Source of the DNA: Gammaproteobacteria bacterium
GTDB taxonomy: Bacteria > Pseudomonadota > Gammaproteobacteria > Pseudomonadales > Pseudohongiellaceae
Length of the DNA stretch: 64,000 nucleotides
Assembly: GCA_009922595.1 (NCBI GenBank)
Contig: RFVC01000005.1
Span: 1 to 64,000, forward strand
Direction of reading: 5' to 3'
Under the pieces are notes generated by a model that did no database searches, was not told where the DNA came from, and saw only the letters and a program-made list of their open reading frames with translations. Shown piece by piece: positions 1 through 64,000 of the stretch (the first letter of the stretch is position 1; the number at the start of each line of letters is the position of its first letter). Made by a program: the position numbers and the translations under genes.

Positions 1-158
1 TACATAATTGAATTCACATAACCCATATACCAGGTACTATCTGTAAAAATTGTTTTATAATTATCTAAAGTGAATTCCTGTGGCCACAATGAATAAACAT
101 TAATAATTTCGGTAGTTGATTTAAATGACATATTGAGCAACCAATAAATAGGCAACAT
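1..158 (-). CDS. Sugar ABC transporter permease fragment (MalG-like), cut by window edge
   Basis: Reading the minus strand from ATG at 158 gives an open frame to the window edge. Its start, [14 protein letters not shown], is the end of transmembrane segment 1 and the periplasmic start of binding-protein-dependent sugar permeases. The following residues, with [12 protein letters not shown], match the usual 'P..fTl.NY' region of that family. The frame stays open upstream to a TAA near 255, but residues before RLIFLMLP do not look like a permease N-terminus. The only upstream start is TTG near 227. The DNA from 1 to about 170 is far more AT-rich than the rest of the window and uses A/T-ending codons. 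It is either a foreign insertion or an assembly join. Family call is fairly secure; start and integrity are not. Confidence 0.6.
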
Positions 159-276
159 TAAAAAAATTAGTCGAACGTTCCGGCCAGTGTAATCATGGCA
201 GGCCCACCTGGACTCAGCTCTCAATGTATGAACTGGACAAGCTATTTATGCGGGGCCAGTAACAAGGCTGTCAGAA

Positions 277-1434
277 TCACGGCCTCATGGCTTCAATTTC
301 AATAATACCTTCTCTGGCTCCCCTGACACTGCCGGATTCAAGCCATTCTCTCGAGGCCTGCTGCATGAAACGGTACTGGGTTTTTTCCCAGACGGCAAAA
401 TGGGTTGCACATTCCATGATCGCCATCACCTTGTTGTCCGTTCCAGTCAGGTCTGGGTATAACTCCCTCACCGTGGGAAGCAGAAAATCGCGGTCACCAA
501 TCATGATCAGTGTTGGTACAGAAACCCTGGCCGCATACTCACTGTTCCAGCCCCAGTAGTCACCCCTTCTGACACGCATGACCCCTTCTGGTTTCCAGGC
601 ATACCCATACGGTTCAAAGGCCATGATTTCCTGCCAGATCACCGGCTGGATATCCGCATCCACCTGATCTTCGCATTGCAGGCGATCATTCCAGCGGGTG
701 TTCATCAAGGCGTCATAAGTCTGCAACCCCATCGGGACACCACTGCTGGGGAGTGTTGCCGGAGGGTTGGAAGGGCCATTGCGCTCGTAGCCCGGCGCAT
801 AAAGAATGAGCTTGTCGACTTTCTCAGGGTGCCTTGCCGTGTACCCCCCGGTACGGATTCCGCCCCACGACCAGCCGACCAGGCTGACTTTTTCCACGCC
901 GCGCAGCTCCCGGATATAGTCAACGAGGGTGTTAATTTCATCCCAGTCGGAATCGCTGTTTGTCAGTGCATGGCTGTATTCAGGTGAACAGGGTTCCTCA
1001 AGCGACTCAGGCATCAGGATGTTCTGGTCTGACTCAAGCATGTTGCAGGGGTTTTCCATCATCGGCCGCGGGGAAAGACCGTACCCGGACTGGTCCATGG
1101 CAAAGGTGTCGTAACCTGCATCGGCCAGGTAACTCATCCAGCTATAATCCTTGTAGGGCAGGTCAAAATCCGGAATGGAAGGCACCGAGTTGCCGTGAAC
1201 GAAGAGGACCACCCTTCCCTCCGGCACTTCACCTTCTGTGATCGCCTCCAGGGTTGGGGCGCCAACTTTTTCACGCAGGTAAAGTCCAACCCGCTCACCA
1301 GCGTTAGCTGGCACCGAGGATTCATGGGCAACAAAACGGTTGATGGTGACAAGCTCTGACTGGGCCCGAACAGAGAGACAAAAAAGCACCGCAAACAGCA
1401 TGACTGCCCGGTTACAAACTTGTTGTTTTATCAT
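277..1434 (-). CDS. Secreted alpha/beta hydrolase
   Basis: A Sec signal peptide (about residues 1-25, hydrophobic core then a cut after VRAQ) precedes an alpha/beta hydrolase fold. Visible elements are the oxyanion-hole segment FVHGN (about residue 79), the nucleophile elbow GWSWGG with Ser near 189, an acid in GDRDFLLP near 314-316, and the catalytic His in ATHFAVWE near 345. The triad is complete, so it should be an active serine hydrolase (esterase or lipase type); the substrate cannot be told. ATG at 1434 is preferred over the in-frame GTG at 1449 because the GTG lies inside the purine-rich ribosome-binding stretch GAGGGGAA. It is the nearest gene upstream of murI's stop and transcribed in the same direction, but any operon link is unproven. 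Confidence 0.8.
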   Translation of the reverse strand: MIKQQVCNRAVMLFAVLFCLSVRAQSELVTINRFVAHESSVPANAGERVGLYLREKVGAPTLEAITEGEVPEGRVVLFVHGNSVPSIPDFDLPYKDYSWMSYLADAGYDTFAMDQSGYGLSPRPMMENPCNMLESDQNILMPESLEEPCSPEYSHALTNSDSDWDEINTLVDYIRELRGVEKVSLVGWSWGGIRTGGYTARHPEKVDKLILYAPGYERNGPSNPPATLPSSGVPMGLQTYDALMNTRWNDRLQCEDQVDADIQPVIWQEIMAFEPYGYAWKPEGVMRVRRGDYWGWNSEYAARVSVPTLIMIGDRDFLLPTVRELYPDLTGTDNKVMAIMECATHFAVWEKTQYRFMQQASREWLESGSVRGAREGIIEIEAMRP

Positions 1435-1461
1435 TTCATTTCCCCTCACCTAAGTTTTCAC

Positions 1462-2244
1462 TTAAACCTTTTCTAAATTGACCGCTCGGCCCAGGCAGCG
1501 ATGGAATAGTTTCATCAGCCTCTCGGTATCACCGTTAACAAAATAGCTGACATCACCACCTGTCTCTGAACACAGAGAATGTTCCTCGAGCACACTTTTC
1601 AACCGCCTTGCCACGGCATCATCGGTATCAACAATGTTGACTGCAGTCGCTGCCGCTTCAGCAATCTGTGCAGCAATAAGGCTGTAATGAGTACAGCCCA
1701 GCACAAGCGTATCTGCCCCTTTTGCAATCAATGGCGGTATATATTGCGCCAGCAGTGTGCTGATTGCAGTGGTATCTAATTCCGCCTTTTCGATCTCTTC
1801 CACAAGACCCGGACACGGCTGCGTAATGATTTCGACCTTCCCGTCAAAGCGGCTTTTCAGGTCCACAAATTTGTCACTGGCCAGGGTTCCCTCCGTGGCC
1901 AGCACGCCGATAACGCGGCTCTGACTTTTCTCGGCGGCCGGTTTGATCGCGGGCTCCATGCCGATAATCGGAATGTCGTATTCCTCTCGTACTGTTCCCA
2001 CAGCAGCCGCGGTCGCCGTGTTGCAGGCCACAACCACCGCCTTCACCTGGTGCTCGAGAAAAAAGGTCATGATTTCCCGGCTTCTTTCGAGGACGAAGGC
2101 TTCTCCTTTCGGCCCATATGGAGCATTGGCTGAATCAGCCAGGTAAATCAGGTTTTCATTCGGCAGCAGGTCATGGATCTTTTCAAGAATGGAAAGACCA
2201 CCGATACCGGAATCGAAAATGCCTATGGGATCACTGGAACTCAT
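1462..2244 (-). CDS. murI: Glutamate racemase
   Basis: Interconverts L- and D-glutamate in the cytoplasm, supplying D-Glu for peptidoglycan. The 260-residue length is normal. The N-terminal IGIFDSGIGGLSI motif (residues 7-19) is diagnostic, and the two catalytic cysteines are present: C74 in VVACNTAT and C185 in LGCTHY. The ribosome-binding region is unremarkable. The gene diverges from miaA across a 149-bp gap filled by a palindromic repeat element. The hydrolase gene lies directly downstream on the same strand. No anomalies were seen. Confidence 0.95.
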   Translation of the reverse strand: MSSSDPIGIFDSGIGGLSILEKIHDLLPNENLIYLADSANAPYGPKGEAFVLERSREIMTFFLEHQVKAVVVACNTATAAAVGTVREEYDIPIIGMEPAIKPAAEKSQSRVIGVLATEGTLASDKFVDLKSRFDGKVEIITQPCPGLVEEIEKAELDTTAISTLLAQYIPPLIAKGADTLVLGCTHYSLIAAQIAEAAATAVNIVDTDDAVARRLKSVLEEHSLCSETGGDVSYFVNGDTERLMKLFHRCLGRAVNLEKV

Positions 2245-2300
2245 ACCACAAAATACTTGGAAATCACGCCTGAGAAACTCAATTTAACCCTATCTATAGG

Positions 2301-2366
2301 AACAAGATACAGGATACAAGGTACAAGTAGAATGATGACTCTTGTACCCTTGATCTTGTACCTTGT
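2301..2366. repeat. Inverted-arm degenerate repeat 1 (ACAAGGTAC type)
   Basis: The arm at 2301-2327 is built from repeats of the form ACAAG(G/A)TAC. The arm at 2341-2366 carries the same unit inverted (CTTGTACC, CTTGTACCTTGT). ACAAGGTACAAG (2316-2327) is the exact reverse complement of CTTGTACCTTGT (2355-2366). GGTACAAG (2320-2327) can pair with CTTGTACC (2341-2348) across a 13-base loop. It lies between the divergent starts of murI and miaA, so it is not simply a terminator. Confidence 0.75.
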
Positions 2367-2393
2367 AACTCAGTCAAAAAAAAGAGTTTTGCA

Positions 2394-3383
2394 TTGGCCA
2401 GCATAGAACCAACACAACCCGTGCTTTGCCTAATGGGCCCGACTGCCGCCGGCAAAACCGGCATCGCCCTGGAGCTTGCGCGCCACCATAATTTTGAAAT
2501 CATCAGCGTCGATTCTGCGCTGGTCTATCGCGGACTGGATATCGGCTCGGGCAAGCCTGACCAAGAAACACTAAGAAAACTGCCACATCACCTGGTGGAC
2601 ATCCGTGATCCTGCCCAGCCCTATTCGGCGGCCGAATTCAGGGAGGATGCCATACGCCTTTCCCTCGACATCATCAGCAGGGGCAAGCAGCCCCTGCTGG
2701 TGGGTGGAACGATGCTTTACTTCAAGGTGCTCCGTGACGGCTTGGCATCGATGCCCTCAGCAGATCCCGAGATTCGCCAGCAGATTCTAGACATGGCGCA
2801 GGGCCTAGGCTGGCAGGCGGTGCATGACCGGCTTGCCGAAGTGGATCCCGAATCCGCTGAACGTATCCATCCCAATGACCCGCAGCGCCTGCAAAGAGCG
2901 CTGGAAATCTATGAAAGCACCGGCATCACCATGACCGAGCATCACAGGCAGGAACAGGAGGCCCAACAAGCTTTACCCCAAGTACTTTCCAATCTCCTCT
3001 TCGTTGCTTTGCATCCAGCTGAACGGGCAACGCTTCATCAGCAGATTGAAAACCGTTTTCACCAGATGCTGAGGGCTGGATTCGTCGACGAAGTGAAAAT
3101 CTTATTTAAGAGGGGCGATCTTGACCCTGCACTGCCCGCGATTCGCTCAGTGGGATACAGACAAATATGGGATTACCTGGACGGGCAGTACGACTATGAC
3201 ACCATGGTGGCCAAGGCGATTACCGCCACTCGTCAGTTGGCAAAACGGCAGCTAACTTGGCTTAGAGGCTGGCCTGAATTGCATCGGCTGGAGACTAAAA
3301 TGGTGTCCGAAAGTGTAAATATTGTGAATAAGTGCTTGAAATTACACAAAGAAGCCACTATTAGGAGTAGAACAGATGGATAA
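2394..3383 (+). CDS. miaA: tRNA dimethylallyltransferase
   Basis: Adds a dimethylallyl group to the exocyclic amine of A37 in tRNAs that read codons beginning with U, the first step towards ms2i6A. The P-loop GPTAAGKT (residues 15-22) and the DSALVYRGLDIGSGKP segment that binds the substrate nucleotide are present. Length (329) is typical. The start is TTG at 2394: no ATG lies in frame before the P-loop, and this start gives the normal distance to it. The ribosome-binding site is weak (GAG in an A-rich run), which suggests low expression. It heads the conserved miaA-hfq-hflX-hflKC run. Confidence 0.93.
   Translation: MASIEPTQPVLCLMGPTAAGKTGIALELARHHNFEIISVDSALVYRGLDIGSGKPDQETLRKLPHHLVDIRDPAQPYSAAEFREDAIRLSLDIISRGKQPLLVGGTMLYFKVLRDGLASMPSADPEIRQQILDMAQGLGWQAVHDRLAEVDPESAERIHPNDPQRLQRALEIYESTGITMTEHHRQEQEAQQALPQVLSNLLFVALHPAERATLHQQIENRFHQMLRAGFVDEVKILFKRGDLDPALPAIRSVGYRQIWDYLDGQYDYDTMVAKAITATRQLAKRQLTWLRGWPELHRLETKMVSESVNIVNKCLKLHKEATIRSRTDG
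3336..3364 (+). promoter_or_regulatory. Putative sigma-70 promoter for hfq inside miaA
   Basis: TTGAAA (3336-3341), a 17-base spacer and TATTAG (3359-3364) lie in the last codons of miaA. This would start an hfq transcript near 3371 with a leader of about 130 bases. An hfq promoter within or after miaA is known in E. coli; this one is predicted by eye only. Confidence 0.45.
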
Positions 3384-3501
3384 AGAGAAAGCTGTCACTC
3401 CGCAATCAACTGATATCCTCTGTTTAAGGACAATAGATGATCTATGCGGAATAGGATTCCGTATTTGAGGCATTTTACATTTAATTCTTTGGAGAAATAC
3501 C

Positions 3502-3771
3502 ATGTCAAAAGGGCATTCATTACAAGACCCTTTCCTGAACATACTGCGCAAGGAAAAGGTTCCAGTAGCCATTTATCTTGTCAGCGGCATCAAGCTTCAG
3601 GGACAGATTGAATCCTTTGATCAGTTTGTCATCGTGCTGAAAAACACGGTAAACCAGATGGTCTATAAGCATGCCATCTCTACCGTGGTACCAAGCCGCC
3701 AGATCCGCGTCCCTATGCAGGGTGCTGAAGCTGGAGCAGATGAAGATGATGCTCCTGGCAATTCTATTTAA
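3502..3771 (+). CDS. hfq: RNA chaperone Hfq
   Basis: Hexameric Sm-like protein that pairs small RNAs with mRNAs. The 89-residue protein has the Sm1 region (residues about 8-45, with [21 protein letters not shown]) and the Sm2 motif YKHAIS. The C-terminal tail is short and acidic (about 20 residues), as in many non-enteric gammaproteobacteria. GGAGA lies at a good distance before the ATG. It sits between miaA and hflX, its usual place. The 118-base leader after miaA holds no other gene. Confidence 0.97.
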
Positions 3772-3823
3772 TTAACCCAGCCACAACGCCTGGCCGGCAC
3801 GATCTGTCAGGTAGGACCACACT

Positions 3824-5236
3824 ATTTTTTTCGAGCGTCCAGACAGCGGTGAAATTGCCATCCTCGTCCAGATGCACCTGGATGGTGAACGCGATATCCT
3901 TGATCCGCGGGAATTTGAAGAACTCGTTCTCTCCGCTGGCGCGTGCCCAGTTGAATTACTTACTGGAAGGCTGAAAACACCCAGTCCCCGGAGTTTCGTG
4001 GGTGCCGGCAAGCTGGAGGAAATTACTCAACTAATTCAGTTACACCAGGCGGAAGTCGTTCTCTTCGATCACCCGCTTACCCCCAGCCAGGAACGCAACC
4101 TAGAAAAAGCGCTTAATTGCCGGGTCCTTGATCGCACCGGACTCATCCTCGATATTTTTGCGCAGCGTGCCCGCTCCTACGAAGGTAAGCTGCAGGTGGA
4201 ACTTGCCCAGCTGCAGCACTCGCTCACCCGTCTTGTCAGGGGCTGGACTCACCTTGATCGCCAGAAAGGCGGCATAGGCCTGCGCGGCGTCGGTGAAACA
4301 CAGTTGGAAATTGACCAGCGCCTGATCCACGGGCGTATCAAGACGATCAATAAATCCCTTGAGAAAGTGCGCAAGCAGCGAGAACAGGGTCGGCGATCCC
4401 GCAAGCGAAAGGAAGTCCCGACCATTTCTCTGGTGGGCTATACCAATGCAGGCAAGTCTTCTTTGTTCAACGCGCTATGCCAGGAAGACATTTATGTAGC
4501 CAACCAATTATTTGCGACGCTGGATTCAACCCTGAGACGCATACAGCTACCCGACCTCGGCAGTGCCATCCTGGCCGACACGGTGGGCTTTATACGCCAG
4601 CTTCCCCATCAGCTGGTCGATGCCTTTCGGGCAACGCTTGAGGAAACTACCGAAGCCGACCTGCTGCTTCACGTCATTGATTGCCATAACGAGGAACGCA
4701 TGGTGCTGAAAACAGAGGTAGACAGTGTTCTTGCAGGCATTGGCGCCAAGAATATTCCTGTGTTGCTTATCTATAACAAAATCGACTTGCTAAATGGACA
4801 GGCTCCACACGTTGATCGTGATGAAAACGGCAAACCCTGGCGGGTCTGGATCTCGGCCAAGACCGGCGCCGGTATTCCCGAACTGCTCCAGGCCATCAGT
4901 GACACACTTGGTGAGGACATGATGGAACTGCAGCTGGCATTAACGCCAGATCAGGGCCGATTCAGGGCAAGGCTTTATCAGCATGGCGTAGTTCAGCAGG
5001 AAAATACTGATGAGGCGGGTCTGATCAGGTTGGACATCCGTATGCCAAGAGAAGAATTTAATCGCGTTATGCGTGAGGCAGGTTTGGATCCTGCTCCGGT
5101 GCTTGAGGATGCCGAGACGATAATCGAGGAAGAGGAAATGCAGATAACGGAATCTGATTTACAGGAAGAAACCGAGGCGGAGAGCCTCTACACGCAAACC
5201 CGGGAAGGAGAAGCTCACAAGGCTGCTTCATCCTGA
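3824..5236 (+). CDS. hflX: Ribosome-associated GTPase HflX (probable ATT start)
   Basis: Translational GTPase that splits stalled or heat-damaged ribosomes. Counted from the ATG at 3872, the HflX N-domain spans about 1-180 with GIGLRGVGETQLE near 134-146. The GTPase domain has GYTNAGKS (189-196), DTVGFIRQLPH (G3) and NKID (G4). The C-terminal tail is acidic. That ATG is too late: the 16 codons before it read FFERPDSGEIAILVQ after the first, matching the N-terminus of HflX proteins (MFFER or MFDR type). The frame is closed by TAG at 3812, and the only start-like codon at the homologous position is ATT (3824), about seven bases after TAGGA. ATT starts are known for infC and pcnB. A single-base error from ATG would look the same. 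Confidence 0.9.
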   Translation: MFFERPDSGEIAILVQMHLDGERDILDPREFEELVLSAGACPVELLTGRLKTPSPRSFVGAGKLEEITQLIQLHQAEVVLFDHPLTPSQERNLEKALNCRVLDRTGLILDIFAQRARSYEGKLQVELAQLQHSLTRLVRGWTHLDRQKGGIGLRGVGETQLEIDQRLIHGRIKTINKSLEKVRKQREQGRRSRKRKEVPTISLVGYTNAGKSSLFNALCQEDIYVANQLFATLDSTLRRIQLPDLGSAILADTVGFIRQLPHQLVDAFRATLEETTEADLLLHVIDCHNEERMVLKTEVDSVLAGIGAKNIPVLLIYNKIDLLNGQAPHVDRDENGKPWRVWISAKTGAGIPELLQAISDTLGEDMMELQLALTPDQGRFRARLYQHGVVQQENTDEAGLIRLDIRMPREEFNRVMREAGLDPAPVLEDAETIIEEEEMQITESDLQEETEAESLYTQTREGEAHKAASS

Positions 5237-5278
5237 GCAAAACTACGGTTTCTTAGGGCCCTGCACCGTCCTGATTAA

Positions 5279-5306
5279 TTGGACGTCTCGCCGAAAGCTG
5301 TATAAA
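5279..5306 (+). promoter_or_regulatory. Putative sigma-70 promoter for hflKC
   Basis: TTGGAC (5279-5284), a 16-base spacer and TATAAA (5301-5306) lie in the 170-bp gap after hflX. They would give hflKC and the genes after it their own transcript. Prediction by eye. Confidence 0.4.
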
Positions 5307-5406
5307 TGACCCGCATTATTCGTTAAAATCGCGCTTCGCCTCTGCACAAAGTGCAATTATTTTTTCACTCATTTGATTCCTGGAATTTCGGAATCGGGAG
5401 ACATGA

Positions 5407-6573
5407 ATGGCCTGGAATGAACCAGACAATGATGATCGCAAGGACGATCCCTGGAACAATCGTCCAAGCGGTAATGATCAGGGTCCTCCGGATCTTGAAA
5501 ACATTATCAACGCCTTCATTAGTAAAGTGAGCGGGTTCTTAGGAGGCCGTGGCAGTGGCAGCAGTAGCGGCGGCCAGGGCGGAGAAGACACCCTATCTGG
5601 CGGCCTGGTAGTTGGCGTACTCATTATTCTCGCCATTATCTGGGTTGGCGCCGGCTTTTACACCGTTGATGAGCAGGAACGCGGCGTGGTGCTGCGCTTC
5701 GGGGTTGCACAGGAAGCAGTAGTTTTTCCTGGTCTGCACTGGAACCCACCACTGGTGGACGAGGTAACGCTGATTAACGTGACACGAGTTTACGATCGCG
5801 ACTTCAGCAACACAATGCTGACCGAAGATGACAATATTATAGACATCACCATGTCAGTACAGTATGTCATCACCAATGCCCGCAACTACTTTCTTGAAGT
5901 AGAAGATCCAGAAATTTCCCTGCAACATGCGGCCGAATCAGCAATTCGTCACGTAGTGGGTTCCTCCACCATGGATAATGCCATTACCACGGGGCGTGAG
6001 CAGATCGCCCAAGACACCATGGTACGTCTGCAGGATTACCTCAACCTTTACGGCACCGGCATCACGGTACGCCAGGTCAATATCGATCAGTCTTTGCCAC
6101 CACAGCAGGTGCGCGATGCTTTTGACGATGTGATAAAGGCAGACGAGGACAATGAGTCTTATCAGAATGAGGCCCGCGCCTACGCCAATACGGTTATCCC
6201 TGAAGCGCGTGGTAATGCCCTGCGCCAGATGGCAGATGCCAACGCCTACAAGGAACAGGTCATTGCGCAGGCCGAAGGTCAAGCTCAGCGTTTTGAACAG
6301 CTACTGGTCGAGTACCAGCGTGCGCCGGAGGTAACTCGCGATCGGCTATATATAGATGCGCTGCAGACCGTCCTGTCAAACGTATCTAAAGTCATGATTG
6401 ATACCGATGGTTCCGGTAATAACATGATGGTGCTGCCATTGGACCAGATCATAAATACCAACAGGCGCACACCTGAGGTTACCGGCTCTTTTGAAGGTTC
6501 AGGTAATACGCAACTGCGTTCTTTACAGAATAATGCAACACGATCAGCACCGCTAAGGGGGTCACGCCCATGA
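5407..6573 (+). CDS. hflK: FtsH protease modulator HflK
   Basis: SPFH/prohibitin-family inner-membrane protein that forms the large periplasmic HflKC cage around FtsH and tunes its proteolysis. It has a Gly/Ser-rich cytoplasmic N-terminus (residues about 1-65), one membrane segment (about 68-90), then the SPFH domain starting DEQERGVVLRFG. An Ala/Glu-rich coiled-coil region and a low-complexity tail follow. Length 388 is close to the family norm. Its stop overlaps the hflC start by four bases (ATGA), which implies translational coupling. Confidence 0.95.
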   Translation: MAWNEPDNDDRKDDPWNNRPSGNDQGPPDLENIINAFISKVSGFLGGRGSGSSSGGQGGEDTLSGGLVVGVLIILAIIWVGAGFYTVDEQERGVVLRFGVAQEAVVFPGLHWNPPLVDEVTLINVTRVYDRDFSNTMLTEDDNIIDITMSVQYVITNARNYFLEVEDPEISLQHAAESAIRHVVGSSTMDNAITTGREQIAQDTMVRLQDYLNLYGTGITVRQVNIDQSLPPQQVRDAFDDVIKADEDNESYQNEARAYANTVIPEARGNALRQMADANAYKEQVIAQAEGQAQRFEQLLVEYQRAPEVTRDRLYIDALQTVLSNVSKVMIDTDGSGNNMMVLPLDQIINTNRRTPEVTGSFEGSGNTQLRSLQNNATRSAPLRGSRP

Positions 6574-7442
6574 GGAATTCAACTCTTTTCAGTCTCGTAG
6601 GTTTTTCACTAGTCCTGATCATCGTCTATAACTGTCTGTACGTTGTGCGCGAAATAGACCGGGCTGTTTTGCTGACCTTTGGCGAGGTCACCAATTTTGA
6701 TATACCGCCAGGGCTGCATTTCAAGGTGCCTGGTGTGCATACGGTAAGAAAATTTGACGGTCGAATACAGACCCTTGACGCACCCACTCAGAGTTATCTG
6801 ACGTCCGAGAAGGAATACCTGGAAGTGGATTCTTTCGCCAAATGGCGCATTGCCAATACAGCAGACTATTACCGCGCCACTTCAGGCGATGAGAACACTG
6901 CCAATAACCTGCTCGCACAGCGCATCAACACCGGCCTGCGCAACCAGTTTGGTGAACGTACCGTGCACGAAGTTGTATCCGGAGAACGTGATTTGTTGAT
7001 GACCGAACTGACCAGTGAACAGAACAAGATTGCCCAGCAGGAACTTGGTATTGAGGTGGTTGATATTCGCGTAAAGAAAATCGACCTGCCGCAAAACGTC
7101 AGCCAGTCGGTATATCAGCGTATGAATACGGAGCGCCAGGAAGAAGCCCAGGAACTGCGTTCTACTGGCCGGGAACTTCAGGAAGGTATTGAGGCCGATG
7201 CCGATCGCCAGCGCATTGTGATTCAGGCCGAGGCATATCGCGATGCGGAATTCATTCGCGGTGAAGGCGACGCCCAGGCTGCTGCTATATATGCCAATGC
7301 CTTCAACAAAGACAGGGAATTCTATGAATTCACCCGTAGCCTAAATGCTTACATTGAAACCTTCAGTGACAGCGGCGATGTGCTCGTCATCAGCCCGGAC
7401 AGTGAGTTTTTCAAATACCTAACAAGCAGCCAGCCTGAATAA
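6570..7442 (+). CDS. hflC: FtsH protease modulator HflC
   Basis: Partner of HflK in the FtsH-regulating complex. It has an N-terminal signal anchor (residues about 7-25) and a periplasmic SPFH domain with REIDRAVLLTFGEV and PPGLHFKVPG. A Gln/Glu-rich helical segment contains RQEEAQELRSTGRE and IQAEAYRDAEFIRGEGDAQAA, both typical of HflC. The 290-residue length is normal. It overlaps hflK by four bases and is followed 15 bp later by a DUF2065 gene. Confidence 0.95.
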   Translation: MRNSTLFSLVGFSLVLIIVYNCLYVVREIDRAVLLTFGEVTNFDIPPGLHFKVPGVHTVRKFDGRIQTLDAPTQSYLTSEKEYLEVDSFAKWRIANTADYYRATSGDENTANNLLAQRINTGLRNQFGERTVHEVVSGERDLLMTELTSEQNKIAQQELGIEVVDIRVKKIDLPQNVSQSVYQRMNTERQEEAQELRSTGRELQEGIEADADRQRIVIQAEAYRDAEFIRGEGDAQAAAIYANAFNKDREFYEFTRSLNAYIETFSDSGDVLVISPDSEFFKYLTSSQPE

Positions 7443-7457
7443 CGCGGCTGTAAGAAA

Positions 7458-7643
7458 ATGTGGCGAGATTTGGGCATCGCAATAAGTTTGGTGCTAGTAA
7501 TAGAGGGTATAATGCCGTTCCTATACCCCGGACGCTGGCGGTCACTCGTCGCGTCAATAGCTGAGATAGATAACAAGGCACTGCGCCTAATAGGCCTGGG
7601 CAGCATGATCACCGGTATCATCCTGCTCTACCTGGTAAATTAG
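7458..7643 (+). CDS. DUF2065 (YjeT-like) small membrane protein
   Basis: A 61-residue protein with two predicted membrane helices (about 4-22 and 41-58) around a short basic loop containing YPGRWR. The pattern GIAISLVLVIEGIMPFLYP is characteristic of DUF2065, whose E. coli member is yjeT, also next to hflC. Function is unknown. Its place between hflC and hisZ/purA is conserved in gammaproteobacteria and suggests a membrane-linked role with HflKC, though this is inference. Confidence 0.88.
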   Translation: MWRDLGIAISLVLVIEGIMPFLYPGRWRSLVASIAEIDNKALRLIGLGSMITGIILLYLVN

Positions 7644-7663
7644 ACCGTTAGATCGAGAGACCC

Positions 7664-8845
7664 ATGACCAAGGCTAACCGCTGGCTCTTACCGGACGGCG
7701 TTGATGAAGTATTGCCGCCTCAGGCAAGCCAACTGGAATCCCTGCGCCGGGAAATCCTGGATCTCTATAGCACCTGGGGATACGAGCTGGTGATGACACC
7801 ACTCATTGAATTCCTCGATTCTCTCCTGATCCTGCCCAGCAACGAATTACAGCTTCAGACCTTCAAAATTGTTGACCAGCTGACTGGTCGCGGTATGGGA
7901 GTTCGCGCCGATATCACCTCCCAGGCTGCCCGCATAGATTCGCATGTATTGCAGCGGGATGTGCCTACCCGTTTGTGCTATGCAGACAGTGTGCTTCATA
8001 CAACACCGCAGAGCCTTCTAGGCTCGCGCAGTCCATTGATCATTGGGGCCGAACTCTACGGACACAACGGCATCGAAAGCGACATTGAAGTGATCACGCT
8101 GATGCTCAGAACTCTGGATTGCGCTGGTATTTCAGACAGCCAGCTTGCCCTAGGGCATGTGGCTATATACCGGAACCTCGTCGAGGAAGCGGCACTTGAA
8201 AAAGAAGTGGAAGAAAAACTTTTTGCCGCACTGCAGCGGAAATCCACCGGCGAAATCGAACAAATTCTCTCTGAGGCCGAGGCAGACAAAACCCTGGTAG
8301 AAAATATCAAAGTTTTGTCGACACTGCATGGTGATGAAAGCGTGCTTGACCAGGCGGCCGGCGCTATCAAGAGCAACGCATCCGCCGTGACAGAGGGCCT
8401 TGAAGAACTACGCCAGATTGCGTTTGCCATCAAACACCGCTTTCCAGACCAGTCCCTCTATTTTGACCTGGGTGAATTACGCGGCTACGAATATCATACG
8501 GGCGTCGTTTTTGCTGCCTACGTATCCAGTTACGGTGAAGCCATTGCCAACGGCGGGCGTTACGATGATATCGGTGAAGTCTTTGGCCGTGCCCGTGCCG
8601 CAACCGGTTTTGATGCTGACCTAAAAATTCTGCTGGCCCAGGGAAGCAAGGAATTTTCATCTCCCAAAAAGATTTATGCCCCGGCGGAAGGTGACCCCGC
8701 CCTGGCGGTTGTCGTCTCGACATTACGTGAAGAAGGTCATCAGGTGGTTAACGCTTTCACTGGTCAGGATGATTCAGCCGCCGACCTTGGCTGTAACCAT
8801 GAACTGGTCAACGACGAGGACGGCTGGCAGGTCAAACCCATTTAA
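7664..8845 (+). CDS. hisZ: ATP phosphoribosyltransferase regulatory subunit
   Basis: Histidyl-tRNA-synthetase-like protein that activates the short form of HisG, the first enzyme of histidine synthesis. The class II synthetase core is recognisable: LPDGVDEVLPPQA at the N-terminus, a motif-2-like region about 95-130, and the later FDLGELRGYEYHTGVVFAAY. No HisRS anticodon domain is seen, as expected for HisZ (393 residues). GAGAGA precedes the ATG. The hflC-DUF2065-hisZ-purA order is standard in non-enteric gammaproteobacteria. Its presence predicts a short HisG elsewhere in the genome. Confidence 0.93.
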   Translation: MTKANRWLLPDGVDEVLPPQASQLESLRREILDLYSTWGYELVMTPLIEFLDSLLILPSNELQLQTFKIVDQLTGRGMGVRADITSQAARIDSHVLQRDVPTRLCYADSVLHTTPQSLLGSRSPLIIGAELYGHNGIESDIEVITLMLRTLDCAGISDSQLALGHVAIYRNLVEEAALEKEVEEKLFAALQRKSTGEIEQILSEAEADKTLVENIKVLSTLHGDESVLDQAAGAIKSNASAVTEGLEELRQIAFAIKHRFPDQSLYFDLGELRGYEYHTGVVFAAYVSSYGEAIANGGRYDDIGEVFGRARAATGFDADLKILLAQGSKEFSSPKKIYAPAEGDPALAVVVSTLREEGHQVVNAFTGQDDSAADLGCNHELVNDEDGWQVKPI

Positions 8846-8870
8846 TTTAATCAGAATTCTCATTAGTTAA

Positions 8871-10172
<1,302 letters not shown>

Positions 10173-10180
10173 CTTAAAAA

Positions 10181-10305
10181 CAGCTAGAAGCCTCAAGCAA
10201 AGAAATGTCTAACTGCGCCCACAAATGCGGGTTTACCAAAAAGTTTAGCCTTTTAACATTAAATAAATTCATCCCCAACAGCTTGCGGCTAGGGGCTTGC
10301 GGCTA
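10181..10305. repeat. Inverted-arm degenerate repeat 2 (GCTTGCGGCT type)
   Basis: GCTTGCGGCTA occurs twice in direct orientation at 10281-10291 and 10295-10305. The left arm at 10181-10198 is an inverted, degenerate copy: its reverse complement begins GCTTGAGGCT, nine of ten matching. The arms are about 80 bp apart, between convergent purA and the dehydrogenase gene. No gene is seen in 10173-10378. Confidence 0.65.
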
Positions 10306-10378
10306 AATCTCAATAACGCCATTAGTGATCGCCAGCCAGACCTGGAGATTTAGTTTATTGATGGTCTGATTAATTTTT

Positions 10379-11281
10379 TTACTCTGGCTGCAGGGCATCC
10401 CATACCTGGTAGGCTTCAGTATTGTCTGCGCTGAACTCCTTCTGGTCCAGCGCCTGTTGCCAGCGTTTGTTAACCAGTCTGGATAACGGCGCGTCCATGT
10501 TCACCGCATCGATCAGCTCATTGGCGATACCCACATCCTTAACCAGTAACCCCATGGCAAAGCCGGTCGCCCACTGCTCATCTATGACGTGATCTTTCAT
10601 CACCTTGTCGGTCATAAAATTGTGTCCGGTCGAAACATTTACCACGTCTACGAAATTATTGAGGTCCAGTCCGAAACGCTTTGCCGCCAGCATCGCTTCC
10701 GAGGTTGCGACAAAGGAGGTTGCTGCGACCAGGTTGTTCAAGGCCTTGGTGGCATGCCCTGCCCCGACGCCTCCTGTTTCAAAAAGCTGTCCACCCATGG
10801 CTTCAAGCAAGGGGCGCGCAGCTGCCAGGACAGACTCATCATCAGCCCCAATCATGATAGCTAGTGTGCCAAGCTTGGCACGCGGCACACCGCCTGAAAC
10901 AGGAGCATCCATCAGCGTGACCTTTTTTTCGGTCAGGTCCCTTGCCAGCGCCTGTGTACCGGTAGGTTCTGCGGAACTCATGTCGATAACGACACAACCA
11001 GGTTTTGCGTTATTAATAAAAGCACCACCTTCAGTTTTCATCAGCACTTCTCTAACCACATGCCCGTCTGGAAGCATGGTGATTACAAAGTCCATTACCC
11101 CAAGTTCGGCCAGGCTTGCTGCAGAACGTGCACCACACTCCACGCTAAAACTTTCTGACCGCGCCTTATCCAGGTCAAAAACGGTCAGATCATAGCCTGC
11201 CTTGAAAAGATTCATCGCCATGGGCCATCCCATGTTGCCGATACCTATAAACCCGACCTTTATTTTATTTTTCCCAATCAA
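10379..11281 (-). CDS. Beta-hydroxyacid dehydrogenase (3-hydroxyisobutyrate / tartronate semialdehyde type)
   Basis: NAD(P)-dependent oxidoreductase. A Rossmann fold starts with VGFIGIGNMGWPMAMNL (residues about 9-25). The substrate motif of the family appears as MDAPVSGGVPRA, and the catalytic Lys lies in GAGHATKALNN. The C-terminal all-helical domain is complete, and length 300 is typical. Members reduce or oxidise small beta-hydroxyacids such as tartronate semialdehyde, glyoxylate or 3-hydroxyisobutyrate; the sequence alone does not separate these. It lies downstream of a carboxymuconolactone decarboxylase-like gene on the same strand, separated by about 100 bp containing a repeat. Confidence 0.88.
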   Translation of the reverse strand: MIGKNKIKVGFIGIGNMGWPMAMNLFKAGYDLTVFDLDKARSESFSVECGARSAASLAELGVMDFVITMLPDGHVVREVLMKTEGGAFINNAKPGCVVIDMSSAEPTGTQALARDLTEKKVTLMDAPVSGGVPRAKLGTLAIMIGADDESVLAAARPLLEAMGGQLFETGGVGAGHATKALNNLVAATSFVATSEAMLAAKRFGLDLNNFVDVVNVSTGHNFMTDKVMKDHVIDEQWATGFAMGLLVKDVGIANELIDAVNMDAPLSRLVNKRWQQALDQKEFSADNTEAYQVWDALQPE

Positions 11282-11322
11282 TTCTTAAATCCTCTTAATT
11301 ATTTTTAATCCAGCATCCAACT

Positions 11323-11372
11323 ACGAGTGACGAGTTGCGAGGGCTAAAGTTAAAACTCGTGACTTGAAACTC
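11323..11372. repeat. Inverted-arm degenerate repeat 3 (ACGAGTT type)
   Basis: Tandem-like units ACGAGTG, ACGAGTT and GCGAG (11323-11341) face AACTCGTGACTTGAAACTC (11354-11372). ACGAGTT (11330-11336) and AACTCGT (11354-11360) are exact inverses. It lies between two same-strand genes, with the same architecture as the elements near 2.3, 10.2, 16.0 and 52.3 kb but a different core. Confidence 0.6.
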
Positions 11373-11379
11373 TCTACTG

Positions 11380-11763
11380 TTAACTATCAAGGCCCATGTC
11401 GGTAAGTACTTCCTTGACGGCATTGAATGCTTCCACTCCGCTCGGCACACCAGAGTACACCGCGCTGTGGATAAGGATGGCACGAATTTCTTCAACTGAA
11501 ACGCCGTTGGCTAAGGCGCCGCGGGCATGCACTTTAATTTGATTAGGCTTGGTCAGCGCAGTAAGCACTGCCAGGGTGATCATGCTGCGGGTTTTGGGAT
11601 CGAGGGTTTCTTCTGCCCACACCTCTCCAAAACAGTATTTTGTCACCAGGTCCTCAAAGGGACGGTTGAAGTCGGTCGCCCGCTCTTCCCTGGCCGCAGC
11701 GACTTCTTCACCCCACATTTTTACCGCGATGTCGCGTCCGGCTTGGTAGGCATCGTTATTCAT
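11380..11763 (-). CDS. Carboxymuconolactone decarboxylase family protein
   Basis: A 127-residue AhpD/CMD-fold protein. The central segment DPKTRSMITLAVLTALTKPNQIKVH (quoted in part) and the following GVSVEEIRAILIHSAVYSGVP match 4-carboxymuconolactone decarboxylase (PcaC) proteins. It lacks the CxxC of AhpD-type peroxidase relatives, so a decarboxylase-like role is likelier. No other protocatechuate genes are nearby; with the dehydrogenase downstream it may act on another small acid. Substrate unknown. Confidence 0.85.
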   Translation of the reverse strand: MNNDAYQAGRDIAVKMWGEEVAAAREERATDFNRPFEDLVTKYCFGEVWAEETLDPKTRSMITLAVLTALTKPNQIKVHARGALANGVSVEEIRAILIHSAVYSGVPSGVEAFNAVKEVLTDMGLDS

Positions 11764-11859
11764 TATTATTCCCTCAAAATATGAAAATTCAGGACGTCTA
11801 ACATACTGAATAATCCATTAAATTTGTATGTTTTCCTCAGATTTTAGGGGCCTGAAGCT

Positions 11860-11890
11860 AAATACGCTTTACCCGCGTATTTGCTACTAT
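11860..11890 (+). promoter_or_regulatory. gcvT promoter region with inverted repeat
   Basis: A perfect 8-bp inverted repeat, AAATACGC (11860-11867) and GCGTATTT (11875-11882), runs into an extended -10 element, TGC followed by TACTAT (11882-11890). The repeat covers the -35 zone, as an operator would. No glycine-riboswitch core could be recognised in the 165-bp leader region. Confidence 0.45.
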
Positions 11891-11928
11891 AGAAGGGCTC
11901 ATTTTTGGTGGTCGGCAACTATTGATCC

Positions 11929-13050
11929 ATGGCAGTCAGTCCTTCAGAAGAACTTCTAATTACCCCGCTGCATGACCTGCACCTTGAAACTGGAGCTCGC
12001 ATGGTACCTTTTGCCGGCTACAGCATGCCGGTGCAGTTTGAAGGTGTGAAGGCAGAGCACCTGCACACACGCTCCGCGGCCGGCCTGTTTGATGTCTCGC
12101 ATATGGGACAGATCCTGGTTGAGGGGCCAGAGGCAGTACAGCAGCTAGAGAAACTTATTCCTGCTGACCTTCAGGATCTTCCCATCAACAAACAGCGTTA
12201 TGGCCTGCTGACCAATACATCAGGTGGTATTCTGGACGACCTGATGATCTGCCGTTGGGACGAACAACTTTTTTACCTGGTAGTGAATGCTGCCTGCAAA
12301 GCCACAGACCTGGCTTGGCTGGAAGCGAATCTTGAAGGTGTCGATATCACTGTGCTGGAAGACAGGGCTTTGCTGGCACTACAGGGCCCCGCATCAGAGG
12401 AAATAATGGAGGCACTGGCAGCAGATGTTTCCAGCTTGTCATTTATGCAGGGAACACAGGCATCAATATTAGATGCACAGTGCTACATCACACGCTCGGG
12501 TTATACCGGCGAAGACGGATTTGAAATTTCCATACCGGCTGACAAAGCCAACGATCTAGCAAGGGCATTACTGGCCAACTACGACATCAAACCAGTAGGC
12601 CTCGGCGCCCGTGACACTTTACGTCTTGAGGCCGGGCTGTGCCTGTATGGCCATGATATGAATACCGGAACAACGCCTGTATCAGCTGGACTGGAATGGA
12701 GTATCAGCAAAGCCCGGCGTACCGGCGGTGCTAGACAGGGCGGATTCCCCGGTGCCGACATCATTCTTGAACAGATGGAGAAGGGTACTAAACAGAAACG
12801 GGCCGGACTGAAAAGCGAAGGCAAGGCGCTAGTGAGGGAAGGCGCTGTACTATTCAATGGTGAAGGCCAGCCAGTTGGGTCGGTTACCAGCGGCGGATTT
12901 GCGCCCAGCTTGAACGGACCGGTATCAATGGGCTACGTTGATTCGACCCTGACCGAGCCAGGCACTTCCCTGCGAGCGATGGTGCGCGGTAAACCTCTGC
13001 CTGTCATCGTGACGCCACTTCCTTTTATAAAAACCGGTTACAAGCGGTAA
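11929..13050 (+). CDS. gcvT: Glycine cleavage system T protein (aminomethyltransferase)
   Basis: Transfers the methylene group from aminomethylated H protein to tetrahydrofolate and releases ammonia. The N-terminal LHDLHLETGARMVPFAGYSMPVQ region (quoted in part) and FDVSHMGQI (about residues 50-58) are family signatures. SGYTGEDGFEI (about 190) and LGARDTLRLEAGLCLYGHDM (folate domain) follow. Length 373 is normal. It is transcribed with gcvP 22 bp downstream. The usual gcvH between them is missing. Confidence 0.96.
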   Translation: MAVSPSEELLITPLHDLHLETGARMVPFAGYSMPVQFEGVKAEHLHTRSAAGLFDVSHMGQILVEGPEAVQQLEKLIPADLQDLPINKQRYGLLTNTSGGILDDLMICRWDEQLFYLVVNAACKATDLAWLEANLEGVDITVLEDRALLALQGPASEEIMEALAADVSSLSFMQGTQASILDAQCYITRSGYTGEDGFEISIPADKANDLARALLANYDIKPVGLGARDTLRLEAGLCLYGHDMNTGTTPVSAGLEWSISKARRTGGARQGGFPGADIILEQMEKGTKQKRAGLKSEGKALVREGAVLFNGEGQPVGSVTSGGFAPSLNGPVSMGYVDSTLTEPGTSLRAMVRGKPLPVIVTPLPFIKTGYKR

Positions 13051-13072
13051 GTGAAACAAGAGAAAGCAAGGG

Positions 13073-15898
13073 ATGACAAACGTGTTAAATGACAGCCACG
13101 ATTTTATTTCAAGGCATATCGGCCCTAATGCCGATGAGCAGCATGTCATGCTTGCCGCACTCGGCTTTAAGAATATGACGGCATTTATACAAGCTGCCAT
13201 TCCGGATGTTATTCGACAGGAGCATGCACTAGACCTGGATTCACCCTTAAGCGAAGCCTCTGCTGAAAAAGCGCTGATGGCGATTGCGTCCAACAATAAG
13301 GTGTTCAAGTCCTACATAGGACAGGGGTACTACGATTGCCATACACCCAAGGTAATTCGCCGCAACCTTTTTGAGAACCCGGCCTGGTATACCGCCTACA
13401 CACCCTATCAGCCGGAAATTTCGCAGGGACGCCTCGAAGCCCTGCTAAACTTTCAGACTATGATCTGCGACCTGACCGGCCTTAGTATCGCCAACGCATC
13501 ACTGCTGGATGAAGCAACCGCTGCAGCCGAAGCAATGACCCTCTGCCGCAGGATGAGCAAGGCCAAGGGCAACACCTTCTTTATCGATGCAGACTGTTTT
13601 CCACAAACATTCGAGGTGCTGCGCACTCGGGCCGAACCACTGGGTTACGAACTGGTTACAGGAAAACCCGAAGAAGCACGGAAGCATGACTGTTTTGGTC
13701 TGTTTATCCAGTACCCTGGCGCGAGTGGCGAGGTGCAGGATTACACGGGCCTGATCAGCAAGATGAGGGAGTCTGGCGCGCTGGTAGTGATGGCAGCCGA
13801 CATACTCGGCCTGATGCTGCTGAAATCTCCGGGTGCAATGGGTGCCGATGTCGCCATTGGCAGCACGCAGCGTTTTGGTGTCCCAATGGGCTTCGGCGGG
13901 CCCCATGCGGCGTATATGGCCTGCCATGAAGATTACCAGCGTTCACTGCCAGGACGCCTTGTTGGCGTATCCAAAGATGCACATAACAATCCGGCCTACC
14001 GCCTTGCCCTGCAAACACGCGAGCAGCACATCCGCCGCGAGAAGGCGACCAGTAATATCTGCACGGCCCAGGTCCTGCTGGCCGTCATAGCTGGTATGTA
14101 TGCTGTCTATCATGGTCCTGGTGGGCTCAGGCGAATTGCAGAAAGAGTCCATCAGCTGACCTGCCGCCTGGCGGCCAGACTCGAAGCGGAACGATACACC
14201 ATCGTCAATCAATCGTACTTTGATACGCTGACTGTTGAGACCGGCGACCAGACTCAGCACGTGCATGACTTTGCGCGCGTACAGAACATTAACCTGCGGG
14301 CCATTGATGACAGTCTCGTCGGCATTTCACTTGACGAAACGACGACGGAAAAAGACCTAGAAGTCATTCTCTCACTTTTTGACTGCGGGGCTCTGCCAGC
14401 ATCGGCTCCCTCACCCATCGAAGATGCCTTGCGACGCAGCGATAAAGTACTGACGCATCCGGTCTTCAACACCTACCATTCCGAAACTGAAATGATGCGC
14501 TACCTGCGCAAGCTGGCTGACCGTGACATCGCACTCGACAGGACCATGATCCCTCTCGGCTCATGCACGATGAAACTGAATTCCGCGGCGGAAATGCAGC
14601 CGGTCTCCTGGCCGGAGTTTGCCAACCTTCATCCCTTTGCCCCCAAGGACCAGGCACGCGGTTATCTTGAAATGATTCGCGATCTTGAGAAGATGCTGTG
14701 CAAGGTGACAGGCTATGCCGCCGTTTCACTGCAGCCGAATGCCGGCTCACAGGGTGAATTTGCAGGTTTGCTGGCCATCCGCGGCTGGCAGGAAGCGCGC
14801 GGACAGGCACACCGCAATATATGTCTGATACCGGAATCCGCACATGGCACCAATCCCGCTTCAGCACAGATGTGCGGCATGAAAGTGGTTGTTGTTAACT
14901 GTGATGACCAGGGTAACGTTGATGTCGATGATCTTCGGGCCAAGTCCGAGACGCACAGCGACAACCTGGCAGCGATAATGATCACCTATCCTTCCACGCA
15001 CGGCGTTTTTGAATCCCGGATCAGCGATGTCTGCGCTATCGTGCATGAACATGGCGGCCAGGTTTATATCGACGGGGCCAACCTGAATGCCATGGTCGGA
15101 CACGTTGAACCCGGCACCATTGGAGGCGATGTAAGTCATCTGAACCTGCATAAAACTTTTTGTATTCCCCATGGCGGGGGTGGTCCTGGCGTCGGTCCAA
15201 TTGGCGTGGCCGAACACCTGGCTCCTTTCCTGCCGGGTCATAACAGCCTTGATAAAAAAGAGAATGCCGTTTCTGCTGCGGCCTACGGCAGTGCCAGCAT
15301 CCTCCCAATCACCTGGATGTACCTGAAAATGATGGGTGCTTCTGGCCTAATATCAGCTACCGAGGCGGCTATACTCAACGCTAACTATCTCGCCAAACAG
15401 CTGTCCGGGGATTACCAGATTCTCTATACAGGAGAGAATGGCCTGGTGGCTCACGAATGCATTATTGATTTTCGCCCAATCAAGGAAAGCACGGGAGTGA
15501 CGGTTGATGATGTGGCAAAGCGCCTGATTGATTACGGCTTCCATGCCCCAACGATGTCATTCCCGGTGGCCGGGACCCTGATGATTGAACCAACCGAAAG
15601 CGAATCAAAGCAGGAGCTAGATCGCTTTGTTGAGGCAATGAAAGGTATTCGTCAGGAGATTCGCGATATCGAAGCCGGCGTTATTAGCCTCGATGAAAGC
15701 CCCCTGCGCAGTGCCCCTCACACCGCACAGAGTCTGCTCACTAAGTCATGGGATAAACCCTATTCGCGGGAAACCGCCGCATATCCAATCGCAAAATTGA
15801 AAGACAACAAGTACTGGCCGCCGGTTGGACGCATCGACCAGGTTTTCGGCGACAGGAACCTAGTGTGTTCATGCCTGCCAATTGAAGACTACAAATAA
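13073..15898 (+). CDS. gcvP: Glycine dehydrogenase (decarboxylating), P protein
   Basis: PLP-dependent decarboxylation of glycine and transfer of aminomethyl to the lipoyl arm of GcvH. A single long chain of 941 residues carries both halves: the N-terminal half begins [13 protein letters not shown], and the C-terminal half carries the PLP lysine in [17 protein letters not shown] (encoded near 15140-15190). [12 protein letters not shown] and [11 protein letters not shown] are further motifs. This is the homodimeric alpha-beta fused form usual in proteobacteria. It follows gcvT in an operon. Downstream, a degenerate inverted-arm repeat separates it from a convergent gene. Confidence 0.97.
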
Positions 15899-15915
15899 GT
15901 TTTCATAGTTGAAAT

Positions 15916-16034
15916 CAAGGAACAAGAACAGAATTATTTTCTGCGTTTTCCCGTCAAGCCTTAGACCTTGCAAAAAGTAAAAATCTTTACTGTGTATACT
16001 CGTTTCAGTTGAATCCCTTTTATCTTGCTCCTTG
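15916..16034. repeat. Inverted-arm degenerate repeat 4 (CAAGGAACAAGA type)
   Basis: CAAGGAACAAGA (15916-15927) and TCTTGCTCCTTG (16023-16034) are inverse copies matching at 11 of 12 positions, flanking about 95 bp between convergent gcvP and the next gene. The inner sequence includes a stray TATACT-like box near 15995 with no gene to serve. Confidence 0.6.
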
Positions 16035-16065
16035 CAAGTGCGAAGCCGGTACGATCTTGTATCTG

Positions 16066-17163
16066 TTAGAGCCGATTGTCCTGGCAGTAGTACTCAGGCG
16101 GATCGCCGCCCTCTCGCCAGATCATGTTCCATTGCATCGACCAGGGTCGCGTATAGGCACCGGGATCATCAATGGTGACTTCATAGGTCATGGTGTTGAA
16201 ATCAACTCGAGTCAGGCGTTCCTCAACTTTCATCTGAGTGGTGTGAGGCAACCCGCCGGTTAACCAGAACTTTTCGTTATAGCCTTCGGAGCGAATCACG
16301 AGTGTGTCGCCCTCCCACTCAGCGACATTTCTGCCGTAATAAAGAATATTGTCGTTATCTACAGGAAAGCCTGTGTTGATGCCGCGCCCGTCGGTATAGA
16401 TAAGATGCCAGTCCTGGTTACCCCCTCCGGGTACGAAAAAAATTCGCTGCCACTGTTTATCCTCTAACAGCTGAAAACCAAAAGGCGCCTGCCACTTGCG
16501 CGGACCTGCCGGTGGACGACATTCGACGAAGGAAGGGTCAAAGCGGAGAAAATTTTGCTGACGGGTTTCATAAAGTCTCAGTGCCCATTCCTGCATCGGA
16601 GCAACACGTGACGCATCAACCAGATTTTCAAGCAATCCATAGGACGACATTTCTACATTGACGCCGTTTTCCATCATTACGGTGGTATCAGGAACCCAGT
16701 AGCCCTCCTCTCCTGGCGCTGCGCTAAGCCGGGGCAGCCCATCGGGCCAGCGGGGAGTGTCGCGGTCCTGGTTTTCCTGTAAGGCCAGGCTCAGTGCTGA
16801 CACTTCACCGATAAAAACCGGTTCTCCTGCAAGGAGGATCCGCTCCCCCCAAATCTGTGGGCTGCCGTCGCGAGCCGGGTAACCGCTAATGCTGATAAGG
16901 TCTCCGGGCTGGACTGTTAAGGCATCCCATCCGTTCCATTCCAGGATCACCGGACTTTCCAGCTCGACGTACCAGTCATCCCCTGAAGCGGGTTCAACCA
17001 CGAAAAGATGCACATGGGGGTTGGCCCAGTCCACCTTCGTGATGCGTCCTTCCAATTGAATCTGCTGCTCAGTATCGAACTTGACCACTTTACCATGATG
17101 CGCCAGGGCAACCTGCCAGCAGAGCAGAAAAAAAACAGTGATAAAAGAACAAAGACTTTTCAT
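16066..17163 (-). CDS. Secreted DUF6152-like protein with paralogous C-terminal domain
   Basis: Exported protein of about 365 residues. The start is placed at ATG 17163, which gives a clean signal peptide (MKSLCSFITVFFLL..ALAHH). The earlier in-frame ATG at 17202 lies inside the upstream gene. Residues about 20-105 form a small beta-rich domain (HHGKVVKFD, ITKVDWANPHVHLFV) resembling DUF6152. The C-terminal half (WEGDTLVI, HTTQMKVEERL, YEVTIDDPGAYTRPW, final YYCQDN) repeats in the neighbouring upstream gene. That gene's stop is one base before this start, so they form an operon. Function unknown; periplasmic location inferred. Confidence 0.72.
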   Translation of the reverse strand: MKSLCSFITVFFLLCWQVALAHHGKVVKFDTEQQIQLEGRITKVDWANPHVHLFVVEPASGDDWYVELESPVILEWNGWDALTVQPGDLISISGYPARDGSPQIWGERILLAGEPVFIGEVSALSLALQENQDRDTPRWPDGLPRLSAAPGEEGYWVPDTTVMMENGVNVEMSSYGLLENLVDASRVAPMQEWALRLYETRQQNFLRFDPSFVECRPPAGPRKWQAPFGFQLLEDKQWQRIFFVPGGGNQDWHLIYTDGRGINTGFPVDNDNILYYGRNVAEWEGDTLVIRSEGYNEKFWLTGGLPHTTQMKVEERLTRVDFNTMTYEVTIDDPGAYTRPWSMQWNMIWREGGDPPEYYCQDNRL

Positions 17164-17164
17164 A

Positions 17165-18079
17165 TCAGGGAAAAATAGGATGGCTGCGGTCCATGCTTTC
17201 ATACTCGGTGCCCAGCATCAGCTCAAAGGCCATGTTGGCATCCTGGCAGACAAACTCGAATGCCTCGCCCGGACGCCACGGCATGACAAAACCGCTGCTC
17301 CAGGTTTCCGTGTAGGAACCAGGGTCGTCTATGGTGACTTCATATCTCAGCGTGTTGTAGGTTTCGCGGGTGAACCTTTCCATCATGTGCAGCTGGTTGG
17401 TATGCGGTGTGCCTTCTGCATCAATCCACATCTTTTCGTTGAACCCTGTTGTGTCTACAACCAGGGTGTCCCCTTCCCAGCGGCCAATGGAATGCCCATG
17501 ATAGGTCGGTTTCAGGTTTTCAGGATGCTCACGGCCATCCATGTAGATCACGCGAAAATGTCGCGGCCCGCCGACAGGAAACATGTAGATGCGCTGCATG
17601 TCGGGAAAATCAACAAACTGGGTGCCGTAAGCCGTCGTTACCGAGCGCGGTCCTGACGAAGGTTTGCAGCGGGTATAGGGTTCAAAGCGGGTGCGCGTGC
17701 GCTGCTGGTAGAGATGCCAGGCCCAGGGCATGAACGGGACATCGGTGAGGTCTATTTTGTCGAAAGGCCGGTCAGGATCATTGGCGTAAGACGCGTAGGG
17801 ATTACTGGCGACAATCGAGCCCTCGGGCACAATATCATAATCAATGATCATGGGGCGTGTGCCGAATCCATCCCAGGCGCCCATCTCTTCACCGGGCGGA
17901 GTGCCCAGGATTATGCGACCTTCTGCATCACGGGGCGCAGGGCGGGAAGCAGGTTCGTTGCTGTCCGGTCTTGGGACGCTGGTCTGGGCCTGTGCCAACA
18001 CCACCAGCAAGGATGCACAGCAAAAATAAAAAAAGCGCCGCAAAATTATCACGATGTTGACCAATCCCCCAAGGTTCAT
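17165..18079 (-). CDS. Secreted protein paralogous to the next gene's C-terminal half
   Basis: 304 residues with a signal sequence (hydrophobic stretch about 9-30, ending LAQAQ). The mature part carries the same C-terminal domain as its downstream neighbour: WEGDTLVVDTTGFNEKMW, HTNQLHMMERFTRETY, YEVTIDDPGSYTETW, and a final EFVCQDAN. The DUF6152-like N-terminal domain is absent. The pair looks like a tandem duplication, with one copy carrying an extra N-terminal domain. No catalytic motif was recognised. Proteins with this conserved domain are common in soil and marine proteobacteria, but I know of no defined role. Confidence 0.68.
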   Translation of the reverse strand: MNLGGLVNIVIILRRFFYFCCASLLVVLAQAQTSVPRPDSNEPASRPAPRDAEGRIILGTPPGEEMGAWDGFGTRPMIIDYDIVPEGSIVASNPYASYANDPDRPFDKIDLTDVPFMPWAWHLYQQRTRTRFEPYTRCKPSSGPRSVTTAYGTQFVDFPDMQRIYMFPVGGPRHFRVIYMDGREHPENLKPTYHGHSIGRWEGDTLVVDTTGFNEKMWIDAEGTPHTNQLHMMERFTRETYNTLRYEVTIDDPGSYTETWSSGFVMPWRPGEAFEFVCQDANMAFELMLGTEYESMDRSHPIFP

Positions 18080-18160
18080 CCATCAGGATTCTAACCAGAG
18101 GCAGGACAAAAAACATCGATTAAAAAGTGGAAATAAAGGGAATACGATTTTACTGGGTGG

Positions 18161-18358
18161 CTAAAACTCGTCTTCGGCGCTTGCTGAAGCGCACAGGTTC
18201 TGCTGAGGCCTGTCGCGAGCGCTGCGTGCTTGACGTTTGCAGCGCTCACTGCAGTACTTTACTTCATCCCAGCATCGCCACCATTTTTTGCGCCAGCTAA
18301 ATGGTCGTAGGCAATGCTGGCAAATTTTTTCAGGGAGGTTTGTCTTGGCGTACGCCAT
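18161..18358 (-). CDS. DUF2256 zinc-ribbon-like small protein
   Basis: 65 residues with the near-invariant DUF2256 core: NLPEKICQHCLRPFSWRKKW then RCWDEVKYCSERC. Four cysteines in two CxxC/CxxxC pairs (residues about 13-16 and 38-42) suggest zinc binding. DUF2256 genes are often next to cryptochrome/photolyase genes in marine bacteria (known association). Here its upstream neighbour, two bases away, is a glutathione peroxidase, so the two are co-transcribed. Molecular function unknown. Confidence 0.88.
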   Translation of the reverse strand: MAYAKTNLPEKICQHCLRPFSWRKKWWRCWDEVKYCSERCKRQARSARDRPQQNLCASASAEDEF

Positions 18359-18360
18359 TT

Positions 18361-18930
18361 TCAGAGCAGTGCTTCGATTGCGGTAACCAGTTTTTTGCTG
18401 TCCGGCTTGACCCCGCTGCGAAACAGGTCAATCACATTTCCATCACGGTCAACCAGGTACTTATTGAAGTTCCAGTTTGGACGTTTGGTTTCACTTGCCA
18501 GGTGTGAAAACACTGGGTGCGCGTTTTCACCTTTTACATTCACAATATCAGTCATGGGGAAGGTGACCCCGTAGTTGATGTAACAGATTTCTGCCGTCTT
18601 AGCGGCATCATCGTCTTCCTGGTTGAAATCATCGGACGGGAAACCAACCAGCACCAAACCCTCGTCCTTGTAGCGCTGATAGAGTGCTTCTAGGCCGCTG
18701 AACTGGTAGGTGTAACCACAGTAGCTGGCCGTGTTAACCAGCAGGACAACCTTGCCGGCTGTCTCGGCACACAGATCAACTGTTTTGTTGGTATGCAGCT
18801 GCCCTATCTCATGGTCGAGCCATCCAACACAGGCAGCCTGCTGCTCGATAGGGGCTTCCTGGGCGTGTGCGCTGGCAAAAAGCAGGCTTGAAAGGAGTAT
18901 GGCAAAGTGACTTGACCTGAACATGGGCAT
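18361..18930 (-). CDS. Secreted glutathione peroxidase family protein (Cys type)
   Basis: Thiol peroxidase of the GPx/BtuE family, preceded by a signal peptide (residues 1-23, cut after AHAQ), so periplasmic. The peroxidatic cysteine is C71 in NTASYCGYT, where animal enzymes have selenocysteine. GFPSDDF and the WNFNKYLV motif carry the conserved Gln/Trp/Asn surroundings in part. An extra N-terminal stretch with two cysteines (about 34 and 54) precedes the fold. It starts a two-gene unit with DUF2256, divergent from the DUF3429 gene. Confidence 0.87.
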   Translation of the reverse strand: MPMFRSSHFAILLSSLLFASAHAQEAPIEQQAACVGWLDHEIGQLHTNKTVDLCAETAGKVVLLVNTASYCGYTYQFSGLEALYQRYKDEGLVLVGFPSDDFNQEDDDAAKTAEICYINYGVTFPMTDIVNVKGENAHPVFSHLASETKRPNWNFNKYLVDRDGNVIDLFRSGVKPDSKKLVTAIEALL

Positions 18931-19010
18931 TCCTTATTAAATGGATAGAAAACATTACCATATACGCCAGTAAAACCTGTCAGGATTACCGCTTTAGCGA
19001 TTCGCCAGGG

Positions 19011-19040
19011 TGATCTGACCAGGGTCAAAGACAGTATAAA
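19011..19040 (+). promoter_or_regulatory. Putative ECF-type promoter before DUF3429 operon
   Basis: TGATCT (19011-19016), 18 bases, TATAAA (19035-19040), 30 bp upstream of the DUF3429 start. TGATC-type -35 boxes are known for RpoE/ChrR-class (singlet-oxygen) ECF sigma factors. A poor sigma-70 promoter is the alternative. The gene content nearby is what makes the ECF reading worth testing. Confidence 0.3.
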
Positions 19041-19069
19041 AATCTCTTTATCCTTACAATATTGGATTC

Positions 19070-19519
19070 ATGACGACACGGCCGCCTTTGGAAAAAAACC
19101 TGCCTCATGCGCTGATTTTTGCCGGGGCACTGCCCTTTATTGCCGGGGCCGGACTCTTGCTGCTTGGTGTCTCAACCCTGCCCCTGCTTGGCAATGTCAC
19201 TGAGGCCACAGCAGCCTATGGTCTCGTGATCACGGTTTTTCTTACCGGCATACACTGGGGGCAGCAGCTTTCTCTCGGAAATGCCGCCCCGGGACTCTTC
19301 ATCAGCAGTAACATCATCGCCGTGATGGTCTGGCTGTGCTGGCTGATGCTGTCACCAGGACTTTTCATGGTGGTGCTTGCCCTACCCCTGGTTGCCCTTT
19401 TATGCATAGATTTCATGCTTAACCGCAACCGGGTAATTGACAAGGACTATTTCCGTTCACGGGTCATCATCACGACGATCGTTATTTGCTGCTTGGTAGT
19501 GGCATCCGCCTCGTCATGA
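19070..19519 (+). CDS. DUF3429 membrane protein
   Basis: 149 residues, five predicted membrane helices, and the conserved segment FLTGIHWGQQLSLG near residue 62 typical of DUF3429. The family is of unknown function. Its stop overlaps the next gene's start (ATGA at 19516), so it is translationally coupled to the FAD oxidoreductase. It heads an operon of four genes divergent from gpx. Confidence 0.85.
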   Translation: MTTRPPLEKNLPHALIFAGALPFIAGAGLLLLGVSTLPLLGNVTEATAAYGLVITVFLTGIHWGQQLSLGNAAPGLFISSNIIAVMVWLCWLMLSPGLFMVVLALPLVALLCIDFMLNRNRVIDKDYFRSRVIITTIVICCLVVASASS

Positions 19520-20508
19520 AAAACGTAGCAATCATTGGTGCAGGCCTTTCCGGCCTCGTACTAGGAAAGCGTTTACGCGAGCATGCACAGGTCACCCTGT
19601 TTGAAAAATCACGCGGCGTCAGTGGACGTTTGGCAACAAGAACTATTGGCGATTATGAGTTTGATCATGGTGCCCAGTTCCTGACCTCACGCAGCGAGGC
19701 TTTCAAGAAATTTCTTACTCCTTATATAGACAGTGGAGACGTCACAGAATGGCAGCCGCACGTTATTACACTCGCGGCTGGCGAAAAGTCCTATACCCGC
19801 CAGTGGTTCGAACCCCATTTCGTTGGCAGTCCAGCCATGACCAGCCTGTGTAAGAAACTTGCCGTTGAACAGGATATTGAATTCAAGGTACGCATTACTG
19901 AGCTGACCCAAGGTGAAAATGGCTGGTCACTTCAGACCGAGGATTCGAAGATAGAAACCGAGTTTGACTGGGTGATCAGTACGGCACCTGCTCCGCAGAC
20001 ACGACAGCTGCTAGGCGGCCTCATCCCAGAAGAATTGCTCTCAGGAGAAGGCGGGCTGGACAGTGTGCACATGTCACCATGCTTTGCCCTGATGCTAGGA
20101 TTCGAATCGTTACCAAAACTCCACTTTGATGCCGCAAGGGTCAAACACTCGCCGATTGAATGGATCATGCTGAACTCGAGCAAAGCCGGTCGGGGAGCCG
20201 CGTCAACCCTGGTGATTCAAACCAGCAATGAATGGGCACAGGGAAACCTTGAACGTCCCCAGGAGGAGGTCACGGCAATCCTTCTAGCCGAACTTGAGCA
20301 GCTGCTGCCAGTCTCCCTGCCTGACCATGACGCTATCTCCCTCCAGCGCTGGCGCTATTCACGCGTCGAGCAGTCCATGAAACAGGATTATCTGCTGGAC
20401 GCCGAAACCAGGCTTGCTGCCTGCGGTGACTGGGCGGTAGAGGGTCGCGTGGAAGGCGCCTTCACCAGCGCTGAAAGACTGGCGAGCGCATTGGAGCTCC
20501 TACTATGA
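19516..20508 (+). CDS. Renalase-like NAD(P)/FAD-dependent oxidoreductase
   Basis: About 330 residues. The dinucleotide-binding motif KNVAIIGAGLSGLVLGKRL opens the protein. EFDHGAQFLTSRS (about 50-62) is typical of the COG3380/renalase-like group, and the C-terminal ACGDWAVEGRVEGAFTSA is the second FAD-contact region. ATG at 19516 is chosen because it starts right at the Rossmann motif and overlaps the previous stop. Substrate unknown. Relatives occur in photolyase/ChrR-type stress regulons. Its stop overlaps the following SDR start by four bases. Confidence 0.87.
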   Translation: MKNVAIIGAGLSGLVLGKRLREHAQVTLFEKSRGVSGRLATRTIGDYEFDHGAQFLTSRSEAFKKFLTPYIDSGDVTEWQPHVITLAAGEKSYTRQWFEPHFVGSPAMTSLCKKLAVEQDIEFKVRITELTQGENGWSLQTEDSKIETEFDWVISTAPAPQTRQLLGGLIPEELLSGEGGLDSVHMSPCFALMLGFESLPKLHFDAARVKHSPIEWIMLNSSKAGRGAASTLVIQTSNEWAQGNLERPQEEVTAILLAELEQLLPVSLPDHDAISLQRWRYSRVEQSMKQDYLLDAETRLAACGDWAVEGRVEGAFTSAERLASALELLL

Positions 20509-21224
20509 ACATTGCGATCATTGGTGTTTCCGGCGCAATCGGCAGTGCACTGCTAGAACACTATCTGGCTAATGGAAAGACCACCGAGATTTTTGCTTTC
20601 TCGCGTACACCCATAGAGCATCCAGATGAACGGGTCAATGCAGTCAGTCTAGATCTGACAGATCAAAAAAGTATTGAAAAAGCCGCCGCTCGTATTTTTT
20701 CGCAAAGTCTCGACCTGGTCATCGCGGCAACGGGCATGCTTCATGACAAGAGTGAAGGACAGCTGCAGCCGGAAAAAACCCTCAAGCAGCTGAGCGCTGA
20801 GAACATGGCCGAAGTATTTGCAGTGAACACCATCGGCCCGGCCCTGCTGCTGAAATATTTTTTGCCGCTGTTAAAGCGAGACAGCAAATCAGTCTTTGTC
20901 GCACTGAGCGCACGCGTAGGCAGCATCAGTGATAATCGATTAGGCGGCTGGTATAGTTACCGCGCCTCCAAGGCAGCACTGAACATGCTGATCAAAACCG
21001 CTGCCATAGAATACAACCGACTCAATAAGCAAGCCGTCATCGCGGGCCTGCATCCAGGCACTGTCGACAGCGGCCTGTCCAAACCTTTCCAGGCCAGGGT
21101 GCAGGAAGGCAAACTGTTCAGCCCGAAAAAATCTGCGGCACACCTGGTCTCCGTTCTTGAAAACCTAAAGCAGAAAGACAGCGGTAAATGTTTTGCATGG
21201 GACGGGCAGGAGATTCCGGCCTGA
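20505..21224 (+). CDS. Short-chain dehydrogenase/reductase (CsgA/C-factor-like)
   Basis: 239 residues. The cofactor motif GVSGAIGSAL (residues 7-16) replaces the usual TGxxxGxG but keeps the glycines. NTIGPALLLKYF follows, and the catalytic Ser (ALSAR) and YxxxK motif appear as YSYRASKAALNM. LHPGTVDSGLSKPF is typical of the CsgA-like SDR subgroup found near photolyase genes. Overlaps the upstream oxidoreductase start-stop. Substrate unknown; it probably acts with that enzyme. Confidence 0.87.
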   Translation: MNIAIIGVSGAIGSALLEHYLANGKTTEIFAFSRTPIEHPDERVNAVSLDLTDQKSIEKAAARIFSQSLDLVIAATGMLHDKSEGQLQPEKTLKQLSAENMAEVFAVNTIGPALLLKYFLPLLKRDSKSVFVALSARVGSISDNRLGGWYSYRASKAALNMLIKTAAIEYNRLNKQAVIAGLHPGTVDSGLSKPFQARVQEGKLFSPKKSAAHLVSVLENLKQKDSGKCFAWDGQEIPA

Positions 21225-21250
21225 CCGGAAGCCTCTCGAATTACCTGCTG

Positions 21251-21535
21251 ATGTCAGACACCAGACCAACACACTGCAACCTGTGCCAGCGTCAAATTGA
21301 ACTGACCTTTCATCACCTCGTGCCCAGGAAAGTGCATCGGCGTACTTTTTTTCGTAAGCATTTCAGTCGACAGGAATTATCTACAGGCATTTATATTTGC
21401 CGCAAATGTCACAGCGGCATCCACAAGCTCTTCAATGAAATGCAGCTGGCTAAGGACCTAAACACACTGGACAAGCTGCGTGAAAATCCTGACATTTCTA
21501 GGCATGTCGCCTGGGTGACTAGGCAAAAGAGCTGA
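21251..21535 (+). CDS. HNH endonuclease-like protein
   Basis: About 94 residues. A zinc-finger-like CNLCQ is followed by THFHHLVPRKVHR-like His-rich sequence (as encoded, FHHLVPRKVHR) and CRKCHSGIHKLF, the HNH pattern of two CxxC pairs with the catalytic His-His. ATG at 21251 (MSDTRP) is preferred; an earlier ATG lies within the SDR gene. The family is widespread as a small stand-alone protein with no defined role. It is the last gene of the DUF3429 operon. Confidence 0.75.
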   Translation: MSDTRPTHCNLCQRQIELTFHHLVPRKVHRRTFFRKHFSRQELSTGIYICRKCHSGIHKLFNEMQLAKDLNTLDKLRENPDISRHVAWVTRQKS

Positions 21536-21643
21536 ATAGCCCTTCGGAGCCAAGTTTTCATTGAATTGTCATGATTTAAATTGGTATGCCCCACGAATTT
21601 TTGGAATACTGCTTCCCGATTTTTACCCCTTGCCTTCAACCTG

Positions 21644-23863
21644 ATGAATAAAGCAGTAAATCTACCCTTCTCAGCACTTCTGTTGCTTGCCGGATCACTG
21701 CTGTCGGTGCCTATCTCAGCCCAGAACCAGGCGGGCGTTGAGGACAAGCGGATCCGAGGCGTTCGCGTTGATACGGCACCGGTCATCGATGGCATCCTGG
21801 ATGATGAAGTCTGGGCGTCGGCCGAACCTATAACCGAGTTTCACCAAATACGCCCGGGAGACGGGACACCAACATCGGAACCAACCGAAGTCAGGGTGCT
21901 GTATACCAGTGACGCCATCTATATTGCGGCAAAAATGGACGACAGCGATCCCGAGTTGATTGCCACGCCCACTCTGCGCCATGGACAGGGCCTGGGTCCG
22001 GATGACCGCCTGATTGTCATTCTTGATCCGTTTAACACGCGCCGAACCGGGTATAGGTTTGAAACTAACCTGAACGGTGTACGCCACGACGCCCTGTATA
22101 CCCAGATAAATTCCTTTGACGCCAACTGGTCAACTATCTGGGAAGTTCAGACCAGCACCTACGAGAACGGCTGGATCGCAGAAATAGAAATTCCCTTCAT
22201 GTCGCTGCCGATGGATCCAGCGACTGAGGAATGGGGCTTTAATTTTGGCCGCGGCATTCGTCGCCGTAACGAGGAAATGGCATGGGTCTCATTCAACCGA
22301 CAGTTTAATCCGAGCATCGCCGGCACGCTCACTAACATGCGCGATATGAACCAGGGCCTTGGTTTTGAGATCGTGCCTTCCCTGGCGCTCGTGGACAGCA
22401 AGAATTTTCCCTCCGGCACAACAGATGATCAGACCAATCCTTCACTGGACGTGTTTTACCGACTGACGCCTTCATTGAATGCAGCGCTGACAATCAATAC
22501 CGATTTCTCTGCGGTGGAAGTGGACAACCGGCAGGTTAACCTGGACCGCTTCAATCTATTCTTTCCGGAGCGGCGTGCATTCTTCAATAACGATTCGGAC
22601 CTATTCCAGTTCGGCAACATAGGCAACGTCGGCAACGCGGCATCCAATGACAGCTCTGAGCAAAATGCCCGTCCATATTTTTCACGAAAAATTGGCCTTG
22701 GTCCGGGCGGTTCACCGGTTGACATTGAATATGGCGGCCGGATAAGCGGCCGGGTGGGTCGCTGGAATATTGGCACCCTCGCCATCGAGCAGGATGGCTT
22801 TGGTGATGTTGACCCGACCACCCTGTTTATCAGCCGCATTTCCGCCAATGTCCTGGCGGAATCCAACGTCGGTTTCATCATTACCGATGGTGATCCCACC
22901 TCCAACCTGGACAACTCTGTTTACGGTGTCGACTTTCGCTACCTAAATACTCGCTTGCCCAGCGGTGTAGCCCTTGAGGGGGATGCCTGGTTCATGCAGT
23001 CAGATACCACCGGTCTGGAAGGCAACGATGCCTCTTTTGGATTTGGTCTTCGCTCTCCCAACAACCAGGGCTGGCGTGGCGGCATCAATTACAAGGAAGT
23101 GCAGGACAACTTCAACCCGGCCATGGGTTTTGTGAACAACAGCGGAATTCGTGATATCCAGGCAGATGTGGGTTATACACACTTCTTCGAATCCGGCAGC
23201 TTCCTTCAGCAGGTACAGTTTTCCTTTGATGCCCAACGAGTGAATTTCATTGATGGCGGCGCCCAGACAGAGAAACTGCGCTTCACGCTGTTCGAAGCCT
23301 CGACAAATACCCGCGACAGCGCCCGCCTGCGCGTGGGCACAAACCGGGAAGTGGTGTTAAACCCCTTCGTGATCTATAGCGAACCCGGTCGGCAGGTGGT
23401 AGTCGAAGCCGGTGATCATCGCTTTAATCGCGGCGGTTTTCGCATGCAGTCAGGCAACCAGCGTCCCGTTTCCTTTTTCCTGGGTGGTGGTACCGGCGGC
23501 TTCTATAACGGTGACCGGGACAATATCACCGGAAGACTGCGCTGGCAGAGCCGCAAGTTCATTGTCGAGGGGGGTTATGAATGGAACGACATTTCCCTGC
23601 CCGGCGGCGACTTCATCACGCGGCTAATCACTCTGAACTCCGAGTATGCCTTCAACAGCACGCTGTATTGGGTCACGCTGGTGCAGTACGACAACGTCTC
23701 TGAAATCATTGGGGTTAATACTCGTCTGCAGTGGATACCCAAGGCCGGCCAGGAGGGATTTATTGTACTTAACTACAACATGGAAGACAGGGACAAGGAT
23801 AATGATTTTAGTTCACTGTCCCGTGACCTGAGCCTGAAATTTACCTATACATTCCGCTTCTAA
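21644..23863 (+). CDS. DUF5916 outer-membrane-like protein with CBM9-type N-domain
   Basis: About 739 residues with a signal peptide (MNKAVNLPFSALLLLAG..PISAQ), for which ATG 21644 is the natural start. Residues about 40-200 form a carbohydrate-binding-module-9-like domain (APVIDGILDDEVWASAEPI, AIYIAAKMDDSDPE, GYRFETNLNGVRHDAL). The rest is a beta-rich region ending in aromatic FTYTFRF, consistent with an outer-membrane barrel (FFPERRAFF is a DUF5916 hallmark). Likely an outer-membrane protein of unknown ligand; members often sit near peptidase or transport genes. Confidence 0.8.
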   Translation: MNKAVNLPFSALLLLAGSLLSVPISAQNQAGVEDKRIRGVRVDTAPVIDGILDDEVWASAEPITEFHQIRPGDGTPTSEPTEVRVLYTSDAIYIAAKMDDSDPELIATPTLRHGQGLGPDDRLIVILDPFNTRRTGYRFETNLNGVRHDALYTQINSFDANWSTIWEVQTSTYENGWIAEIEIPFMSLPMDPATEEWGFNFGRGIRRRNEEMAWVSFNRQFNPSIAGTLTNMRDMNQGLGFEIVPSLALVDSKNFPSGTTDDQTNPSLDVFYRLTPSLNAALTINTDFSAVEVDNRQVNLDRFNLFFPERRAFFNNDSDLFQFGNIGNVGNAASNDSSEQNARPYFSRKIGLGPGGSPVDIEYGGRISGRVGRWNIGTLAIEQDGFGDVDPTTLFISRISANVLAESNVGFIITDGDPTSNLDNSVYGVDFRYLNTRLPSGVALEGDAWFMQSDTTGLEGNDASFGFGLRSPNNQGWRGGINYKEVQDNFNPAMGFVNNSGIRDIQADVGYTHFFESGSFLQQVQFSFDAQRVNFIDGGAQTEKLRFTLFEASTNTRDSARLRVGTNREVVLNPFVIYSEPGRQVVVEAGDHRFNRGGFRMQSGNQRPVSFFLGGGTGGFYNGDRDNITGRLRWQSRKFIVEGGYEWNDISLPGGDFITRLITLNSEYAFNSTLYWVTLVQYDNVSEIIGVNTRLQWIPKAGQEGFIVLNYNMEDRDKDNDFSSLSRDLSLKFTYTFRF

Positions 23864-24060
23864 TAATTCGGATGACCCTGGGATGGATTCTCACTCCGAC
23901 CCCCTCAATTTAGCTAGGCGTTTTTGATTTTAAGATAACCCCTCCAATCAAACGCATCGGGACCTAGGCCCAAATCCAGCTGCACTCACTTTGTTGGACT
24001 TCACGACCTTTCCCCTTTATCTTTCTTCTTCTGCAACATCAAACTTAAGAGGGGAAATTC

Positions 24061-25374
24061 ATGCAAAAACTGATTCTGCTGGCAACAGCATTTCTTGTCT
24101 TTTCCATTACTGCTCATGCACAGCGAGGATACATGGCGCCAAAGAATGCGCCTACTGAACCCACAACCATTAGCATACCTGCCATTGAACCCAACAATGG
24201 CCCGGGGACCCCTTACAACTCAGCCCTGGGTCAGTGGCCAGGCTACGATATGGAGCACTTCGACTATATCGCCGATGAATACATTATCTCCGGAATGGCC
24301 GATGGTGAGCCGTACCGAACTCGGCTGAACGTGCGCAGACCGCGCGACATGTCTCGCTTCAGCGGTCTCGTACTGGCTGAGCCCATGCACCCCGCAGGAT
24401 TTGCCCACGGGTTTGAGCACAGCAGCGTTTATATTATGGACGCAGGCCACATTGCTGTTGAGGTGGTTGGCATGGGACTGGAGCATGCTACCGGTCACAA
24501 CCCGGAACGCTATGCCGACCATCGGGTCAGCAACAACCAGATCAGTGAACTTCTCGCACAGATGGGCGCTCTCTTGAAGAGTGACAGCAGCCCCATTGCT
24601 GACAGCGGTATGCGCAAGGTAATTCTTTTTGGCACGTCGGCCACCTCACGCATGCTGACTGACTACCTGACCCAGGCCTACCCCTTCTTCAAGCTTGCTG
24701 ATGGTAGCAATATCTACGACGGCTTCATGCCGACATCCAACGGCAGCCGCATCCTACCCGTGGAAGAGCCCATGATCCAGATGCCCACCCAGCATGAATT
24801 CATGAACGTGGCGACGGCGGTCCAGGATGGTGACGAACCGGGCAACCAGTTCCGTAATTTCGAGTTCACCGGCATTGGTCACCTGATGGCGCGTCACAAT
24901 CCTCGCATGACACCGGAGCTCTGTGTGAACAAACCCACCGAGTACCCGCTGGAGCTATATTTCTCCGTGGCCCTACATCACCTCTTTGAGTGGGTCGACA
25001 AGGGCATAGAGCCCCCACGTGGCGACCGAGTTCTGCTCGACCGCAACATGGACAACGACGGCTCCCTAATGGTGCTGGATGAACACGGCAACCCGCTTGG
25101 CGGCATACGAAACCCCTATGTCGATGTGCCCTTTGCGACCTATATAGCCGGCAACTCTCTTGAAGACGGTCAGGATCCCTCCATGTCAGTGGTCTGTCGG
25201 CTGTCGGTATACGAGATACCTTTCACGGCCAGCAAGATGCGTGAACTCTACGGCAACAAGGAAAACTTCCTACGTCAGTTTGAGTCTAACCTCAATTCGC
25301 ATGAAGCCGCGGGCTGGTCACTGCCTGTGTACCATGATCTGATCATGGCCGATGCCAAGGCCATCCAGTTCTAG
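24061..25374 (+). CDS. Secreted alpha/beta hydrolase domain protein
   Basis: 437 residues with signal peptide (cut after HAQ, about residue 20) and a strong ribosome-binding site (GAGGGGA). It matches the large 'alpha/beta hydrolase domain-containing protein' family by NVRRPRDMSRFSGLVLAEP and the nucleophile region ILFGTSATSRMLTDYL (Ser near 197). A His/Asp pair lies in the C-terminal half. The substrate is unknown; the fold and export suggest an esterase acting in the periplasm or outside. A 197-bp gap before it holds no gene. Confidence 0.75.
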   Translation: MQKLILLATAFLVFSITAHAQRGYMAPKNAPTEPTTISIPAIEPNNGPGTPYNSALGQWPGYDMEHFDYIADEYIISGMADGEPYRTRLNVRRPRDMSRFSGLVLAEPMHPAGFAHGFEHSSVYIMDAGHIAVEVVGMGLEHATGHNPERYADHRVSNNQISELLAQMGALLKSDSSPIADSGMRKVILFGTSATSRMLTDYLTQAYPFFKLADGSNIYDGFMPTSNGSRILPVEEPMIQMPTQHEFMNVATAVQDGDEPGNQFRNFEFTGIGHLMARHNPRMTPELCVNKPTEYPLELYFSVALHHLFEWVDKGIEPPRGDRVLLDRNMDNDGSLMVLDEHGNPLGGIRNPYVDVPFATYIAGNSLEDGQDPSMSVVCRLSVYEIPFTASKMRELYGNKENFLRQFESNLNSHEAAGWSLPVYHDLIMADAKAIQF

Positions 25375-25425
25375 GCTGCACGCACCTCGGCAATCCAGTG
25401 GCTCATCCATAGCGTATTTAACGCT

Positions 25426-26100
25426 ATGAAAACAACAATGAAGAAATTCAGATCGGCAATAACAGCTGTCATATTGCAGCTGTTGCTGTCGCTCACCCTG
25501 ACACTTTACGGAACAACAGCCATGGCAATTGAAGAGCCTGCCTATAGCATCATTGAAAGCAATGACAAAATTGAGTATCGCCAGTACCAACCTTTCATCA
25601 TTGCCGAGACACTGATTAAAGACGCACGCGATCGCGGTGATGCTAGCTCAGTTGGGTTTAGACGCCTATTTGGCTATATCAGCGGTGACAACACCGCGCA
25701 GGAAAAAATTGAGATGACGGCCCCGGTTATCCAGGCCGACAGTAAGCCGCGCGGCGAGAAAATTGAAATGACCGCCCCGGTACAGCAGACCGAAACCGAG
25801 GAGGGCTGGCTTGTAGCTTTCGTCCTGCCTCTTAGTTATTCCATCGACACCGCACCCATCCCAACCAACCCAAAAGTGCAGTTGCGCCTAATTGAACCCC
25901 GCACGATGGCAGTGATCAGTTTTTCAGGGCGCTGGACAGAAAAAAATGTCAGGCGCCATGAAAAGGAGTTGATGGAATTCCTTGAGGAAGAAAAGGACAT
26001 CATCATAGGCAAAACCGAGTTTGCCGCTTACAACGCTCCGTTTGTTTTACCATTCATGAGACGCAACGAAGTTATGGTGCAAGTTCTAACAGAAAAATAA
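25426..26100 (+). CDS. SOUL heme-binding family protein
   Basis: 224 residues with an N-terminal signal or anchor (about 8-29). The SOUL/HEBP fold is clear: EEPAYSIIESNDKIEYRQY at the start of the mature part, GFRRLFGYISGDN, a doubled KIEMTAPV motif (about 87 and 110), and VAFVLPLSYS. Bacterial members are exported proteins of unclear role, possibly tetrapyrrole binding. It ends at a strong bidirectional terminator shared with the convergent SapC gene. Confidence 0.87.
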   Translation: MKTTMKKFRSAITAVILQLLLSLTLTLYGTTAMAIEEPAYSIIESNDKIEYRQYQPFIIAETLIKDARDRGDASSVGFRRLFGYISGDNTAQEKIEMTAPVIQADSKPRGEKIEMTAPVQQTETEEGWLVAFVLPLSYSIDTAPIPTNPKVQLRLIEPRTMAVISFSGRWTEKNVRRHEKELMEFLEEEKDIIIGKTEFAAYNAPFVLPFMRRNEVMVQVLTEK

Positions 26101-26112
26101 ATAAAAAGTTGT

Positions 26113-26141
26113 AAAAAAGCCGGTCATAGACCGGCTTTTTT
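26113..26141. terminator. Bidirectional rho-independent terminator
   Basis: AAAAAAGCCGGTC (26113-26125), loop ATA, GACCGGCTTTTTT (26129-26141): a perfect 13-bp stem whose A and T runs make it functional on both strands. It lies between the convergent SOUL and SapC genes. Confidence 0.93.
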
Positions 26142-26152
26142 ATGCAGATTTA

Positions 26153-26956
26153 TTATGCGTCAGAAGGGTCGGCTGCCGCGGCAGACTTACCTGCCTCTAT
26201 CTGTGACGCCACGGTCTGCGCTGGAGGACGGATATTCTTTTTGCGTAATAACTTATCCAAGGACTCAAGCGACATGATGTGATTATGGATACACTCCAAA
26301 GCACCACTTTTACGTAACTCAAGGAACTTATCATCCGATAGCTCACTGAGTTTTTCTCTATCTACAACATAGAACCCACTGACGTCATGATTCTCCCCGG
26401 TCTCGGAATTCTTAACCGTCAGCGTCTGCGGAATCAGAAGCCCCATTTCCTCTAAGGTCTTTACAAACAGCTTGGTCCTTTCCTCCTGTTGCCAGACGCG
26501 AACCAGGAATTCCTTAACGTTCTGCATCCACTCGGTTTCAGTGCCGTCATCATTAAAGACCAGGTTGCCCTCTTCCTTGTTGACAACACCGGCTTCCTCG
26601 TAGATTCCAATAAACAGTCGTTCCTCGTTTTCAGGGTCTGGCTGAACAGCAAAAGGATAACAACGCACCGAAGCAGGAAAATAGCCTCCCTGCCAGGTAT
26701 TGTTTTCAACAAAAAGATTTTCGTTTGGCTCTATACCCCACATGACCGCAGCAAAAAAAGTGCCCGTGTCGGGGTCTTTAACAAAAATAATGGGGAAATC
26801 CACGCCTGCCTTACTGAACTCGGGCGTGTAGATCTTTGCAAAGTGACAAGGGGCTATGTGACTGGCATCGCCTATATCTTTTACCTTTACACCTGCGTGT
26901 GCAGACGAGGTCAAAGAAACCGGACCCTTTAACATTTCAGGGGGTTGTTCGGCCAT
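26153..26956 (-). CDS. SapC family protein
   Basis: About 267 residues, no signal peptide. DFPIIFVKDPDTGTFFAAVMWGIEPNENLFV and WQGGYFPASVRCYPF (quoted in parts) match the SapC family, named after a Campylobacter S-layer-associated gene. C-terminal part is Ala/Pro-rich. In marine proteobacteria these genes often accompany TonB-dependent receptors and carbohydrate genes; the biochemical role is unknown. ATG 26956 follows AGGAGA at a good distance, better than the in-frame TTG at 26959. Confidence 0.85.
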   Translation of the reverse strand: MAEQPPEMLKGPVSLTSSAHAGVKVKDIGDASHIAPCHFAKIYTPEFSKAGVDFPIIFVKDPDTGTFFAAVMWGIEPNENLFVENNTWQGGYFPASVRCYPFAVQPDPENEERLFIGIYEEAGVVNKEEGNLVFNDDGTETEWMQNVKEFLVRVWQQEERTKLFVKTLEEMGLLIPQTLTVKNSETGENHDVSGFYVVDREKLSELSDDKFLELRKSGALECIHNHIMSLESLDKLLRKKNIRPPAQTVASQIEAGKSAAAADPSDA

Positions 26957-27048
26957 CAAGAATTCTCCTGTAATTTCGCTATTCGTTCAGCGGAAACGGT
27001 AGTAAAAAATAAAGGTAGGAAGTATACCAAGACATAGGCAGCTAGCCA

Positions 27049-27939
27049 CTAGACATTATTTTGCCTAGGCTTGATGACCCTCCTCCACCAGATAATACTG
27101 CCGCTGATTATCATGAAAGCAGGAATGGAGGTGACAAAAATCCAGGCCCAGCGAGCAAAGGGGTTCTGCCCTCCCGGCCGGGCAAAATGAATATCGCGCA
27201 GAAAGCCCAAAAAACCTTCCCCCGAGCGCCCCGAATTCATGCCCAGGGCTTCAAGTAGGTACGCCATCTCACGCGGAAACCCCAGCTGGTAGCCGGTCAC
27301 ACCGTAGGCAAAGATGAGAATCAGAAACCAAAATCCAAAAAAGCTGTGTAGCTGCCAGAGCATCGAGCGGGTACTGCCCGATACAATGATCAGTCCCTCC
27401 CACCAGCGTCGTTTACCTTGCCACCAGATCACCAGGCCGGTTACGGCCATCAAAATAAAGACAAGGCCCAAAGCCCCATTGATTCGTCTGCCCTGCTCTC
27501 GCGGTAGGCCAAGCTCATAGTGAAGACCGGCTACCCATTCAACGGCCTGAATTGGCCAGGGCCTCGCAGGCCCAATATCCTCACCGGTGTACTGGTTAAA
27601 GTAATGAGGAATGAATTGGTTGTCTTTCTGCAAGACAATATAGGTGGCCTCTTCGGGCTCATAGCCCTCGACGGTAAAGCCCAGCGTATAGCCCTCATAG
27701 ACTTCAGCCATCCGCTCTTTCAGGGTCGATCCGGTCAGGGGCTCTGCGTCCGACGGCTCTAGGAATTTCGGTTCAAACCAACTATAGAACGGCGATTTCA
27801 GCAACAGTGCCGTCCCGCTCAGGGATACCACAAGAATGTAAAGAGCACATGCCAAGGCGAACCACAGATGAATTTGAAACAATATGCGACGAATCAACGT
27901 GGTCTGCGGTGCTTGAAAAAAACGAACAAGAGGATTCAT
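27049..27939 (-). CDS. PepSY-associated transmembrane protein
   Basis: 296 residues with four predicted membrane helices (about 22-44, 163-183, 205-225, 270-290). HLWFALACALYILVVSLSGTALL and an LHYELGLPREQGRRINGALG segment (in parts) are typical of the PepSY_TM/PiuB-like family, often linked to siderophore uptake or ferric reduction. The periplasmic loop holds a PepSY-like region (GYTLGFTVEGYEPEEATYIV). No reductase domain is present. It lies alone on the minus strand, divergent from the FadL gene. Confidence 0.85.
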   Translation of the reverse strand: MNPLVRFFQAPQTTLIRRILFQIHLWFALACALYILVVSLSGTALLLKSPFYSWFEPKFLEPSDAEPLTGSTLKERMAEVYEGYTLGFTVEGYEPEEATYIVLQKDNQFIPHYFNQYTGEDIGPARPWPIQAVEWVAGLHYELGLPREQGRRINGALGLVFILMAVTGLVIWWQGKRRWWEGLIIVSGSTRSMLWQLHSFFGFWFLILIFAYGVTGYQLGFPREMAYLLEALGMNSGRSGEGFLGFLRDIHFARPGGQNPFARWAWIFVTSIPAFMIISGSIIWWRRVIKPRQNNV

Positions 27940-28027
27940 TTATCGTGGTTCCGATTTTTTGAAGTCATATTACACAATTCTTACTCTAAAACTACATTCT
28001 AAACATTTGTAATGCATATGTTTTTCC

Positions 28028-28055
28028 TTGCTGTCAGGGTAATAACTGCTAGAAT
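28028..28055 (+). promoter_or_regulatory. Sigma-70 promoter for fadL-like gene
   Basis: TTGCTG (28028-28033), a 16-base spacer and TAGAAT (28050-28055), with TG one base before the -10 (extended -10). It is 50 bp upstream of the ATG. Confidence 0.5.
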
Positions 28056-28107
28056 CTCCCCCCTTTTAATCTCAGGCCTTCGATTACAAAAAGGTAGTTC
28101 AACCCAT

Positions 28108-29478
28108 ATGAAAAATATGACCCTCCTGCGGCACCTAGTCGCCTTTTCCTTGCTGACCTTTTCTTCACTGGCAGCAGCAACCAACGGTTACTTTACTCAT
28201 GGCGTCGGCGTCAAAAATAAGGCACTGGCAGGAGCAGGTACTGCAGACCCGCAGGAGGCCATAGCGACTTCTATCAACCCGGCCGCTGCGGTGATCGTGG
28301 GCGACCGCTTTGAGGCTGGGCTAGCCATTTTCTCACCGCGTCGTTCGTACACGACCTCCAACAGCCTTGCTAACGGTCAGGGAGGTGCCTTCACTATCGG
28401 CCAGGGAGCAATTAATAGTGACAGCGAGTTCTTTCCGATTCCGTATCTTGCCAAGACATGGGCTATTGATGAGGAATCGGCCTGGGGAATCTCTATCTAC
28501 GGCCGCGGCGGCATGAACACTGACTACCGGGGTGGCAGCGCCCTCTTCGACCCGGACGGCCCCGGTCCTGCTCCGGTCATGACACTGCCAGGACCCTACG
28601 GTGCCGGCAATGCAGGTGTTAACCTCATACAAGCATTCAGTGACATTACCTATTCCGCGCGAAGCGGCAGCCTAAACTGGGGGGTGGCCGCAGTGCTAGC
28701 AGCACAGGCATTTCGTGGTAACGGCTTTGGCAGTTTTGCACCCTACACAGAAACCTTTGCAGCTAGCGGAGGCACGACCTTTCCATCTGCGTTGACTAAC
28801 AACTCGCATGATTTTTCTTACGGTGCCGGTGTGAAGCTGGGTTTCATTTGGGAGGCATCTGAGCAGTTTAGTTTAGGCCTAAGCTACCAGAGCAAGATAC
28901 AGATGAGCGAATTTGATGACTATAGTGATCTTTTTGCCGAGCAAGGAGGCTTTGATATACCCGAGAGTCTACGCGCTGGGCTGGCTTATCACGTAAACAA
29001 TATGTCGAGCCTTTACTATGATATTGAACGCACCTCCTTCAGTTCAGTATCGTCGGTAGGAAATCCAATAGAGCCCCTTTTTAGTTGTCCCACTGCGGGA
29101 GTTGGTGGGATGAGCCTTGATTCATGCCTTGGCGGCAGTCTAGGTGCCGGCTTTGGTTGGAATGACATGACCACTCATAAGATTGGTTACCAGTGGCGTA
29201 ATCCTTCCCTAGAAAACTGGGTATTTCGTGCCGGTATGAGCCAGGGCAGCCAGCCCATTGAAGAGAGTCAGGTATTGTTCAACATGATGGCGCCGGGTGT
29301 GATAGAAAATCACTTTACCTTCGGCTTTACACATTCCATGAGAACAGGTCGGGAGTACAGTATGAGCTTCATGTATGCCCCGGAAAAAAAGGTTACAGGT
29401 ACGAGCCCGTTCGATCCGACCCAGACAATCGAGCTAAAAATGCATCAATTTGAAATCGAGTTTGGTTACAGCTGGTAA
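28108..29478 (+). CDS. OmpP1/FadL family outer membrane transporter
   Basis: About 456 residues, signal peptide to AAA (residue about 24). The mature start, TNGYFTHGVGVKNKALAGAG, then ADPQEAIATSINPAAAV, is the FadL hatch-domain signature. The C-terminus ends in aromatic FGYSW as for barrels. Such proteins take up long-chain fatty acids or other hydrophobic compounds across the outer membrane. ATG 28108 gives the signal peptide; the ATG at 28012 lies upstream of the predicted promoter. It precedes an LLM flavin oxidoreductase, which could act on an imported hydrophobic substrate (inference). Confidence 0.88.
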   Translation: MKNMTLLRHLVAFSLLTFSSLAAATNGYFTHGVGVKNKALAGAGTADPQEAIATSINPAAAVIVGDRFEAGLAIFSPRRSYTTSNSLANGQGGAFTIGQGAINSDSEFFPIPYLAKTWAIDEESAWGISIYGRGGMNTDYRGGSALFDPDGPGPAPVMTLPGPYGAGNAGVNLIQAFSDITYSARSGSLNWGVAAVLAAQAFRGNGFGSFAPYTETFAASGGTTFPSALTNNSHDFSYGAGVKLGFIWEASEQFSLGLSYQSKIQMSEFDDYSDLFAEQGGFDIPESLRAGLAYHVNNMSSLYYDIERTSFSSVSSVGNPIEPLFSCPTAGVGGMSLDSCLGGSLGAGFGWNDMTTHKIGYQWRNPSLENWVFRAGMSQGSQPIEESQVLFNMMAPGVIENHFTFGFTHSMRTGREYSMSFMYAPEKKVTGTSPFDPTQTIELKMHQFEIEFGYSW

Positions 29479-29520
29479 GAGTACGCTATGATCCGACTGC
29501 ATACATGAAAGTCTTTACGC

Positions 29521-30516
29521 ATGTACGGATTAAAAAATTATTCTCTCTTGGACCTCGCCCCCATAATTGAGGGCGAGACCGCAGCACAGGCACTACAAAA
29601 TTCAAGGCGCCTCGCACACATGGCCGAGGCCGCTGGATACAAACGTTACTGGCTGGCCGAGCATCACAACTCTACTGGTATAGCCAGTGCCGCCACCTCC
29701 GTCGCAATAGGCTATGTCGCCGAGGGCACGAAGACAATCGAAGTCGGCGCCGCCGGCGTTATGCTGCCCAACCACTCTCCACTGGTGATTGCCGAACATT
29801 ACGGTACGCTCGAATCACTCTATCCTGGGCGCATTAACCTTGGCCTTGGCCGGGCGCCTGGCACCGATGGTAAAACTGCCTTCGCCCTGCGCAGGGAAAA
29901 CATGCGAGCCGACGACACCTTCCCGCAGGATGTACAGGTACTGCAGCATTACTTTGATGAGGGCTTTGACGGGGTCAAAGCCGTGCCGGGCCATGGACTG
30001 AAAGTCCCGCTGTGGATTCTCGGCTCCAGTTTATTTGGCGCCCAGCTTGCGGCCGCACTTGGTCTTCCCTACTTCTTCGCCTCCCACTTTGCGCCCGATG
30101 CCTTGGATGATGCGCTATCCATCTATCGCGAGCAATTCAAGCCAAGCGAGCAGCTCAAGGAACCTTACTGTGGCGCGGCCATCAATATCTTTGCGGCAGA
30201 CACTGATGAAGAAGGTGACGCCCTTAAGCGCGGCACCATGCAGGGCTTCATCCTGCTGCGGCGCGGCCAGCCCGGCCCATTGCAGCCACCGGTAGCGGAT
30301 CTCAACGAATTTGCGTCTCCACAGGAAATTGCCATGTCGGAACATGTTTTGCGCGAATCGGCCACGGGATCAGAGGAAAGCGTGCAGGACTTTATCGGTA
30401 AGTTTCTTCAGCGCACCCAGGTGGATGAGCTCATCCTCACCTGCCACTGTTACAGTCATGAGGCGAGGGTGAAGAGTTTCAGCATTGGTGCAAAGGTACT
30501 AAATCAATTAATCTAG
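29521..30516 (+). CDS. LLM class flavin-dependent oxidoreductase (MsnO8-like)
   Basis: 331 residues, bacterial-luciferase fold. [30 protein letters not shown] and [10 protein letters not shown] are typical of the MsnO8/YhbW-type subgroup of single-component LLM proteins. Flavin and reduced-flavin supply come from elsewhere. Substrate unknown. It follows fadL by 42 bp and precedes an enolase-superfamily gene by 32 bp on the same strand, so the three may be one operon. Confidence 0.88.
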
Positions 30517-30548
30517 GTGTCTCTACTGGTTGTTGTGAGGGGAACACC

Positions 30549-31805
30549 ATGCGAAGACGTCAACTCTGCCAATCAATTGCACTTGGCCTTGTCACCGGCC
30601 CGATTATCAATGCCGGCATCACCCAGCAGGCAAAGGGCGCACTCAGCGATACCCGCATCACCCGTATCCGCATTTACAACCCCACCGGCACCAATGGGCT
30701 TTCCGACTGGATCAACCTCAGCGAGATTCTCGTTTCCATTGAAACGGATTCGGGATTAGTCGGTGTTGGACAGGGCGGCACACGCGACCTGCATGAGGAC
30801 ATCGCCGGCCTGCTCATCGGCGAAGACCCCTTCCGCATCGAATACCTGTGGAGCAAACTATACCGCAACAAGTTCTATCCTCCCGGCCGCGAAAAACTGC
30901 ACGCCATGGGCGCACTGGACTGCGCGCTCTGGGACCTGAAGGCCAAGGCACTTGATGTCCCGGTCTATGAATTACTCGGCGGCCTCACCCGCGATCACGT
31001 GGAGTGCTACCAGTCCTTCGGTACGCTTAACGTCGACAATGCCCGGGACAGTGCGCGCTCAGTGATGGACGCCGGCTTCCGCGCCGTGCGATACCACGGT
31101 GTGGACTATGACGAGAACGGCAAATTTAATGCCAGGCAGGCTGTGGATCAGACCTACCGCGTCGCCGAACAGATGCGCCTGGGTGTGGGTGATGACGGCG
31201 ACTGGATCCTGGATGCACACACCCGCTTCAATCTCTCTGACATCACGCGCCTGTGCAAACTGCTGGAGCCACTCAACCCTTTCTTTGTCGAGGACCCGGT
31301 GCGCAGCATCACCGACACGACTCAATTTGAACGCCTACGCAACCAGACTACAGTCCCATTGGCTGCAGGTGAGCAGTTTGGCGAAATCATGGACGGCATA
31401 CGCCCGCTGGTTGAAACCAACCTGGTGGACTGGATGCGGGCTTCAATGCCTAACGTTGGCGGCATCACCCCCTTCATGAAGATCGCCGCGCTCTGCAATG
31501 CACACAACGTCGGTGTAGTCCCCCACTTTACCGCGCCTATGGCCACCGCGGCGGTAAGCCACTGCCTCTTCGCCACCAGCGGCCCAATCATTAACGAAAT
31601 GAACCGCGGAGGTCTGCCCGACTACATGAATGAAAGCTATACGCTAGTGGACGGCAAGCTGTGGCCTAACGACCGTCCAGGTATCGGTGCGTCTTTCCAT
31701 GAAGACCAGGTGAATCTGATAAGCGAAATTGATGAGGCTAGGACAGAGGGACTATACCAAGGCGAGCCTTATGTGCGGCCGGATGGATCTTACATCTATC
31801 TATAG
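30549..31805 (+). CDS. Enolase-superfamily protein (mandelate racemase/muconate lactonizing type)
   Basis: 418 residues. Metal ligands can be placed at D222 (ILDAHTR), E248 (FFVEDPV) and E275 (AAGEQFG), with H326 (VVPHFTAP) as a probable catalytic residue. The RYHGVDY region (181-187) stands where many members have KxK, more like mannonate/galactonate dehydratase relatives. An N-terminal RRRQL with a following hydrophobic stretch (residues 2-25) suggests Tat export, uncommon for this superfamily. GTGAGGGGA is the ribosome-binding region. Likely a sugar-acid dehydratase or racemase; exact substrate unknown. Confidence 0.82.
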   Translation: MRRRQLCQSIALGLVTGPIINAGITQQAKGALSDTRITRIRIYNPTGTNGLSDWINLSEILVSIETDSGLVGVGQGGTRDLHEDIAGLLIGEDPFRIEYLWSKLYRNKFYPPGREKLHAMGALDCALWDLKAKALDVPVYELLGGLTRDHVECYQSFGTLNVDNARDSARSVMDAGFRAVRYHGVDYDENGKFNARQAVDQTYRVAEQMRLGVGDDGDWILDAHTRFNLSDITRLCKLLEPLNPFFVEDPVRSITDTTQFERLRNQTTVPLAAGEQFGEIMDGIRPLVETNLVDWMRASMPNVGGITPFMKIAALCNAHNVGVVPHFTAPMATAAVSHCLFATSGPIINEMNRGGLPDYMNESYTLVDGKLWPNDRPGIGASFHEDQVNLISEIDEARTEGLYQGEPYVRPDGSYIYL

Positions 31806-31914
31806 TATCTTGGTCTGACAGCTTTGGTTTTTTTCATCTTGCGCACTATCCGCTGACCGCTTTTTAAATTGTTCTGTCATTAGTTATTGTTGGCCGATTT
31901 CGTCTCAGAAAAAA

Positions 31915-32943
31915 TTACTCCCACCCCGTCGGAGAGTAGAGGTCCGTGGTGAAACCCATCGCCTCAATCTCATGTATCAGGCCATCAGACCCCACTTTGA
32001 AGATATGAGCTGCCGGCAAGTCAAACGGAGCAAAAGGCATATTTTCCGCGGTGCGCTGTGAAGTGGAACCGTCTATATGTATAACATCGTACGGTAGGTT
32101 ATCCATGGGGTGACGAAAATGGGAAAAGCCCATAACCAACCCGGTGACCGGATCAACGGCCACCAGGCGGCGGTTATCTATCATATCAATGTAGGTAAAA
32201 GTTAGGCTGTCCAGCTGGCCCGCACAGTCGCGCGCCACCGGGGCCTGGTCGGAATCCGGATCGCTAAATGGTCCTGGCCCGGGCTCACCCGGCCCGGCTG
32301 TTATCATGCCGTTTTCATGTCGTTGACAGTCCGCGGCAAAGGGCATGAGTGAGCCGTCATTTTCATCCAGCGCATCGTAGTAGGACATGCCCAGCGAGGC
32401 GAGGTCTTCATGGGGCATGCGTGAAGTCTCGGGAATGTCTGAAAGCAACCCGGCGCGAGGAGTTTGTAAACGCCCGAGCATTTCCGGGCGAATGCCAGAG
32501 ACCAGGTGCTCGGCCTCGGTAATGAGACCGGACTCATTTAGCTTGATACGCATGCCGACAATAACGGGCTGGGACTGCCCATCATTGATACGCGTCATCG
32601 CGACAATCATGCCCACCTGCTGCAGCTCTTCATCGGGCACCATGACCACGAAATCCTGCGGCCCCTCCAGCGTGCTGTCCCAAAGCCCCTCACCGGGATC
32701 CAGTCGGGTGACGTTTTCCACGAAGGCAACGTCATCTGCCAAGGGTGCCGAGGTGGGATCATTTTTGCCCAGCGCGGCGATGTAAAGATGCGCAATACCC
32801 ATGAGGCAGCTGCGGTCACAGTCGGTTTCCACGCCAACAACCTGGGGATTCATGTCTGGCATCTCACCGTCCCCTTCCTGCTCTCTACTGCATGCGGTAA
32901 GAAGCAGTGCTAATGCTGCGAAAAGTAAAAATCGTATAGCCAT
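31915..32943 (-). CDS. Lipoprotein of unknown function
   Basis: About 342 residues. A lipobox, ALLLTACS, follows a short hydrophobic stretch, so the protein is a predicted lipoprotein. ATG at 32943 or 32949 gives a normal signal; an earlier in-frame start at 32988 overlaps the DUF3604 gene. The mature part contains two regions that resemble SnoaL/NTF2-like domains (AHLYIAALGKNDPTSAPLADDV near 60 and LASLGMSYYDALDENDGSLMPFA near 205, quoted for position only). This weak resemblance needs a profile search. It is the third gene of a minus-strand set after the phosphoglycerol-transferase-like and DUF3604 genes. Confidence 0.65.
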   Translation of the reverse strand: MAIRFLLFAALALLLTACSREQEGDGEMPDMNPQVVGVETDCDRSCLMGIAHLYIAALGKNDPTSAPLADDVAFVENVTRLDPGEGLWDSTLEGPQDFVVMVPDEELQQVGMIVAMTRINDGQSQPVIVGMRIKLNESGLITEAEHLVSGIRPEMLGRLQTPRAGLLSDIPETSRMPHEDLASLGMSYYDALDENDGSLMPFAADCQRHENGMITAGPGEPGPGPFSDPDSDQAPVARDCAGQLDSLTFTYIDMIDNRRLVAVDPVTGLVMGFSHFRHPMDNLPYDVIHIDGSTSQRTAENMPFAPFDLPAAHIFKVGSDGLIHEIEAMGFTTDLYSPTGWE

Positions 32944-32972
32944 GCTCATGATTCCTTTATCTATGCTTTTGC

Positions 32973-34811
32973 TCAGGGGGTATACCATATTGGCGATGAG
33001 TAGGCGCGTTCTTGGATGATGGCTGGCCAGCCCGTATCCTCGACAGGAACCTGCAGGGCCAGGGCATCAAACAGCGAGTGACGCGGCGTTGGAATCTCGA
33101 TGGCCCGCACGTAGTAGAAGGCATGCAGCGTCGGATCAAAATCGGGATCTTCCCAGACTACCGACAACTGAGCACTGCCGATAGTATTGTTATAGTGTGT
33201 AGTTTCGATATTTACGGTATTACCCACCGCAGGAAGCTTGCCGTCACTATCCAGCTCACGTTCTCCCGACCAGGCCACGTCATAGACTCTTTCCTGGGTG
33301 TTGCCCTCGGCATCTATCCAACCCTTCACCACCTGCACGCGATCAAGATTGGCGCCGGCCTCGTCCTTGGCGGCATGAATCAACAGGCTCGGTGCACGGT
33401 TGCGTGGTGCTGCAGTGAGATCAGAGCCCATAGGGACACCCTTCCGATACCCCACAGCAGCGATATCATTGACGCGGGAATCACGGTTATTGAAATTGAA
33501 GCCGCCGAATACTCTTAGTGCGATGCGGGGACCGGTAGTGCCGTATACCTCTTTCCGCTTGAACGCCGCAAAGATAGATTCACGAGTGTTCTCCTCTGCC
33601 CAGACGCCGGTGAGACCGGAAGCGGACATGTCCCAGGCAGGAAATACCAGGTTATCAGCCTGGGAGGTTGCGCGAACGCTGAGCTTTGCATCCACGGCAA
33701 TCTTACCGAGGAAATTAGCCTCTTCCACGGAGGACATGCCAATGTGGCCATCAGAGGCGCCCACAAAACCAAACTTAAATGGGTTCTCTCCGATCTCATC
33801 TTTCAAGGCCATTCCTTTGAGGAGGCCGCCGCGCGCGTAGTCTGCCGGCGTCGGCGGAAGGTCCTGGCCTGTTAACAGCCAGGTCCGGTTTTCAAAGTTG
33901 GCAAATTCGTCGTTAGGCGAAAGCAGCGGGTGTGTTTCCGAGGTGCCTTTCACCTGCGTAATTTCCATGAGCAGTTCCCAACGCATGCGTTCACGCGCAT
34001 AGGCAGCATCAATGGGCCGGCCCTCATTATCATTTTCCGAAAACATGAGGCCGCCGGAAATGTTTGAGTTATGTGGAATCGCAACAAAGTCGGTGCCCGT
34101 TCTTTCCTGGGTGCTGCGCAGGAAACTGAAGAGATCTTCGGGATCCAGGCTGTCCTGGTTACTGAAAGGAATGAACTGCGTGGCTGCTTCCATGCTGTCG
34201 GCATTACTGATCACATTACGATGCAGGTTTTTGATACCTTCTGCACTTGGAATAAGGGAGGTCCACTCCCAGGCAAAGAAGGTCGTGAATTCGCCCGGCA
34301 CGTTGTGGTGCTCAGCGGCATCCACCTGCTTCCGCCACCCTGCCGCACGGATTTCGGGGGTGAAGACGTCTGCCTGCAAGGCAGCACGGTCCCCATCTTC
34401 TGGGCTATACCGCATGAAACCACCACGCGGAGTATCTACAGCAGCCTGCAGGCTCTCTACCATGGCGCGCCCCCGCTCTGTCGCCATTAGCAGTGGATGG
34501 CTTTCGAGGGCCATAACATCAACACTCAGGTTGGTGGCGTGGTCTGTGATCGCGAGAAAATCGAGGGGGCGGTCAATCTGGACCTTGGTATCAAGGTTGG
34601 GATGGTAAATGGGGATTCCCTTTGCAAAACGGTATGCCGCGTAGGGGTCTATACCCTTGTTGGCTGTGGCGTAGGCATCGGTCGAGAGGTTGGTGTGCAG
34701 ATGCAGGTCACCCCAGAGCAGCTGTGTCTGGGCACTTACCTGGACCGCAGGTCCACTGACCAGAGCAGCAAATACCAGGCCTGTTAAATGAATATTGTTT
34801 TTGATGGCCAT
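32973..34811 (-). CDS. DUF3604 exported PHP-like metal-dependent protein
   Basis: 612 residues with a signal peptide (cut after VSAQ, about 28). The mature start QLLWGDLHLHTNLSTDAY contains the HxH metal motif (H37, H39) of PHP-fold phosphoesterases. DFLAITDHA and GFVGASDGH supply further ligands. The DUF3604 family is common in marine proteobacteria and acidobacteria; its substrate is unknown to me. Purine-rich GAAGGGGATAGAG precedes the ATG. It sits between an OpgB-like transferase gene and a lipoprotein gene, all on the minus strand. Confidence 0.85.
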   Translation of the reverse strand: MAIKNNIHLTGLVFAALVSGPAVQVSAQTQLLWGDLHLHTNLSTDAYATANKGIDPYAAYRFAKGIPIYHPNLDTKVQIDRPLDFLAITDHATNLSVDVMALESHPLLMATERGRAMVESLQAAVDTPRGGFMRYSPEDGDRAALQADVFTPEIRAAGWRKQVDAAEHHNVPGEFTTFFAWEWTSLIPSAEGIKNLHRNVISNADSMEAATQFIPFSNQDSLDPEDLFSFLRSTQERTGTDFVAIPHNSNISGGLMFSENDNEGRPIDAAYARERMRWELLMEITQVKGTSETHPLLSPNDEFANFENRTWLLTGQDLPPTPADYARGGLLKGMALKDEIGENPFKFGFVGASDGHIGMSSVEEANFLGKIAVDAKLSVRATSQADNLVFPAWDMSASGLTGVWAEENTRESIFAAFKRKEVYGTTGPRIALRVFGGFNFNNRDSRVNDIAAVGYRKGVPMGSDLTAAPRNRAPSLLIHAAKDEAGANLDRVQVVKGWIDAEGNTQERVYDVAWSGERELDSDGKLPAVGNTVNIETTHYNNTIGSAQLSVVWEDPDFDPTLHAFYYVRAIEIPTPRHSLFDALALQVPVEDTGWPAIIQERAYSSPIWYTP

Positions 34812-34954
34812 CTCTATCCCCTTCTTTTTTTCGGGTGAATGCTGATACTAAAAGGCACCGCATTCAGAAAATCAAAAATAAGTAAATATACCCCTAAAGG
34901 CAAATGATCATGCGGCTGTTAGGGAATATCCCGAGGCCAGCGATTATGGTGCTC

Positions 34955-37405
34955 TCAGTCTGCGAAGGGAATGACAGTGTCCAGCTCAAAGGTAAGCGGA
35001 ATACCTGGAATTTTTTTCAGGACTATGCTCACGGGACCCTCACCCGATAATGCACTTGGCACAAGAATTTCCTGGTTGCCATAATAGGCATCGCAGCTAC
35101 CCTCGGGCGCTACGGGTTCAAGCTCTTCAAAGCTGGTAACGGTGTACCAGCCCTGTCGGTTGCGGGTGAAATCGGCCTTAAAACGCTGGACTCCGTAGTT
35201 GACGCTTTCCAGCTGCAGACTTCCTGCTGCCGGATCGAAACTAAAACCGGGCGCCACCGTATTCTCACAGATACTGCCAAGGACGCCGTTGATCTTGTCT
35301 TCGTCTAACTCCCGCGCCTGATCGAGCAGGCTATCGCAGTCTGCCTCGGCGGTAATTACTTCCGTGTAATCGATACCCTCTTTCAGCACTTCGAAGCCTT
35401 CAGCCAGGTTACCAAACAAAAGTCCAGTGCCGTTAAAGTCCGGCACATTTTCAAGCTCGGCGATCGCATCACGGGTCGTTAGCAAGAAGAAATTGCTGTC
35501 CCGATGCGTGTAGAGCTCATACATCAGCAGCTCCCTGAGCACCGGGAATGTCAGCCCCACCTTACCCTCTGTGTTTACCAGGGACATCAGGGCATAGGTG
35601 CTACCAATTTCACGTGTCGGCAGGACACGGCCGCGACGGCTCAGGTTAATCTCCTTGCCGGCCACACGTATGGTCCACGGGGAAAGCCGGTTGCCCTCCA
35701 CCTGCACAGCAGGCGCTGCCACGTTACTGCGCTCGATACTGTAAAGGGGCTCGGCCTCACAAAGACCCGACTCGATGCGGGACAGCAGATTCATGTTGAG
35801 ATAGCGTATCGCACCAAGACGGTTTCGGTTTGCCGGATCAAAAATACGTTCGTTTATGCCTGTGCCCAGCAGGTTGTCACCGGCAAGAAACTGCTGTTGG
35901 TGTCTCACACCCATCAATGACAACAAGGTTGGGCCGATATCCATATGAGCGCCGGGCGTCTCATTTACGCCGGTCTGGCCTGCGTTAAGCAGGTAAACCA
36001 GCAGCTTACGCTCGTAATCTTCCGGATAATAATCCTGCCCAACATTTCGCATATGCAGGTGGTCGCTCATAACCATCACCACCGTGTCATCCCAGGCGGG
36101 ACTTTGCTTCAGGTGGCCTATGAAGCGCTCGACCAGCTGGTCGGCACAGTGCACGGAATGAAACATCGGGTTATCAATGTGGTCGTAGGGCTTGCAGCTC
36201 CGCGAAAACTGACCCGCCGGCGGATGGGTGTCTACTGTCAGTACCGTGAAGTTAAATGGTGAGCCGGACTCAGAGACTAATTCGTCAAATTTATTTGCCG
36301 CTATCTCAAGCAGGCTGTCATCGAATAGACCCCAATTGTTCGTGTAGGAAGGGTCATCTATGTAAGGATAGAGTTCCTCAAGGCCATAGACCTCATCGTA
36401 GCCGTGGTCTGACAGAAAAACGCCCTTGCCGGCAAAGCGGGTGGACGCGCCACCCAAGAAGACCTGGTGATAGCCCGCAGCATCCAGGATGTCGCCGAGG
36501 CAGAAGGCCTCCTGCATGAAACCGTTCTTGAGGATGTCATTGCCGCCTGGCCCTCCGGGTCCACCCGAAAACAACAGCGGCGTGCCGCACTGTGAAGAAA
36601 GAATCCCGGCCACGGTAAAATTTGTGCCCTGGGTCTCTACGATGTTGCTAAAGACCAGCGCCTCATCCGCGAGAGATGTGAGAAATGGGGTGAGTCCGGG
36701 GTAAAGCGCCTCGTCCGTATACATCTGCTCGACGCTTTCCAGGTACAGAATCACGACGTTCTTACCGGCCGATATTTCATTTACCGACTTGTACAGTGCT
36801 TCACGTTTTAGACCCGTCCCTTCCCAGTCGATTGTGGCCAGCTCCATGTTCGAGGCATTGCCGCGCGACAGGCTGTACTCGGCCATGCTGGTGATGTCTG
36901 GGTCGAGCACGAATGAAAAAAGGAAGGCCGGCAGCAACCACCAGGATTTGTCGTGTGCTGGCCGAGACTTAATTCTGAACACGGAAAAATAACCCGCCAC
37001 GGAAACAGAAATTAGGTAGCAGAAGGCAAGCACCGCCAGCCCAGGGAAAGTCTCTAGGGCAAACCCCATGGTGTCCACATTGAAGTGAAACAGAAACTCC
37101 TCATTGAAGCTTTCGCCCTGATAGTAAAAAGACACAAGACGGCCCGCGGCAAATATTGCTGTAGCCAGGATACTGAGAACAGCTATAAATGCCCGGATAA
37201 AGATATTCTCTATGTATAGGCAGGCAAGCCAGATTAGAAATATGAAAACCAGTAAGAAGATGGCGGAACGAACAAACCAAAAACCATCATGGGCCAGATT
37301 AAAAAATATGCAAGTCAGCACTGTGAACATGAGCATCGCGATCACGATGCAGGACGCTAGTCGCATGATCAAAGTATCACGAGGGTTTATCTGCTCGGGT
37401 GGCAT
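34955..37405 (-). CDS. OpgB/LTA-synthase-like phosphoglycerol transferase
   Basis: 816 residues. Four to five membrane helices occupy residues about 15-165, followed by a periplasmic alkaline-phosphatase/sulfatase-fold domain. VVILYLESVEQMY (metal Glu near 223), GTNFTVAGILSSQCGTPL (nucleophile Thr near 264, the same context as in OpgB), DTHPPAGQF and MSDHLHMRN are visible. OpgB transfers phosphoglycerol from phosphatidylglycerol to osmoregulated periplasmic glucans. The extra C-terminal region of about 300 residues is longer than in LTA synthases. Acceptor here unknown; no opgGH seen nearby. Confidence 0.83.
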   Translation of the reverse strand: MPPEQINPRDTLIMRLASCIVIAMLMFTVLTCIFFNLAHDGFWFVRSAIFLLVFIFLIWLACLYIENIFIRAFIAVLSILATAIFAAGRLVSFYYQGESFNEEFLFHFNVDTMGFALETFPGLAVLAFCYLISVSVAGYFSVFRIKSRPAHDKSWWLLPAFLFSFVLDPDITSMAEYSLSRGNASNMELATIDWEGTGLKREALYKSVNEISAGKNVVILYLESVEQMYTDEALYPGLTPFLTSLADEALVFSNIVETQGTNFTVAGILSSQCGTPLLFSGGPGGPGGNDILKNGFMQEAFCLGDILDAAGYHQVFLGGASTRFAGKGVFLSDHGYDEVYGLEELYPYIDDPSYTNNWGLFDDSLLEIAANKFDELVSESGSPFNFTVLTVDTHPPAGQFSRSCKPYDHIDNPMFHSVHCADQLVERFIGHLKQSPAWDDTVVMVMSDHLHMRNVGQDYYPEDYERKLLVYLLNAGQTGVNETPGAHMDIGPTLLSLMGVRHQQQFLAGDNLLGTGINERIFDPANRNRLGAIRYLNMNLLSRIESGLCEAEPLYSIERSNVAAPAVQVEGNRLSPWTIRVAGKEINLSRRGRVLPTREIGSTYALMSLVNTEGKVGLTFPVLRELLMYELYTHRDSNFFLLTTRDAIAELENVPDFNGTGLLFGNLAEGFEVLKEGIDYTEVITAEADCDSLLDQARELDEDKINGVLGSICENTVAPGFSFDPAAGSLQLESVNYGVQRFKADFTRNRQGWYTVTSFEELEPVAPEGSCDAYYGNQEILVPSALSGEGPVSIVLKKIPGIPLTFELDTVIPFAD

Positions 37406-37547
37406 TCGATTTCGGCTTTTTTCTTATATTTGAGATCATTATATCAAGGGGATTTTGTCAGGTTTATCATTAATTTTTAGGCACAAGAGCCTCAATTAAG
37501 ATAGGAAACCTCTGCTTACTGAGAAACAGTAGAAGCAGTTAAGATCT

Positions 37548-37581
37548 GTGCCTTCTTAGGCACTGTAATGACCGGTATACT
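37548..37581 (+). promoter_or_regulatory. Palindrome and -10 box before nuclease gene
   Basis: GTGCCT (37548-37553), loop TCTT, AGGCAC (37558-37563) is a perfect palindrome. A TATACT box follows at 37576-37581, 38 bp before the GTG start. The palindrome covers the -35 zone, the position of an operator. A second small inverted repeat, TACTG and CAGTA, lies near 37518-37531. Confidence 0.4.
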
Positions 37582-37618
37582 CTGAAATCATTAAAATTTG
37601 CTAATCAGAGAACAACTA

Positions 37619-38203
37619 GTGAAACTCTTTATCGCTGGTTTGGCCACCGGAGCAATCCTAACTTTTTCTGGTATTGCCTACCTGGAAAGCACCTACCCAA
37701 ACATTAGAGGGGCTGACGGGAATATTTTTTTATTCGCCTCAAATCTATATAAGGCTAAAAGGACTGCTCCGGAACCTCGTGAAGACATGATAGACGCAGT
37801 TACAGCAAAAGTGCTCAGGGTCGTTGATGGTGATACTGTGGACATCGAAGTCAATGGAGAGCGCCAGAGAGTCAGATACATTGGCATCAACACCCCTGAA
37901 CGTAACGAGCCCTGCTACGAGCAGGCCACACAGGCCAACATAGACCTCGTATTAGGAAAGACGGTTCGGTTAGTAAAGGACAAGTCGGATACGGACAGGT
38001 ATGGCAGGCTCTTAAGGTACTTATTTGTCGACGATATCTTCGTTAATAAAGTCTTAGTAGAGCAGGGCCATGCAGAGGCGGTTTTATATAAGCCTGATGA
38101 TCAGTACTACAACCTATTAAGCGACCTGGAGGGGGTTGCCGCTGAGGCTGGGCTCGGCTGCCATATCTTTAACATTTTTGATGACGGAGACCCTAAAAGA
38201 TAA
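37619..38203 (+). CDS. Thermonuclease-family (SNase-like) protein, membrane-anchored or exported
   Basis: About 194 residues. An N-terminal hydrophobic segment (about 4-20) would anchor or export the protein. The SNase domain carries KVLRVVDGDTVDIEV (calcium ligand Asp), RYIGINTPE (catalytic Arg and Glu) and DRYGRLLRYLF (second Arg). Start chosen as GTG 37619, with AGAGAA six bases before it; the longer frame begins with TTG at 37598 in an AT-rich stretch. Alone on the plus strand within an AT-richer block; convergent with the phytase gene. Confidence 0.82.
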   Translation: MKLFIAGLATGAILTFSGIAYLESTYPNIRGADGNIFLFASNLYKAKRTAPEPREDMIDAVTAKVLRVVDGDTVDIEVNGERQRVRYIGINTPERNEPCYEQATQANIDLVLGKTVRLVKDKSDTDRYGRLLRYLFVDDIFVNKVLVEQGHAEAVLYKPDDQYYNLLSDLEGVAAEAGLGCHIFNIFDDGDPKR

Positions 38204-38278
38204 GTCTTATTGGTGACACGACTACCGGTCAGTATCTTGATTTATGATTCCTAAGATTTATTGTTATTTTTTCCGAAA

Positions 38279-39316
38279 TTATAAGTCTAGAACCTCCGCG
38301 ATAGCTTGCCAGGAGACAAGTTTAAAGTTCTGGTGCTCAGTGGGTAAATCATTGTACCCATCTTGAACGACCAACATTCCCATTGGAAAATCTGCACTAA
38401 GAGTTTCTGAAGTAACGGCAAGACCATCAGTTTCCTGAACGCCATCGAGGCTACCATCCTCTGTATCAGCAATTCTAAAAGAGCCCCTATAGCGATTACT
38501 GTCATTCAGATCATATACAGCGAAACTATTGTCCCCCTGGCTAGAAACTATAAGATAAAGCTCACCTGATGTTCCCTGGTACACATCCATACCCTCCACA
38601 TCTGCAGTTAGGTGGCCCTCTGAATTTGCCTCTAGCAAGGTCATTTCGTTAGCACGATTCCCATCAGCCGGCATCATCCAAACACCAAATTCCTCCTCAC
38701 CAAGGTAAAGAATCTGCGTTTCGTCATGGACTGAACAGCCTTCCGGGCCCGAGTTCATATGCCAAGAGGCAACCAGTTTAGGAGCCAGGGCAAATCCCGG
38801 ATTCAGGTGCCAGTGCTCATATTCGAATTCACGGCTATTTGCAAAAACATGCGCTCCACCTTCGTCATCCAACCCCATGCAAAGACCATATGGATCTACC
38901 ATACTCAGGGGTATGGCCATAATGTGATCGAGCCTGCCGCTGTCTTCAATGATAAAAATATCAAGGGTTATCTCTGTCCGATTTGTAGCCGCTGCTAAAG
39001 TGACGGTATTGTTGCCGATTTTCACACCCTGACGAAGATCCACGTTATTGAGGCGACCTCGCTCAATGAACTGGACCTCATTTCCTTCCAGATCATAAAC
39101 GCCCAGTCCCAACTGCTTGTTAGTTCCAAGGATCAGACTTTTACTCGGATCCTCTGGGTGAATCCAAATGGCCGGATCATCAGCCGCATCTTCAGAACTA
39201 GCCACAGGAGCTGTCTCTAATGCGGCATATACAGGTAATGCATCCGCTCTAATGTGATATGGATTTGCACAGGCACCCATAAGTAGAACAGCCGCTAAGA
39301 CTAAGACTACACGCAA
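38279..39316 (-). CDS. Beta-propeller phytase lipoprotein
   Basis: 345 residues. Releases phosphate from phytate (inositol hexakisphosphate) with calcium. Lipobox LLMGACAN at the N-terminus indicates a lipoprotein. DDPAIWIHPEDPSKSLILGTNK, GRLNNVDLRQG and GCSVHDETQILYLGEEEFGVW (quoted in parts) are diagnostic of beta-propeller phytases, including calcium and phosphate ligands. The start is TTG at 39316 with GGAGA nine bases before it. It follows a TonB-dependent receptor gene on the same strand, 123 bp away, an arrangement known for marine and Shewanella phytases. Confidence 0.87.
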   Translation of the reverse strand: MRVVLVLAAVLLMGACANPYHIRADALPVYAALETAPVASSEDAADDPAIWIHPEDPSKSLILGTNKQLGLGVYDLEGNEVQFIERGRLNNVDLRQGVKIGNNTVTLAAATNRTEITLDIFIIEDSGRLDHIMAIPLSMVDPYGLCMGLDDEGGAHVFANSREFEYEHWHLNPGFALAPKLVASWHMNSGPEGCSVHDETQILYLGEEEFGVWMMPADGNRANEMTLLEANSEGHLTADVEGMDVYQGTSGELYLIVSSQGDNSFAVYDLNDSNRYRGSFRIADTEDGSLDGVQETDGLAVTSETLSADFPMGMLVVQDGYNDLPTEHQNFKLVSWQAIAEVLDL

Positions 39317-39439
39317 AATGGATTCTCCAATTATTGATTGTTGCTAAGTCAAAACTGATGCCTATCCGGATACATTCAAAGGGGGTGATATATATCCGGA
39401 AGGCAGCGAGTTTGTTAAGGTTTACGCTTTATGATTAGA

Positions 39440-41980
39440 TTAGAACTGATATCTCATACCTAAGATGAAGGTAGAGCCGTACTCGTCATACTGAGATAAT
39501 CTGGCTCCGTTTCCAAAGTAGTAGTACTCAGGACGATCATTAAGGTTGAGCGCTGCTGCATTTAGTAGGAGGTTATCATTAACCTGGTACTTCACAGTAA
39601 GATCCACCTGCATGTGATCACTTGTATAGCGGTCATTAAGAGCATCGCCGCCGACTTCGTCCAGATAATCGTCCCTAAAGTTGGTCGCTAATCGAACATC
39701 CCACGAACCTTTATCGTATCCAAGCACTAGGTTTGCTGTGTTCTCTGCCTGCTTGAAGTAGGGTATGGTTCGATCACCAGAGGCCGCGTCTGCAGGCAAG
39801 TCTGTTTCACCATCAGCGTGTGTGTAGTTAAGAACGAACAATAAACCATTCTCCCAGGCTGTCTGAAATGAAAGCTCGTAACCAAGAATATTGCTGTCAT
39901 CAGCATTAACAAAAGTACTGGCCTCCTGCCAGAACTCCCCTCTTAGTGTTACATCCTGCCTTTCTACCTCGACAATTGAGTCCTGGATCTGCTTGTAAAA
40001 AAGCCCTGCACTCAAAAAGGTATCTTGATTCAAATAAAATTCGTAACTGACATCAAAATTCCACGCGGTGGTTGGGTCAAGCTCTGGGTTTCCACCCTCA
40101 ATTTCCTGATCTTCATTATTGATAATTGCGCCAGCACGTGACTGATTGAATCCAGGCCTGACCAACGATCGAAAAACTCCCACACGCGCAATTTGTGTGT
40201 CATTTACGTCGAACTTTACATTTAGAGATGGCGCCCAGAAATCATAATCGTTATTAAATCGGGCAACACCGGTGTAAAGTAGATCAGAGTTCCAGTTTTT
40301 TCCTGTGTAGGTCGCACTCGTATCCTCATAACGTAAACCATATACCCAGGTAGCGTTTCCTGAGATAGTGGTACCCATGAGGTAACCTGCCAAAACGTCT
40401 TCCTCGGTGAGCCAATCAGCAGGGATCGACTCCTCTTCCTCATCGCCACTAAACTCAAATAACGAACCAACTGAGGGGCAAAAAGTTCCGTCACTTAGCG
40501 CAGTAAATCCAGTGCCTCGTTTTTCGGCCATGGAGCGCACATGAGCCGTCGATGGAGCTGGACCGTGAACTGTTTCAAGATACTGGGGGATAGCCACTGT
40601 ATTAGCTGCAGTAAGGGGCAAATCATCTAGGGGCTCATAGCCACAGTAGTTAAAATTGTTCTCTTTTTCACGCTGGCGGTATTTTAAGCCATACTGCAAT
40701 TCAGTCTCAGCGCTCAGCTGCCAAGTCATATCAAATTTAGCACCAACATCCCGGTCAGTCGTCAAACCAATTTCATGTTCAAATGCTTTTAGTTTGAAGA
40801 TACCTGGATTCTTAAATTCCGAGGGGTATGTCAGAACTGGCTGATTAGGATTACTGTTGTTATAGACCAACGGTTGATCAAGTTCTTTACTTCGATAGAT
40901 AGTTGCAAACTTGTTGGTGTCATCCTGCTCAGCGCGTGAACCAAATGCCTCTATCTTGATGTTACTGCCGTTGTCTAGTGTCCATTCTGCACCAATCTGG
41001 CCAGCACTTATCTCCCTTCTCTCTGGGCGCCAGCGGGCCTCTGTATCAAAGCGACTAGTGGCATAAGAAAAGTTACTGCCGTTGATGACAGCATCATTGT
41101 CTTCCATGGAATCCCTGACTTCCCACTTGCCTCGGTACTCTGTATCTAGGTATTCGTTATGGAATACATGGGCATAAAAGAGATCGCCTTCGGTGTTCCT
41201 GTAATCCAGATTCAGAACGACGCCTTCCCTCTCACGCTCCATATCGTAGTAGCGCATTTCGTAGTCATCGTTAGGCGATACATCACCCCAACCGCCATTT
41301 TCATTATTATGCGCGATGATCCTGCGAGTCTGATCGCTAAGCACGAGCGCCACGCCAAGTTCTCCGTCATTCATTGCAAAGCGATCTGTATAGGTCGCAG
41401 ACACCATCGGATTACTAGAGTCTTTAGTCAGTTCGTTATGTGATGTCTGAGCCATCACCCTTACATTTCGATCGTCAAAAGAAAATGCTGAAATCGTTTC
41501 TAGGTCAATAGCGCCACCAATGGTGTCCGCATCAAGGTTGGGGGTCAGCGTCTTGTAGACGGTCATAGAGCTCAGAATATCGGTTGGTACACCGTCGAGC
41601 ATTATCCCGCGGCGATCTTCAGGCGATGTGGTGCTAACACCATTAATAGTCATGGCGTTTAGATCTGTATTCATACCTCTTACAGAGACGTATCTTCCTT
41701 CACCCTGATCATTTTCCACCATTATTCCTGAAATTCGACGCAGTGATTCCGACACATTTATATCTGAAAAATTACCTAAGGCATCAGAGTCCACCACACC
41801 GACAACCTTGTCAGAATTTCTCTGCCTATCAATGGCATTCTGAAGTGCTGCACGTGTACCGACAACTTCGATTTCTTCTAAAATTTCCTGCGCAAAAACA
41901 GTGGCGGATGCAGAGCAAGCCAAGCCTACACTCACAGATAGACAGGCCTTTTTAAAGGAGTCACATTTGACTAGTTTCAT
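39440..41980 (-). CDS. TonB-dependent receptor, probably phytate/inositol-phosphate linked
   Basis: 846 residues. Signal peptide (cut after VFAQ, about residue 30), then a TonB-box-like EEIEVVGTRA. The plug domain contains SDINVSESLRRISGI, GRYVSVRGMN and a LETISAF-like exit. A 22-strand barrel ends in FILGMRYQF. The type resembles TIGR01782-like receptors. With the phytase downstream it probably imports inositol phosphates or a phytate-metal complex (inference). The DNA is visibly AT-richer than the housekeeping genes, with many A/T-ending codons. Transcribed after arsC and acr3 on the same strand, 165 bp away. Confidence 0.88.
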   Translation of the reverse strand: MKLVKCDSFKKACLSVSVGLACSASATVFAQEILEEIEVVGTRAALQNAIDRQRNSDKVVGVVDSDALGNFSDINVSESLRRISGIMVENDQGEGRYVSVRGMNTDLNAMTINGVSTTSPEDRRGIMLDGVPTDILSSMTVYKTLTPNLDADTIGGAIDLETISAFSFDDRNVRVMAQTSHNELTKDSSNPMVSATYTDRFAMNDGELGVALVLSDQTRRIIAHNNENGGWGDVSPNDDYEMRYYDMEREREGVVLNLDYRNTEGDLFYAHVFHNEYLDTEYRGKWEVRDSMEDNDAVINGSNFSYATSRFDTEARWRPERREISAGQIGAEWTLDNGSNIKIEAFGSRAEQDDTNKFATIYRSKELDQPLVYNNSNPNQPVLTYPSEFKNPGIFKLKAFEHEIGLTTDRDVGAKFDMTWQLSAETELQYGLKYRQREKENNFNYCGYEPLDDLPLTAANTVAIPQYLETVHGPAPSTAHVRSMAEKRGTGFTALSDGTFCPSVGSLFEFSGDEEEESIPADWLTEEDVLAGYLMGTTISGNATWVYGLRYEDTSATYTGKNWNSDLLYTGVARFNNDYDFWAPSLNVKFDVNDTQIARVGVFRSLVRPGFNQSRAGAIINNEDQEIEGGNPELDPTTAWNFDVSYEFYLNQDTFLSAGLFYKQIQDSIVEVERQDVTLRGEFWQEASTFVNADDSNILGYELSFQTAWENGLLFVLNYTHADGETDLPADAASGDRTIPYFKQAENTANLVLGYDKGSWDVRLATNFRDDYLDEVGGDALNDRYTSDHMQVDLTVKYQVNDNLLLNAAALNLNDRPEYYYFGNGARLSQYDEYGSTFILGMRYQF

Positions 41981-42145
41981 AGATTATTTCCCAGATTTAT
42001 TTAGCTACTAAGTAAGAAGTGCAAAAAAAGCAGGCGGGTAATTTAAGGGAAACCTATTAATTTAAGATAAAAGCAATTTGGGGAAAGAGTTAAGGTAAGG
42101 TAAATATAATTAATATTTATGTAGAAAATTTTATTAAGAAGGCTT

Positions 42146-43204
42146 CTATGAGGCGTATTTCTTATTACCCTCCGATGCCTCGTATCGTGCCTTGATGGCT
42201 GGCCGTAACCTGTTGGCTATCGCCACTAGTGAGAGCATAACCGGCACTTCTACTAGAACCCCGACTACGGTGGCCAAAGAGGCTCCTGACTCAAGTCCGA
42301 ATAGCGAGATGGCAACGGCAACCGCCAACTCGAAAAAATTCGAGGTGGCAATTAAGCAAGCTGGCGCAGTAACCCGATGTGACAATTTCAGCCACCAAGC
42401 CAGTAGCAACGTGATAAAAAAAATCCCATATGTTTGCAGAAGTAGTGGAGTGGCAATCAGGATAATGACAAAAGGGTCATCAAGAATGGTGTTGGCCTGA
42501 AAACCAAATAGCAGTACCACTGTACCTAGCAGCCCCAAAATTGACAGGGGCTTCATGATCTCAAGGAAACGCTGCAGCTTATTATGATCATTTTTTTGAT
42601 CCAGCAATCGGCGCGTTATCACACCTGCGACCAGTGGCAGCAGGACATATAACACTACTGAAATAAGAAGTGTTTCCCAGGGTACTTCGATATCTGCAAC
42701 CCCCAGCAGAAACGCAGAAATCGGAGCAAAAGCAAAAATCATGATGATATCGTTTACTGACACCTGCACCAGCGTGTAATTCGGATCTCCTTTAGTCAGC
42801 TGACTCCAGACAAACACCATAGCTGTGCACGGGGCCACACCAAGAAGAATCATACCGGCGATATATTCTCCTGCTACTTGTGGATCAACCATTTCGGCAA
42901 ATACCACCTTAAAGAAAAGCCAGCCCAAGATGGCCATGGAAAAGGGCTTCAACAACCAGTTGATAAAACAGGTAAGCAGGATGCCCTGGGGCATCTCTCT
43001 TACAGACTTGAGCGAGGAAAAATCCACCTGAGTCATCATTGGATAGATCATGACCCAGATAAGCACCGCAACGACTAAGTTGACGTGAGCAATTTCGATC
43101 GAAGAAACCTCGGCGAAAAAACTGCTGAAGTTTTTACCCAGAAGCACGCCGGCCATAATCGCGATAAAAACCCAGACCGAAAGAAATCTTTCAAATAATC
43201 CCAT
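42146..43204 (-). CDS. acr3: Arsenite efflux transporter, Acr3 family
   Basis: 352 residues, about ten membrane helices. [13 protein letters not shown] carries the conserved arsenite-binding Cys of Acr3 (bile/arsenite/riboflavin transporter superfamily). [15 protein letters not shown] and [16 protein letters not shown] are further Acr3 motifs. It pumps As(III) out of the cytoplasm. It begins seven bases after the arsC stop, so they form an operon. No arsR regulator is visible in the window. Confidence 0.92.
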
Positions 43205-43210
43205 CTATAA

Positions 43211-43690
43211 TTATTCCGTTTTTACTTCTTGCCAACTTTTAAGATATTCCCTGACACAATCGTTACCAGGATCACTTTCTAATAATTCTGCTAGGCCCAA
43301 GAGTCGCTGCGACAGCGTATTCATGGTGATATCGAATGCGGCAAGTTTCTTATCTATATCACCCTCAATTGTGCTGGGATCAGCAAGTCCCCAGTGTATT
43401 TTCAATGCATCACCCAGCCATAGCGGGCACGCTTCCCCGGCAGCATTGTCACAAACTGTTATAACCACCTCTGGCATAAATTCTTCAAGGTCATACCAGG
43501 ACTTACTGTGCAAACCGTCCACAGAAATACCCCTGCTTTTTAGTGCCAGCATCGTAAGCGGATGCACTTCTTTAGAAGCATTACTGCCTGCACTTGCGGC
43601 AGAGATGTAGCCGCGGCCGAAATGATTGGCCAGCGCCTCTGCAAGTATGCTTCTGCACCGATTATGTGTGCAGACAAAAAGTATTTTCAC
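43211..43690 (-). CDS. arsC: Arsenate reductase, low-molecular-weight phosphatase type
   Basis: 159 residues. Reduces arsenate to arsenite using thioredoxin. CTHNRCR (C7 to R13) is the CX5R phosphatase loop, and C80 and C88 in VCDNAAGEACP form the redox relay of the thioredoxin-coupled ArsC class. Start is GTG at 43690. It is the first gene of a minus-strand set arsC-acr3-TonB receptor-phytase. The C-terminal extension of about 25 residues beyond the usual 130-140 is unremarkable helix. Confidence 0.92.
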   Translation of the reverse strand: MKILFVCTHNRCRSILAEALANHFGRGYISAASAGSNASKEVHPLTMLALKSRGISVDGLHSKSWYDLEEFMPEVVITVCDNAAGEACPLWLGDALKIHWGLADPSTIEGDIDKKLAAFDITMNTLSQRLLGLAELLESDPGNDCVREYLKSWQEVKTE

Positions 43691-43891
43691 TAATAAACAA
43701 CTATCGAAAAGTAATTCACTAAAATTGTGCGATATGGTATTGCGTAAATGTTAAATACTTTTAAAGAGAATACCTGTTATCGCTGTGCACGAATTAAGCG
43801 ATGGGAAGGGGCTTCACAGCGTAATAATGTTACTGTAAATGCTCTCATCTAAAGGCAGTGACGCCAACGAACCGCAAGGCATAAGGTGTTA

Positions 43892-44551
43892 CTAGCGCCA
43901 GCGCGCAACTGCAACAGCGTTTCTTGAACCGAAGCCAACCAACCAGCACCAAGCGCGCAGTAATGGGCCCGGAGACCGGAGTAGGAAACCTTTAGCTTCA
44001 TCGCGATGCTGGACCTCATCCTGTCGACACCCCTCTATTACTTTAGCCAGCTCCTTGTGCTCTAACTCGTTCAGGAGACGATCGACCTGCTGCTGATAGT
44101 GTTTGTCGACGAAAGTCTCCACGGAATGAATTGTGGCGTAAATCACATTGGCTCCGAACAGCGCAGGTATAGCGCCAGTGAAAAAACCGGCCAGTCGCCA
44201 CAGAGGTATGAAAATGCTCTGATCTTCTAAGCCGATTAGAGTTTCCATTAGCTCAAGATGTTTTACTTCGGTCTTTAGATGTTGGGTGGCGAACTGCCTC
44301 ACCCGGGTATCCCGGGTTACTCGCAGAATTCCTTTGTAAATATACACGGCTCCCATTTCGCCGGCATGATCTGACCGCAACTCCGCAATCAGCCAGGACG
44401 GAAGCTTTCTGGAATGCAGAAGGGAAGTATTTTCTGTATCAGCCACCCAGATCACTACGTGCACTGAATAAAAAAAGACCAGATTGATCCATTCTATATA
44501 GGCTGCCGAACTGATGCTGACATCAATTTCAATATTCAGCCAGGAAAACAC
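43892..44551 (-). CDS. coq7: Demethoxyubiquinone hydroxylase (COQ7 family)
   Basis: Di-iron monooxygenase that hydroxylates demethoxyubiquinone in ubiquinone synthesis. LRSDHAGEMGAVYIYKGIL contains the first iron ligand Glu. HLKTEVKHLELM, VETFVDKHY and RQDEVQHRDEA give the remaining Glu/His ligands. The conserved domain begins near residue 50, and the frame opens with GTG at 44551; another GTG at 44446, just before the domain, is an equally plausible start. The N-terminal 35 residues from 44551 look unlike the family, so the shorter form may be real. Confidence 0.87.
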   Translation of the reverse strand: MFSWLNIEIDVSISSAAYIEWINLVFFYSVHVVIWVADTENTSLLHSRKLPSWLIAELRSDHAGEMGAVYIYKGILRVTRDTRVRQFATQHLKTEVKHLELMETLIGLEDQSIFIPLWRLAGFFTGAIPALFGANVIYATIHSVETFVDKHYQQQVDRLLNELEHKELAKVIEGCRQDEVQHRDEAKGFLLRSPGPLLRAWCWLVGFGSRNAVAVARWR

Positions 44552-44571
44552 TTTACTAGATCACCCTGAAC

Positions 44572-44625
44572 CTACGTCATGCCGATCATATTGCCCTCAG
44601 CGTCGCTGAGAACATCGATTCGCTG
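44572..44625 (-). pseudogene. Possible C-terminal remnant of a VOC/glyoxalase-like gene
   Basis: The minus strand reads QRIDVLSDAEGNMIGMT and a stop, bounded upstream by TAG. This resembles the C-terminal 'v.DPEGN.IgL' strand of VOC-family proteins. It has no start codon. Very short, so chance resemblance is possible. The rest of 44552-44713 shows no gene. Confidence 0.3.
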
Positions 44626-44713
44626 CTATATAATCTAACGGCAAAGATTCCTAGACCCTTTATAGGGGGAATGCGGCGCATTAACCAAAAACCCCGGCTT
44701 CCTGATAACAGGA

Positions 44714-46072
44714 TCAATTTACCGGCAGCAAGGAATCTTGGGATTCATCGAAATAAAGCCTTCCATTTGGTACGGCGCTGCGCTGAACCCTATCTTTAGT
44801 CAGATCAAAGAGATCCCCATTGCAACCTGTAAGCTGAACCGGCACCCCGGCCTCCCCGGCAATTTCGGCATTTCGTGCCATATGCCTCCTCTCACCGTGA
44901 ATCGGGATCGCTACTCGAGGTTTAACCCATTTATACATCTTAAGCAGTTCATCGTGATGCGGGTGACCCGAGGCATGGAGGGGAATCGAATTATTATCAG
45001 CCTGTGTTACCTTTATACCGCGATTTTTAAAAGCGCTCACCAGAGCATCGACTTCGGTCTCGTTACCTGGAATGGTTTTGGCACTGAAAATCACGTGATC
45101 GCCAGCCGCAAGACTCATATCCGGATGGCTGTCGGCGGCGAGCCGGTAGAGAGCGGCACCGACTTCCCCCTGGCTGCCGGTGGCCAGAACCAGAGTTTCC
45201 TCGGGTAAAAGGTATCCGAGATGAGACGACATCACTGGGTTAAAATTTTTCTGCAGATAGCCAGCCGCACGCGCGCATCCAATAATACGTTCAAGCGATC
45301 GCCCTAGAACACCCAGATAGCGATTTGATACGCAAGCGACATTACCAAGGGTCTGCAAGCGGGCAATATTACTGGCAAAGCAGCCAACCACTACACGTCC
45401 CTCGCTGGCACTGATTACCTCTAGAAGGCCTTCGAATAGTGCAGATTCCGAAACCGAGTGACCGGCTTTGGTTGCGTTGGTCGAATCACAGACTATGGCA
45501 TCGACTCCCTGGTGGGACAGCTCCTGAAAGCATTTAGGCAAAAGTGGCTGGCCTACAATCGGGGCGTAGTCCAGTTTCCAGTCTGCGGTATGCAACACCT
45601 TTCCTGCTCGTGTGCTGATGAGTAACGCATTAGTTTCAGGCGTCGAGTGTGTTATGGGTATCCATTCAATACAGAAAGGGCCAAGATCAAGCTTTTCTCC
45701 GGGCGTAACTATCATCACCGGGGCCTCGATTCGATACTGTTTAAACTTTTTTAGGATGACATTGCGAGTGAATTGGGTTGTATAAATAGGGCAACGAAAT
45801 TTTTCCCACAAATACGGTAGAGCTCCAATATGATCTTCATGGGCATGGGTGGCGATGATGCCAGACAGTGATTTATAACGGCTAGCGATAAATGCCGGGT
45901 CAGCCATTTCAACCCGATTCCTCCTGCCCGGGCTCTGCTCATGCTTCTCGAAGGTTACCCCACAATCGACCATTAACCACTGGCCTGCATGTCCGTAGAG
46001 GTTCATGTTCATACCAATCTCACCGCAGCCACCAAGCGGTACAAACCACATGTCTTTATGAGAGGGGACCAT
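44714..46072 (-). CDS. RNase J-like metallo-beta-lactamase nuclease
   Basis: About 452 residues. Beta-CASP/MBL fold: THAHEDHIGALPYLW is the HxHxDH zinc motif, VPLGGCGEIGMNMN the RNase J N-terminal signature, and IPIHGERRHMARN motif C-like region. Shorter than Bacillus RNase J1 (about 555), lacking most of the C-terminal domain. ATG 46072 is preferred; an upstream in-frame TTG adds seven residues. RNase J-type enzymes are uncommon in gammaproteobacteria, which mostly rely on RNase E; this could be an RNA 5' exonuclease or a DNA-directed relative. RNase R lies nearby on the other strand. Confidence 0.82.
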   Translation of the reverse strand: MVPSHKDMWFVPLGGCGEIGMNMNLYGHAGQWLMVDCGVTFEKHEQSPGRRNRVEMADPAFIASRYKSLSGIIATHAHEDHIGALPYLWEKFRCPIYTTQFTRNVILKKFKQYRIEAPVMIVTPGEKLDLGPFCIEWIPITHSTPETNALLISTRAGKVLHTADWKLDYAPIVGQPLLPKCFQELSHQGVDAIVCDSTNATKAGHSVSESALFEGLLEVISASEGRVVVGCFASNIARLQTLGNVACVSNRYLGVLGRSLERIIGCARAAGYLQKNFNPVMSSHLGYLLPEETLVLATGSQGEVGAALYRLAADSHPDMSLAAGDHVIFSAKTIPGNETEVDALVSAFKNRGIKVTQADNNSIPLHASGHPHHDELLKMYKWVKPRVAIPIHGERRHMARNAEIAGEAGVPVQLTGCNGDLFDLTKDRVQRSAVPNGRLYFDESQDSLLPVN

Positions 46073-46173
46073 AAATTTCTGACAGAGAAACAATAATTGA
46101 AATGGGAAGTTTAGAAATATTTCAGCTGAAAAAGCCTATAAATACAGGTGTTTTTAGAAAGGAAAAGGTTACA

Positions 46174-46260
46174 TGGTGCCCAGGGGGAGACTTGAACTCC
46201 CACGACCTTACGGCCACTAGCACCTGAAGCTAGCGCGTCTACCAATTCCGCCACCTGGGC
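46174..46260 (-). tRNA. tRNA-Leu (anticodon CAG), with encoded CCA
   Basis: The minus strand reads GCCCAGG at the 5' end and pairs with CCTGGGC before ACCA at 46174-46177. The anticodon stem CTAGC/GCTAG holds loop TTCAGGT, giving anticodon CAG (reads CUG). A long variable arm (class II) and the T-loop GTTCAAGTC are present. The CCA end is encoded. Confidence 0.96.
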
Positions 46261-46294
46261 AAGGAGGGAAAGTGCCTTGCGACACGAGGGGCGC

Positions 46295-46323
46295 ACTGTA
46301 CCCATCAAGCCCGCCCCTGTCAA
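46295..46323 (-). promoter_or_regulatory. Strong sigma-70 promoter for tRNA-Leu
   Basis: On the minus strand: perfect TTGACA (46323-46318), a 17-base spacer, TACAGT (46300-46295), then a GC-only discriminator (46294-46288). This is the pattern of stable-RNA promoters under stringent control. Transcription would begin about 28 bases before the tRNA. Confidence 0.75.
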
Positions 46324-46335
46324 TAATAACGGAAA

Positions 46336-46443
46336 CTAGTACCAGTCGCCGTTTTTGACCTTGATTCCATTGTCCCTCGGGGAGGTAGACGGGGCCAGAT
46401 CACTGCCCCCATCGTGGTAGGGATAGACGATGCCCAGCCTGAT
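46336..46443 (-). pseudogene. Startless 35-codon reading frame, possible gene remnant
   Basis: Minus-strand frame RLGIVYPYHDGGSDLAPST then PRDNGIKVKNGDWY and TAG, closed upstream by TAA. Composition looks protein-like, but there is no start codon and I recognise no family. It lies between rnr and the tRNA-Leu promoter. It may be a decayed C-terminus or chance. Confidence 0.22.
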
Positions 46444-46516
46444 TTAGCGTCAATGAGGTGTGTCAATAACCCGTGTATACTGCCCTTCTACGCTTTTACA
46501 TTCCTCCAGGTAGTGC

Positions 46517-48892
46517 ATGCCCAAGCAAAATATAATCAATGACCCCCATGCGTCCCGGGAGGCTTCACGCTATGCCAACCCCATCCCCAGCCGCGAATAC
46601 ATTCTTGAACACCTGGAGCAGCGGGGCGAGCCTGCCCAGTTCAACGTACTTTGCAGGGAACTAGCTCTGCCTAACAAGACAGCCTGCGAGGCACTAGGCA
46701 AACGGCTGAATGCCATGTGCCGCGATGGCCAGCTGATCTGCAACCGCTCCGGCAGCTATGGCCTGGTCAAGAAAATGGACCTGATCAAGGGCCATGTGAT
46801 TGGTAACAAGGACGGCTTCGGTTTTCTCGTACCCGAGGAAGGCGGCACCGATCTTTACCTAAGTCCGCGCCAGATGCAGAAAGCCTTCGATGGAGACGTC
46901 GTGCTGGCACGCGTTGCCAGTGTTGACCAGCGTGGTCGCCGTGAAGGCAAAATCGTTGAAGTCCTCGAGCGCAAAAACACCACTATTGTCGGCCGCTACT
47001 ATAAAGAGGCCGGCGCCGGCGTTGTGGTTCCCTACAACAAGCGCATCACACAGGAAATCCTGGTTGCCAAGAAGCACCGCAAGGATGCCAAAGACGGTGA
47101 CTTTGTCATGGTAGAAATTACCCGTTTCCCCCAGGGGCACCGCAAGGCTACAGGGGAAATTATTGAGGTGCTTGGCGATGTCTCAGCTCCCGGGATGGAA
47201 ATCGAGGTGGCGCTGCGCGTTCACAATATTCCCCACGAATGGCCTGAAGGCATCGATAGTGAGCTGACCGCCTATCCCAACAAGCCAACCTCCGAAGAAA
47301 TTCGGCAACGGGCGGATTACAGGGAACTGCCTTTTGTCACAATCGATGGCGAAGACGCCAAAGATTTTGATGACGCTGTGTACTGTGAAAAGCTCGGCGG
47401 CGGCTGGCGCCTCTTTGTCGCCATTGCTGATGTCAGCCACTACGTGCAGGTTAATTCACTGCTCGACAATGAAGCGCGCAATCGCGGAACATCCGTCTAC
47501 TTTCCAGGCCATGTTGTGCCCATGCTGCCGGAAAAATTGTCCAACGGCCTTTGCTCATTGCGTCCCGAGGAAGACCGGCTGGTCATGGTCTGCGCGATGG
47601 ATATTAACGCTGCAGGTGAAATCACCGGATATAGATTTTCAGAAGGCGTTATTTTTTCCCATGCCCGGCTCACCTACACCGAGGTAGCCGCCATGGTACA
47701 AACACCCGACAACGAAACTGAAGAAAAACTGCAACAGCATCTGAAGGAAAAATACAGCCAGCTCACTGGTGACCTCGACACTCTATACAGTCTCTATAAG
47801 ACATTACACCAGCGTCGAAAAAGCCGCGGCGCCCTGGATTTCGAGACCGTGGAAACCCGGATAGTGTTTACAGAGGACCGTAAGCTCGCCGAGGTCCTAG
47901 AGGTCCAGCGCAACGACGCGCACCGTCTTATCGAGGAGTGCATGCTGTGCGCCAATGTCTGCGCCGCCGAACTGCTGCTTGAACTGGAACTGCCGGCCCT
48001 GTTTAGAGTTCACGCGGGTCCCAACGAAGAGAAGGTGGATAACCTTTATGATTTCCTGCGCAGCATTGGCATAGGGCTGGCCAGGAAAGACAACCCTACT
48101 ACCAGTGACTACCAGCTCATACTGCAGCGGCTCGCTGACCGGCCTGACCGCATGCTTTTACAGACCATGGTGATTCGCTCACTTATGCAAGCCGTTTACG
48201 CGCCGGACAATATTGGCCACTTCGGACTGGGGTTTGAAGCCTATACGCATTTCACGTCACCCATCCGCCGCTATCCTGATCTGCTGGTACACCGCGGGAT
48301 TCGCCATCTGATCCGCAGCAAGAAGAATCCGCACCTGCACAAAGTCAAGGGCGTTGAAGCTCTCGCCGCCAACCGGATTTATCCGTACAAGCCAGGTGAG
48401 CTGGATGAACTGGGGCAACACCTGTCCAGCTGCGAACGCCGCGCTGACGCTGCCAGTTATGATGTTACCGACTGGCTCAAGTGCGAGTACATCCAGCAGC
48501 ACATCGGCGACAGTTTTGACGGCACGGTAGTCTCGGTGACCAACTTCGGCCTGTTTGTGGAACTCGACGACATTCATATACAGGGACTTGTCCATGTCAC
48601 CGCCCTGCGCAACGACTACTACCACTTTGATGACGTTGGCCACAGCCTCACAGGCGAGCGCACGGGATCCAGCTTTCACCTGGGCGACCGGGTGCACGTC
48701 CAGGTCTCCCAAGTGGATATGGAAGACCATCGTATCGACTTGCAGCTGCTGGAAATGATCGAAAAGAATCGCGCCGCCGCACCAATTGCTCAGCGCAAGC
48801 GCACTGTGAGGATAAAAAAAGCCTCCGGCGAAAAAAAGAGGCAGGAGAAAAAGCCTACTGATGGTAGAAACAAGAGGCGGCGCAGGAAATGA
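46517..48892 (+). CDS. rnr: Ribonuclease R
   Basis: Processive 3'-5' exoribonuclease that degrades structured RNA. Domains in order: N-terminal helix-turn-helix (about 20-85), two cold-shock domains (about 90-250), the RNB catalytic domain (VTIDGEDAKDFDDAV near 275-289 with the metal Asp residues; HFTSPIRRYPDLLVHR near 577), an S1 domain (about 660-745) and a basic Lys/Arg-rich tail. Length 791 is normal. Its stop overlaps the rlmB start (ATGA), a conserved gammaproteobacterial pair. Confidence 0.96.
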   Translation: MPKQNIINDPHASREASRYANPIPSREYILEHLEQRGEPAQFNVLCRELALPNKTACEALGKRLNAMCRDGQLICNRSGSYGLVKKMDLIKGHVIGNKDGFGFLVPEEGGTDLYLSPRQMQKAFDGDVVLARVASVDQRGRREGKIVEVLERKNTTIVGRYYKEAGAGVVVPYNKRITQEILVAKKHRKDAKDGDFVMVEITRFPQGHRKATGEIIEVLGDVSAPGMEIEVALRVHNIPHEWPEGIDSELTAYPNKPTSEEIRQRADYRELPFVTIDGEDAKDFDDAVYCEKLGGGWRLFVAIADVSHYVQVNSLLDNEARNRGTSVYFPGHVVPMLPEKLSNGLCSLRPEEDRLVMVCAMDINAAGEITGYRFSEGVIFSHARLTYTEVAAMVQTPDNETEEKLQQHLKEKYSQLTGDLDTLYSLYKTLHQRRKSRGALDFETVETRIVFTEDRKLAEVLEVQRNDAHRLIEECMLCANVCAAELLLELELPALFRVHAGPNEEKVDNLYDFLRSIGIGLARKDNPTTSDYQLILQRLADRPDRMLLQTMVIRSLMQAVYAPDNIGHFGLGFEAYTHFTSPIRRYPDLLVHRGIRHLIRSKKNPHLHKVKGVEALAANRIYPYKPGELDELGQHLSSCERRADAASYDVTDWLKCEYIQQHIGDSFDGTVVSVTNFGLFVELDDIHIQGLVHVTALRNDYYHFDDVGHSLTGERTGSSFHLGDRVHVQVSQVDMEDHRIDLQLLEMIEKNRAAAPIAQRKRTVRIKKASGEKKRQEKKPTDGRNKRRRRK

Positions 48893-49641
48893 AGAAGAAG
48901 CACGAAATCATTTTTGGCATTCATGCTGTGGCCAGCCTGCTGGACCATAATGCATCTTCAGTCATGCAGTTATTTGTCCAGGCGGATCGCATGGAAAGGA
49001 ATGACAGGCGTCTGCAAGGCATCCTAGACAAGGCTACTAAAGTCGGCATCCCCATCCAGGAGTGCAGCCGGGCAGAGCTGGATGAAAAATGCCCGCAGGT
49101 GCACCAGGGCATTCTGGCCAACAGCGAAGCCGTGATGCTGGAAAGAAGTCAAAAGGAGCTCACCCCATTCCTGGACTCACTGGATAAACCGCCTTTTCTA
49201 CTGATTTTCGATGGCGTCACCGACCCACACAACCTGGGCGCGTGCCTGCGCTCCGCCGAGGCCGCGGGGGTGTCCGCGGTTATCGTACCAAAGGACAAGT
49301 CAGTGGCCCTCACCCCCACCGTGCGCAAGGTGGCCTGCGGCGCGGCAGAAATCGTGCCGTTTTTCATCGTTACCAACCTTTCCCGAACATTGCAGGTGCT
49401 ACAGCAGCGCGGTATCTGGCTTTTCGGCGCCGCCGGAGAAGCCGAGCAGTCCCTCTTTGATGCTGACCTCACAGGCCCAGTGGGCATAGTGCTAGGCTCC
49501 GAAGGCAAGGGGCTGCGCCGGCTGACCCGCGAAAATTGCGACTCCCTCGTAGCCATCCCCATGGCCGGCGAAGTTTCCAGCCTTAATGTCTCCGTTTCCA
49601 CCGGTATCTGCCTCTTCGAAGCCGTGCGTCAGCGCAAATAA
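48889..49641 (+). CDS. rlmB: 23S rRNA (guanosine-2'-O)-methyltransferase
   Basis: SPOUT-family methyltransferase that 2'-O-methylates G2251 of 23S rRNA. The L30e-like N-terminal domain (EIIFGIHAVASLLDHNA) is followed by SPOUT motifs 1-3: LLIFDGVTDPHNLGACLRSAEAAG, GIVLGSEGKGLRRLTRENCD and IPMAGEVSSLNVSVSTGICLFE (quoted in parts). Length 250 is normal. It overlaps rnr by four bases and precedes the ribosomal-protein operon by 290 bp. Confidence 0.95.
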   Translation: MKKKHEIIFGIHAVASLLDHNASSVMQLFVQADRMERNDRRLQGILDKATKVGIPIQECSRAELDEKCPQVHQGILANSEAVMLERSQKELTPFLDSLDKPPFLLIFDGVTDPHNLGACLRSAEAAGVSAVIVPKDKSVALTPTVRKVACGAAEIVPFFIVTNLSRTLQVLQQRGIWLFGAAGEAEQSLFDADLTGPVGIVLGSEGKGLRRLTRENCDSLVAIPMAGEVSSLNVSVSTGICLFEAVRQRK

Positions 49642-49674
49642 CCCCTATATCACTGCCTGGACAGAGTTACAAAT

Positions 49675-49779
49675 GACGTTGGCGACTTAGCAAACGATGG
49701 CAAGACAAGGCGAAAGCTTTTTTCAGTGTAGCCTAGTAAAAGAAATTCACGACTAATCGTAAATAATGCTCTCAACGTC
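49675..49779. repeat. Imperfect palindromic intergenic element (MITE-like)
   Basis: GACGTTG (49675-49681) and CAACGTC (49773-49779) are exact inverses, with further imperfect matches extending outward and inward. The interior carries GCAAGACAAGGCGAAAGC and CAGTGTAGC. Such short non-coding palindromic units are often dispersed repeats in gammaproteobacteria. Only one copy is in this window, so this is inference. Confidence 0.35.
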
Positions 49780-49810
49780 GTATTGTCGAGTGCTACCGCC
49801 GCAGGAAACC

Positions 49811-49839
49811 TTGCATTCGGGAGGCAATATCACTAGAAT
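49811..49839 (+). promoter_or_regulatory. Promoter of the rpsF operon
   Basis: TTGCAT (49811-49816), a 17-base spacer, TAGAAT (49834-49839), then a GC-only discriminator GCGCGCC. The leader is about 85 bases. Near its end GCTTGG and CCGAAGG could form a stem with an unpaired base in CCG, a position where the S6:S18 autoregulatory RNA motif is known in other bacteria; this last point is weak. Confidence 0.6.
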
Positions 49840-49931
49840 GCGCGCCTCTTACAACTCCTTGCTTCACCTAAGTCTCTAGGGATAAACAGTTTTTTGTGCT
49901 TGGGGAGGCTACCAAACCGAAGGGAGAGCGC

Positions 49932-50465
49932 ATGCGCCACTACGAAATAGTATTCATGGTGCATCCTGACCAGTCCGACCAGGTTGGCGGGATGACCGAA
50001 CGTTACTCAAAACTTGTCACCGATGCCGGTGGCACAGTCCATCGTCTGGAAGACTGGGGACGCCGCCAGCTGGCTTACCCGATCAATAAAATCCACAAGG
50101 CCCACTACATACTCATGAACGTTGAGTGTGATCAGAGGGTGCTTGACGAGATTACTACCCTGTTTCGCTACAACGATGCTGTTCTGCGCAACCTTGTTAT
50201 CAAACGCAAGGAACCTATTACTCAAATGAGCGACATCATGAAAGCGGAAAACGAAAGCCGCGAACGCAAGGCAAGGGCCAGTGCCCGTATGCAGGATGAA
50301 GATTCCGATTACGGCAACGCCGATGATTCAGGCGATGACAACGAAGACACCAGCGGCGAAGAAGAAGTTGCCAGCGGCGAAGAAGAAGCTGCTAGCGCCG
50401 AGGAAGCAGCAGTAGCTGAAGCTGCAGACACCGAAGGCGATGACGAAGCTGAAATAGCTTCCTGA
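49932..50465 (+). CDS. rpsF: Ribosomal protein S6 with long acidic tail
   Basis: Small-subunit protein that binds S18. [31 protein letters not shown] and [10 protein letters not shown] are S6 motifs, and ATG 49932 follows AGGGAGA. The S6 fold ends near residue 108; a basic helix (109-120) and then a tail (122-177) with 25 Asp/Glu and no Lys/Arg follow. The total, 177 residues, compares with about 130-135 in E. coli, where RimK adds only a few Glu residues. The tail contains near-repeats [15 protein letters not shown]. It heads rpsF-rpsR-DUF2232-rplI. Confidence 0.95.
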
Positions 50466-50488
50466 ACCGATTTTACTGGAGAACACTC

Positions 50489-50719
50489 ATGGCAAGATTT
50501 TTCAGACGCCGTAAATTCTGCAGGTTCACAGCAGAAGGCGTTACAGAAATAGATTACAAAGATCTGGATACCCTGAAAGCGAACATTTCGGAAACTGGCA
50601 AGATCGTACCGAGCCGTGTTACCGGTACCAAGGCCCGTTACCAGCGCCAGCTTGCTACTGCTATCAAGCGCGCCCGATACCTGGCTCTTATTCCGTACAC
50701 AGATTCGCACGAAGTGTAA
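50489..50719 (+). CDS. rpsR: Ribosomal protein S18
   Basis: 76 residues, the normal size. [13 protein letters not shown] at the start, [16 protein letters not shown] (with a conserved Arg-rich turn) and [17 protein letters not shown] at the end are diagnostic. It binds next to S6 on the 30S platform. Ribosome-binding sequence CTGGAG precedes the ATG. Lies 23 bp after rpsF. Confidence 0.97.
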
Positions 50720-50748
50720 ACGGGGTTAATACCCCGGGGAAAGCAGAC

Positions 50749-51591
50749 ATGCGCGGTATGGCTGAATACGTCATGCTTGGCCGCCGACAGGCAATTATAT
50801 TTGTCTTACTGTGTGGCTTCTTTCCCTTCGTGTATTTTTTAAGTGCAGCCGTTGTCGCCTTAGTGACGCTTAGAAAAGGCCGCAACGAAGGATTATTGAT
50901 CCTGCTATGGTCAATGCTCCCGGCAGGAACATTACTGGCATTGGGAGATGTTTCTCTCATGTTCCTGGTAACGGGATCATTTGCCCTGGCCATGGCGTTG
51001 AAAAAAACCATGTCGTGGCCTTTGGTTATACTGCTTGCAACGGCCATAGGCCTTTTAGCGCAGTGGAGCCTTGTGTTCCAAACCAGCTACCAGGCGCAGA
51101 TGACAGCAGTGGTCAACGAGAGCTTGCAGGCTCAAATTGACCAGGGTGGACAGACTGCCTATACGGCAGACCAGTTTGTCAATTTACTGTTCACCTTTTA
51201 CGGCACTTACCACGCCATGCTGATCATCCTTTGCCTGATGATCGGGCGCTGGTGGCAGGCCGCGCTGTATAACCCGGGCGGGTTCAGGCAGGAATTTCAT
51301 TCCCTGCGCTTTGGCCCGAAGGCAATGGTGGTACTGCTGGGACTGATCCTTGCAGGATTACTGGACATTACGCCACTGGACAACTGGATGCCACTGTTTT
51401 GTGTGCCTCCATTACTGGGCGGCCTGGCGGTTGCCCACTATACAGTGGCAAAGAAGAATTTGGGCTCACACTGGCTGGTACTGACGTATCTCACCGTGCT
51501 GATGATGGCCCCAGCAGTCATACTGCTTGGCATGACTGACAGTTTGATGGATTTACGCCGCCGACTGGATCAAAGGGATCCACCGGCATAA
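50749..51591 (+). CDS. DUF2232 (YybS-like) membrane protein
   Basis: 280 residues with about eight hydrophobic helices and a central soluble loop (about 125-140). The pattern and its position between rpsR and rplI match the DUF2232 membrane proteins found there in many gammaproteobacteria. Function unknown. No charged catalytic motif was seen. An alternative start is the Met at residue 4. Confidence 0.8.
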   Translation: MRGMAEYVMLGRRQAIIFVLLCGFFPFVYFLSAAVVALVTLRKGRNEGLLILLWSMLPAGTLLALGDVSLMFLVTGSFALAMALKKTMSWPLVILLATAIGLLAQWSLVFQTSYQAQMTAVVNESLQAQIDQGGQTAYTADQFVNLLFTFYGTYHAMLIILCLMIGRWWQAALYNPGGFRQEFHSLRFGPKAMVVLLGLILAGLLDITPLDNWMPLFCVPPLLGGLAVAHYTVAKKNLGSHWLVLTYLTVLMMAPAVILLGMTDSLMDLRRRLDQRDPPA

Positions 51592-51654
51592 TAAAGATTT
51601 AACAGAAACAGTTAAGACATAACCTCAAAGCGAAGGTTATAACGAGGTAGCAAG

Positions 51655-52188
51655 ATGGACGTAATATTACTGGAAAAGTTGGGCAAGATCGGTGACGTGG
51701 GTGACCAGGTTTCCGTTAAAGCTGGCTATGCCCGCAACTATTTGTTTCCTTATTCGAAAGCGATTCCCGCTTCCAAGGAAAACATTGCGGAATTTGAATC
51801 GCGCAAGGAAGAGCTGCTGAAAGCGGCAGCCGAGAAGCTGCAGGGGGAAGAAAAGCGCGCAGCACAGATTGACGGCCTCTCCGTCACAATCGAAGTGAAT
51901 GCCAGCGATGAAGGCAAACTGTACGGCTCTATTGGTACCCGCGAAATCGCTGATGCAGCTTCACAAGCCGGTCACGAAATTGACAAGAGCGAAGTGGAAC
52001 TGCCGGAAGGCGCGCTGCAGGAAACAGGTGAGTACGACATCACCATCACCCTGAGCCCTGAAGTCAGCGCTGAAATAAAGGTTGTCCTATTAGCTACAGG
52101 TTCTGCGCCGGATGCTGTCGAGGAAATGATTGAGCCTGAAGAAACGGAAGCCTCAGCCGAAGAAGCGGCTGCGGACGACTCTGATTAA
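51655..52188 (+). CDS. rplI: Ribosomal protein L9 with acidic tail
   Basis: 177 residues. The N-domain (MDVILLEKLGKIGDVGDQV, GYARNYLFPYSKA), the long connecting helix (about 40-75) and the C-domain are all present. The usual length is about 149; here a C-terminal tail of about 28 residues is Glu/Asp/Ala-rich (EEMIEPEETEASAEEAAADD). The S6 gene of the same operon has a similar tail. A rho-independent terminator follows 60 bp downstream. Confidence 0.96.
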   Translation: MDVILLEKLGKIGDVGDQVSVKAGYARNYLFPYSKAIPASKENIAEFESRKEELLKAAAEKLQGEEKRAAQIDGLSVTIEVNASDEGKLYGSIGTREIADAASQAGHEIDKSEVELPEGALQETGEYDITITLSPEVSAEIKVVLLATGSAPDAVEEMIEPEETEASAEEAAADDSD

Positions 52189-52248
52189 CCACAGGCCGAG
52201 TAAAAAACCAGAAGTTATCGAGCTGGCATATCCCGGCTTGATTAGAGG

Positions 52249-52277
52249 CCCGGGTCCAAAAGATCCGGGTTTTTTTT
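52249..52277 (+). terminator. Rho-independent terminator of the rpsF-rplI operon
   Basis: CCCGGGTC (52249-52256), loop CAAAA, GATCCGGG (52262-52269; one G-T pair), then eight T residues. A classical terminator. Confidence 0.93.
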
Positions 52278-52283
52278 GCCTCA

Positions 52284-52428
52284 GCAAGAGGCAAGAGACA
52301 AACAGTAATGTTATTTCAAATTTATCTATTAAACTTTAAATAACTATAAGGATATTCTCTATAATCCCTAGCTAGTACTTTCTGGTAAACGGGTCACTTC
52401 TTAAATCTTGTCCTTTGTGCCTTGTCTC
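52284..52428. repeat. Inverted-arm degenerate repeat 5 (CAAGAGGCAAGAGACAA type)
   Basis: The left arm (52284-52302) has CAAGAGGCAAGAGACAAA units. The right arm (52407-52428), CTTGTCCTTTGTGCCTTGTC plus TC, is made of the inverse units. GAGACAA and TTGTCTC are exact inverses. It lies between rplI's terminator and the convergent regulator gene. The middle (about 52303-52400) is AT-rich with no gene. Confidence 0.55.
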
Positions 52429-52433
52429 AGGTT

Positions 52434-53678
52434 TTACTGGTTGATCAGGCGTGTTTCCCAGATTACACGGGTATCGAGGGGCCGGGAATAGAGCAGCTCA
52501 CCACCAAAGTTGGTATGGTCAAAACCCTGCACTTCGTAGAGGGCTTCAAAGCTCAAACCCTGCCCGCCCAGGTTATCCTGCAGCGTAGCCAGGGAGTTCA
52601 GTGAAGTCAGCTCTCGAGATATATTGATCAGCCCCTCATCCCGCATACCCGCCACCAGGAGAAAATGGTTGCCGTTAGGTGCCGGGAAAGTCGATACCAT
52701 GCCGTAATCTTGGAAGCTCTGAGCGCCGGAAAGTCCGGACGAGCCGATGTAGTAACGGTTGGTTTCCAGGTCCACCAGCTCATCGTAGGTGGCACCGATG
52801 GAGAGCCCCGAGTCGGCAAACATGAGATCAAGCAAGGGTTCGATACCACTCAGGTAGCCCAGGTAAACTAGGTGGTTGTCAGCCAGGTCGGCCGTTTCCA
52901 GTTCAGACATCATCTTGACGCTAACCATCGAAGCCTTGGACGCCAGGACCGGTATTACCCTGAGCATGGCATTTGCCACGCTGGTTGGCAGGTAGGAAAG
53001 ATCAAGGTCTAGGAATCTGTCTGGCCCTGTATCACCCGCAGGCAGATCCTCCGGGGAATTAATATTGAACTCGCGCACCATGCGCGTGACATTGCCGGCC
53101 TCATCCACCTCGCCAAAAATGTAGTAATCGCCGACGACAATCAGTATCGGCAGTTCATCATCCAGCAGTGACTGCCAGGGCTGGAGAGAGGCCACCGGGG
53201 CAAGCACTGGAGAGGAGCTGTCCGCCGGCTCATCCCTGACCAGCAGATTCAGCAACAGCAAAACCGACGCCAGGGCGGCAAGCCACGGCGTCCAGGAATT
53301 CCTTGTCAGGGGCTGGCCGCTGATACTGACATCTTCTTTGCCCGATTCCTCGTTGAGACTGAAGGTCACGATGTACTGCCCCTTGGGAATGGTCAGGCGA
53401 AATTTTTCCTGTTTCCCATACAGGGCGTAGTACTGATTGATCTTGTTGCGTAGGTGAAAAATATGGACGCGAACGATGGAGTCCTTGGCCACGTCGAAAT
53501 CAGCATCACGCCCCAGCACGTCCACGGCGATGGCCGCCTCCTTGGGAGTTTTACCTGCCTGTGAGCACTCGGCCAGATAACGCAGAATGGCGCCATAGGT
53601 CTTGGATCGGCCCAGCACACCACTGTTAATGATGCGTTCAAACAGGGCTTCCAACTCTTCTTTCTGGATATGGGTCAT
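52434..53678 (-). CDS. Membrane-anchored winged-helix transcriptional regulator (CadC/ToxR-like topology)
   Basis: 414 residues. The N-terminal winged-helix domain (about 1-108) includes DFDVAKDSIVRVHIFHLRNKI (in part) and RLTIPKGQYIVTF, the recognition helix and wing of a Trans_reg_C-like fold. A single membrane helix follows at about 130-147 (WTPWLAALASVLLLLNLLV). The remaining 265 residues would be periplasmic and match no family I recognise (ILIVVGDYYIFGEV, YDELVDLETNRYYIG, GNHFLLVAGMRD). This is the layout of one-component sensors such as CadC and ToxR. It diverges from a TonB receptor gene across 241 bp holding a strong palindrome and direct repeats. The receptor is the likely target; the ligand is unknown. 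Confidence 0.75.
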   Translation of the reverse strand: MTHIQKEELEALFERIINSGVLGRSKTYGAILRYLAECSQAGKTPKEAAIAVDVLGRDADFDVAKDSIVRVHIFHLRNKINQYYALYGKQEKFRLTIPKGQYIVTFSLNEESGKEDVSISGQPLTRNSWTPWLAALASVLLLLNLLVRDEPADSSSPVLAPVASLQPWQSLLDDELPILIVVGDYYIFGEVDEAGNVTRMVREFNINSPEDLPAGDTGPDRFLDLDLSYLPTSVANAMLRVIPVLASKASMVSVKMMSELETADLADNHLVYLGYLSGIEPLLDLMFADSGLSIGATYDELVDLETNRYYIGSSGLSGAQSFQDYGMVSTFPAPNGNHFLLVAGMRDEGLINISRELTSLNSLATLQDNLGGQGLSFEALYEVQGFDHTNFGGELLYSRPLDTRVIWETRLINQ

Positions 53679-53790
53679 TTTACTGTTGATTCATGAGTGA
53701 GACAGGCATTTTGCTCAGTTTTGGGGCAAATTCAAGCGATTTTTTAACGCGAAAAGGCCCTTAAATCGAAAAATTAACAATTTCTTTAAC

Positions 53791-53824
53791 GTTTTATAAA
53801 CAGTTATAAAACAGTTGATTAGTT
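53791..53824. promoter_or_regulatory. Putative operator between regulator and TonB receptor
   Basis: GTTTTATAA (53791-53799), loop ACAG, TTATAAAAC (53804-53812) is a perfect 9-bp inverted repeat. Overlapping it, ACAGTT occurs at 53800-53805 and 53811-53816, an 11-bp spacing, with a third AGTT at 53821. Direct repeats at about one helical turn fit the OmpR/ToxR style of winged-helix binding. It lies about 113 bp from the regulator's start and 96 bp from the receptor's. Confidence 0.5.
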
Positions 53825-53919
53825 AATTTTCAGGGAATTTACGCTTACTATTGGTTCCATAATTTTCCTCCCCTGCCTGGGGGACGTTAGTTTTTATAAA
53901 ATAGGCGATCCAAGGGCTT

Positions 53920-56019
53920 ATGAACATTTTTAACGTTAAAAAATCAATACCGAATTCCCGTCTTCACTCACTGTCTAGGCTTGCTGTCGCCATAGCAGCT
54001 GTTTCTAGTGTCGAGTTCTCCATGGCTCAGGATCAGGAAGACGCTGAGCTGGTATCCCCGATATTTGAATCCATCGTGGTTTGGGGGCGAAGTACACGTC
54101 TTTTGGGTAACGCCGATGGCGGCTCGCACGGTATTGTCGGTAATGCTGATTTCTCAACACGTCCCCTTATGCGCGTTGGTGAACTCGTGGAAGTCATGCC
54201 AGGTATGGTGGCCACCCAGCATTCCGGACCGGGAAAAGCCAACCAGTATTTTTTGCGCGGGATGAACCTCGACCATGGCTCCGACTTCACAGCCATCTTT
54301 GAAGGCATGCCGCTGAATTTTCGCAGCCATGCCCATGCCTCTGGCTATCTTGACCTAAACCCATTGATCCCTGAAATTGTTGAATCAGTGGAATACCACA
54401 AGGGCACTTACTATGCATTTAACGGAGACTTCTCTGCTTCAGGTTCTGCCCGCTTCAAGACTTATGACCGCATCGAGGAAGGTTATCTCGAAGCCACCAT
54501 TGGCAACTTCAATCATCATCGCCTCGTTGGGGCGCAGTCAATTGATACTGCTGACGGCACGTGGCTTTTTGCCGGCGAGCTGCTGACCAGGGATGGTCCC
54601 TGGGATCTTCCTCAGGACCAGGAAAAAACCAACCTCTTCATGAAGTACACCGGGACGATCGGTGGCATTAACAGCCAGGTCACCGCCATGGCCTACGACG
54701 CCAACTGGTATTCCACCGACCAGATTCCACTGCGCGAAGTTCGCAACGGCAACCTTGATTTATTTGGTTTTGTTGACCCGACCCTGGGTGGCACTTCCAG
54801 CCGCTGGAGCCTGATTGGTAATTTCGATCTCGATAACAACATCGATGTGAACGCTTATTTCTCGGCTTACGAGATGAATCTCTTCGGCAACCCCACCTAC
54901 TTCCTCAATGACCCGGTCAATGGTGATCAGATAGAACAGGAAGATGACCGAGCTGTCATAGGCGGCTTCGTACGCTGGCAGGAAGAGCAGATCTGGGGCA
55001 TCAACACGGCCATCCCCATGCTTGGAATTGACGTTCGCTACGATGACATAACTGACGTTAACCTCTGGGATACCCTCGAAAGACAGCGTCTCGGATTCAC
55101 TCGTAACGACTCAGTTGAAGAGTTCAGCTGGAGCCTGTATGGCGACCTTGAGTACCACTGGACCGACACCTTCAGGACCACAATAGGACTGCGTGGGGAA
55201 TTTTTCGACTGGGACGTGACCGCTGCCAATCCATTGAATTCAGGCACAGGCAACGATTCCGAATGGATGCCCAAGTTTAACGCCGCCTGGATACCGGCCG
55301 ATGGCATGGAGGTTTACTTTAATTATGGGCAGGGATTTCACTCCAATGATGTCCGTGGTGCCACCATCACCGTTGATCCGATAAATGGTGATGCTGTCGA
55401 TCCCGTTGATGTGATTGCACAGGCCGAAGGCCATGAAATTGGAGTGCGTTATGAGCCCTCCAGTAACTTTAACTTTTCAGCTGTCGCTTTCTGGCTGGAA
55501 CTGAACTCGGAATTGCTGTTCGTTGGTGATGCCGGCACCTCGGAGCCCAATGATGCCACCAAGCGTCGCGGTATTGAGCTATCCACCTTCTGGCAAATCA
55601 ACGATTATCTAGTATTCGATGCCACGGCTACCTGGAACCGCGCTCGCTTCAAGGACGCACCCTCAGGTGCCGATCGCATTCCTGATGCTCACGAAACAAC
55701 GGCAAGCGCTGGTTTGACCTACGTGCACCCCAATGGATTCACTGGCAGTTTTCGCATGCGCCATTTTGGAGATGCACCACTGGAAGAAACCGACACGTTC
55801 CAGAAAGATGGCACAACGCTTTTTAATCTAGGACTGTCGTATGCCACTAATCGCTGGGAAGTCGGACTGGATATACTCAATGTCTTTGATGATGATGGCA
55901 ATGACATTGAGTATTACTTCGAATCACAGCTGCAGAACGAATCTGAACCTGTGGAGGACTATCATTTCCACCCGGTTGAGGCTCGCGCATACCGCGGTAT
56001 TTTCAAATATAAATTCTAA
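53920..56019 (+). CDS. TonB-dependent receptor
   Basis: 699 residues. Signal peptide (about 1-37, ending EFSMAQ), TonB-box-like ESIVVWG, plug domain with RVGELVEVMPGMVATQHSG, NQYFLRGMNLDHGSDF and FNGDFSASGSARFKTYD, and a barrel ending RAYRGIFKYKF. The plug resembles receptors for organic ligands rather than typical siderophore receptors, but the substrate is unknown. The 5' leader has a small hairpin, TCCCC with GGGGA (53869-53884). It is controlled, by position, from the divergent membrane-anchored regulator. A hairpin without a T run follows the stop. Confidence 0.88.
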   Translation: MNIFNVKKSIPNSRLHSLSRLAVAIAAVSSVEFSMAQDQEDAELVSPIFESIVVWGRSTRLLGNADGGSHGIVGNADFSTRPLMRVGELVEVMPGMVATQHSGPGKANQYFLRGMNLDHGSDFTAIFEGMPLNFRSHAHASGYLDLNPLIPEIVESVEYHKGTYYAFNGDFSASGSARFKTYDRIEEGYLEATIGNFNHHRLVGAQSIDTADGTWLFAGELLTRDGPWDLPQDQEKTNLFMKYTGTIGGINSQVTAMAYDANWYSTDQIPLREVRNGNLDLFGFVDPTLGGTSSRWSLIGNFDLDNNIDVNAYFSAYEMNLFGNPTYFLNDPVNGDQIEQEDDRAVIGGFVRWQEEQIWGINTAIPMLGIDVRYDDITDVNLWDTLERQRLGFTRNDSVEEFSWSLYGDLEYHWTDTFRTTIGLRGEFFDWDVTAANPLNSGTGNDSEWMPKFNAAWIPADGMEVYFNYGQGFHSNDVRGATITVDPINGDAVDPVDVIAQAEGHEIGVRYEPSSNFNFSAVAFWLELNSELLFVGDAGTSEPNDATKRRGIELSTFWQINDYLVFDATATWNRARFKDAPSGADRIPDAHETTASAGLTYVHPNGFTGSFRMRHFGDAPLEETDTFQKDGTTLFNLGLSYATNRWEVGLDILNVFDDDGNDIEYYFESQLQNESEPVEDYHFHPVEARAYRGIFKYKF

Positions 56020-56023
56020 GTAC

Positions 56024-56056
56024 CTCCCATTTACACGCGCCGTAAATCGACGGGAG
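56024..56056 (+). terminator. Hairpin after TonB receptor gene
   Basis: CTCCC ATTTAC (56024-56034) can pair with GTAAAT (56042-56047) and GGGAG (56052-56056), with a bulge of four bases. No T run follows, so it may be a processing or stability hairpin rather than a terminator. Confidence 0.35.
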
Positions 56057-56099
56057 TGGACCTGCTGTTTGTAACTATTTTCACAACATGTGGGTTGGC

Positions 56100-56108
56100 T
56101 GTGGATAA
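56100..56108 (+). promoter_or_regulatory. Perfect DnaA box upstream of dnaB
   Basis: TGTGGATAA is the exact complement of the DnaA-box consensus TTATCCACA. It is 150 bp before dnaB. It suggests DnaA control of dnaB, but a single 9-mer can occur by chance. No box cluster or AT-rich unwinding region accompanies it, so it is not an origin. Confidence 0.4.
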
Positions 56109-56257
56109 CACTTTTAACTAGTTTTATTCGCTGTTTCCAGATTGAAAATGGGTGTCCGCCCTACCCTGATGCGTTACTATTGTTAGCCCGGTCTGAAAGA
56201 ATTTTTCACCGGCAACCACAACCAAACATCTGGCTAGATTCATAAAAAATTACAGGC

Positions 56258-57790
56258 ATGGCCGAATCACATTTCAGCAATAACAAGATTCCGGAGAGCG
56301 CCCAGGCGAGTTCGACCAACCTGAAACTGCCGCCACACTCTATCGATGCCGAACAATCCGTGCTCGGCGCCCTCATGCTCGACAACACCGCGTGGCATGA
56401 CGTGGCGGAAATTGTGATTGCCGAGGATTTTTACCGTAAGGAACACCGCCTGATCTTCCAGGCCATGCAGCACCAGGCTACAGTGGGCAACCCAATCGAC
56501 CTGGTGACGCTTTCTGAGGCGCTTGACAATGCCAACAACCTAGAGGCAGCCGGAGGTCTTGAATACCTGGGCGGACTGGTGGAAAGCTCGCCCAGCACCG
56601 CAAATATCCGGGCCTATGCAAATATCATTCGCGAACGCGCCATACTGCGTAAACTGATCTCGGCTGCCAACTCCATTTCGGATAATGCCTTCAATCCCGA
56701 CGGCCGTGACAGCGCAGAAATCCTTGATATCGCCGAGAAGCAGGTCTTTAACATTGCCGACGAACGGCCAAAGGATGGCGGTCCGCAGCACCTGGACCCT
56801 CTTTTGGAGGGGGCGCTCGACCAGATAGACAAACTGTTCCAGGCGAAGGGGGCGATTACCGGCCTCTCCACCGGCTTCAAGGACCTGGACGAGATGACCC
56901 AGGGCCTGCAGCAGTCCGACCTCGTTATAGTCGCCGGCCGTCCTTCCATGGGTAAAACCAGTTTTGCCATGAACATGGTTGAGAATGCCGCACTCGAAGG
57001 CCACAAGCCGTTGCTGGTATTCAGTCTCGAAATGCCGGCGGAAAGCCTAATGATTCGAATGCTTTCATCCATCGGCAAGATCGACCAGACGCGTATGCGC
57101 AACGGCCAACTCGAAGAAGACGACTGGCCAAAGCTGACTAATGCCGTGAACCGACTCAAGGGCAAATCCCTGTTTATTGACGACACGCCGGGGCTTACCC
57201 CGATGGAAATGCGCTCCCGTGCCCGCCGGATCTACCGCGAGCATGGCGAGATCGGCATGATCATGGTGGACTACCTGCAGCTCATGTCCATCAAGGGCTC
57301 TTCTGAAAGCCGCACCGGGGAGATCTCTGAAATATCCCGCGCGCTAAAAACCATGGCCAGGGAATTTGACTGCCCGGTGGTTGCCCTGTCACAGCTGAAC
57401 CGCTCACTGGAGCAACGGCCTAACAAGCGACCGGTGATGTCAGACCTGCGTGAATCAGGAGCCATCGAGCAGGACGCCGACGTCATCCTCTTTGTCTACC
57501 GTGACGAGGTCTATAACGAGGACACGGAGCAAAAAGGTGTCGCGGAAATCATTATCGGCAAACAGCGTAACGGCCCTATCGGCACCAAGCTGCTGAGCTT
57601 TATCGGCAAGTACACCCGGTTCGAAAACTATATGCCGGTCAACGAGGATTACAATCAGGGTTATACCCGCAATTACGATGGGGTCCAGGCCGCCATGGCG
57701 CCGGCCTCGGCAGCCTCGCCACCGCCACCATCCACTCCTCATATTCCACCCGATGCCTTTGATGACGACCCTTTCGAAGAAGACCATTAG
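56258..57790 (+). CDS. dnaB: Replicative DNA helicase DnaB
   Basis: 510 residues. The N-terminal primase-interacting domain (PPHSIDAEQSVLGALMLDN, about 27-45) is followed by a linker and the RecA-like motor: VAGRPSMGKTSFAMN (Walker A), LVFSLEMPAESLM and IMVDYLQLM (Walker B). SDLRESGAIEQDADVILF carries the arginine-finger region. The C-terminus is Pro-rich then acidic (DAFDDDPFEEDH), longer than in E. coli (471). No intein. The alr start follows 13 bp after the stop. Confidence 0.96.
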   Translation: MAESHFSNNKIPESAQASSTNLKLPPHSIDAEQSVLGALMLDNTAWHDVAEIVIAEDFYRKEHRLIFQAMQHQATVGNPIDLVTLSEALDNANNLEAAGGLEYLGGLVESSPSTANIRAYANIIRERAILRKLISAANSISDNAFNPDGRDSAEILDIAEKQVFNIADERPKDGGPQHLDPLLEGALDQIDKLFQAKGAITGLSTGFKDLDEMTQGLQQSDLVIVAGRPSMGKTSFAMNMVENAALEGHKPLLVFSLEMPAESLMIRMLSSIGKIDQTRMRNGQLEEDDWPKLTNAVNRLKGKSLFIDDTPGLTPMEMRSRARRIYREHGEIGMIMVDYLQLMSIKGSSESRTGEISEISRALKTMAREFDCPVVALSQLNRSLEQRPNKRPVMSDLRESGAIEQDADVILFVYRDEVYNEDTEQKGVAEIIIGKQRNGPIGTKLLSFIGKYTRFENYMPVNEDYNQGYTRNYDGVQAAMAPASAASPPPPSTPHIPPDAFDDDPFEEDH

Positions 57791-57803
57791 GGTGTCGGAA
57801 AAA

Positions 57804-58913
57804 ATGGTTCATCGCGTCCAGGCCAGTATTGATCTCAAGGCACTGCAGCACAACTTCCAGGTCGCCAGGAAACACGCCAATGCCAAAAACGTGGCGGCGG
57901 TTATCAAAGCCAATGCCTATGGTCACGGACTCGAGCAGGCGGCGAGTGCACTGACAGACGCCGACCTCTTTGGCGTAACTGACGTCCACGAGGCGGTCAC
58001 TCTTAAACAGTTCGGCACAGGCAAACCAATACTGGTTTTACAGGGATTGATAAAGGCCGATGACCTGCACTTGGTGGCCGAACACGGCTTCCAACTGGTC
58101 GTCCACTCATCAGAACAGCTTGCCGACCTTGATGACATCCTCTCGGCAGAAAAAGTTAAAACGCCGCTTACCCTGTGGCTGAAAATGGACTCCGGCATGG
58201 GCCGGCTGGGAATAGCGCCCTCAGCCTATGCCAATACGTATCGGGCCTTGCTTGGCCGACCCTACGTAGGCAGCATCATCATGATGACTCACCTGGCTAA
58301 TGCCAGCCTCCCCGACTCGCCTCTCAACCTAAGGCAGTTAGAGGCTTTTCGCGAAGCCGAAACTCTGCTGGATAACGAAAATCCGGCAACCAGCATTCCC
58401 AACTCCGCGGGCGTGCTTTCTGATCTGCCGGTAACGTGTGACTGGGTTCGCCCCGGCATCATGCTTTATGGCAGCTCACCGTTTGGGTACGAGGAAGAAG
58501 CCTTGCGCCGGGATAACTTTCACCTGAAAGCCGTGATGACCCTCAAGGCCCGCATCATTGCCGTCAAGGACCTGAAAAAAGGCGACAACATTGGCTACTG
58601 TTCACAGTTTGTTTGCCCCAATGACATGCCTGTGGGCATTGTCAGCATTGGCTATGCCGATGGCTATCCCAGTAACGCGCCTAACGGGACACCCATTGTG
58701 GTTAACGGAATAAAAACGGCAACGGTTGGCAGGGTCTCAATGGATATGCTGGCAGTCGATCTTAGTAATATCCCCGATGCCAAGGTGGGAGACCTAGCTA
58801 CTTTATGGGGGCAGGAGCTATCACTGGATGAAGTGGCTGCAAAAACCGGCATTCTCTCCTACAACCTGACATGCAGCATCAGCAGGCGCGTTAAATTCAC
58901 CTATACTGACTGA
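57804..58913 (+). CDS. alr: Alanine racemase
   Basis: PLP enzyme making D-alanine for peptidoglycan. ASIDLKALQHNF, then VIKANAYGHG with the PLP lysine, starts the TIM-barrel domain. SIPNSAGVL and WVRPGIMLYGSSP follow, and the C-terminal domain has GDNIGYCSQF (catalytic Tyr region), VGRVSMDMLAVD and an end at SISRRVKF. Length 369 is typical. ATG 57804 or in-frame GTG 57792 can be the start; the long upstream extension lies inside dnaB and is rejected. The dnaB-alr-radA order is conserved in gammaproteobacteria. Confidence 0.95.
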   Translation: MVHRVQASIDLKALQHNFQVARKHANAKNVAAVIKANAYGHGLEQAASALTDADLFGVTDVHEAVTLKQFGTGKPILVLQGLIKADDLHLVAEHGFQLVVHSSEQLADLDDILSAEKVKTPLTLWLKMDSGMGRLGIAPSAYANTYRALLGRPYVGSIIMMTHLANASLPDSPLNLRQLEAFREAETLLDNENPATSIPNSAGVLSDLPVTCDWVRPGIMLYGSSPFGYEEEALRRDNFHLKAVMTLKARIIAVKDLKKGDNIGYCSQFVCPNDMPVGIVSIGYADGYPSNAPNGTPIVVNGIKTATVGRVSMDMLAVDLSNIPDAKVGDLATLWGQELSLDEVAAKTGILSYNLTCSISRRVKFTYTD

Positions 58914-58933
58914 ATAACACTAGAATTCAATAA

Positions 58934-60313
58934 ATGGCCAAGCAGAAAACAGCCTACGTATGCAGCGATTGCGGCGCGGAACACACCCAGTGGCAGGGGC
59001 AGTGCATGGCCTGCAACGAATGGAATACGCTGACCCGCATACTGCTGGGCAATGCCGCTCCCTCGGCGCCAAAAAACTTCAGGCAAAGAGGCGTATCCGG
59101 GGATGCTGGTGAACCCGGCAGTGCGGTACAGACACTTGGCAAGGTCAACCTGGAAGAGCAACCGCGCTTCAGTACTACTATTAGCGAATTTGACCGCGTC
59201 CTCGGCGGCGGGCTGGTGCCCGGTTCCGCCGTACTGATTGGCGGGAATCCCGGTGCCGGCAAAAGCACACTGCTGCTACAGGTGATGTGCCAGTTGTCCC
59301 AGGAAATGGATGCACTCTATGTGACCGGGGAAGAAAGCCTGCAGCAGGTTGGCATGCGGGCAAAACGTCTTGGGCTGCCCAGTGAAAACCTGAAAATCCT
59401 GGCTGAAACCAATATCGAGGAAATCACCCGGGTAGCAGATGAATGCCGGCCAAAAATTCTGGTCCTGGATTCCATACAGGTCATGTACTCCGGAGATGTG
59501 GCTTCAGCGCCGGGCAGCGTCAGCCAGGTGCGTGAGTGTGCGGCCTACCTGATTCAGTATGCCAAGCAAACCGGGACCGCCCTGTTTCTCGTGGGGCATG
59601 TCACCAAGGAAGGCAGCCTGGCCGGGCCGAAAGTGCTGGAACATATGATTGACTGCTTCATGATGCTCGAGGGCACCGATGACAGCCGTTACCGCACACT
59701 GCGCGGCCAGAAAAACCGTTTTGGCGCCGTTAATGAACTCGGCGTCTTTGCTATGACCGGGACGGGGCTGAAGGAAGTGAAAAACCCCTCAGCTATTTTC
59801 CTAGCTCGAACCGAGGATATCTCTCCCGGCAGCCTGGTGGTGGTGCTCTGGGAAGGGACACGCCCGCTGCTCGTCGAAATACAGGCACTGGTGGATGCCA
59901 GCCAGTACGGCAACCCCCGCCGTGTAGCCGTTGGCCTGGACAACAACCGTGTGGCCATGCTCCTGGCCGTACTTCACCGTCATGGAGGACTGTTCATGGC
60001 AGACCAGGATGTCTTTGTAAACGTGGTCGGCGGGGTCAAGGTGGCAGAGACCAGTGCTGACTTGGCTTTGATACTAGCCATGGTTTCCAGCTTCAAGGAC
60101 AAGGCCCTTCCACGCGAACTGGTGGTGTTTGGAGAAGTGGGCCTTGCCGGTGAGATTCGTCCCGTACCCAGCGGCCAAGAGCGCCTGCAGGAAGCGGCCA
60201 AACATGGCTTTACCCGGGCAATTGTGCCAAAAGCTAACGCGCCAAAGAAAAAGATAGACGGGATGCAGGTGGTTGCCGTCAGCAATCTCAGTGAGGCATT
60301 AGACGCCTTATGA
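58934..60313 (+). CDS. radA: DNA repair protein RadA
   Basis: 459 residues. A four-cysteine zinc motif (C10, C13, C24, C27) opens the protein. The RecA-like ATPase follows with IGGNPGAGKSTLLLQV (Walker A) and the RadA-specific KNRFG motif (GQKNRFGAVNELG). The C-terminal Lon-like domain ends with PKKKIDGMQVVAVSNLSEAL. RadA is a branch-migration helicase in recombination. It overlaps the downstream DnaT-like gene start by four bases. Confidence 0.95.
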   Translation: MAKQKTAYVCSDCGAEHTQWQGQCMACNEWNTLTRILLGNAAPSAPKNFRQRGVSGDAGEPGSAVQTLGKVNLEEQPRFSTTISEFDRVLGGGLVPGSAVLIGGNPGAGKSTLLLQVMCQLSQEMDALYVTGEESLQQVGMRAKRLGLPSENLKILAETNIEEITRVADECRPKILVLDSIQVMYSGDVASAPGSVSQVRECAAYLIQYAKQTGTALFLVGHVTKEGSLAGPKVLEHMIDCFMMLEGTDDSRYRTLRGQKNRFGAVNELGVFAMTGTGLKEVKNPSAIFLARTEDISPGSLVVVLWEGTRPLLVEIQALVDASQYGNPRRVAVGLDNNRVAMLLAVLHRHGGLFMADQDVFVNVVGGVKVAETSADLALILAMVSSFKDKALPRELVVFGEVGLAGEIRPVPSGQERLQEAAKHGFTRAIVPKANAPKKKIDGMQVVAVSNLSEALDAL

Positions 60314-61371
60314 GCTCCAACCTCATCCCCGAACGCCCGCTCCTAATTTCACCAACGCTTGCCTCAACCATTGGACTGGATGAAGCCGTAATGCTGCATG
60401 TCATCAGTGAGATTCAGCTTCAGCTAAGCACAATAGCCCGCGCTGGATTGACCTGGGTAGAAACCGATGCTGAAATGCTGGGCAAGTGGCTGCCTTTCTG
60501 GAAAAGTGACAAGATAAGGCAGGTCCAGCAAAGCCTGCAGGAGAAGGGACTGCTGCAAATTGACATGACAGCGCCAGGGAAAATTATTCTTGCCATAAAT
60601 AAGCCCGGCATGCCCAAACCAGCGGCGGCACCACGTCCTGCACCGCAACAGTGTCAGCAAGCGGCCGGCATTTCCTCGGGCAGAGCCACTCAGATAGCAG
60701 AGGACTGGCGGCCCTCGGAGGATTTTTACGCGCTATGCGCGCAGCGCAATATTCCTCGCCATTATATAGATGAACGCATACGGCTTTTTATCATCAGTCA
60801 GCAGGAAAGGCGTCGCGCCCAGTATTCCTGGCACAACGTATTTTACAAGTACATCCTACGTGAATGGGAAAACAGCCGCGCCCACAAAAACCTGAAAGAA
60901 CTCGAGGCAACCATGACAGCCGATTGGCAACCAGGGGAGGATGCCTTAAGCATTCTTGAGCATGCCGGCATCAATCACTCCTTTATCGAGGATGCCGTCC
61001 CGGAATTCGTGCTTTACTGGCGTGAGACCGGTCTGAAAACTAGCACCTGGAATACCAAGTTCATCGCCCATGTGCGCCGACAATGGGCCAAGTACGAAGT
61101 GGCCCTGGAACACGACACAACACCTAAGCTCTTGCCCGAGGATTACCAGCCCGGCGAGGAAGTCTTTGAGGTGCTGGAGATGGCCAACATCGATCCGCAA
61201 TTTGCCCAGGGGCTGATTCCCGAATTTATTCTCTACTGGCGGGAAAGAAAGGAGGTGTCTGCCAGCTGGCACACGAAGTTTCTGCAGCACGTGAAGTACA
61301 AATGGTCACACCGCACTGAAGAGAAAGGTGATTTTATTGAGCGTGTGACCGACCGCTCCTGGGCTTCCTAG
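60310..61371 (+). CDS. DnaT-like protein with three DnaT domains
   Basis: 353 residues. The N-terminal third (about 1-100) looks like a small alpha/beta or winged domain (LTWVETDAEMLGKWLPFW), then a Pro/Ala linker (about 100-125). Three repeated DnaT DNA-binding domains follow: 132-187, 205-260 and 279-332, each opening W/YxPxED or xQPGE, with EF.LYWRE and W..KF...V...W cores. E. coli DnaT has one such domain and works in PriA-dependent restart. Coupling to radA (ATGA overlap) supports a role in replication restart or repair. Function beyond this is inference. Confidence 0.8.
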   Translation: MSSNLIPERPLLISPTLASTIGLDEAVMLHVISEIQLQLSTIARAGLTWVETDAEMLGKWLPFWKSDKIRQVQQSLQEKGLLQIDMTAPGKIILAINKPGMPKPAAAPRPAPQQCQQAAGISSGRATQIAEDWRPSEDFYALCAQRNIPRHYIDERIRLFIISQQERRRAQYSWHNVFYKYILREWENSRAHKNLKELEATMTADWQPGEDALSILEHAGINHSFIEDAVPEFVLYWRETGLKTSTWNTKFIAHVRRQWAKYEVALEHDTTPKLLPEDYQPGEEVFEVLEMANIDPQFAQGLIPEFILYWRERKEVSASWHTKFLQHVKYKWSHRTEEKGDFIERVTDRSWAS

Positions 61372-61384
61372 AGATCGAGCTCAC

Positions 61385-61489
61385 TTAAACCGAGGTGGTC
61401 CTGCGGTAGCGGCCCCGGCGAACCGCCATGTATCCATTCTCATAAAATTCCCAGTTCTCATTGCCGCAGGAGCGATACCACTGTCTACT
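61385..61489 (-). pseudogene. Remnant of a DUF1348/NTF2-like gene (C-terminus)
   Basis: The minus strand reads QWYRSCGNENWEFYENGYM then RRGRYRRTTSV and a stop. It closely resembles the 'GQW.RSYGNENWEFDENGLM.RR' end of DUF1348 (nuclear-transport-factor-2-like) proteins. An in-frame TAA at 61490-61492 cuts it off, and the upstream sequence no longer matches the family. The rest of 61372-61684 shows no gene. The remnant is almost certainly non-functional. Confidence 0.6.
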
Positions 61490-61684
61490 TTAGTCATCGG
61501 TGGTGATCACTTCCACTTTGCTAGTTTTACCTGCCCTAGATAGGCTGACACATAAAGACAGCGAGGAATTCTAGAAAGAGCTAAAAATTTCAATTTATCA
61601 GTAACCTGACTATTTCACCTTTTACAGCCCTGCAAAAAACTCTTTGATACAGCACGCCCTTTAATTTTGTATACTCCGGCTCTT

Positions 61685-62302
61685 ATGCCAAAAGGACTAC
61701 AGACGATACTTGTCATGATCCTCGCCTTTATTGCGGGCTTCATCATAATGTCTATTGAATTACTGGGCGGACGAATTCTGGCACCTTATTTCGGCAGCAG
61801 TATTTATGTCTGGGGCTCAGTGATTACCGTCTTCATGCTGTCACTGTCGGTGGGTTATCTCACTGGCGGCAAGCTCTCGTTGCACAAACCAAACCTGGTC
61901 ACCTACGGGACATTTTTTGGGGGGGCGGCAGTTCTTCTGACACCCCTCATACTTTGGGCCAATCCAATCATGGAAACACTATTCCTGCAGATAGAGGATC
62001 CTCGGTACGGCTCGCTGGTTGTTTCCATGATTCTGTTCTTCATTCCGACGTCAATTCTGGGGATGATTGCGCCCTATTCCGTTCGCCTGCTGGTTCAGAG
62101 CACCCATGGCAGCGGACATGTGGCAGGTAAACTATATTTCATCTCAACGCTGGGAAGCGCAGTGGGGACCCTAGCCACTTCGTTCTACCTGGTGCTCTGG
62201 TTCGAGGTCAACCAGATACTGATCACCATGTTTGTCGCCCTGGTTGCTGCTGGATGTGCGGCTATTCTTACAGGAAAAAAATTCCAGGTGGAGACGGGAT
62301 GA
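61685..62302 (+). CDS. Membrane half of a split spermidine-synthase-like protein
   Basis: About 205 residues, six predicted membrane helices. IMSIELLGGRILAPYFGSSIYVWGSVI (quoted in part) is the signature of the transmembrane part of fused MFS/spermidine synthase proteins. Here the gene ends after the last helix and the catalytic half is the next gene, overlapping by four bases (62299-62302). ATG 61685 (MPKGLQ) is preferred; an in-frame TTG at 61667 overlaps a TATACT box. Likely a membrane partner of the downstream catalytic protein. Confidence 0.78.
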   Translation: MPKGLQTILVMILAFIAGFIIMSIELLGGRILAPYFGSSIYVWGSVITVFMLSLSVGYLTGGKLSLHKPNLVTYGTFFGGAAVLLTPLILWANPIMETLFLQIEDPRYGSLVVSMILFFIPTSILGMIAPYSVRLLVQSTHGSGHVAGKLYFISTLGSAVGTLATSFYLVLWFEVNQILITMFVALVAAGCAAILTGKKFQVETG

Positions 62303-63237
62303 AAAATCAGCGCGCACCAACGGTCTGGTCACAGTTCAAGTGGCACATTATTTTCTTCGTGGCCGTAGCCTTCGTGATTATGGTGAGCGATCTCTTCGCA
62401 CAGAACGGTGTCCGCTATATTCACCAAGAGCGTTCACTTTATCGCAACATCGTGGTAACTGAGGATTCCAACCGTCGCTGCATGCGCTTTACCATTACTA
62501 GCCGCATTGGTCAGAACCAGAGCTGCCGATTTCTGAAAAACGCTCAGGAGCTGGTCTTTCCCTACGCCAAAATGACCCTGTCCAGCCTCCTGGTTCAGGA
62601 CAACCCGGAGCGCATTCTTATTGTTGGTCTTGGCGGAGGAACCCTGCCCGACACCTACAGCAGCATGTTTTCCGAGGCAGAAATTATTATTTCCGAAATC
62701 GATGAGGCCGTTTTTCGTGTCGCCAGGGATTATTTCGGATTCAGGGAGACGGAAAAGATAAAAGTCGATATCGGTGATGCCCGCGTTTATATTAAGCGGG
62801 CCGGCTTGCGTGGTGAAAAATTTGATCTTGTGATCCTGGACGCCTTCAACGGGGAATACATTCCCGAACACCTAATGACTGTAGAGTTTCTTGAAGAAGT
62901 AAAAATGCTGCTGCCTGATGACGGCATGGTGATCGCAAATACTTTCTCCACCAGCAGGCTTTATGCAGCGGAGTCCAATACCTACCAAAGCGTTTTTGGT
63001 GAATTTTTTAATATCCGCATGAGCGGCACCGGCAACCGTGTGATCGTAGCCTCGATGCAACCTTTACCTGACCGGAATACTCTTGAAGATCGGGCACCGG
63101 GATTCAAGAGAAGGCTGACGCCCTTTGGTATGGATGTCACACGTTTTCCGCAATACATGTCCCGGAATATTAACTGGGATACCAGCCAGCGCATCCTGAC
63201 TGACCAGTATTCACCGGCAAACCTGCTAAATAACTAG
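62299..63237 (+). CDS. Catalytic half of a split spermidine-synthase-like protein
   Basis: About 312 residues. A single membrane helix (about 13-33, WHIIFFVAVAFVIMV) is followed by a class I methyltransferase-fold domain: ILIVGLGGGTLPDTY (cofactor loop), IDEAVFRVARDYF, VDIGDARVYIKRAG and LVILDAFNGEYIPEHLMTVE. The aminopropyltransferase active-site Asp pair cannot be confirmed by eye, so it could be a methyltransferase-like relative. The ATGA overlap with the membrane-domain gene implies coupled synthesis of the two halves. Confidence 0.8.
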   Translation: MKNQRAPTVWSQFKWHIIFFVAVAFVIMVSDLFAQNGVRYIHQERSLYRNIVVTEDSNRRCMRFTITSRIGQNQSCRFLKNAQELVFPYAKMTLSSLLVQDNPERILIVGLGGGTLPDTYSSMFSEAEIIISEIDEAVFRVARDYFGFRETEKIKVDIGDARVYIKRAGLRGEKFDLVILDAFNGEYIPEHLMTVEFLEEVKMLLPDDGMVIANTFSTSRLYAAESNTYQSVFGEFFNIRMSGTGNRVIVASMQPLPDRNTLEDRAPGFKRRLTPFGMDVTRFPQYMSRNINWDTSQRILTDQYSPANLLNN

Positions 63238-63248
63238 CAACAGGTAAG

Positions 63249-63545
63249 TCAGCGTTTTTTGCCCGTGGAGAAGCTGCCCCAGATGCTGGCCACGGCACGA
63301 TCCGTACCCAGTAATCCGACAATTAGGCAGACAGCCCCCACGCAAAAAAAGACAATAATTGGCAGGAAGGCCGCATCCAGGTTTCCCTTGTTGGAAAACG
63401 CCAGCAGCCCACAGGAAAGCGCAGAAAAAAGGATGCCGACTGCAATCAGTATGAGCCTGCTTGAAGGTCTGTGCACGAACGGCTCTTTACCCTTTTCAAA
63501 GGGCGTGAGTACGAAGCCGAAAATTTTCCTGAAAAAAGCCTTCAT
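63249..63545 (-). CDS. Small membrane protein of unknown function
   Basis: 98 residues with two predicted membrane helices (about 30-52 and 60-82) flanked by basic ends. The N-terminus KAFFRKIFGFVLTPFEKGKEP lies in the cytoplasm by the positive-inside rule. I do not recognise the family. It lies 12 bp after the M13 peptidase stop on the same strand, so the two are probably co-transcribed. Confidence 0.6.
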   Translation of the reverse strand: MKAFFRKIFGFVLTPFEKGKEPFVHRPSSRLILIAVGILFSALSCGLLAFSNKGNLDAAFLPIIVFFCVGAVCLIVGLLGTDRAVASIWGSFSTGKKR

Positions 63546-63557
63546 GACAGTGGGCGC

Positions 63558-64000
63558 TTACCAGATCTTCACGCGCTGTTCTGGCGGCAGATACATGGCA
63601 GCGCCAGGCCCGATGTCAAAGGCATCGTACCAGGCATCAAAATTTCTGACCACGCCATTGGTCCTGGCTTCGCTGTGGGAATGCGGGTCTGCCGTAATCC
63701 GCATTTCCAGGTTCTCATCCCTGTACAGGCGGCGCCAGACCTGGGCCCACCCCATAAAGAAGCGCTGGTCTCCGGTCAGGCCATCTATGACAGGCGCTTC
63801 CTCACCGTTAAGCGACATGCGGTATGCCTTGTATGCAACAGCCAGTCCGGACAGATCGCCGATGTTTTCGCCAAGTGTGAACTCACCGTCGAGAAACTTG
63901 CCGGGCAGTACTTCAAACTGGTTGTACTGGTCGACAAGGTCTCCGGCGCGTCCTGAAAAAGCGGCCGCATCTTCCTCTGTCCACCAGTCACGTAGATTAC
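63558..64000 (-). CDS. M13-family zinc metallopeptidase (PepO/neprilysin type), 3' part only
   Basis: The frame runs out of the window at its 5' end. Visible are NLRDWWTEEDAAAFSGRAGD, GEFTLGENIGDLSGL (the ENxxD/G motif with the third zinc ligand region), GLTGDQRFFMGWAQVWRR, and the C-terminal end with DAWYDAFDIGPGAAMYLPPE and a last RVKIW, all typical of M13 peptidases. The HExxH motif would lie outside the window. Members are exported oligopeptidases. The final residues, VKIW, match the usual VRIW-type C-terminus. Confidence 0.88.
   Translation of the reverse strand, partial: NLRDWWTEEDAAAFSGRAGDLVDQYNQFEVLPGKFLDGEFTLGENIGDLSGLAVAYKAYRMSLNGEEAPVIDGLTGDQRFFMGWAQVWRRLYRDENLEMRITADPHSHSEARTNGVVRNFDAWYDAFDIGPGAAMYLPPEQRVKIW

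Follow-up and report, generated by a model that had tools for sequence, protein, structure and literature searches.

A Membrane-Anchored Winged-Helix Regulator and a Conserved Direct-Repeat Ladder beside TonB-Dependent Receptors

Introduction

Gram-negative bacteria take up scarce nutrients largely through TonB receptors, one of their main entry routes. Schemes that control these receptors include Fur, sigma/anti-sigma relays, and hybrid two-component systems. In the FecA-FecI-FecR system, a TonB receptor is controlled from the envelope. HTCS and SusR of Bacteroidota are membrane-spanning regulators encoded beside TonB-dependent SusC genes, and in HTCS parts of a histidine kinase are combined with an AraC-type output. 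Among membrane-anchored winged-helix activators, ToxR and TcpP act on virulence and porin targets, and CadC of Escherichia coli begins with an OmpR-type winged helix, crosses the membrane by one helix, and ends in a C-terminal sensor, with its target operon adjacent. An acidobacterial family may have a layout similar to the one described here. The pho box of PhoB is built of 11-bp repeats.

Here, we describe a locus within a 64,000-nucleotide stretch of DNA (the window; contig RFVC01000005.1, assembly GCA_009922595.1, Pseudohongiellaceae), in which a membrane-anchored one-component regulator (REG) adjoins a TonB-dependent receptor (TBDR). For CadC, PMC5430869 gives the consensus TTAxxxxT and two sites arranged head-to-head. 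REG is like CadC in its domain order, its neighbouring putative target, and its AT-rich sites with TTA, but differs in that the neighbour is a TonB receptor, the C-terminal domain has no relation by sequence that can be detected to any solved structure, and the operator consists of direct repeats of ∼11 bp arranged as a ladder rather than of a head-to-head pair. ToxR and TcpP share the membrane-anchored winged helix with REG and differ in their targets. Envelope-linked control would be common to the FecA system and this locus, but the window TBDR, unlike a FecA-type transducing receptor, has no N-terminal signalling domain in Pfam scans, and the gene divergent from it encodes a DNA-binding protein. 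HTCS and SusR resemble REG in being membrane-spanning and receptor-adjacent, whereas Pfam scans of REG and its relatives show neither the kinase nor the AraC-type output of HTCS. PhoB and other OmpR-family response regulators share a winged helix and tandem direct repeats; in contrast, REG has a membrane helix and no receiver domain. Literature searches at the title and abstract level found no regulator-receptor pair of this kind in print.

Results

A One-Component Regulator Divergent from a TonB-Dependent Receptor

The initial annotation of this DNA described a winged-helix protein with one membrane helix, divergent from a TonB receptor, and both open reading frames were confirmed (Table 1), with 241 bp between them. 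In the TBDR, the Plug (PF07715, 40.2 bits) and barrel (PF00593, 104.1 bits) domains both exceed their Pfam cut-offs; apart from these, a single family reaches E ≤ 1, another barrel model that falls slightly under its cut-off. A signal peptide can be read by eye, and the Pfam scan at E ≤ 1 found no N-terminal signalling (STN) domain. As to the ligand, siderophore and PqqU models from NCBIfam match far below cut-off.

Table 1. Features of the REG-TBDR Locus, in Window Coordinates
Feature	Position	Strand	Basis
REG, membrane-anchored one-component regulator, 414 aa, ATG start	52434-53678	minus	Open reading frame
REG residues 158-414, predicted periplasmic α/β domain, possibly BcsB/flavodoxin-like	52437-53207	minus	Low-confidence model
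REG residues 129-147, single membrane helix	53238-53294	minus	Maximum of mean hydropathy, 1.88
REG residues 1-107, OmpR-type winged-helix DNA-binding domain	53358-53678	minus	Trans_reg_C matches in members
REG-proximal TTAAC..GTTAA-like element, TTTTTAACGCGAAAA, degenerate in window	53741-53755	none	
Operator, ladder of ∼11-bp direct repeats, core AACnGTT	53774-53816	none	Conserved in relatives
Operator units: TTAAC, TTAAC, TAAACAGTT, AAAACAGTT	53774, 53786, 53797, 53808		
Candidate -10 (TACTAT) of TBDR promoter, downstream of operator	53846-53851	plus	By eye
TBDR, TonB-dependent receptor (type A), 699 aa, ATG start	53920-56019	plus	Plug and barrel above cut-off
TTAACGTTAA palindrome over first TBDR codons	53927-53942	none	Seen in window

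The domain order of REG can be followed through its relatives. Trans_reg_C matches residues 30–82 with 14.6 bits in a Pfam scan of the full window protein and with 18.1 bits (E 0.0029) when the DNA-binding part is scanned alone, both under the cut-off of 26.2; with the DNA-binding part alone, all 26 aligned members match at E ≤ 0.1 (best 1.6e-7). The best solved relatives of the winged helix, the DNA-binding domains of SaeR and ArlR, match weakly in the PDB (E 0.019–0.16). The next most hydrophobic region after the membrane helix has a mean hydropathy of 1.33, and, judged by hydropathy only, one dominant hydrophobic stretch follows the DNA-binding domain in 52 of 54 REG representatives; L099 and L111 have near ties for the maximum elsewhere in the protein. 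Pfam scans of the window REG and 53 of its relatives found no receiver domain, no kinase domain, and no AraC-type output. A sigma/anti-sigma relay and hybrid two-component control were considered and rejected, there being no supporting domain in REG or TBDR. REG is best read as a ToxR/CadC-type one-component regulator, frequently yet not exclusively tied to TBDRs. The window gene is the sole REG match in its own genome; homologues occur in 84 of 137 genomes of the family, and none was found in viral contigs.

The C-Terminal Domain of REG Is Unrecognised by Sequence

The description of the C-terminal domain as unrecognised also held. These ∼257 residues matched no Pfam family in the window protein or the relatives scanned, and profile searches against solved structures gave nothing better than E 0.5, so that no sequence relation to any of them is detectable. 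Because REG has a single membrane helix, this part would lie in the periplasm. A full-length AlphaFold model from four sequences was not used (mean pLDDT 36.3). A model of the C-terminal part alone (AF2, four sequences) reached pLDDT 54.9 and pTM 0.60 and is taken as a hint only. Among the folds listed, it superposes on BcsB with Z about 10 (154 residues, rmsd 3.2), a modest value given that models with no clear match typically reach a best Z of 7–8, and on the N-terminal domains of GH67/GH115 with Z about 8; Foldseek returned no match at ≤0.001 (best E 7.5e-3). The fold may therefore resemble the flavodoxin-like domain of BcsB, at low confidence. BcsB and the GH67/GH115 proteins, with which it is possibly shared on this low-confidence model and with no sequence relation found, are not regulators, unlike REG, and we know of no regulator with a BcsB/flavodoxin-like sensor domain.

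REG-TBDR Pairing Recurs in Two Classes

A TBDR is the immediate neighbour of REG at 22 of 86 loci in the family (9 divergent; on the same strand, 7 upstream and 6 downstream). All 86 loci serve as the base, since some of the 22 positives have one visible flank. This is ∼17 times background, with ∼1.5% expected from 19 Plug matches in the window's own genome and an assumed ∼2500 genes. Pairing recurs in gamma- and alphaproteobacteria, with 11 of 22 REG places in Sphingomonadales divergent from a TBDR, and the receptors involved come from three or more dissimilar TBDR clusters. The pairing state changes 10 times on a REG tree with 94 rows, and 7 times when the family rows are taken alone. The search for the pair in other genomes, suggested in the initial annotation, shows a recurrent association that is not exclusive. 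The initial annotation would count a majority of homologues away from TonB receptors against its reading, and such a majority is seen in the family: at 57 of the 86 loci no TBDR is adjacent, and 7 more show one flank only.

At L100, the receptor stands one gene away from REG.

A Ladder of Direct Repeats Occupies the Gap

The gap contains the ladder, whose sequence and spacing are kept in relatives. In its own genome, it is the only three-unit match at ≤1 mismatch; three units were chosen because, with two units and one mismatch allowed, matches there (9 forward and 9 reverse) do not outnumber those to a reversed control (8 and 8) in any telling way. With a generic four-unit score, the window gap does not differ significantly from dinucleotide shuffles (p 0.124). 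The candidate -10 was not reported by the promoter scan, and promoter and terminator counts were close to those of shuffles. Upstream of REG in relatives, a TTAACGTTAA palindrome is the counterpart of the degenerate REG-proximal element. The palindrome over the first TBDR codons has a similar counterpart, ∼190 bp away from the REG-proximal palindrome, also in L052 and L053, loci with no TBDR.

Similar ladders precede many REG-adjacent TBDRs and, in genomes with REG, some TBDRs that lie away from it, and receptor A is found replaced by receptor B beneath the same operator. Among loci that were all picked for containing REG or a TBDR, 15 of 16 ladder matches scoring ≥18 fall within the 3.8% of sequence upstream of REG or TBDR, at least 7 of the 15 being sites from which the model was read; all 9 untrained matches to the position weight matrix (PWM) above 17.3 bits fall there too. 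At REG loci, 21 of 26 TBDRs pass a two-unit score, as do all 8 receptor-B genes away from REG, versus 3.8% of 745 control genes. The score is passed by 2 of 18 remote receptor-A genes of the large genus g3, where a weaker variant is visible by eye. With the four-unit score, p ≤ 0.05 against dinucleotide shuffles is reached by 12 of 22 gammaproteobacterial receptors at REG loci, 6 of 8 remote B genes, and 1 of 14 others. Of 6 further alphaproteobacterial pairs, 4 fail. Five permuted PWMs gave top scores of 14.8–19.9 bits, and 5 and 7 genomes contain matches to reversed control patterns, so the weight of these results rests on where sites are placed and not on their counts.

For a PWM built on a single sphingomonad genus, the top-scoring site falls between REG and the TBDR in L266, from that genus, and in L219/L261, L265, L268, and L218, from other genera or another family, with a slight margin in L268 (5.1 versus 4.9). 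This PWM misses the gap in L263, L269, L278, and others. In Sphingomonadales, presence of the operator correlates with REG: the ladder precedes 8 of 9 tested window-type receptors that adjoin REG and 0 of 22 related receptors in genomes with no full-length REG, a contrast confounded in that seven positives are more closely related orthologues. G1009 has no ladder at its REG-adjacent receptor (L263) or at the remote one (L291).

Discussion

Comparative evidence supports control of the TBDR by REG and suggests that it is direct. We consider it probable that REG, via the ladder, controls the divergent receptor and that a signal at its C-terminal domain changes the predicted binding. The cytoplasmic winged helix would bind the ladder of ∼11-bp repeats as several copies side by side and, so bound, would control the TBDR; in the closest genera, REG probably controls its own gene too. 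The signal read by the C-terminal domain would alter ladder binding, and where the receptor gene lies elsewhere, REG could reach it through the same operator. REG is presumably the protein that binds the ladder, and it may act as an activator, because a possible -10 follows the operator on the downstream side. Its signal may relate to the imported ligand. The CadC/ToxR-type control put forward in the initial annotation is favoured by recurrent pairing, by the conserved gap ladder, by the same element at some remote TBDRs, and by its absence from the 22 sphingomonad receptors, with the many unpaired loci, and two Catenovulum homologues beside other kinds of genes, weighing against it.

A credible alternative, which we place somewhat below an even chance, is that REG does control the TBDR but reads the state of the envelope (e.g., cell-envelope or redox) rather than the imported ligand, TBDRs being some of its targets. 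The neighbours of REG are varied: two Catenovulum homologues adjoin a c-type cytochrome gene or DUF1553/DUF1501 genes, and DUF6644 and NHL genes occur beside it in g2. In three g4 genomes, the operator precedes a DUF4198 gene (L223 and L224; L225 by eye). The exchange of receptor A for B beneath an unchanged operator and a fold hint that is BcsB-like, not ligand-binding-protein-like, are also consistent with an envelope signal; the concentration of operator-like sites at TBDRs argues against it. The DUF4198 genes, together with a NikL-like match in L223 only (40 bits, cut-off 100), hint at metals, in these three genomes only. Ligand sensing and envelope sensing have the DNA-level mechanism in common.

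It is unlikely that the ladder belongs to a different transcription factor of TonB receptors, with REG a mere neighbour that controls something else. Such a factor would fit the REG genes of g3 and most of g2, which stand apart from TBDRs and have, among the matches listed, no clear operator upstream, and it would fit G295, where the operator is present and REG was not found in a genome 73% complete. However, REG, the type of TBDR, and the gap ladder are common to alpha- and gammaproteobacterial loci, the 22 sphingomonad receptors with no full-length REG in their genomes lack the ladder, and ladder-like sites lie upstream of REG in L052 and L053 even with no adjacent TBDR. Chance adjacency with no regulatory link is very improbable. 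The unpaired majority of family loci speaks for it; against it, pairing exceeds background, its state changes repeatedly on the REG tree, the pairs occur in two classes, and they have an operator in common.

Control of the TBDR by REG may, with a likelihood only just short of even, represent a further principle of TonB-receptor control: a membrane-anchored one-component family of gamma- and alphaproteobacteria, and possibly Bacteroidota, with a conserved ladder of ∼11-bp repeats through which it switches receptor genes and a BcsB/flavodoxin-like sensor, that persists as dissimilar receptors replace one another beneath the same operator. If this is true, a single inner-membrane-spanning protein in contact with the receptor promoter would form a very short circuit. 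The operator would then be a searchable signature for receptors under REG-type control, and the exchange of receptors beneath one operator would serve as a natural experiment on the signal of the sensor.

Domain structure of the regulator and its receptor

The membrane-anchored regulator (REG) and the TonB-dependent receptor (TBDR) diverge from a gap of 241 bp. The initial annotation had described a winged-helix protein with one membrane helix and an unrecognised C-terminal domain, divergent from a TBDR, and this is borne out by the ORFs, Pfam scans and hydropathy. Full-length REG scores only 14.6 bits against Trans_reg_C, under the cut-off; scanned alone, the DNA-binding part matches this family in 26/26 aligned members (E ≤ 0.1; best 1.6e-7), and its solved relatives form a weak list headed by the SaeR and ArlR domains. 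Judged by sequence, the N-terminal part is an OmpR-type winged helix. The single membrane helix lies near residues 129–147. Residues 158–414 match no Pfam family, either in REG or in its relatives in a 53-row alignment, and profile searches of solved structures returned no match to them. Folded alone (pLDDT 54.9, pTM 0.60), the C-terminal domain gave a model for which BcsB came top with both Foldseek and VIA-align (Z about 10, with 154 residues at rmsd 3.2), followed by the N-terminal domains of GH67 and GH115 enzymes; we treat a BcsB-like fold as a lead only. The Pfam scan found no N-terminal signalling domain in the TBDR at E ≤ 1. The same contig carries a second Plug domain.

Features of the REG–TBDR locus and its contig
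Feature	Position	Strand	Description
REG	52434-53678	minus	414 aa
TBDR	53920-56019	plus	699 aa, Plug and barrel domains
Ladder (putative operator)	53774-53816		direct repeats ~11 bp apart, core AACnGTT
Ladder unit	53774		TTAAC
Ladder unit	53786		TTAAC
Ladder unit	53797		TAAACAGTT
Ladder unit	53808		AAAACAGTT
Three-unit pattern match	53788-53816		one mismatch allowed
Palindrome	53741-53755
Palindrome	53927-53942		overlaps the receptor's first codons
Second Plug domain	41510-41824	minus

Distribution of REG and its association with TBDRs

REG is the sole match in its own genome. Homologues occur in 84/137 genomes of the family, with all 8 genera represented, and in 16/293 genomes sampled from the order. 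A phylum sample gave matches in 31/398 genomes, 7 of them near full length (the window's genome included) and the other 24 covering the first ~100–165 positions only. Of 274 plasmid records with any match, 6 carry near full-length relatives, in Catenovulum, Novosphingobium and Persicobacter (Bacteroidota; 24% identity). Sphingomonadales carry 22 REG places in 13/296 genomes, 21 of them near full length.

The proposed pairing recurs elsewhere but is not the rule: an immediate TBDR neighbour is present at 22/86 family REG loci (84 genomes), against a chance rate of ~1.5% of genes (from 19 Plug matches in the window's own genome and an assumed ~2500 genes), but 57/86 have none, in a count that ignored ORFs <130 aa. 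The other 7/86 show a single flank, without a TBDR there. These neighbours spread over several dissimilar receptor clusters, and a PepSY_TM gene accompanies some of them. On a 94-row REG tree, which contains long branches (tool warning), the neighbour state changes 10 times, 7 among family rows; well-supported branches force 8 changes once the doubtful row L100 is omitted. In Sphingomonadales, 11/22 REG places are divergent from a TBDR (genome G1018 counted by coordinates), of the window's type in 9/11. At L221, a 339-aa ORF separates REG from a TBDR that comes later on the same strand.

In 17/21 loci from the window's genus and two genera near it, REG is flanked by what we take to be rplI and dnaB; three others end at a contig boundary and one (L112) differs. 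At this place the receptor is either absent or present, on the same strand or divergent. A window-receptor search (E ≤ 1e-100) found exactly one gene in 20/22 genomes of these genera, and none in two incomplete genomes. Besides the window, type A (65–67% identity to the window receptor) occurs in G302 and G332, and type B (36–39%) in 17 genomes. Both types adjoin REG with the same ladder, with low scores at two type B neighbours (L110, L113).

Other neighbourhoods were also observed. Two Catenovulum homologues adjoin cytochrome or DUF1501/DUF1553 genes instead of a TBDR; on the Catenovulum adriaticum plasmids (L213, L216) these genes, a c-type cytochrome gene or DUF1553/DUF1501 genes, are divergent from REG, with polysaccharide enzymes nearby. 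Sphingomonads G947, G939 and G1023 have two to six paralogues each (L265, L270, L271, L273–L281), some in adjacent pairs, and several have neighbours that look by eye like serine-hydrolase or DUF6152 genes. In genus g3 (L143–L159, L064), an MFS transporter gene precedes receptor A in most cases, and genes for YceI and a Pyr_redox/AIRS fusion adjoin; in G393 (L064), REG separates the MFS gene from the receptor. Several g3 genomes (L074, L082, L084, L086, L093, L128, L131) carry beside REG two genes that by eye form a peptidase-like/BlaI-like pair; at L131 the contig ends after the first of the two.

A repeat ladder upstream of the receptors

The same ladder precedes both receptor types, A and B, whichever way they are oriented. 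From 8 ladder sites a 36-nt weight matrix was built and run over 144 loci (1.83 Mb), every one chosen for having REG or a TBDR. All 9 untrained matches >17.3 bits are located upstream of REG or a TBDR. Because five permuted matrices reached top scores of 14.8–19.9 bits, the argument rests on placement, not score. A separate ladder score gives 16 hits at ≥18, of which 15 (at least 7 being training sites) fall in the regions upstream of REG or TBDRs, which make up 3.8% of the sequence. A two-unit score is passed by 21/26 TBDRs at REG loci (cluster c1 12/15, c59 2/3, c60 5/5, three singles 2/3) vs 3.8% of the 745 control genes; as the unit was read off previously viewed sites, this describes the data against controls and is no blind test. 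Away from REG, 8/8 receptor-B genes pass; elsewhere the counts are 2/18 for receptor A in g3, 1/2 in genus g120 and 1/14 for other receptors. With a generic four-unit score set against dinucleotide shuffles, the AT-rich gap in the window reaches p 0.124, and p 0.05 is passed by 12/22 gammaproteobacterial REG-locus receptors, 6/8 remote receptor-B genes, 1/14 others and 2/6 alphaproteobacterial pairs.

The three-unit pattern (one mismatch) has a single match in the window's own genome. In the family it has 10 distinct places in 9/137 genomes, 9/9 with REG (base rate 84/137): 6 ahead of a TBDR, 3 ahead of a DUF4198 gene (two of these identified by Pfam and one by eye) and 1 within a receptor gene. 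With the pattern reversed as a control, 5 genomes match. A second pattern (two mismatches) finds 13 places in 12 genomes, 11 ahead of a TBDR and the others in G370 and in G339, where REG was not found; its control matches in 7 genomes. At L223, L224 and L225 (G293, G296, G298) an operator-like site stands ahead of the DUF4198 gene, separated from it at L223 by a NikL-like gene (below cut-off), a context hinting at a metal link. An exact two-unit AACnGTT repeat also occurs in the gap separating a response-regulator-like gene from its neighbour at G000:C102:21608-21625 (L233).

Several sphingomonad gaps contain a GC-rich version of the same architecture. The best site of a matrix derived from genus g247 falls within the REG–TBDR gap of L219/L261, L265, L268 (slight margin) and L218, as well as L266 of the same genus; for L263, L269, L278, L214, L215 and others it does not. 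The ladder is found at 8/9 window-type receptors adjoining REG (7/7 in a first set, p 0.005–0.015 vs shuffles, from a contrast sampling 30 of 39 receptor places; 1/2 in a further set) and is absent from 22/22 related receptors in sphingomonad genomes without full-length REG, a contrast confounded by descent, since seven of the positives are closer orthologues. Absence of full-length REG was rechecked and confirmed in these 22 genomes, four of which match the DNA-binding part only. One receptor located elsewhere in a REG-bearing genome also lacks the ladder.

Proposed mode of control

A tandem array of 11-bp repeats fits a regulator of the OmpR family. Among the matches listed in searches of the open literature, no report of such a regulator–receptor pair appeared. 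The CadC consensus is given as TTAxxxxT in PMC5430869. We file REG as belonging to the ToxR/CadC kind, but not as CadC itself. A TTAACGTTAA palindrome occurs upstream of REG and close to it, often with a second ~190 bp off (L050–L062 and the window), whether or not the locus has a receptor; at the tandem loci L055, L057 and L062 the second overlaps the receptor 3′ end.

REG probably also controls itself in the nearest genera, where its own upstream region has similar repeats and a TTAACGTTAA palindrome. Most likely, membrane-tethered REG would bind the ladder cooperatively, upstream of the receptor core promoter, and this binding probably activates the receptor gene.
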